From the NCBI GenBank assembly GCA_025356715.1, contig JANXRU010000185.1, positions 1-22,299 on the forward strand: 22,299 bases of DNA, in the 5' to 3' direction. This stretch comes from Bacteroidota bacterium (lineage in GTDB: Bacteria > Bacteroidota > Bacteroidia > B-17B0 > B-17BO). Shown here in pieces: positions 1-22,299 of the stretch. Within the stretch, counting starts at the first letter, position 1, and every line of letters starts with the position of its first letter. The notes beneath the pieces are model-generated. The model had not been told where the DNA came from and did not search any database. It saw only the letters and a program-made list of their open reading frames with translations. The position numbers were made by a program, and so were the translations under genes.

Positions 1-395
1 CACAAAATATTTCCTTGCTTGCTTACTTTTAATACCCTGATATTAAATGCTGCTTGTTGAAAAGATGCGTTCCCTAAAATCAGATAATCACCTGTTGATG
101 TTTCTACTGCATCAACTGCATCATCATCTTCACTCGGATATCCGTAATGAAACTGCCATAGGGTCTTACCACAAGAATCTAATTTTACCACTACCATATC
201 ATCATCAGTTGCAAATTGTGCGGTATCGTATTTAATTTTTCCGCCTACCGTTAATATACCCCCATCGGAGGTGGTAATAGTTTTTGTTTGAAAACCACTA
301 TTTGGAAAATACTTATAAAAACTTTCAAACGTACATTGTGCCTTTAATACAAGGTTATATATAATTAAAAATAGTATAATGGTTACTCTTTTCAT
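1..395 (-). CDS. Secreted protein, N-terminal part (runs off the window)
   Basis: This is the first ~131 codons of a gene whose 3' end lies beyond position 1. The start ATG is at 395 (MKRVTIILFL), followed by a hydrophobic signal peptide of about 20 residues ending LKAQC. The mature part has the pattern of beta-propeller-like repeats common in T9SS cargo of Bacteroidota: 'SDGGILTVGG', 'DDMVVVKLDSCGKTLWQFHYG', 'GDYLILGNASF', 'VLKVSKQGNILW'. From these repeats I infer a large exported or surface protein, probably with a C-terminal sorting domain outside the window. Its substrate cannot be told. The reading frame is open to the window edge with no stop. Confidence 0.7.
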   Translation of the reverse strand, partial: MKRVTIILFLIIYNLVLKAQCTFESFYKYFPNSGFQTKTITTSDGGILTVGGKIKYDTAQFATDDDMVVVKLDSCGKTLWQFHYGYPSEDDDAVDAVETSTGDYLILGNASFQQAAFNIRVLKVSKQGNIL

Positions 396-468
396 TTGGT
401 TAAGATACATGTTTCAATGATAGTATTAGTCACTAAAATGAATATAAACGTTGCATTTTATTTAGTAA

Positions 469-496
469 CAGGAACTGAGCATTGGCTCAGTTCCTG
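469..496. terminator. Perfect 12-bp inverted repeat, likely terminator
   Basis: CAGGAACTGAGC and GCTCAGTTCCTG form a perfect 12-bp stem with a 4-base loop (ATTG), followed by TTTT on the + strand. It lies 9 bp past the stop of the minus-strand T9SS remnant (stop at 505) and before the next minus-strand gene start (395), where a transcription terminator is expected. The U-tract on the minus side is poor, so it may act mainly as an RNA 3' stabiliser. Confidence 0.6.
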
Positions 497-504
497 TTTT
501 AAGG

Positions 505-909
505 TTATTTTACCAAAGATAATTTTTCTGTTTGTAATAACTGATCATTGCTATCGTATATTTTTATAAAGTACATGCCTGCATTGCAGTTTTGCATATC
601 TATGTCGGCTTGCTGTGTATAGTTTTTGCTGCTGAGTAATTGCCCAAACATATTATATACTTCTATTTTTGTATCGGCATATCCTTCTAAATTTACATGG
701 AACATTTGGTTGCTTGGGTTCGGATAAATACTAACAGGTTTATCATTTTTAGTTAGGTGTACTAATACATCTTTAGGTTTTAAACTACTTGTTTTAGCTA
801 ATGTATTATCACATAGTTGGGTAACAAAACTGGTATTGGTTAGCCAATCAGCTATGGATAAAGTGGGAATAGCAGTATGCGCATAATTGATTAAAAATGT
901 GTATTGCAA
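505..909 (-). pseudogene. Orphan T9SS type A sorting domain, probable gene remnant
   Basis: The frame encodes up to 134 residues. Its last ~75 are a T9SS C-terminal sorting domain: 'VSIYPNPSNQMFHVNLEG', then 'IEVYNMFGQLL' and 'NAGMYFIKIY', ending 'KLSLVK'. T9SS cargo must also carry a Sec signal peptide, and none is present. The only possible start is TTG at 909, there is no in-frame ATG before the domain, and a TGA stop lies about ten codons upstream. The simplest reading is the 3' end of a cargo gene whose front was deleted. A real short gene starting at TTG is less likely. Confidence 0.6.
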
Positions 910-1060
910 TAAATTAAAAAATATTGATAATCAAGCCTATTTTTAATTATAGAAAGGGGAAAAGTATGGTTAATTTTAACCAATACAAATTGATTTGGGC
1001 AAAAACGTCTACTGTAATTTAGCTTAGCAAATAATCTGTGAGCTGATTTTAGAATAGAAC

Positions 1061-1096
1061 AAAAAACCCTTCAAACAAATATGTTTGAAGGGTTTT
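1061..1096 (-). terminator. Rho-independent terminator of tRNA-Ser
   Basis: A 14-bp perfect stem (AAAACCCTTCAAAC with GTTTGAAGGGTTTT) and a six-base loop at 1077-1082 are followed on the minus strand by a run of T. It sits about 20 bp past the tRNA 3' end, so it most likely ends that transcript. Confidence 0.8.
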
Positions 1097-1117
1097 AATA
1101 TTGATGAAATGATAGTG

Positions 1118-1202
1118 CGGAGAGTTAGGGATTCGAACCCCAGGTCCTGTAACAGACAACAGTTTTCAAGACTGCCGCAATCGACCACTCTGCCAACTCT
1201 CC
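1118..1202 (-). tRNA. tRNA-Ser (anticodon UGA)
   Basis: Read on the minus strand, the acceptor stem GGAGAGT (1202-1196) pairs with ACTCTCC (1125-1119), with discriminator G at 1118. The D-arm is GCAGAGTGGTCGATTGC and the anticodon loop is CTTGAAA, giving anticodon TGA at 1166-1168. The long variable arm marks the serine family, and the T-arm GGTTCGAATCC is present. The length is 85 nt. CCA is not encoded, so it must be added after transcription. The gene reads UCN serine codons, mainly UCA. Confidence 0.96.
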
Positions 1203-1266
1203 ACCTGCGAAAGTAAGCCACCATTTGTTTTTAACAAAAAAAAGTTTAAAAATATTTGATAATAAA

Positions 1267-1292
1267 AAAGCCCATCCTTACAGATGGGCTTT
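1267..1292 (-). terminator. Terminator of the M43 metalloprotease gene
   Basis: AAAGCCCATC at 1267-1276 pairs with GATGGGCTTT at 1283-1292 around a six-base loop, with a TTTTTT tract following on the minus strand. It begins 25 bp past the stop codon at 1317. Confidence 0.85.
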
Positions 1293-1316
1293 GACAATTG
1301 CTTAAGTTAATAGCTA

Positions 1317-3611
1317 TCAGTTGATAACAATTTTTTGTGTGAATTCTTTACTATCGCCAACAATCATTTTTACAAAATACAACCCATTTGTTAAGTTAAG
1401 TTTTGTTCTATCAATAGTTAATTCTTGTCCACCAATATCTTGAGTTCCTGAAAATATTTGCCCTACTTCTTTACCTACTATATCAAATATTTTAACATCT
1501 ACTTTTGCTTTTAATGGTAAATTATAAATGAGCGTTGTTGTTGTACTAAATGGATTTGGGTGAACACCAATTTTAACATCGTCAATTGTTAAATCATTAA
1601 TTCCTGTTGCTAACCCCAAAATTACATTATCAATAAACAAATTATTTCCTCCACCATTAGAGTACATAATTTTAAATTTTACGTTGGCTTGTGTTGGAAT
1701 TTGACTACTTGATACCAACATTTTTTTCCATTGTGTGGCATTGGAAGGAATAAAAGGGAATGTGCTAAGAACTGAGGCATTACCTGCAATTGTTGACATT
1801 GTATTGGTGGTTAAATCGGTTCCATTTTGAGAAGGGATAGAATTGGTTTCATAAGCACTTCCTCCAACCCTTGCTTTAGGACCTGTCCAAGTTTTTCCAC
1901 AATCGGTAGAAATCATAACAGTTAATGCATCTTGTGTAGGGGCTGTAGCTGGGGCCGCAGCAAAGTTGGCTGCAAATGCATAATAAAATTGGAAGTAAGG
2001 AGTAGATGCGCCTGTAAAATTATAAGTTGGTGATATTAATGAATAATTAAAAGCCAACAACTTATTGTTACTTGGTAATTCCATACTTGCAAAACCATCA
2101 TAATAAGCCTCTGTAGTGCGAATCCATCCACCAACTGGAACTTCATTTTCAAAATGCCATCCATCTTGTAAAAAATCGTTTGAGTAATCCCAATCAGCTC
2201 TATGAACACTTCCTTGTTTTACATCGTTTGGTCCTTCAATATAAATATAATTGGTTCCCACTTTTGTATTGCTGCCATTTGCTCCGGTAACTTTTAAAGT
2301 AACAGTTTTATATCCGGGAGTTGTATAAGTAACAGCAGTTGGTGTTTGTCCTGTAAATGTTGCTGGTGATGCTCCTGCTCCAAAATCCCATTCCCATTTT
2401 GTGATGGTTCCATTATAGGAATTATCCTTATATAAAATAGAAGAGTTTAAACAGGTTCTTACATCTGTTAAATTTTGATTTCCTAAAACACTAAATGCGG
2501 CAATTGGAACTGTAACTGCAGCATTAATAGTATCATTTACTCCTGTAGCTGCTAAATTGGTTGGTTGCCATAAATTACTTCTATAATTATCCAAAGTAAA
2601 ATGCATACGTGCTACTTGTTGTAAAGTAATCATTACACTTGCACAAGAACCTGAATAATAATCCATCCAATTTTCATATTGATCTGGTAAATCAGGGTTT
2701 TCGTTACAAGAACTCGTGGTACAAGTATTTACATAGGGTATAATGCCACAAGGTTGATGAGCATTATTACCGGCTGTGGTTGGAATATAAAATACTGGTG
2801 GTGTATCATAACAATAGTCTTCACCACAAGAATCGCTTGCCGAACTTCCATTAAAAGGATGAAGTAAACCTAAGTAATGACCTGCTTCGTGAGCTGTTGT
2901 ATTTAAACTAAAAGGATTACCCGAAGCATTTGCAGGTAAAACACCAATTTGGTTGGATACAATAGGTCCATCAACACTTGCACTTGGAGATCCATTTGGA
3001 TAATATGCATAACCTCCAGCTGCAAATGTTCCTCCATCCCTTATTGATGCACATGTCCAAACATTTAAATAACGTTGAGGATCCCAACTGTTCTTTTTTA
3101 CATAATCATTTGCTTTGCCAACAAGTGGGCCAATATAAATATGCTCAACACCTGTTGTTGGAATTCCATTAGGGTCTTTTTTTGCTAATCTAAATTCTAT
3201 ATTGGCATTGCCCTCAACATCTTTAAAAAAATCTCTGATACGGCTACGGTAAGGGCCACTTGCACTATAATTTGCATTCATGTTTTTCACTTCTTGAATA
3301 ACATCTTGATCGGTGTAATGCTCTCCATACGTACCATTATTATGAAGCACATGAAACACTATTGGAATAATATATTTTGATGGTGCTGTTTTACCAAGAC
3401 CATTTGTATTGCTGGCTTTAAACTGGTTTAAATCAACCGTTTTTAAATAGGTTAAAAATGCCTCATTAAATTGTGTTTGTTGTTTTTCTAATGCCGGATT
3501 ATTTTTTAACATAGCAGCATTTACCTCATCTATAGAACAAGGGTTTGTGTTTTGAGCAATGGCTAATTGAGATACCAAAAATACCGAAACGGTGTATATA
3601 AATTTTTTCAT
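1317..3611 (-). CDS. Secreted M43 (cytophagalysin/pappalysin) metalloprotease with PKD and T9SS domains
   Basis: This is a predicted extracellular zinc protease of 764 residues. I place the start at ATG 3611 because it begins a clean signal peptide (MKKFIYTVSVFLVSQLAIAQ). An in-frame ATG at 3665 would only add a poorly fitting 18-residue leader. The zinc motif HEAGHYLGLLH (HExxHxxGxxH) is at residues 241-251. The Met-turn follows in 'ENWMDYYSGS' with Met about 316. A PKD-like fold spans roughly 363-459 ('YNGTITKWEWDFGAG...GYKTVTLKV'). A long region that may be a jelly-roll or MAM-like domain comes next, and a type A sorting domain covers ~672-764 ('HPNPFSTTTTLIYNLP...GLYFVKM'). The family cleaves extracellular proteins, with export through T9SS. 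The substrate is unknown. Its own terminator follows. Confidence 0.92.
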   Translation of the reverse strand: MKKFIYTVSVFLVSQLAIAQNTNPCSIDEVNAAMLKNNPALEKQQTQFNEAFLTYLKTVDLNQFKASNTNGLGKTAPSKYIIPIVFHVLHNNGTYGEHYTDQDVIQEVKNMNANYSASGPYRSRIRDFFKDVEGNANIEFRLAKKDPNGIPTTGVEHIYIGPLVGKANDYVKKNSWDPQRYLNVWTCASIRDGGTFAAGGYAYYPNGSPSASVDGPIVSNQIGVLPANASGNPFSLNTTAHEAGHYLGLLHPFNGSSASDSCGEDYCYDTPPVFYIPTTAGNNAHQPCGIIPYVNTCTTSSCNENPDLPDQYENWMDYYSGSCASVMITLQQVARMHFTLDNYRSNLWQPTNLAATGVNDTINAAVTVPIAAFSVLGNQNLTDVRTCLNSSILYKDNSYNGTITKWEWDFGAGASPATFTGQTPTAVTYTTPGYKTVTLKVTGANGSNTKVGTNYIYIEGPNDVKQGSVHRADWDYSNDFLQDGWHFENEVPVGGWIRTTEAYYDGFASMELPSNNKLLAFNYSLISPTYNFTGASTPYFQFYYAFAANFAAAPATAPTQDALTVMISTDCGKTWTGPKARVGGSAYETNSIPSQNGTDLTTNTMSTIAGNASVLSTFPFIPSNATQWKKMLVSSSQIPTQANVKFKIMYSNGGGNNLFIDNVILGLATGINDLTIDDVKIGVHPNPFSTTTTLIYNLPLKAKVDVKIFDIVGKEVGQIFSGTQDIGGQELTIDRTKLNLTNGLYFVKMIVGDSKEFTQKIVIN

Positions 3612-3668
3612 GTTTACTGAAATTTCAAGTGGCAAAATAATAAGATTTTTAACTTTAGACAACACGTT

Positions 3669-4184
3669 TTATAAATTGGTTGCTTCTATATTGTTTCTAT
3701 TGTGTTCCCATACTTCCAATTCATACATTCTTTTACCATCAATTTTTAATCGCAAAGCGGTACACACTTGATGAAATCCTTTATTACCAGCAGCTCCAGG
3801 ATTAAAATGCATTAAATTATTTTTTGCATCGCGCATCACTTTTAAAATATGTGAATGTCCACAAACCATAATATCTGGCTTTTCTTGTTGTAAAATTTTT
3901 CGGAATTGTGGAGAATATTTTTCTGGATACCCTCCAATATGTATCATGGTAACGCTTAAATTTTCTACTTTAAATTTATTTACTTCTGGAAATTCTTGCC
4001 TCACCTCTCTTCCATCAATGTTTCCCCAAACACCTTTAAGTGGTTTAAATTGTTGAATGAGTTTTACCGTTTCCATATCGCCCCAATCACCTGCATGCCA
4101 CAGTTCATCACAGTGCTCAAAAAAAGTAAACAATGCTGGATTAAAATATCCATGCGTATCTGATAATATTCCTATCTGAACCAA
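3669..4184 (-). CDS. YfcE/MJ0936-type metallophosphoesterase (TTG start)
   Basis: This is a 171-residue calcineurin-like phosphoesterase, a cytoplasmic phosphodiesterase in the YfcE family. The dinuclear metal ligands are all visible: D9 and H11 in 'SDTHG', D33 in 'HAGDWGD', N55 in 'WGNIDG', H82, and H110/H112 in 'VCGHSH'. The length matches the family (about 160-180). The start is TTG at 4184: the conserved SDTHG begins only eight codons in, no ATG precedes it, and an in-frame TAA lies just 6 nt upstream. The gene sits immediately upstream of the M43 protease gene (3 nt between its stop and that gene's longest frame), so the two may be co-transcribed. The natural substrate is not predictable. 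Confidence 0.9.
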   Translation of the reverse strand: MVQIGILSDTHGYFNPALFTFFEHCDELWHAGDWGDMETVKLIQQFKPLKGVWGNIDGREVRQEFPEVNKFKVENLSVTMIHIGGYPEKYSPQFRKILQQEKPDIMVCGHSHILKVMRDAKNNLMHFNPGAAGNKGFHQVCTALRLKIDGKRMYELEVWEHNRNNIEATNL

Positions 4185-4293
4185 TTTTTACTATTAATAA
4201 ATTAACCAACAACATTAATATAATTGCCCCAATCAACTAACAACTATCAACTAAATAATTACTTTTGAAACTATAACTAACTATAAAATAGTA

Positions 4294-4908
4294 ATGACCT
4301 TATATATTGTAATTATAACAGCCTTAGTAAGTATTGTTGCATTTAGCAACCATGAGTTAATGGATAAACTAATTTTTAATCCTTATGCTGTAAAAAACAA
4401 CAAGCAATGGTATCGTTTAGTAACTTGTGGATTATTGCATGCCGATTTTTTTCATCTCTTCATCAACATGTTTGTACTATATTCTTTTGGCAGCGCTGTT
4501 GAGATTTATTACAGCTATGCTTTTGGAAGTGCCGGTTCGTATTTATACATATTGATGTATGTATCGAGTATTTTTGCGGCAAATGTCTCTACACTTTTTA
4601 AATTTCAAAACAATCCAAATTATAATTCATTAGGGGCATCGGGTGCAGTATCTGCTGTATTATTTACTTCTATTTTATTTAATCCATATTCAAAAGTGTA
4701 TTTATATGGCATTATAGGATTACCCGGAATTTTAATGGGAGGAGCTTACTTGGCGTATTCTTATTATATGACCAAACGAGAAACTTCAGACCATATTAAT
4801 CATGAAGCACATTTTTATGGAGCTGTTTATGGAATGTTATTTACAGTTGTGTTTAAACCTGTTCTTCTTGTTTTGTTCTTCAAACAATTAATGAGTTTTA
4901 ACTTTTAA
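4294..4908 (+). CDS. Rhomboid-family intramembrane serine protease
   Basis: This 204-residue protein has six or so hydrophobic segments. The rhomboid signature is complete: 'HLFINMF' with H54 and N58 (oxyanion site), 'LGASGAV' with the nucleophile S116, and 'HFYGAVYG' with catalytic H173 and the GxxxG helix packing motif. It would cleave transmembrane substrates within the inner membrane. The gene stands alone. It starts at ATG 4294 after a 109-bp divergent gap that contains TACTTTTG (4260-4267), like a Bacteroidota -7 element but without a convincing -33 box. Its stop overlaps the convergent minus-strand gene by 4 bp. Confidence 0.92.
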   Translation: MTLYIVIITALVSIVAFSNHELMDKLIFNPYAVKNNKQWYRLVTCGLLHADFFHLFINMFVLYSFGSAVEIYYSYAFGSAGSYLYILMYVSSIFAANVSTLFKFQNNPNYNSLGASGAVSAVLFTSILFNPYSKVYLYGIIGLPGILMGGAYLAYSYYMTKRETSDHINHEAHFYGAVYGMLFTVVFKPVLLVLFFKQLMSFNF

Positions 4909-5528
4909 AACATAAAGCCTACACTAAACCTAACTGGGCTTGGATAAAACGTGGTGCTAAATTGATTTGGGTCAGATGGATTTGGGTAACTTTCTTTCCA
5001 AAGTATATCATATAAAATTGAAATGTAATAACCCGTTCTCCCACTCATTTGTTGGTATCCGCCTCCAACATATAAAGAGTTAGACCATACTCTTTTTGAA
5101 TTTCCAAAGTAGTTATAAGAAGTAAAATTAATGGGTACATATTCTACTTGAGCATATACAGGTCCGAATAATAATTGTCTCATCAAGAAATTTAATCCAA
5201 ATACATTATCCGAAATAGTGGTTGATCCATTATTGAGTGTATATTTCTGACTCCAATATATATATGTTACACCTGCTCCTGCAATAGATTTATCGGTAAT
5301 TTTATAAAAAACCATTGGTTGTAAGAGCAATTGAGAATAAGCACTACTAAATGCGGCACCAATATTTCCACCAAATAAAAACTTTTCTTTCCATGGTTTT
5401 TTATCATAGTTTTTAGCTTCATCCTCCTGAGCTTGTTTGTCACTGTCCATTTGCTTCACTTTCCTTTGGGCAAATAGTTGATTAGAAAAAATGAACATAC
5501 AAAGTATGAAAATGATTTTCGTCTTCAT
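4905..5528 (-). CDS. Envelope protein, probable outer-membrane beta-barrel
   Basis: The frame encodes 207 residues from ATG 5528, chosen because it begins a good signal peptide (MKTKIIFILCMFIFSNQLFAQ). A longer in-frame start at 5552 adds eight residues in front of it. The mature part opens with a charged linker (KVKQMDSDKQAQEDEAKNYD). It then shows alternating aromatic/polar strands and ends in 'PSPVRFSVGFMF', the aromatic C-terminus typical of outer-membrane beta-barrels. I recognise no specific family. Convergent with the rhomboid gene, sharing four bases at the stops. Confidence 0.75.
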   Translation of the reverse strand: MKTKIIFILCMFIFSNQLFAQRKVKQMDSDKQAQEDEAKNYDKKPWKEKFLFGGNIGAAFSSAYSQLLLQPMVFYKITDKSIAGAGVTYIYWSQKYTLNNGSTTISDNVFGLNFLMRQLLFGPVYAQVEYVPINFTSYNYFGNSKRVWSNSLYVGGGYQQMSGRTGYYISILYDILWKESYPNPSDPNQFSTTFYPSPVRFSVGFMF

Positions 5529-5623
5529 GGTGTTTAATATTATCGTCAACAAAAATATTGAAATTGTTTGGTTAAATAACGCAATTAAAGTTTATTTCGC
5601 ATAGTAAAAAACAATCATATCAA

Positions 5624-6700
5624 ATGAATAAAATACATAATTTTTCAGCGGGTCCAGCCATTTTACCTCAACAAGCCATTGATGCTTCTATCGAAGCACT
5701 CAAAAATTTTTCGGGAACAGGATTATCTATTATTGAAGTTTCACATCGGAGCAAAGAATATGAAGCGGTTGTTGCCGAAGCTACTCAATTGGTAAAAGAC
5801 ATCTTAAATTTGGGTGATGATTATGCCGTGATTTATTTACAAGGAGGTGCCAGTTTACAATTTGATATGTTACCTTATAATTTTTTAGGCGAAGCACAAA
5901 CAGCTGCTTATTTAAGTACTGGAGTTTGGGCAAGCCGAGCGGTTAAAGAAGCTAAGTTTTTTGGTAATGTAAATGTGGTAGCTAATAGTGAAGATAAAAA
6001 TTACAATTACATTCCTAAAGAGTATGCAATTCCTTCTGATTCGGCATATTTTCATTATACATCAAACAATACCATTTACGGAACAGAACTTTTTTCTATT
6101 CCCGAAACAAATGGAGTTCCTTTAATTTGTGATATGAGTTCGGATATTTTTAGCCGCCCATTTGATGCCAATAAATTTGATATGATTTATGCAGGTGCAC
6201 AAAAAAATATGGGCCCCGCAGGAACAACTTTGGTTATCATTAAAAAATCGTTTTTAGAAAAACAAGCTAAACGCAAAATACCAACGATGTTGGATTATAA
6301 AACTCATATCGAGAATGGAAGCATGTACAATACGCCAAGTGTATTTGCCATTTTTGTTTGTATGCACACACTGAGATGGATTAAAGAAATGGGATTAGAA
6401 GGCATGGAAACTCGTAACAAGGCTAAAGCTGATTTATTGTATGCCGAAATTGATAGAAACACTTTATTTGTTGGAACTGTTGCGAAAGAAGATCGCTCAA
6501 GAATGAACGTAAACTTTGTATTGAACAATAAAGATTTTGAAGGAGAATTTTTGAAATTATGCGAAAGCAAAAACTTGAGCGGACTAAAAGGACATCGTTC
6601 TGTTGGTGGATTGCGTGCAAGTTTATACAATGCATTACCCATAGAAAGTGTGCAAGTTTTAGTAGATACAATGAAGGAGTTTGAAGCCAGTAAAAAATAA
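5624..6700 (+). CDS. serC: Phosphoserine aminotransferase
   Basis: SerC is a PLP enzyme that turns 3-phosphohydroxypyruvate plus glutamate into O-phosphoserine, the second step of serine synthesis. The 358 residues match the family length. Visible signatures are the N-terminal 'NFSAGPAILP', 'LQGGASLQF' for phosphate/PLP contact, 'SNNTIYGTE' and the PLP lysine K194 in 'AGAQKNMGPAG'. 'GLKGHRSVGGLRASLYNALP' near the C-terminus is also typical. It lies 74 bp ahead of serA on the same strand, so the two consecutive pathway enzymes probably form an operon. Confidence 0.97.
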   Translation: MNKIHNFSAGPAILPQQAIDASIEALKNFSGTGLSIIEVSHRSKEYEAVVAEATQLVKDILNLGDDYAVIYLQGGASLQFDMLPYNFLGEAQTAAYLSTGVWASRAVKEAKFFGNVNVVANSEDKNYNYIPKEYAIPSDSAYFHYTSNNTIYGTELFSIPETNGVPLICDMSSDIFSRPFDANKFDMIYAGAQKNMGPAGTTLVIIKKSFLEKQAKRKIPTMLDYKTHIENGSMYNTPSVFAIFVCMHTLRWIKEMGLEGMETRNKAKADLLYAEIDRNTLFVGTVAKEDRSRMNVNFVLNNKDFEGEFLKLCESKNLSGLKGHRSVGGLRASLYNALPIESVQVLVDTMKEFEASKK

Positions 6701-6774
6701 TTATACATGTTGAATTGATTACCGAAATAACTTTAGTAACCTTTCAACCTTCTAATCTTTAAATTTAATAATTC

Positions 6775-7740
6775 ATGATAAAAATATTAGCAAACGATGG
6801 CATTGATGCCAATGGAAAAATGATTTTAGAAGCAGCAGGGTTTACTGTTGATACCAAGAAAATAGCACAAGAAAACTTAACTGTTGAGCTAAATAATTAC
6901 GATGCCATTTTAGTACGAAGCGCTACTAAAGTGCGTAAAGATTTAATTGATGCAAGCCCCAATTTAAAACTCATAGGGCGTGGTGGTGTAGGAATGGATA
7001 ATATTGATATAGAGTATGCTAAACACAAAGGGGTAAAGGTGGTTAATACTCCTGCTTCATCTTCGGTATCGGTTGCAGAATTGGTGTTTACACATATTTT
7101 TACTGGAGCACGTTTCATCCAAATTACTAATAGAGTGATGCCCGAAAAAGGGAATACTGAATTTGGTAACTTAAAAAAATTAGCATCCGAAGGAATTGAA
7201 CTGAAAGGCAAAACCATGGGTGTATATGGCTTTGGAAGAATTGGACAGGAGGTTGCAAAAATTGCCATTGGATTAGGTATGAAAGTTTTAGCATTTGACC
7301 CTTTTGTTGAAACTATTGATTTGAGTTTAGACCTACCCGGACTTGGACAAAACTCAAGAATAAAAGTCTCTATTCATACCGTTAGCGAAGAATCGGTTGT
7401 GGCTCATTCCGATTTTATCACTTTTCATGTTCCGTTTAATGAGGGCGATAAAGCCATTGTTGATGCAGTAAAAATGGCTAAAATGAAAGCTGGAGTTGGG
7501 TTAATCAATTGTTCCAGAGGTGGAGTAATTAGCGAAAAAGATTTATTACACAATTTAAATACAGGCCATGTTGCCTTTGCCGGATTAGATGTTTTTGAAA
7601 AAGAACCGCCTACAAATATGGCTATATTACAACATTCACACGTTTCATTAAGTCCGCATATTGGAGGTAGTACAAAAGAAGCCCAAAACCGAATCGGAAT
7701 TGAATTAGCGGAAAAAGTGATTGAGTTTTTTAAGAAGTAA
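6775..7740 (+). CDS. serA: D-3-phosphoglycerate dehydrogenase, short form without ACT domain
   Basis: This enzyme oxidises 3-phosphoglycerate with NAD to 3-phosphohydroxypyruvate, the substrate of the adjacent SerC. In 321 residues the D-2-hydroxyacid dehydrogenase fold is complete: 'GRGGVGMDNID' in the substrate domain, the nucleotide-binding GFGRIG at 152-157, catalytic R248 ('NCSRGG'), E277 ('EKEPP') and H295 ('SPHIGGST'). The C-terminal ACT or ASB regulatory domains of E. coli-type SerA are absent, so serine feedback by that route is not expected. Other D-2-hydroxyacid substrates are possible in principle, but the serC neighbour argues for SerA. Confidence 0.93.
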   Translation: MIKILANDGIDANGKMILEAAGFTVDTKKIAQENLTVELNNYDAILVRSATKVRKDLIDASPNLKLIGRGGVGMDNIDIEYAKHKGVKVVNTPASSSVSVAELVFTHIFTGARFIQITNRVMPEKGNTEFGNLKKLASEGIELKGKTMGVYGFGRIGQEVAKIAIGLGMKVLAFDPFVETIDLSLDLPGLGQNSRIKVSIHTVSEESVVAHSDFITFHVPFNEGDKAIVDAVKMAKMKAGVGLINCSRGGVISEKDLLHNLNTGHVAFAGLDVFEKEPPTNMAILQHSHVSLSPHIGGSTKEAQNRIGIELAEKVIEFFKK

Positions 7741-7778
7741 TTTAGCATTTGTAACTATTTGTTTTATAAACTTGCTGT

Positions 7779-10151
7779 ATGAGATGCCTATTTTTTTTAA
7801 CCATCATTTTATCTTCGGTTTTTATCAGTCCCATTTACAGTAAACCCTGTAAAACAACCGATACAAGATCTGATTCTATTGATATTACTAATTATAAAAT
7901 TTCGCTCAGCATCAGAAACCTTAGTTTAAAAACAATTAGTGGTTTTACAGAAATAAATATGCTTGCCAAAGTATCTGGAGTGAATAGCATTAGGCTCGAT
8001 TTCTTAAAATTAACACCAACCAAAATTTCAATTTCAGGAATTGACCAAGCTTATTCCAAAAACGATTCGATTATTTTTGTTCAACTATCATCAACCAAAA
8101 ACATTGGAGATACTTTTACTTTAAGAATTGAATATACTGGGCAGCCAGTAACCGACCCTCAATGGGGAGGCTTTTACTTTTCGGGCAATTACGCCTTTAA
8201 CTTGGGAGTTGGATTTGTTGTGGATCCTCACAATTTTGGCAGATGTTGGTTTCCTTGTTTTGATAATTTTATTGAACGCTCAACCTTCGATTTATATATT
8301 ACTACCGATAGTGGCTACAAAGCTGTATGTGGCGGAACCCTTCAATCACAAACAACCAATACAGATAATAGCATTACATGGAATTGGAAATTACAAACAC
8401 CTGTTCCCTCCTATTTAGCATCTGTTGCGGTAAGTAAATATGAACTGGTAAACTCAACTTATACCGGGTTACAAAGAAATATTCCAATTGCCATTGCTTC
8501 GTTACCGTCTGATACTTCAAAAGTAAAATCATCATTTGTGCACTTACCAAATGCTCTCAGTATTTTTGAAAACCATTATGGAGCCTATCAATTTGAGCGA
8601 GTTGGATATAGTGTTGTTCCATTTTCGGGTGGAGCTATGGAGCATGCCACCAATATTGCTTATCCATTATTTGCTGTAGATGGTACAACAACATACGAAA
8701 CACTTTATGCACACGAACTTTCTCATCATTGGTGGGGAGATTTGGCAACATGCAGAACAGCAGGCGATATGTGGCTAAATGAAGGCTGGGCAAATTATTC
8801 GGAACGTGTGTTTTTAGAAAATGTATACGATAAGCAGCATTACCGCGATGATGTAAAAAGCAATCACCTAAGTGTGCTCAGATATGCACATATTAAGGAT
8901 GCCGGCTTTAGGGCAGTAGCAGGAATTCCCCATCAATATACGTATGGCGAGCACGTGTATCACAAAGGTTCAGATGCTATCCATACCTTAAGAACTTATA
9001 TGGGCGATTCTGCATTTTTTGCTGCCTGCAAATCCTATCTTAATCAGTATAAATTTAAAGATGTGAGCACAGTTGATTTGATTCAGCATTTTAAACCTTT
9101 TACCAATGCCGATTTAAGTTCATTTTTTAATGACTGGATTTTAAATCCGGGTTTCTGTGATTTTGTTATTTCGTTAATGGTAACTGATGGCTCTTTAAAT
9201 ACTAAGGTTATAGTTCAACAAAACTTAAGGGCTGCCAATAATTATTATACAAACGTTCCGCTTTCCATAACCTTTTACGACCAACATTGGAATGCCGTTA
9301 CCAAAAATTTCACCATGAGTGGAGCAAGTAAAGAAGTAAGTTTTCCACTTTCCTTCTCCCCCATTTTTGCTGTAATTGACCAAGACGAAAACATCAGTTA
9401 TGCTCGAACAAAAAACACAGTAGTACTTAAAGCTGCCGGATTTACTCAATTAAATGATGCATTAATGGGCATAACCGTTACTTCTATCTCCGATTCGGCA
9501 ATGTTGCACGTTGAGCATCATTGGACAGCTGCTGATCAATCTAAATGCACTATTCCTGGCATTTATGTTTCAAATTATAGGTATTGGAAAGTGGATGGAA
9601 TTTGGCCTGCTAATTTTAAAGCAACAGCGTTTTTAAACTATGATGGAACAATGCCAAGCGCATTTAATAGCGGTTATTTAGACCATACTTTTATTCGCCA
9701 AACGGAAGATAGTTTGGTATTGCTTTGGAGGCCTGATGAAACGGCTAATTGGCAAATCGTTGCTGATAGTATTGCAGGAAAAACTATGGGGGGAAGTAAA
9801 ACAGATAAGGTGGGTAGATTTTGGTTGAAAGACCTAAAAAAAGGAGAATATGTTTTTGGAATGTATGATGTAAAACTAGGTATTAATGAGCCTCAAGAAT
9901 CATCTATTAAAGAAAAAATACTTATTTACCCAAACCCATCAAACGATATTATTAAAATAGTAGCTGATTTTACACATCAAGATGCGGTGGTTAAACTATT
10001 TGATATACAAGGAAGATGTGTATTACAAAATAGCTTTTCATCATTGCTGCAATCCCTTGAAATAGATGTAACACCATTACAAAAAGGAAATTACATTTTG
10101 CAGTGGAATGATGGTGTTAATCATGTCAACAAAAACATCATCATTAAATAA
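7779..10151 (+). CDS. Secreted M1-family aminopeptidase with T9SS sorting domain
   Basis: This is a 790-residue zinc aminopeptidase exported to the cell surface or medium. The signal peptide is MRCLFFLTIILSSVFISPIYS. The M1 N-terminal beta domain follows, then 'GGAMEH' (residues 284-289, substrate N-terminus recognition), HELSH at 312-316 and the third zinc ligand E335 in 'WLNEGWA'. The transition-state tyrosine is probably Y394. The region ~460-700 has no recognisable ERAP-like helical domain. Residues ~713-790 are a type A sorting domain ('ILIYPNPSNDIIKI...KLFDIQGR...KGNYILQW'). Its start lies 38 bp after serA. It may be read through from the ser genes, since I see no clear terminator or promoter between them. 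Confidence 0.93.
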   Translation: MRCLFFLTIILSSVFISPIYSKPCKTTDTRSDSIDITNYKISLSIRNLSLKTISGFTEINMLAKVSGVNSIRLDFLKLTPTKISISGIDQAYSKNDSIIFVQLSSTKNIGDTFTLRIEYTGQPVTDPQWGGFYFSGNYAFNLGVGFVVDPHNFGRCWFPCFDNFIERSTFDLYITTDSGYKAVCGGTLQSQTTNTDNSITWNWKLQTPVPSYLASVAVSKYELVNSTYTGLQRNIPIAIASLPSDTSKVKSSFVHLPNALSIFENHYGAYQFERVGYSVVPFSGGAMEHATNIAYPLFAVDGTTTYETLYAHELSHHWWGDLATCRTAGDMWLNEGWANYSERVFLENVYDKQHYRDDVKSNHLSVLRYAHIKDAGFRAVAGIPHQYTYGEHVYHKGSDAIHTLRTYMGDSAFFAACKSYLNQYKFKDVSTVDLIQHFKPFTNADLSSFFNDWILNPGFCDFVISLMVTDGSLNTKVIVQQNLRAANNYYTNVPLSITFYDQHWNAVTKNFTMSGASKEVSFPLSFSPIFAVIDQDENISYARTKNTVVLKAAGFTQLNDALMGITVTSISDSAMLHVEHHWTAADQSKCTIPGIYVSNYRYWKVDGIWPANFKATAFLNYDGTMPSAFNSGYLDHTFIRQTEDSLVLLWRPDETANWQIVADSIAGKTMGGSKTDKVGRFWLKDLKKGEYVFGMYDVKLGINEPQESSIKEKILIYPNPSNDIIKIVADFTHQDAVVKLFDIQGRCVLQNSFSSLLQSLEIDVTPLQKGNYILQWNDGVNHVNKNIIIK

Positions 10152-10187
10152 CAGTTACCACTAATTACTTTTTGGGCATAATTCTAT

Positions 10188-10217
10188 TTTGCAAACGCAA
10201 ACGCTTTTATACATTTG
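10188..10217 (+). promoter_or_regulatory. Bacteroidota-type promoter of hbd
   Basis: TTTG at 10188-10191 and TACATTTG at 10210-10217 are separated by exactly 18 bp. This fits the primary sigma factor consensus of Bacteroidota (TTTG, 17-19 bp, TAnnTTTG) at every defined base. The ATG lies 27 bp past the -7 box. There is no E. coli-like -35/-10 here. Confidence 0.75.
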
Positions 10218-10243
10218 CGCCACTAAATTTTTAAGAACCTTAC

Positions 10244-11161
10244 ATGAAAAACATTACAGTTATTGGATCAGGAACAATGGGCAACGGTATTGCTCACGTA
10301 TTTGCACAAAATGGATACAACGTATCTCTTATTGATGTGAATGAAGCCGCACTAAAAAAAGCACTCGATACGATTGCTAAAAACCTCGACAGGCAAGTTG
10401 CTAAAGGCGCACTTACAGAGGCTGATAAAACAAGTACCTTAGGAAATATAAAAACATTTACCAACTTAAAAGAAGCATCGGCTAATGCTGATTTGGTGAT
10501 TGAAGCGGCAAGCGAGAATATGAATATCAAATTAGCGATATTTAAAGAATTGGATGAAGTAGCTCCTGCAAATGCTATTTTAGCCTCTAATACCTCTTCT
10601 ATTTCTATTACTAAAATTGCATCGGTTACCAAGCGTGCCGATAAAGTGATTGGAATGCACTTTATGAATCCTGTTCCTGTAATGAAATTAGTGGAAGTGA
10701 TTAACGGATATAAAACTTCAAAAGAAGTAACTGAAATCATTACCAACTTATCAAAAGCAATTGGTAAAGTTCCTGCCGAATCAAATGATTACCCTGGTTT
10801 TATTGCCAATCGTATTTTAATGCCAATGATTAATGAAGCTATTATTTCATTACACGAAGGTGTGGGTGGCGTTGAAGAGATTGATACGGTTATGAAATTG
10901 GGTATGGCTCATCCAATGGGTCCCCTTCAGTTAGCTGATTTTATTGGTTTAGATGTGTGTTTAGCTATATTAAATGTATTGCATGATGGCTTTGGAAATC
11001 CTAAATATGCGCCATGTGCTTTATTGGTAAATATGGTTACTGCCGGAAATTTAGGCGTTAAATCAGGCGAAGGGTTCTATAAATACACCGCAGGAAGCAA
11101 AGATTTAGTGGTAAGCGATATGTTTAGAAAATCTCCCATACTAAAATCGGCAACGGTTTAA
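10244..11161 (+). CDS. hbd: 3-hydroxybutyryl-CoA / 3-hydroxyacyl-CoA dehydrogenase
   Basis: A 305-residue NAD(P)-dependent enzyme that interconverts acetoacetyl-CoA (or longer 3-ketoacyl-CoA) and 3-hydroxyacyl-CoA in fatty-acid or butyrate-type metabolism. The Rossmann motif is 'GSGTMGNGIAHVFA' at residues 8-21. The catalytic pair is H139 ('GMHFMNPVP') with E151, supported by N189 in 'PGFIANRILMPMINEA'. The C-terminal dimerisation domain contains 'GPLQLADFIGLD' and 'GVKSGEGFYKY'. The length is about 15-20 residues over the usual 280-290 because of a short C-terminal tail. It has its own promoter and a strong terminator, so it is probably monocistronic. It is the last clearly core gene before the accessory region. 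Confidence 0.95.
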   Translation: MKNITVIGSGTMGNGIAHVFAQNGYNVSLIDVNEAALKKALDTIAKNLDRQVAKGALTEADKTSTLGNIKTFTNLKEASANADLVIEAASENMNIKLAIFKELDEVAPANAILASNTSSISITKIASVTKRADKVIGMHFMNPVPVMKLVEVINGYKTSKEVTEIITNLSKAIGKVPAESNDYPGFIANRILMPMINEAIISLHEGVGGVEEIDTVMKLGMAHPMGPLQLADFIGLDVCLAILNVLHDGFGNPKYAPCALLVNMVTAGNLGVKSGEGFYKYTAGSKDLVVSDMFRKSPILKSATV

Positions 11162-11164
11162 CAT

Positions 11165-11419
11165 AAGTTATTGTTTAAGTGAAAGAGGCGAGCCATTGGG
11201 TTCGCCTTTTTTGTTTTTAAAACTCACTTTCAAGCAACTTTTTTATTTCCTATACTTTGTTACATTCGTTTAATAAAAGAAAAACAATACATTTATATTA
11301 TTTAATTCAAAATGTAAAATAGGTAAAATAAATGAGTATGCTATGTATTATTGATAGGCAAAATTTAAACAATTATAAATGAACTAACCATTTAAGTTTG
11401 GCAGCAATATATAAGTTAT
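11165..11419 (+). repeat. Dispersed repeat, copy 1 (terminator plus cassette landing site)
   Basis: About 250 bp, almost all of the 306-bp gap after hbd, is repeated at 19261-19532 and partly at 18219-18360. It opens with the terminator hairpin (11186-11207), then AT-rich sequence including TTACATTCGTTTAATAAAAG, and ends ATATATAAGTTAT. Compared with copy 3 it lacks about 14 bp in the middle (around 11310). Its last bases are where cassette 1 begins. I see no open frame in it. Confidence 0.9.
11186..11217 (+). terminator. Terminator of hbd
   Basis: AGGCGAGCC and GGTTCGCCT form a nine-pair stem with one G-U, a short ATTG loop, then TTTTTTG. The same hairpin is reused at 18241 and 19284. Confidence 0.85.
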
Positions 11420-11467
11420 CGGTCAGGCTATGACGACAGTGCAACAACTTAACAATCGGACAGTAAA

Positions 11468-12664
11468 ATGAAATTTTTAGCAAACATAAACAAGACAAAA
11501 AATCATTTAGCGACCATAACGGAGAACCTAAAAGTTCACGACCAAGCATTTTTTGCTGTTGCATTTTTAAAGACTTCTGGACTAAATAATCTTGCCAAAC
11601 CAATTAAGGACTTTTTAAAATCAGGTGGACAATTAATTATTGTAGCTGGACAAAATTTTGCACTTACAGAGCCAAAGGCATTACACGAACTTCGTAACCT
11701 TTTTAAACCATACCCGACATCAAAATTATTTCTTGCAAAAGCAAATGCAGCAACAAATGTATTTCATCCGAAACTTTATCTATTTAAATCACAAAAAGAC
11801 TGTTGTGTAATTTCAGGTTCTGCCAACATCACAAAGGGCGGACTTATTGACAACAAAGAAACTTCAATAATCGCAGACTGCATTGAGAGTGAAAAAATTT
11901 GGGTTGACGCAAAAAATTATTTTGACAATTTATTAAACCTTGACAATTCAGACGAAGCAACACTTCTTGTTATTAAGCAGTATGAGACATTTTTTGAACA
12001 GCAAAAACAATATAACAAGAAAGCTAAACCGATACCAACTAAGACAAAATCTCAATTGGCATTTGACTATAATAATCTTGTAAAGCATTTTAAGAAATTC
12101 AATAACTCTGAGCGACAAGAGAATTTCAAAGGGAAATTAATTAACTACAAAAAAGCCAAAACTATTTTAGACCAAATCGCAGACAATACTCGTTTGACAC
12201 AAACCCAATTTGAACCGCTTTTAGACAGTTTAGTGGGAAGTAAGGACGAATATAATCTTTGGCATTCAGGAAGTTTGTTTAGACTTAGACGTTCTGTATA
12301 TCCTTATTTCAAAGAGTTTCGTGACTTAGTTCGTTATATCCGTGACAACAAAAATCAGACAGCAGAAATAGTTTTTGAAAATGCCAAAGAGAAGGTGAAA
12401 ATGATTGAAGGTGCTGCTGTTAATTACATTACAGAAATAATGATGACTTATAACAACAAGGACTTCGCTAATATGAATAAAAATCCTTTGACAGTTTTAA
12501 GGACAGAAGGCGGAGTAAATATTAAAGCCTCATCATCTTCATTTTCTGGTGCAGACTATGACGAATACTGTGAACTTATAAAAGAAATTCGTTCTAAACT
12601 TGGACTACAAAATATGCTGGAAGCTGACAGTTTCTTTAATGAAATATACTGGGAAATTAAATGA
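11468..12664 (+). CDS. PLD-like nuclease with McrB-associated type C-terminal region
   Basis: Predicted cytoplasmic protein of 398 residues, probably a nuclease or phosphodiesterase. A single HKD-type site is seen at residues 100-120: H100 and K102 in 'FHPKLY', then 'ISGSANIT' with N120 and an acidic 'NKE' at 129-131. A single motif means the active site is normally completed by a dimer. The C-terminal half contains 'FANMNKNPLTVLRTEGG', 'SSFSGADYDEYCELIKEI' and 'NMLEADSFFNEIYWEI'. From memory these resemble a domain found in McrB-like restriction proteins. This suggests a defence role, which I infer and cannot test here. All 20 Asp codons are GAC by hand count, unlike the chromosomal genes. 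It is the only gene of cassette 1. Confidence 0.8.
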   Translation: MKFLANINKTKNHLATITENLKVHDQAFFAVAFLKTSGLNNLAKPIKDFLKSGGQLIIVAGQNFALTEPKALHELRNLFKPYPTSKLFLAKANAATNVFHPKLYLFKSQKDCCVISGSANITKGGLIDNKETSIIADCIESEKIWVDAKNYFDNLLNLDNSDEATLLVIKQYETFFEQQKQYNKKAKPIPTKTKSQLAFDYNNLVKHFKKFNNSERQENFKGKLINYKKAKTILDQIADNTRLTQTQFEPLLDSLVGSKDEYNLWHSGSLFRLRRSVYPYFKEFRDLVRYIRDNKNQTAEIVFENAKEKVKMIEGAAVNYITEIMMTYNNKDFANMNKNPLTVLRTEGGVNIKASSSSFSGADYDEYCELIKEIRSKLGLQNMLEADSFFNEIYWEIK

Positions 12665-12703
12665 CAACTAACCTAAAAATAACGACCGAAGAAGAAGCCC
12701 GAA

Positions 12704-12839
12704 CCGATAACACGGGCTTGGCAAAAGTGGCGGTTCAGTACTCCTCAGACAGTTTAGATGTAGCCGAAAGTTTGGTTCTCCGCATCAACATTTGTGGTGA
12801 AAATCGCCGCCATCGCAAACCCCCGAACCGTTAGCAGGC
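12704..12839 (+). repeat. attC-like element A (end of cassette 1)
   Basis: This imperfect palindrome of about 135 bp has outer arms CCGATAAC (12704-12711) and GTTAGCAG (from 12830). The inner arm around 'GTGGCGG' can pair with 'CGCCGCCATCGCAAACCCCC'. The first arm is the reverse complement of the start of cassette 1 (GTTATCGG at 11415-11422). The last arm belongs to the start of cassette 2. Confidence 0.7.
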
Positions 12840-12881
12840 ATTACTAATAAGACACAAAAAATAAAAATAAATAATTTAACC

Positions 12882-13466
12882 ATGAAAAAAATACAATTAT
12901 TCTCGCTTTTAATCTTATCCCTTTTCTATGGGTGTACACTCCCGACAGTACTTTATTTTAATACCCAACCATTTGTGACAGCTTATAAAACAAATATTAA
13001 TAATACTCTTAATATCTGTATTGACAACAATATTAAGGACTCAACAGTTATTAAATCCGCAGGAATAAAACCTATGACAATTGTACAATTTCGACATAGT
13101 TTAGAAGATGCTTTAATAAACACATTCAAAAATACATATACAGACGTATCTGTAACCAAAACACCTATCCAAAAAGGTTTAAGTTTTATATTAATAAAAG
13201 TAACCCCCGACTGGAATAAAAAGTCATCTCGGACAGTTGTAACTGGGTCCTATGGAAATGTCAGTTCTTATACTAAATATGAATTAGAAATGAAAATAAC
13301 CTACCAGGCAGTTATATATTTAAACGGTGAAAAATTAGGAGTTATTGAAAACACTATTGTTAGTGAAAAATCTACTTTCAAATTCAGTGACACTCCAGAC
13401 GTATTTAAAGATGGTATTAAAATAATGTGTGAAGACATCTATAAGCAGACTATAAAATATAAATAG
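12882..13466 (+). CDS. Predicted lipoprotein of unknown function (cassette 2)
   Basis: A 194-residue protein with a lipoprotein signal (MKKIQLFSLLILSLFYGC, lipidated Cys 18), so it is expected on the periplasmic side of a membrane or on the surface. The body is a mix of alpha and beta with 'QFRHSLEDALINTFKNTY' and beta-rich 'YELEMKITYQAVIYLNGEKLG'. This recalls small periplasmic-facing lipoproteins, but I do not recognise a family. It is the only gene of cassette 2. Asp is GAC in 7 of 9 codons, in line with neighbouring cassette genes. Confidence 0.75.
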   Translation: MKKIQLFSLLILSLFYGCTLPTVLYFNTQPFVTAYKTNINNTLNICIDNNIKDSTVIKSAGIKPMTIVQFRHSLEDALINTFKNTYTDVSVTKTPIQKGLSFILIKVTPDWNKKSSRTVVTGSYGNVSSYTKYELEMKITYQAVIYLNGEKLGVIENTIVSEKSTFKFSDTPDVFKDGIKIMCEDIYKQTIKYK

Positions 13467-13470
13467 TAAC

Positions 13471-13664
13471 GCCTGCTAACACGGGGCAATTGCGTCAGCG
13501 GGGTTGACGAGTAGTTTTTTTGCTTTGCTTTTGCCCCTTCGGGACTTTTATTTTCATAAAGCAAAAAGAAAAAGTTTTGTATCTTTAAATTTAGTTTTCG
13601 GTTGGTAGACCGTTTGACGGTTTTTAAACCCGCCGAACGCAAACCCCCGAAACGTTATGTGTCA
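13471..13664 (+). repeat. attC-like element B (end of cassette 2)
   Basis: First arm GCCTGCTAAC (13471-13480) is a perfect 10-bp complement of the cassette 2 start GTTAGCAGGC (12830-12839), and the match extends to 13 of 14 bases. The second arm, CGAAACGTTATGTG (13648-13661), starts cassette 3. The inner arms 'CACGGGGCAATTGCGTCAGCGGGG' type sequence and 'CCCGCCGAACGCAAACCCCC' pair imperfectly. At about 190 bp it is longer than the other three elements, with extra AT-rich sequence and small hairpins (near 13532 and 13608) at its tip. Confidence 0.7.
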
Positions 13665-13727
13665 GCTTAAAAACCGACCCCGACCGACAGTGCGAAAACT
13701 TTTGTTTCCAAATTTAGAAACTTTATT

Positions 13728-13735
13728 TATCTTTG
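13728..13735 (+). promoter_or_regulatory. Possible -7 box for the HigB/HigA cassette
   Basis: TATCTTTG fits the Bacteroidota -7 element TAnnTTTG, 25 bp ahead of the higB ATG. The nearest TTTG upstream (13701) is 23 bp away, too far for a standard -33 box, so this is half a promoter at best. It would let the cassette drive its own genes. Confidence 0.35.
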
Positions 13736-13760
13736 TGGCGTTTAACAATCAATTTGGCAA

Positions 13761-14101
13761 ATGAAGTATTTTGAGACTAAGTTTATGGAAGAAGCAAACG
13801 AGTTTATAGCAGAACTTGACCCAAAAACCATCAAAAAATATTTTACAACATTGACCTTGCCGAACAAACAAATGACCCGAAACTCTTCAAAAAACTACAA
13901 AATGACATTTGGGAGCTTCGGACAAAATTTGGTGGACTTCAAATCAGATTGCTTGCATTTTGGGACAAATCAAACAACAAGGAAACATTGGTAATTGCGA
14001 CCCACGGTTTCATAAAAAAGGTTGACAAAGTGCCAGCAAACGAAATTGACCGAGCAGAAAGATTGAGAGACAAATATTTTAACAACAAATCTAAAAAGTA
14101 G
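13761..14101 (+). pseudogene. higB: HigB-like toxin (RelE/ParE superfamily, Gp49-like), frameshifted
   Basis: Translation starts as 'MKYFETKFMEEANEFIAELDPKTIKK'. At the A6 run 13833-13838 the frame changes. Reading on in the -1 frame gives 'IFYNIDLAEQTNDPKLFKKLQ', 'FGGLQIRLLAFWDKS' and 'THGFIKKVDKVPANEIDRAERLRDKYF', the typical C-terminus of Gp49/HigB-type ribosome-dependent mRNA interferases. Combined length is ~113 residues, normal for the family. As written, the zero frame ends after 77 residues. Causes could be a lost A in a run of seven (true mutation or base-call error) or a -1 ribosomal slip on AAAAAAT. It lies 5 bp before the antitoxin, in the toxin-first order usual for higBA. Confidence 0.8.
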
Positions 14102-14106
14102 AAAAC

Positions 14107-14433
14107 ATGGCAATGAAAGAAATAAAGACCTATTCACTTACCGAAATGAAAGATAAATATATCGGTAAAGTTGGGACAGCAGACCGTGACGAATACGAAT
14201 ACGAACTTCGTATGGACGTGTTAGGAAAAATGATTAAATCTGCAAGACAAGAACGCCACTTGACACAGGAAGAACTTGGCAAACTTGTTGGGGTGCAGAA
14301 AGCTCAAATTTCTAAACTTGAAAGCAGTGCTAACAGTGCGACAATTGACACCGTTTTGAGGGTTTTTAGAGCATTAAAAGCAGAAATTAATTTTAACGTA
14401 AAACTTGAGGACAACTTTGTTAAACTTGCTTGA
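14107..14433 (+). CDS. higA: HigA-like antitoxin, XRE-family HTH
   Basis: A 108-residue DNA-binding antitoxin. A helix-turn-helix of the XRE/Cro type covers residues ~36-92 ('LGKMIKSARQERHLTQEELGKLVGVQKAQISKLESS' region, then 'VLRVFRALKAEINF'). The ~35-residue leader is the part likely to bind the toxin. It should neutralise HigB and repress the shared promoter. An ATG two codons on (14113) is an equally possible start. It is intact even though the toxin is frameshifted, which would be harmless to the cell. Asp is GAC in 5 of 6. Confidence 0.88.
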   Translation: MAMKEIKTYSLTEMKDKYIGKVGTADRDEYEYELRMDVLGKMIKSARQERHLTQEELGKLVGVQKAQISKLESSANSATIDTVLRVFRALKAEINFNVKLEDNFVKLA

Positions 14434-14450
14434 CCGAAAAGAAAGCCGAA

Positions 14451-14584
14451 CGCATAACAAGGGGTTTGCGATAGCGGGGGTTCCGTGCTTCGCAGACAGT
14501 TTTGTGCAAGCCGAAATTCAGTTCTCCGAACAAAGTTTAGTGGTAAAAATCCCGCCCATCGCAAATCTGCAAACCGTTGTGCCC
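14451..14584 (+). repeat. attC-like element C (end of cassette 3)
   Basis: First arm CGCATAAC (14451-14458) matches the reverse complement of the cassette 3 start GTTATGTG (13654-13661) at 7 of 8 bases. Inner arms 'GTTTGCGATAGCGGG' (14463-14477) and 'CCCGCCCATCGCAAA' (14551-14565) make a long stem. The element closes with GTTGTGCCC (14576-14584), which starts cassette 4. Overlapping open frames across this stretch are artefacts of the palindrome. Confidence 0.72.
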
Positions 14585-14654
14585 AATGCTATTGCTTCGT
14601 TCAACCGATAGTGCTAACCTTATACTTTCAACTAATTCTTAGGGCATTTTTAAC

Positions 14655-14662
14655 TAACTTTG
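14655..14662 (+). promoter_or_regulatory. Possible -7 box for the Fic gene
   Basis: TAACTTTG fits TAnnTTTG and ends only 4 bp before the ATG, so a transcript from it would be nearly leaderless. No matching -33 box is visible. Confidence 0.25.
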
Positions 14663-14666
14663 GACA

Positions 14667-15449
14667 ATGACTTTGCAGCTAAAAATTTTACAACAGGACT
14701 TTTTTGAGGAGTATAAAAATCAACTAAAGATTGATATTGAGAGTGCGTTTGCCTCCATAAAAAAGAAGTCACAAACAGTTGAGGACTTCAAATTTTATCT
14801 TGCAAATTCTGCTGTGCATTCATCCAACATTGAGGGTAACACCGTAAGTTTTGACACCTATTTAAAAGTAAGTGAGTTCAACTTGCATTTAAAGACAAAG
14901 GAGATAAAAGAGATTGAAGACCTCATTTCCGCTTATCAATATGCAAGAGAAAATGAACTGACACTTGAGAACATTTTAAAAGCACACGAAATTTTAACAA
15001 CATCTATACTTGTAAAAAAGGAACGAGGGAAAATACGGAAAGTAAAAGTTGGTGTAAGAAGTGACGGACACTTGATTTACTTGGCTGTTGAACCTGAGTT
15101 TGTAAAACCTGAGTTAGTAAAATTGTTTGCTGACATTTCAATATTGCTCAAAACTAAACTGACAACAACTGAAGTATTTTATTACGCAGCGTTAATACAT
15201 CTGGTGTTCGTTAATATTCACCCATTTGTTGACGGCAACGGCAGAGCAACCCGACTAATTGAGAAATGGTTTTTAGCTAAAAAACTTGGTGACAATTCTT
15301 GGTTTATTACATCAGAGAAAAACTATTGGGACAACAGACCAACATATTATAAGAACTTGCAACTTGGTGTAAACTATTATGAGGTAAAATATGAAATGAG
15401 TATCCCTTTTTTATCAATGCTACCAAATTCATTAACAGAAAAGTTATGA
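14667..15449 (+). CDS. Fic-family protein (class II, self-inhibited AMP transferase)
   Basis: A 260-residue Fic/DOC enzyme that would transfer AMP, or another phosphate-linked group, from a nucleotide to a hydroxyl on a target protein. The active-site loop is intact: HPFVDGNGRATR at residues 185-196 with catalytic H185, D189 and R193/R196. The inhibitory helix lies N-terminal, 'SSNIEG' at 52-57, where E56 would block the ATP gamma-phosphate. This defines class II Fic proteins. The gene needs no separate antitoxin. There is no C-terminal HTH, unlike many Fic proteins of this size class. Asp is GAC in 9 of 10. It is the first gene of cassette 4. Confidence 0.92.
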   Translation: MTLQLKILQQDFFEEYKNQLKIDIESAFASIKKKSQTVEDFKFYLANSAVHSSNIEGNTVSFDTYLKVSEFNLHLKTKEIKEIEDLISAYQYARENELTLENILKAHEILTTSILVKKERGKIRKVKVGVRSDGHLIYLAVEPEFVKPELVKLFADISILLKTKLTTTEVFYYAALIHLVFVNIHPFVDGNGRATRLIEKWFLAKKLGDNSWFITSEKNYWDNRPTYYKNLQLGVNYYEVKYEMSIPFLSMLPNSLTEKL

Positions 15450-15658
15450 CACATTTCACCTCATTGACCGCAAGAGGAGGCACATCAAACCACTGGACGG
15501 AAAGAAGCACTAGGCATCCTGTACACTTTGTTGACGTCAAAAATTTCGCTAAAGGGAAATCTACTGGTGCCTTCAAAGGACAGAACATTGATAATTTGGG
15601 AACTAATAAAAATCATCAACAAGAAGACCCAGCAGTGGTAGACTCAAAATCAAAATAA
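15446..15658 (+). CDS. Small basic ORF overlapping the Fic stop (uncertain)
   Basis: This 70-codon frame starts at an ATGA overlapping the Fic stop, an arrangement that could allow translational coupling. The product is hydrophilic with no signal or membrane segment ('TARGGTSNHWTERSTRHPVHFVDVKNF', rich in His, Lys and Asn). I do not recognise it. It could equally be the decayed rest of another cassette gene or noncoding sequence, as no palindrome closes cassette 4 behind it. Confidence 0.3.
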   Translation: MTHFTSLTARGGTSNHWTERSTRHPVHFVDVKNFAKGKSTGAFKGQNIDNLGTNKNHQQEDPAVVDSKSK

Positions 15659-15684
15659 GTTACAGACCAGAAATAAATGATTGT

Positions 15685-16098
15685 ATGAAAAAAATGATCA
15701 TAATTTTAATGTTGATGGATGTATTTGTCCCAAGTATCTTTGCTCAAGATCATCAAGCATTCGGTTCGGGTAATCCTTCAGTTATGTTTAACGAGAACAG
15801 TATTCTATTCGGAATAGAACAAAAAGCTGTTATTGATACCTTCTTTAAAAAATATTTTGCTGTAATGAAGGATAACGATACAACCTATTTTTTTAAAAAT
15901 AGGAGCATAACACTTCAAAGCTATACAAGCATTAGGGAACGCAAAAAAAACAATCTAATTGGAATGGCTCGATGTGTTGCAATTTTGGATTATATAGAAT
16001 CCAAGTATCACATTAAGCGAGATTACTTTTTAATAGTTGATGCTTCACCAATAGAGGGTGGTAATTCATATGTATATTTTTTCTTTACAAGAAAGTGA
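15685..16098 (+). CDS. Secreted protein, possibly distantly OmpA-like
   Basis: A 137-residue protein with a signal peptide (MKKMIIILMLMDVFVPSIFAQ). The C-terminal stretch 'GMARCVAILDYIESKYHIKRDYFLIVDASP' resembles the helix plus strand of OmpA-type peptidoglycan-binding domains ('RA..V..YL...GI...R'), but the usual Asp/Arg diaminopimelate contacts are not clear. It is better called a periplasmic protein of unknown function. Asp here is mostly GAT, unlike cassettes 1-4, so it may not belong to cassette 4. A hairpin terminator follows 80 bp later. Confidence 0.6.
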   Translation: MKKMIIILMLMDVFVPSIFAQDHQAFGSGNPSVMFNENSILFGIEQKAVIDTFFKKYFAVMKDNDTTYFFKNRSITLQSYTSIRERKKNNLIGMARCVAILDYIESKYHIKRDYFLIVDASPIEGGNSYVYFFFTRK

Positions 16099-16178
16099 AC
16101 CCCTCCCCCTTGTCGCGGGTGTGCCGCCCGTGTAATTGTTCGTTCTTACTACTTGCTATAAATGAAAAGGGAAATCAT

Positions 16179-16210
16179 AAAACGCTAACCTTAAAATGTT
16201 GGCGTTTTTT
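16179..16210. terminator. Bidirectional terminator
   Basis: AAAACGCTAAC pairs with GTTGGCGTTTT (one G-U) around an eight-base loop, with T6 after it on the + strand and TTTTATG on the minus strand. It lies between the secreted-protein gene (+) and a small minus-strand frame whose stop is at 16209. Confidence 0.75.
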
Positions 16211-16391
16211 ATTTACCGAGCGCAGCAGCAAGCGAATCCTTCAAACGTTTTTTAGTGAGCAGGGCATCGAGCATAATAAAGAAAGCAGTCTTTTCTTTTT
16301 TGTAGAGTTGTTCAATCAAAGTCACCTTCTCCATAACCGATTTATCTATGGAGTTCACGTCCTTTATTTCATTAGATGTTTTAAACATCAT
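16209..16391 (-). pseudogene. Small minus-strand frame, possible 3' remnant of an HTH regulator
   Basis: These 60 codons look protein-like: 'NSIDKSVMEKVTLIEQLYKKEKTAFFIMLDALLTKKRLKDSL' is amphipathic and resembles, from memory, the C-terminal helices of XRE-type repressors of Bacteroidota. It ends directly at a terminator, which supports real coding. No HTH part is found upstream, where stop codons appear in the same frame within seven codons. I take it as a truncated gene; a genuine small protein is possible. Confidence 0.35.
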
Positions 16392-16577
16392 CCAAAATAC
16401 ATGGAAGTGTTAATTATAAAACTCCGCAACAAATTTGGAACGAATATTATTCACCTAACCAAAATAAATCTATTTTTACAAACCAAGATAGTCAAACCGT
16501 TTTGAATTTTTTACCCAAAAATTAACGGGTAGGTAATGCCAAAGAAATAATTTTTTCAGGTTAAATAGAATGAATAT

Positions 16578-18185
16578 ATGATTAAGAACTATTCAATTTA
16601 CACGTTTATTATTTTATACTGTTTTATTAATGTTAATGCTTCCTATGGACAAACTGATACTGCACAAAGTGGTAAGTATTATAGAGATGGCTTGCTTAAA
16701 TATGAAAATACAGAATACATTGATGCCATTACAAATTTTGAATCATCAATAAAATATGATTCGAAAAATTGGAATGCCTATAGGGAAAAGGCAAATGCTG
16801 AAAAGGAGTTGAAAAAATTCAAAGAGGCTATACAAGACTATGGCTCAGCACTATTGATAAACAAAAATGATAGATTATCCTATTCGGGGCGTGGAGAGGC
16901 AAAAAGATTTAGTGGAGATTATGCATCTTCAATTGAAGATTATAATATGGCACTCAAATTATACCCTGATGACCCGATGGCATTGTTTGGAAGGGCTACA
17001 AGCTATCGTATGTTGCAGAAATATAATGAGGCTATTTCCGATTATTCTATTTTTATCAAAAGAGCCCCTAATTATTCAACTACTTATTTGCAGAGGGGTA
17101 TTGCCTTTAGTGGACTTGAGAAATATAATGAGGCTATTTCAGACTTTAACCAATTTATAAAACTAGAAATATTAAATAAGGAGGACCCTACTGAATGTTA
17201 TTATTATAGAGCGTATGCCTATGAGCAACTTGAGAAGCCTGACAGTGCAATAATTGATTGGGAAAATTATTTTAAGAAATTTCCAAAATGGTCAGAAGGA
17301 CTTAGGCTTCTGGCAAAGGCTTATGCTGATAATGACAATATGGAAGTAGCAAGAAAGTATTATCAGGAATCTTTGCAATTGGATTCTAATAATTTGAAGG
17401 CATATTTTTATTGGGGAGTATGTGAAGTAACTCAAGGCGACCCAATGAAGGGAAGAAATTTATTGGAGAAAGTGGAGCGAGAAAGTAATACGAAATTGTC
17501 GCCAGCATTTTATTTTTATTTAGGTGTGTCTGAAGCATCAACAGGAAATGTTGAAAAGGGAATTGCACATTTTGATAAAGCATTAGAACTTAGCCCTGAT
17601 TATCTACAAGTATACTATACACGTTTAAACCTGCTTTTCGACAATCCCAAATATGAAAGTATAGTAATGAAAGACCTTGGAGAGGCTATCATGCATACTT
17701 TTGATCCAACAAATTTAAGCTGGCTTTATTTTGCAAGAGGTATGAAATATGAAACGCAGGGGAAATTCATTTTGGCAAGACAAGATATTGATAAAGCAAT
17801 ATTAATAAATCCAGATTATCCAGACTATCATTTAATGAAAGCATGGGTGGTTTTCTATTCATCAAATGCTATTTTAGCTCAATCAGGCAGCGATACACTT
17901 TATTTGGACGATGAAGTGATTAAAGAAATAGATCAGTCCATAAAATTAGACCCTAATTACTGGCAGGCTTATTTAGTAAAAGCTAGTGTGTATAATCATA
18001 CAGGGAAACGAGAAATTGCATGTAAAAATGTGAAAATGGCAATCAAACTTGGAGGCAAAATTAGCAAAGGACAGGAGGATTTAATATGCAAAGGAAAGGA
18101 GCTCAAACCAGGAGAAGATGATGAAATTCAGATCTTCACCAGACCAAAGTTACCAAAAGGGGTTGAAAACAAAAAGCATAATTAA
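16578..18185 (+). CDS. Exported TPR-repeat protein
   Basis: A 535-residue protein with an N-terminal signal sequence ending about residue 24 ('NVNASYGQ'). Tandem tetratricopeptide repeats run from ~32 to ~490. Examples are 'YYRDGLLKYENTEYIDAITNFESSIKYDS', 'LFGRATSYRMLQKYNEAISDYSIFIKRAPN' and 'FYFYLGVSEASTGNVEKGIAHFDKALELSPD'. The tail is charged and ends 'VENKKHN'. TPR arrays are protein-binding scaffolds, and an exported one would act in the periplasm or at the envelope. I see no catalytic domain. It is followed directly by repeat copy 2 with its terminator. Confidence 0.88.
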   Translation: MIKNYSIYTFIILYCFINVNASYGQTDTAQSGKYYRDGLLKYENTEYIDAITNFESSIKYDSKNWNAYREKANAEKELKKFKEAIQDYGSALLINKNDRLSYSGRGEAKRFSGDYASSIEDYNMALKLYPDDPMALFGRATSYRMLQKYNEAISDYSIFIKRAPNYSTTYLQRGIAFSGLEKYNEAISDFNQFIKLEILNKEDPTECYYYRAYAYEQLEKPDSAIIDWENYFKKFPKWSEGLRLLAKAYADNDNMEVARKYYQESLQLDSNNLKAYFYWGVCEVTQGDPMKGRNLLEKVERESNTKLSPAFYFYLGVSEASTGNVEKGIAHFDKALELSPDYLQVYYTRLNLLFDNPKYESIVMKDLGEAIMHTFDPTNLSWLYFARGMKYETQGKFILARQDIDKAILINPDYPDYHLMKAWVVFYSSNAILAQSGSDTLYLDDEVIKEIDQSIKLDPNYWQAYLVKASVYNHTGKREIACKNVKMAIKLGGKISKGQEDLICKGKELKPGEDDEIQIFTRPKLPKGVENKKHN

Positions 18186-18218
18186 ACTGGCAGAGATTGA
18201 TGTAGATGTGAAAGGATA

Positions 18219-18360
18219 TAGTTTCGGGTTTAAGGTAAAGAGGCGAGCCATTGGGTTCGCCTTTTTTGTTTTCAAGCAACTTTTTTATTTCCTATTCTTT
18301 GTTACATTCGTTTAATAAAAGAAAAACAATACATTTATATTATTTAAGCATTGTTAGAAC
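18219..18360 (+). repeat. Dispersed repeat, copy 2 (truncated)
   Basis: This is identical or near-identical to the first half of copy 3 (19261-19416) from TAGTTTCGGGTTTAA through the terminator and TTACATTCGTTTAATAAAAG to GCATTGTTAGAAC, where the match stops. It lacks ~14 bp (around ACTCACTTTT) after the hairpin. It carries no cassette landing end. The remaining 117 bp to the next gene are AT-rich and featureless. Confidence 0.9.
18241..18267 (+). terminator. Terminator of the TPR gene
   Basis: Same AGGCGAGCC/GGTTCGCCT hairpin as after hbd, followed by TTTTTT, 55 bp past the TPR stop. Confidence 0.8.
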
Positions 18361-18477
18361 AAGAAAATTTAATTACTAACAATTTTAAACATGTGGCATA
18401 AGGCTAAATTTTTTCGTCCACTTTTTTCTTGGAATTCCAGTAAATAACTAGTACAACAAGTTAATAATATTAACAAA

Positions 18478-19263
18478 ATGAAAGAATTATATATATTTTT
18501 TATTGTAAGTTTATTTCTTATCTCATGCGATAACACTGCAAAGGTTGAAGAACGCATAACAAAGGATGATACTTGTATTTATAAAGCATATTATGTTAAT
18601 AATATACCACAAGGACCATGTATCCAATATTATTTGGATGGTAGAATTGAATCAATGCTAACTTTCGTAAATGGCGAGGCCGAAGGGATAAGGTTGTTAT
18701 ATCATCATAATGGGAGGCTAAAACTTGTTAACTCATTTATTCATAGTAAGCTTTATGGCTATACTTATTCATTTGATGAGAATGGTATAATAGGGACAAA
18801 GAAATTATATCTGAATAATATAAATACAGGTCATAATTATTATTTCACAAGTAAGGGTAAACCCTATTTATATGAATTTAAAGGATATTCTTCAAATTCT
18901 TTTACCTTCAAGCAAGTAATAGATACTATAACAGGCAAACAAAAAATAGATGGTGATATACTGCTTGATAGTTTAGTGTTAATAGATAGTATAAATAATA
19001 AAACTAAGTTAATGGTAATTCAACCTTTTGGAGTCAAACCTCGTGTAAAGATGTGTCAAAATGGTAGTGATTATAATATTCTGTTTAAAGTTAACGAAAA
19101 TGATGAGTATGTTTTTAGTAATAACATTTTACACTTAAAAGAGATTAGTCCATTAGTTATTGTTGAATACAATAATGGGTCTAAAAAAATTAATGATCAT
19201 TTATACATAAACCGAGAAAACTGTATTGAAGCAAACAATTATGTGCCATACATTTTCCGATAG
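18478..19263 (+). CDS. Lipoprotein with MORN-type (YwqK-like) repeats
   Basis: A 261-residue lipoprotein with signal MKELYIFFIVSLFLISC (lipidated Cys 17). Residues ~35-130 carry MORN_2 variant repeats, with units such as 'NIPQGPCIQYYLDGRIESMLTFVNGEAEGIRLLYHHNGRLKLV'. The remainder is a beta-rich domain of unknown type. Such proteins are often labelled YwqK-like antitoxin, but the lipid anchor makes an envelope role more likely. The stop codon TAG (19261) is the first three bases of repeat copy 3, so gene and repeat abut exactly. Confidence 0.82.
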   Translation: MKELYIFFIVSLFLISCDNTAKVEERITKDDTCIYKAYYVNNIPQGPCIQYYLDGRIESMLTFVNGEAEGIRLLYHHNGRLKLVNSFIHSKLYGYTYSFDENGIIGTKKLYLNNINTGHNYYFTSKGKPYLYEFKGYSSNSFTFKQVIDTITGKQKIDGDILLDSLVLIDSINNKTKLMVIQPFGVKPRVKMCQNGSDYNILFKVNENDEYVFSNNILHLKEISPLVIVEYNNGSKKINDHLYINRENCIEANNYVPYIFR

Positions 19264-19532
19264 TTTCGGGTTTAACGTTAAAGAGGCGAGCCATTGGGTT
19301 CGCCTCTTTTGTTTTTAGAACTCACTTTTAAGCAACTTTTTTATTTCCTATTCTTTGTTACATTCGTTTAATAAAAGAAAAACAATACATTTATATTATT
19401 TAAGCATTGTTAGAACCTTCAAAAGGTAAAATAGGTAAAACAAATGGGTATGCTATGTATTATTGATAGGCAAAATTCAAACAATTATAAATGGAACTAA
19501 CCATTTAAGTTTGGCAGAAATATATAAGTTAT
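19261..19532 (+). repeat. Dispersed repeat, copy 3 (full length, cassette landing site)
   Basis: The longest copy, about 270 bp. It is shared with copy 1 through to ATATATAAGTTAT and with copy 2 as far as GTTAGAAC. The match with copy 1 stops at GTTAT, and at the G of this GTT (19528) cassette 5 starts. The gap 19264-19717 contains only this repeat and ~185 bp of AT-rich cassette leader with no clear promoter. Confidence 0.9.
19283..19310 (+). terminator. Terminator of the MORN lipoprotein gene
   Basis: Third copy of the AGGCGAGCC hairpin, here one G-C pair longer and with a shorter T-tract (CTTTTG). Confidence 0.75.
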
Positions 19533-19717
19533 GCCCCATTTCAATACAATGACAAATTGATTTTCTACTTTTGAAATGTTTTAAAGAATACTTCAATTCG
19601 GTTTGTTGAAGCAGAAATAAATTAGTTATTACTGAATAACTTGTTTTACATTCGAATATGCAACGGCATTAAAAAGTTGTTCAAGACACAAGACAAGCGT
19701 ATCAAAATTCTATCCTA

Positions 19718-20431
19718 ATGAAACTAAGCGCTGTTTATTTCTTAATGTTTATAAAAAGTACCATGTGCATTGCACAGCCTAATTTGAAGCCAGACTTAAT
19801 GATTGGATTCGGTGCTTCTTCGAACTTATTTAATCAGGAAAATGTAAAAGGGTTACAAGGTGGCGCGTATGGCATAAATGCAGGTTTCTTCTCAAATAAA
19901 GAATTATATCATAAATATTCTATTTTTTTGGGAATCACCTATAATAGAAAATGGGCAGATAATTATCAAAATCAATTTAATTATTTGTCTAACTGGGTTG
20001 GTGGACCGGAACCTGTAATTGTTTATTTAAATACTTCCATAAAACAGGATTTCTTTGAAACACCTATTATTCTTAAATATAAAATAGCTAAGCTAACAAT
20101 TGGTGCAGGGATCAACTTATCTTATTTATTAATTTCTCAATTTAGTCAGAAGGTCACTGGTAAGTATGCTATTGCTAAATACCCAGCAGCAGATGCGGAT
20201 TTCGACGCTAAGGTTCATTATGTATTTGAGATAAAAAATTATGAGTACACATCCGCATTTAGTAAAGTAAATATCGCTCCTTTAATCAATATTGGCTATA
20301 AATTCAATAAAAGATTTGCCATTGAATATTTGTGCAATTATGATTTAATAACGAATCCGTATTTTAATTTTAAATTCAACAATTTTAATCTTTTAAATAA
20401 TAATTTATTACTCACCCTTAAAATCAACTAA
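19718..20431 (+). CDS. Outer-membrane beta-barrel protein, PorT-like
   Basis: A 237-residue protein with a signal peptide (MKLSAVYFLMFIKSTMCIAQ). It then has alternating beta strands typical of the small barrels of Bacteroidota: 'LMIGFGASSNLF', 'GAYGINAGFFSN', 'YSIFLGITYNRK', 'DFFETPIILKYKIAKLTIGAGINLSYLL', ending 'NNLLLTLKIN'. The 'FETPIILKYK' element is characteristic of the PorT/outer-membrane beta-barrel family. It is the first gene of a three-gene operon; the next gene starts 1 bp after its stop. Confidence 0.78.
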   Translation: MKLSAVYFLMFIKSTMCIAQPNLKPDLMIGFGASSNLFNQENVKGLQGGAYGINAGFFSNKELYHKYSIFLGITYNRKWADNYQNQFNYLSNWVGGPEPVIVYLNTSIKQDFFETPIILKYKIAKLTIGAGINLSYLLISQFSQKVTGKYAIAKYPAADADFDAKVHYVFEIKNYEYTSAFSKVNIAPLINIGYKFNKRFAIEYLCNYDLITNPYFNFKFNNFNLLNNNLLLTLKIN

Positions 20432-20432
20432 A

Positions 20433-21056
20433 ATGAAAAAATTAATGTTATTGTTTGGATTTGTTACAATAGTAGTTGTAACATCTATTTTCAGTTGTCA
20501 AAACGAGAAGAAAGCAGATCAAACTTCTCCTCAAAATCCTACATCTACAATTGCACCAAAAATTTATGGCAAAACAATAGGCCTTTGCACATGTGACCCA
20601 ACCTATACTAACCCTCATTGCGATGATTGCGTGACGTCACACTTTATGAATGGAAATACTACCAAAACAAGTTGGGTTACTTGGACTAGTTGTACTTCAG
20701 ATGATCCAAAATGGACAAATTGTTCTCCAACACCAACCACACAAACTAAACTTACATTTTGTTATGGAGATGCCGCACAACAAGGAGTCTCAACGGATTG
20801 CAACTTATACATGGAGGTTACTGATCCCCCAGCATGCATAAGATGTATTACATACAGCCCCTTTTGTGAAAAAATGAAAGCTACCTGTACCCAGCACGGA
20901 ACCGATGTGGATGTTACCATAGTCTATAACGATCCTTCTACTAATACTGCTGGTACAATTACTTTCACCTATTCGACCGACCCTTTTATCACGATCACAT
21001 GCACTAGCATTCACAATTCACAACAATATACTTATTCTTGCACAGGAAGTTTTTAA
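20433..21056 (+). CDS. Cysteine-rich lipoprotein of unknown function
   Basis: A 207-residue predicted lipoprotein (MKKLMLLFGFVTIVVVTSIFSC, lipidated Cys 22) with a Ser/Thr/Pro-rich linker. The C-terminal domain has 14 further cysteines, many in closely spaced pairs ('LCTCDPTY', 'HCDDCVTS', 'ACIRCITY'). An even number suggests seven disulfides outside the cytoplasm. CxC/CxxC pairs could also bind metal. I recognise no family. It lies between two beta-barrel genes with 1-bp and 24-bp gaps, so it may form a complex with a barrel at the outer membrane. Confidence 0.75.
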   Translation: MKKLMLLFGFVTIVVVTSIFSCQNEKKADQTSPQNPTSTIAPKIYGKTIGLCTCDPTYTNPHCDDCVTSHFMNGNTTKTSWVTWTSCTSDDPKWTNCSPTPTTQTKLTFCYGDAAQQGVSTDCNLYMEVTDPPACIRCITYSPFCEKMKATCTQHGTDVDVTIVYNDPSTNTAGTITFTYSTDPFITITCTSIHNSQQYTYSCTGSF

Positions 21057-21080
21057 CAAAAGAGAAGTTAGAATAGAAAA

Positions 21081-21770
21081 ATGAAGTATTGTTTGTACTT
21101 AGTTGCATTGCTCTTATCCTTAAATGGATATTGCCAGAATAAAATTATTTTGGACAGAATTTCATTTAAAGCAGGTTATTCTAATTCAATTACACAATGG
21201 GGGCAAAGCCCATTTTCCGAAATCAGAAGATGGAGCAGAAGCATCAGTTCTGTGTTTTTTGATCTTCAATACGCACAGCCTCTCACTAAGAATTCTGAAT
21301 TAGCAATAGGCATGCAAGTAATGGAAAAAGGCTTCAAAAGAGATTACTTTCTTGTTGTACCAAATCATTTAGATCAGAGTACATGGTATGAATATCGTCT
21401 TCATTATATTGAATTACCTGTTACTTATATTAAACATTTCAAAAATAATGCTTTGATCTTTGGATTAGTAACTTCTTATTTATATGCAAATGATTTTCGC
21501 TACAGGGAAGTAGATGTAATATATCCTAATAATAATAATGTTAAAACTATTATTGATATCAACTATTCAACTCCCTATCCAAATGATAGATTAAATAAAT
21601 GGGACTTCGGCTTCACGCTTGGTTATTCTAGAAAAGTACACAAGAATTTTGATCTAGAAATAACAACACAAAAACATCTTATAAATGTCGATAAATTTGG
21701 AGGGGTTGATATTGTATATAATCTTTGTTTCTTATTAGGGGTGAGGTATAGATTTTTATCCTATAATTAA
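21081..21770 (+). CDS. Outer-membrane beta-barrel protein
   Basis: A 229-residue protein with a signal peptide (MKYCLYLVALLLSLNGYCQ). Strand-like segments are 'ISFKAGYSNSITQWG', 'SSVFFDLQYAQPL', 'SELAIGMQVMEKGF', 'RLHYIELPVTYIKHF', 'LIFGLVTSYLYANDF' and 'WDFGFTLGYSRKV'. The C-terminus 'LLGVRYRFLSYN' fits a barrel end. 'YIELPVTYIKHF' corresponds to the 'ETPIILKYK' strand of the first barrel in this operon, so the two may be distant relatives. It is the last gene of cassette 5, and no terminator is seen after it. Confidence 0.78.
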   Translation: MKYCLYLVALLLSLNGYCQNKIILDRISFKAGYSNSITQWGQSPFSEIRRWSRSISSVFFDLQYAQPLTKNSELAIGMQVMEKGFKRDYFLVVPNHLDQSTWYEYRLHYIELPVTYIKHFKNNALIFGLVTSYLYANDFRYREVDVIYPNNNNVKTIIDINYSTPYPNDRLNKWDFGFTLGYSRKVHKNFDLEITTQKHLINVDKFGGVDIVYNLCFLLGVRYRFLSYN

Positions 21771-22040
21771 CCCCATTGACAAGTTTCTCAAAAAGTTTGA
21801 CACTTCGACAAGCGTTTTGACATTTAAGCACTTCAAACATTTTTTCCTGTCGATACATTTCACCTTAGTCACTGTGGACACTCTCGCAATTATTCGTTCT
21901 CTGACAGTTGATAAAAAAAAGATAAAGCCGACCTCGCAACAATTTTTTGAAATCGTAAAATTAATTCTATTTTTTCACCGCTGTTGACACGTTTGTCGTG
22001 CCGGACACAGACGTGCAGATTGCAGACAAAAAAGCAACGA
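21771..22040. other. Noncoding tail of cassette 5
   Basis: No convincing coding frame is visible on either strand in this 270-bp stretch. The sequence is rich in TTGAC/GACA words (for example near 21775, 21797, 21815 and 21980), a base texture closer to the cassettes of run 1 than to the operon just upstream. It could be the remains of an older cassette gene. Confidence 0.4.
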
Positions 22041-22170
22041 GGCATAACACTGCGCAGTTGCTATTGCTGGTGACGAGTAAGTTTGTATATTCGTTTTCGC
22101 ATTAAGTTTCCGGTTGTTGACGGTGGCGAAATTCTTTTCAGAAACAGCAGCTGCGCAAAACCGTTAGCTC
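22041..22170 (+). repeat. attC-like element D (end of cassette 5)
   Basis: The outer arms are GGCATAAC (22041-22048) and GTTAGCTC (22163-22170). Inner arms 'GCGCAGTTGC' (22052-22061) and 'GCAGCTGCGC' (22147-22156) pair with one mismatch. The first arm is a perfect 8-bp complement of the cassette 5 start at 19528, 2.5 kb away. Element D shares GTGACGAGTAAG-like sequence after its first arm with element B (TTGACGAGTAG), showing common descent of the palindromes. Confidence 0.7.
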
Positions 22171-22299
22171 ATGGAGCGGAATGTATATATTCTCACGATA
22201 ATGATTTTAAAACAATAGCTGCACACTTTATTTCTGTTAAAAATCTAAACGAGCAACCTGATTCTATTTTCATCTTTGCGATAATTAAAATGGAAAGCA

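What the first reader, a model, noticed from the sequence alone, without database searches (positions are those of the whole stretch)
11415..14584. Integron-like cassettes whose ends pair within the cassette, not within the palindrome
Three consecutive units each carry one gene or gene pair in the same direction, followed by a 130-190 bp imperfect palindrome. The first palindrome arm is the reverse complement of the same cassette's start: GTTATCGGT (11415) with ACCGATAAC (to 12711), GTTAGCAGGC (12830) with GCCTGCTAAC (13471), GTTATG (13654) with CATAAC (14453-14458). Arms within one palindrome match only as GTTR/YAAC (element A ends ATAAC/GTTAG, element B CTAAC/GTTAT). This is what cutting at G/TT and circularisation of each cassette predicts in integrons. 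The bases after GTT (ATCG, AGCA, ATGT, GTGC) do not fit canonical GTTRRRY, so standard attC models might miss it. It may be an undescribed, Bacteroidota-specific integron type.
Basis: partly seen in the sequence, partly recalled or inferred. Interest (0 to 1): 0.9.

Follow-up and report, generated by a model that had tools for sequence, protein, structure and literature searches.

The report
Bacteroidota integrons with an unusual integrase
The window holds two short rows of swappable gene cassettes that belong to a widespread, apparently undescribed integron-like gene-capture system of Bacteroidota bacteria, which also appears to carry drug-resistance genes such as tet(X).

Summary
The window's palindromes (12708-12833, 13477-13657, 14455-14579, and a fourth at 22045-22166) belong to a ~126-bp covarying element found across Bacteroidota. 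In tandem elements the left arm complements its own cassette's start in 130 of 169 adjacent pairs (7 of 169 for the same palindrome's right arm; about 5 by chance). Co-oriented elements follow an IntI-like tyrosine recombinase within 5 kb in 16 of 23 recombinases not picked by element (about 0.14 expected). First cassettes start after an attI-like consensus; the window has two copies of an attI-like segment that end exactly at G|TT. Some homologous cassettes in different genomes start at G|TT; tet(X) plasmids share the next 100 bp fully and nothing before it in five of six pairs. A published transformation insert (PMC13148043) has the length this rule predicts. It works like an integron, but the recombinase lacks the IntI insertion (64-70 versus 106 residues) and only 15 of 236 starts fit GTTRRRY. 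I read it as a new integron lineage; recombination by this enzyme is inferred, not shown.

The parts
11180..11414 (+). attI-like segment, copy 1 (terminator-like hairpin to ...ggcagcaatatataa), ends at the G|TT junction of 11415
   Evidence: Aligned with 19278-19527; 94% identity in the 100 bp before the junction, 53% after, random 100-mers mean 50%. Scores 7th of 442 GTTR sites of the window with the attI matrix; lacks the TTGCGT half of the consensus.
11415..12830 (+). cassette 1 (PLD-like gene 11468-12664)
   Evidence: Own start GTTATCGGT pairs with arm ACCGATAAC; PF13091 E 3.2e-6
12708..12833 (+). attC-like element A (126 bp)
   Evidence: R2 110 bits, E 1e-25; A is one of the model's own rows
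12830..13654 (+). cassette 2 (194-aa ORF 12882-13466, no Pfam match)
   Evidence: 10-nt own-start match; Pfam none at E 0.01
13477..13657 (+). attC-like element B (181 bp, long loop)
   Evidence: R2 38.9 bits, E 1e-7; also a row of the model
13654..14576 (+). cassette 3: interrupted Gp49/RelE-type toxin frame (about 13761-14101) and HTH gene 14107-14433
   Evidence: PF05973 E 7e-13 on the second piece alone; HTH_3 E 6.5e-11; own-start match 6 contiguous nt
14455..14579 (+). attC-like element C
   Evidence: R2 109.9 bits, E 1e-25; also a row of the model
14576..15449 (+). start of a further unit with a Fic gene (14667-15449); no attC of its own found before 19278
   Evidence: PF02661 E 4e-15; no + strand R2 hit between C and D at E 10
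19278..19527 (+). attI-like segment, copy 2, ends at the G|TT junction of 19528
   Evidence: alignment; 10th of 442 GTTR sites
19528..22163 (+). cassette of the second array (ORFs 19718-20431, 20433-21056, 21081-21770)
   Evidence: start GTTATGCCCC against arm GAGGCATAAC: 8 contiguous nt
   Evidence: R2 36.9 bits, E 3e-7

Best explanation
An integron-type cassette system of Bacteroidota. A tyrosine recombinase related to IntI and XerA, but without the IntI insertion, sits upstream of an attI site (consensus TTGCGTnTATwwAnRA|GTTR) and of a co-directional array. Each cassette is a gene or a few genes plus a ~126-bp attC-like element (YAAC-AA-18-pair stem with an almost invariant A.C mismatch, ~72-nt loop, CGAAMC-GTTR). 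Crossover at G|TT joins TTR... of the cassette's start to its own attC when it circularises, so left arm and own start pair; insertion at attI or after another attC gives the arrays seen. SHOWN by sequence: element family and stem covariation, own-start rule, recombinase linkage, attI consensus, same cassettes in different contexts starting at G|TT. INFERRED: that this recombinase does the cutting, that a folded single strand is the substrate, and that in the window the enzyme acts in trans (no recombinase lies in the window).
For: Stem: 94.0% of cells paired (shuffled 69.1), 646 double-change cells (shuffled 187 +/- 9; slid structures at most 96) (the 150 best of 236 elements, alignment fitted to the structure). 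A.C mismatch in 149 of 150 rows. Own-start rule 130 of 169. Linkage: in genomes chosen by element, 12 of 17 intact recombinases with enough downstream sequence have a co-oriented element downstream; of 27 recombinases of at least 280 bits in 59 relatives of one element genome, 3 are cut off by contig ends and one was already in the first set (with an array); of the other 23, 16 have a co-oriented element within 5 kb, about 0.14 expected from genome-wide counts for 21 of them (clustering ignored). First-cassette start found by complementarity in 15 of 15 and 16 of 17 loci, 83-575 bp after the end of the gene or gene remnant in 28 of these 31. attI consensus from 29 of the 31. Cassette pairs: identity before/after G|TT 0.47/0.88, 0.54/0.99, 0.57/0.89, 0.55/0.96. 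tet(X) junctions. Window attI duplication. Riemerella plasmid: 8 co-oriented elements, own-start rule in 6 of 7 cassettes. Published transformation inserted CDS + 27 + 140 bp (PMC13148043 section 11); the G|TT rule gives 28 + 139 on the plasmid of strain RCAD0416, named there. Finished Chryseobacterium plasmid: recombinase, then 3 co-oriented elements.
Against: No recombination assay. 17 of 35 relatives without the recombinase still carry elements (21 of 24 with it do; Fisher p 0.0025), so draft genomes, in-trans action or another enzyme must be invoked. 7 of the 23 recombinases above have no co-oriented array downstream (L149, L151, L154, L155, L156, L196, L197), nor have 5 of the 17 (L065, L068, L072, L084, L088). 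39 of 169 adjacent pairs fail the own-start threshold; some have a missed element in between, others look like derived repeats (L119, L121, L128). Three of the 29 attI junctions score below zero with their own matrix. Three of seven cassette pairs show no clean drop upstream (0.69/0.80, 0.93/0.85, 0.60/0.72), and only 18 of 46 cassette BLAST rows begin at base 1. Folding energies of window elements are not clearly below shuffles. The IntI insertion is called essential for integron function (PMC8138268 passage), yet is missing here. Array recombinases are not one clade in the tree.
Confidence: 0.88

Rival explanations
1. Ordinary integron cassettes without their integrase (CALIN), moved by canonical IntI enzymes from elsewhere.
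For: Window arrays have no integrase; 17 of 35 relatives without the recombinase have elements; CALINs are common in bacteria (PMC9668308 passage).
Against: No IntI over the TIGR02249 cut-off in any of 28 element genomes; arrays start at an attI-like site beside the other recombinase; R2 gives no hit at E 0.05 on plasmid R388, which holds class 1 attC sites (recalled); only 15 of 236 starts fit GTTRRRY.
Confidence: 0.06
2. Host XerC/XerD acts on dif-like boxes, as in pdif modules; the linked recombinase is a passenger.
Against: pdif sites are short and lack a ~126-bp covarying hairpin (recalled); linkage and co-orientation with the IntI-like gene; attI consensus downstream of that gene.
Confidence: 0.03
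3. The repeats are terminators or a MITE-like repeat family, and the gene units are incidental.
For: Dispersed single copies exist in some genomes (G045, G053); some rows look like derived repeats with altered ends.
Against: Left arm varies with the cassette's own start (130 of 169); covariation; homologous genes start at G|TT in different contexts; resistance genes separated one by one by elements.
Confidence: 0.03

Closest known systems
Integrons (class 1 and chromosomal, IntI + attI + attC)
   Same: cassette arrays, co-oriented genes, hairpin site after each gene, crossover at G|TT, attI beside the recombinase, toxin-antitoxin and resistance cassettes
   Different: recombinase lacks the IntI insertion, and most are long enough for an extra N-terminal domain; recombinase points the same way as the array; R boxes GTTRNNN instead of GTTRRRY; 126-bp site with an almost invariant A.C mismatch
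Treponema chromosomal integrons
   Same: intI transcribed toward attI, in the direction of the cassettes (PMC3607928 passage)
   Different: other phylum; whether their integrase carries the canonical insertion was not checked here
CALIN elements
   Same: the window's two arrays have no integrase in view
   Different: both arrays start at copies of one attI-like segment; site type differs
aph(3')-IVb integration in Riemerella anatipestifer (PMC13148043, 2026; section 11 and passages seen)
   Same: same element after the gene; total of the inserted flanks (167 bp) equals that of the G|TT cassette; authors note an attC-like fold
   Different: in what I read the authors name no integrase or attI and call the mechanism not yet fully elucidated
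IntI-like recombinases beside IS91-family transposases
   Same: same short motif spacing (64 residues in both)
   Different: two seen directly before IS91-family genes on alphaproteobacterial plasmids; not examined for arrays

Membership tests
Integron | integron integrase IntI (TIGR02249 over its cut-off of 265 bits) | tested here: not met
   0 of 28 genomes over the cut-off; 7 recombinases scanned score 195-231 bits and rank NF040815 or TIGR02249 first
Integron | IntI-specific additional domain / patch | tested here: not met
   KGxKxR to HxLRH spacing 64-69 residues in 35 of 35 recombinases (29 with an array seen, 6 cut at contig ends) versus 106 in 6 of 6 IntI, all near IntI1; IntI4 182-242 unmatched
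Integron | attI next to the recombinase | tested here: met
   29 junctions, located by complementarity and not by motif, give TTGCGTnTATwwAnRA|GTTR; 3 of 29 score below zero
Integron | attC: imperfect palindrome ending each cassette, conserved in structure | tested here: met
   covariation, 236 hits in the 55 loci searched
Integron | core sites GTTRRRY / RYYYAAC | tested here: not met
   15 of 236 and 21 of 235; GTTR 213 of 236, YAAC 222 of 235
Integron | cassette R'' complements its own start (crossover G|TT) | tested here: met
   130 of 169 adjacent pairs
Integron | cassettes exchange as units | tested here: met
   4 of 7 hand-picked pairs with a clean start at G|TT, tet(X); PMC13148043
Integron | recombination through the folded bottom strand of attC | not testable with these tools
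   needs a strand-specific delivery assay
Integron | recombinase catalyses attI x attC and attC x attC | not testable with these tools
   linkage only
HARP / XPB-DRD-like N-terminal domain of the recombinase | significant sequence or fold match | tested here: inconclusive

The most novel reading that the evidence does not exclude
A separate integron lineage whose integrase works without the IntI patch: the N-terminal HARP/XPB-like domain and the invariant A.C mismatch together select the folded attC strand; attI segments multiply in the genome as stand-alone landing pads served in trans (window, G023); and this system, not class 1 integrons, first assembled tet(X), estT, lnu(I) and aph(3') resistance cassettes in Flavobacteriia before IS elements carried some to Acinetobacter and Enterobacterales.
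Probability: 0.4. Interest if true: 0.96.

Novelty: new variant of a known kind. Interest (0 to 1): 0.9.

Why it matters
A genomic survey chose intI genes by the IntI patch (PMC2426708 passage), and IntegronFinder surveys report few integrons in Bacteroidetes: only In0 (integrase without attC) in 2016 and one complete integron, in Salinibacter ruber, in 2022 (PMC9024848 passage), though reviews do list Bacteroidota among phyla with integrons. A system with 1 to 88 sites in each of 28 genomes scanned would widen the known range of integrons, question whether the additional domain is needed for cassette recombination, reveal a phylum-wide cassette gene pool, and offer a mechanism for homology-free uptake of resistance genes in Riemerella and for the first mobilisation of tet(X).

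Tried and rejected
Rfam: no match to the elements at E 1. Viral contigs: 2 pattern hits, both near 20 bits with R1, chance-like. Of 46 pattern loci 6 gave no R1 hit or one of about 20 bits (L005, L012, L013, L019, L020, L042) and were dropped; 32 of the other 40 helped to train R1, so their scores are not independent. L031, L039 and L041 are close copies of one variant. Close relatives of the window, for an empty-site comparison: none found (only short stretches of the attI segment matched, in 12 of 108 genomes and 0 of 7). Strand asymmetry of stem mismatches as evidence for the folded strand: no bias (117 G.T versus 112 A.C cells), dropped. Monophyly of array recombinases: not found (13 of 19 XerC/D sequences were left out because a motif search failed, one row had an extreme branch, and the bootstrap had not settled, so the tree is rough). 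A function for the N-terminal domain: only weak matches. An attC after tet(X5)-estT in Acinetobacter: none. L143, L144 and L150 were left out of the attI consensus (no own start found, or far from the gene). Left out of the second linkage set: G011:C75, G058:C16 and L152, cut off by contig ends, and G003:C37, already in the first set (with an array). L144 and L145 hold identical recombinases of one genome. The 7 cassette pairs were picked by hand from the 46 rows.
Full report
What is in the window. Three palindromic elements follow co-oriented genes at 12708-12833, 13477-13657 and 14455-14579, and a fourth lies at 22045-22166. Genes: a PLD-like protein, an unknown 194-aa protein, an interrupted Gp49/RelE-type toxin with an HTH partner, then a Fic gene without an attC of its own in view, and three unknown ORFs in the second array. 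The left arm of each element complements the start of the cassette it ends, over 9, 10, 6 and 8 nt. A ~250-bp segment before the first cassette (11180-11414) recurs at 19278-19527; both copies end exactly at the G of GTT, and identity drops from 94% to 53% (random 50%) across the junction. So the window holds two arrays that begin at copies of the same attI-like segment, and no recombinase.

The element family. One exact pattern from the right arm, run over one genome for each of 84,980 species, gave 46 loci; 40 carry the element by R1 score (32 of them trained R1), almost all titled as Bacteroidota or its orders (Flavobacteriales, Cytophagales, Chitinophagales, Saprospiraceae, the isolate Thermoflexibacter ruber DSM 9560, one Ignavibacteria; one is titled Sphingomonadales, one only 'bacterium'). 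Consensus: YAAC-A-A/T-GGGGTTTGCGATAGCGGGG, ~72-nt loop, CCCCGCCATCGCAAACCCC-CGAAMC-GTTR. Model R2 (22 pairs) finds 1 to 88 copies in each of 28 genomes, a lower bound because only 125 candidates a genome were scored, and some in 38 of 59 genomes (one element genome and its relatives). Covariation is very strong, although the alignment was fitted to the structure. One stem position is A.C in 149 of 150 rows while its neighbours covary.

The own-start rule. Of 236 hits in the 55 loci searched, 169 pairs are adjacent on one strand within 6 kb. In 130 the left arm pairs with the cassette's own start over at least 5 bases beyond GTTR; with the same palindrome's right arm in 7; with permuted starts in 5.1 on average and at most 13 over 2000 permutations. 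The 39 failures include gaps with a missed element and derived repeats.

Linkage and attI. In genomes chosen by the element, 12 of 17 intact recombinases with enough downstream sequence have co-oriented elements downstream; not L065, L068, L072, L084, L088; 9 more end at contig breaks right after the gene. To lessen that selection I took the 27 recombinase matches of at least 280 bits in 59 genomes, one element genome and its relatives. Three are cut off by contig ends and one (G003) is already in the first set, with an array. Of the other 23, 16 have a co-oriented element within 5 kb and 7 do not (L149, L151, L154, L155, L156; L196, L197); about 0.14 would be expected for 21 of them from genome-wide counts, clustering ignored. 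The first-cassette start, located only by complementarity, was found in 31 of 32 loci and falls 83-575 bp after the end of the gene in 28 of the 31 (in L090, L091 and L092 after a gene remnant), and 782, 1612 and 3881 bp in the other three. Aligning 29 of the 31 gives TTGCGTnTATwwAnRA|GTTR; three of the 29 score below zero. In G023 the recombinase 3' end plus following bases recurs: L092 matches L094 and L095 at 92-94% over 240-287 nt and the end of the full gene at 94% over 118 nt; the one copy that could be read on (L092) has attI and an array: again a stand-alone landing pad, as in the window. Co-occurrence: 21 of 24 genomes with the recombinase carry elements, 17 of 35 without (p 0.0025).

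Cassettes move. Of 46 BLAST rows between cassettes and other loci, 18 begin at base 1 of the cassette (several are reciprocal or within one genome, and some query units span missed elements). Seven pairs picked by hand were compared around G|TT: four show a clean drop upstream (0.47-0.57 before, 0.88-0.99 after), among them a cassette 93% identical over 1104 nt between T. ruber and a Flavobacteriales genome; three do not (0.69/0.80, 0.60/0.72, 0.93/0.85). The clearest case is tet(X): in plasmids of Acinetobacter pittii, Riemerella anatipestifer, Myroides odoratimimus and Empedobacter brevis the 100 bp after G|TT are identical, and the 100 bp before are 0.49-0.54 identical in five of six pairs (Myroides and Empedobacter share theirs at 0.89). 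In Acinetobacter tet(X5) follows a recombinase 52% identical over 83% of the query and an attI-like TTGGCGTATAGCCACTT|GTTATG. The Riemerella plasmid has 8 co-oriented elements around lnu(I), a RelE/HTH pair, an OXA gene, tet(X), estT, a phosphotransferase and aph(3'); 6 of 7 cassettes obey the own-start rule over 9-10 nt (not OXA). No recombinase of the family was found on that plasmid.

Link to published work. PMC13148043 (section 11 and passages read) reports that Riemerella transformants gained aph(3')-IVb with 27 bp before and 140 bp after it, without homology, next to a relE-hthR pair, and that the 140 bp fold like attC; the mechanism is called not yet fully elucidated. On the plasmid of strain RCAD0416, named in that paper, the cassette bounded by G|TT has 28 and 139 bp around the annotated gene, the same sum of 167. 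This independent experiment fits cassette insertion by the system described here. That the gene at 8606-9394 of L182 is aph(3')-IVb follows from the paper naming this plasmid, the APH(3') annotation and its length of 262 codons.

Membership. It works like an integron in anatomy. By current definition it is not one, since the IntI profile cut-off, the patch and the GTTRRRY core were tested and not met. I call it a new integron lineage (variant). Ten paper searches found no description of it; preprints and most subscription papers are not in that library. [quoted passage not shown] their arrays are not, as far as I could see.

Open points. No assay was possible. Elements without the recombinase in the same draft genome, recombinases without arrays, and weak folding energies of single window elements remain unexplained or only excused. 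The window's own genome is not held, so the enzyme that serves its two arrays is unknown.

Noticed in passing
L182 (Riemerella anatipestifer plasmid NZ_CP073240), 1838-9536: Eight co-oriented elements separate seven cassettes, most with resistance genes; looks like a mobile multidrug version of this integron type.
   Followed up: yes
L181 (Acinetobacter pittii plasmid NZ_CP040912), 1944-4843: tet(X5) sits as first cassette after a recombinase of this family and an attI-like site; no attC was found after it.
   Followed up: partly
window 11180-11414 and 19278-19527: Two copies of one terminator-plus-attI segment, 8.1 kb apart, each starting an array, with no recombinase in the window.
   Followed up: yes
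L092, L094, L095 (G023): The recombinase 3' end plus the following bases are repeated, twice at contig ends, as if attI pads were copied round the genome.
   Followed up: partly
window 13761-14101: The toxin frame of cassette 3 is interrupted (frameshift or sequencing error); its partner gene is open.
   Followed up: partly
L179, L180 (Sinorhizobium and Paracoccus plasmids): IntI-like recombinases with the short motif spacing stand directly upstream of IS91-family transposase genes.
   Followed up: no
L136 (Chryseobacterium sp. SNU WT5 plasmid NZ_CP041688): A finished plasmid carries the recombinase and three co-oriented elements; its first junction does not fit the attI consensus.
   Followed up: partly
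attC-like loop, e.g. window 12733-12804: The ~72-nt loop looks like about four degenerate ~19-bp repeats (TTTnGTGCT...); seen by eye, not tested.
   Followed up: no
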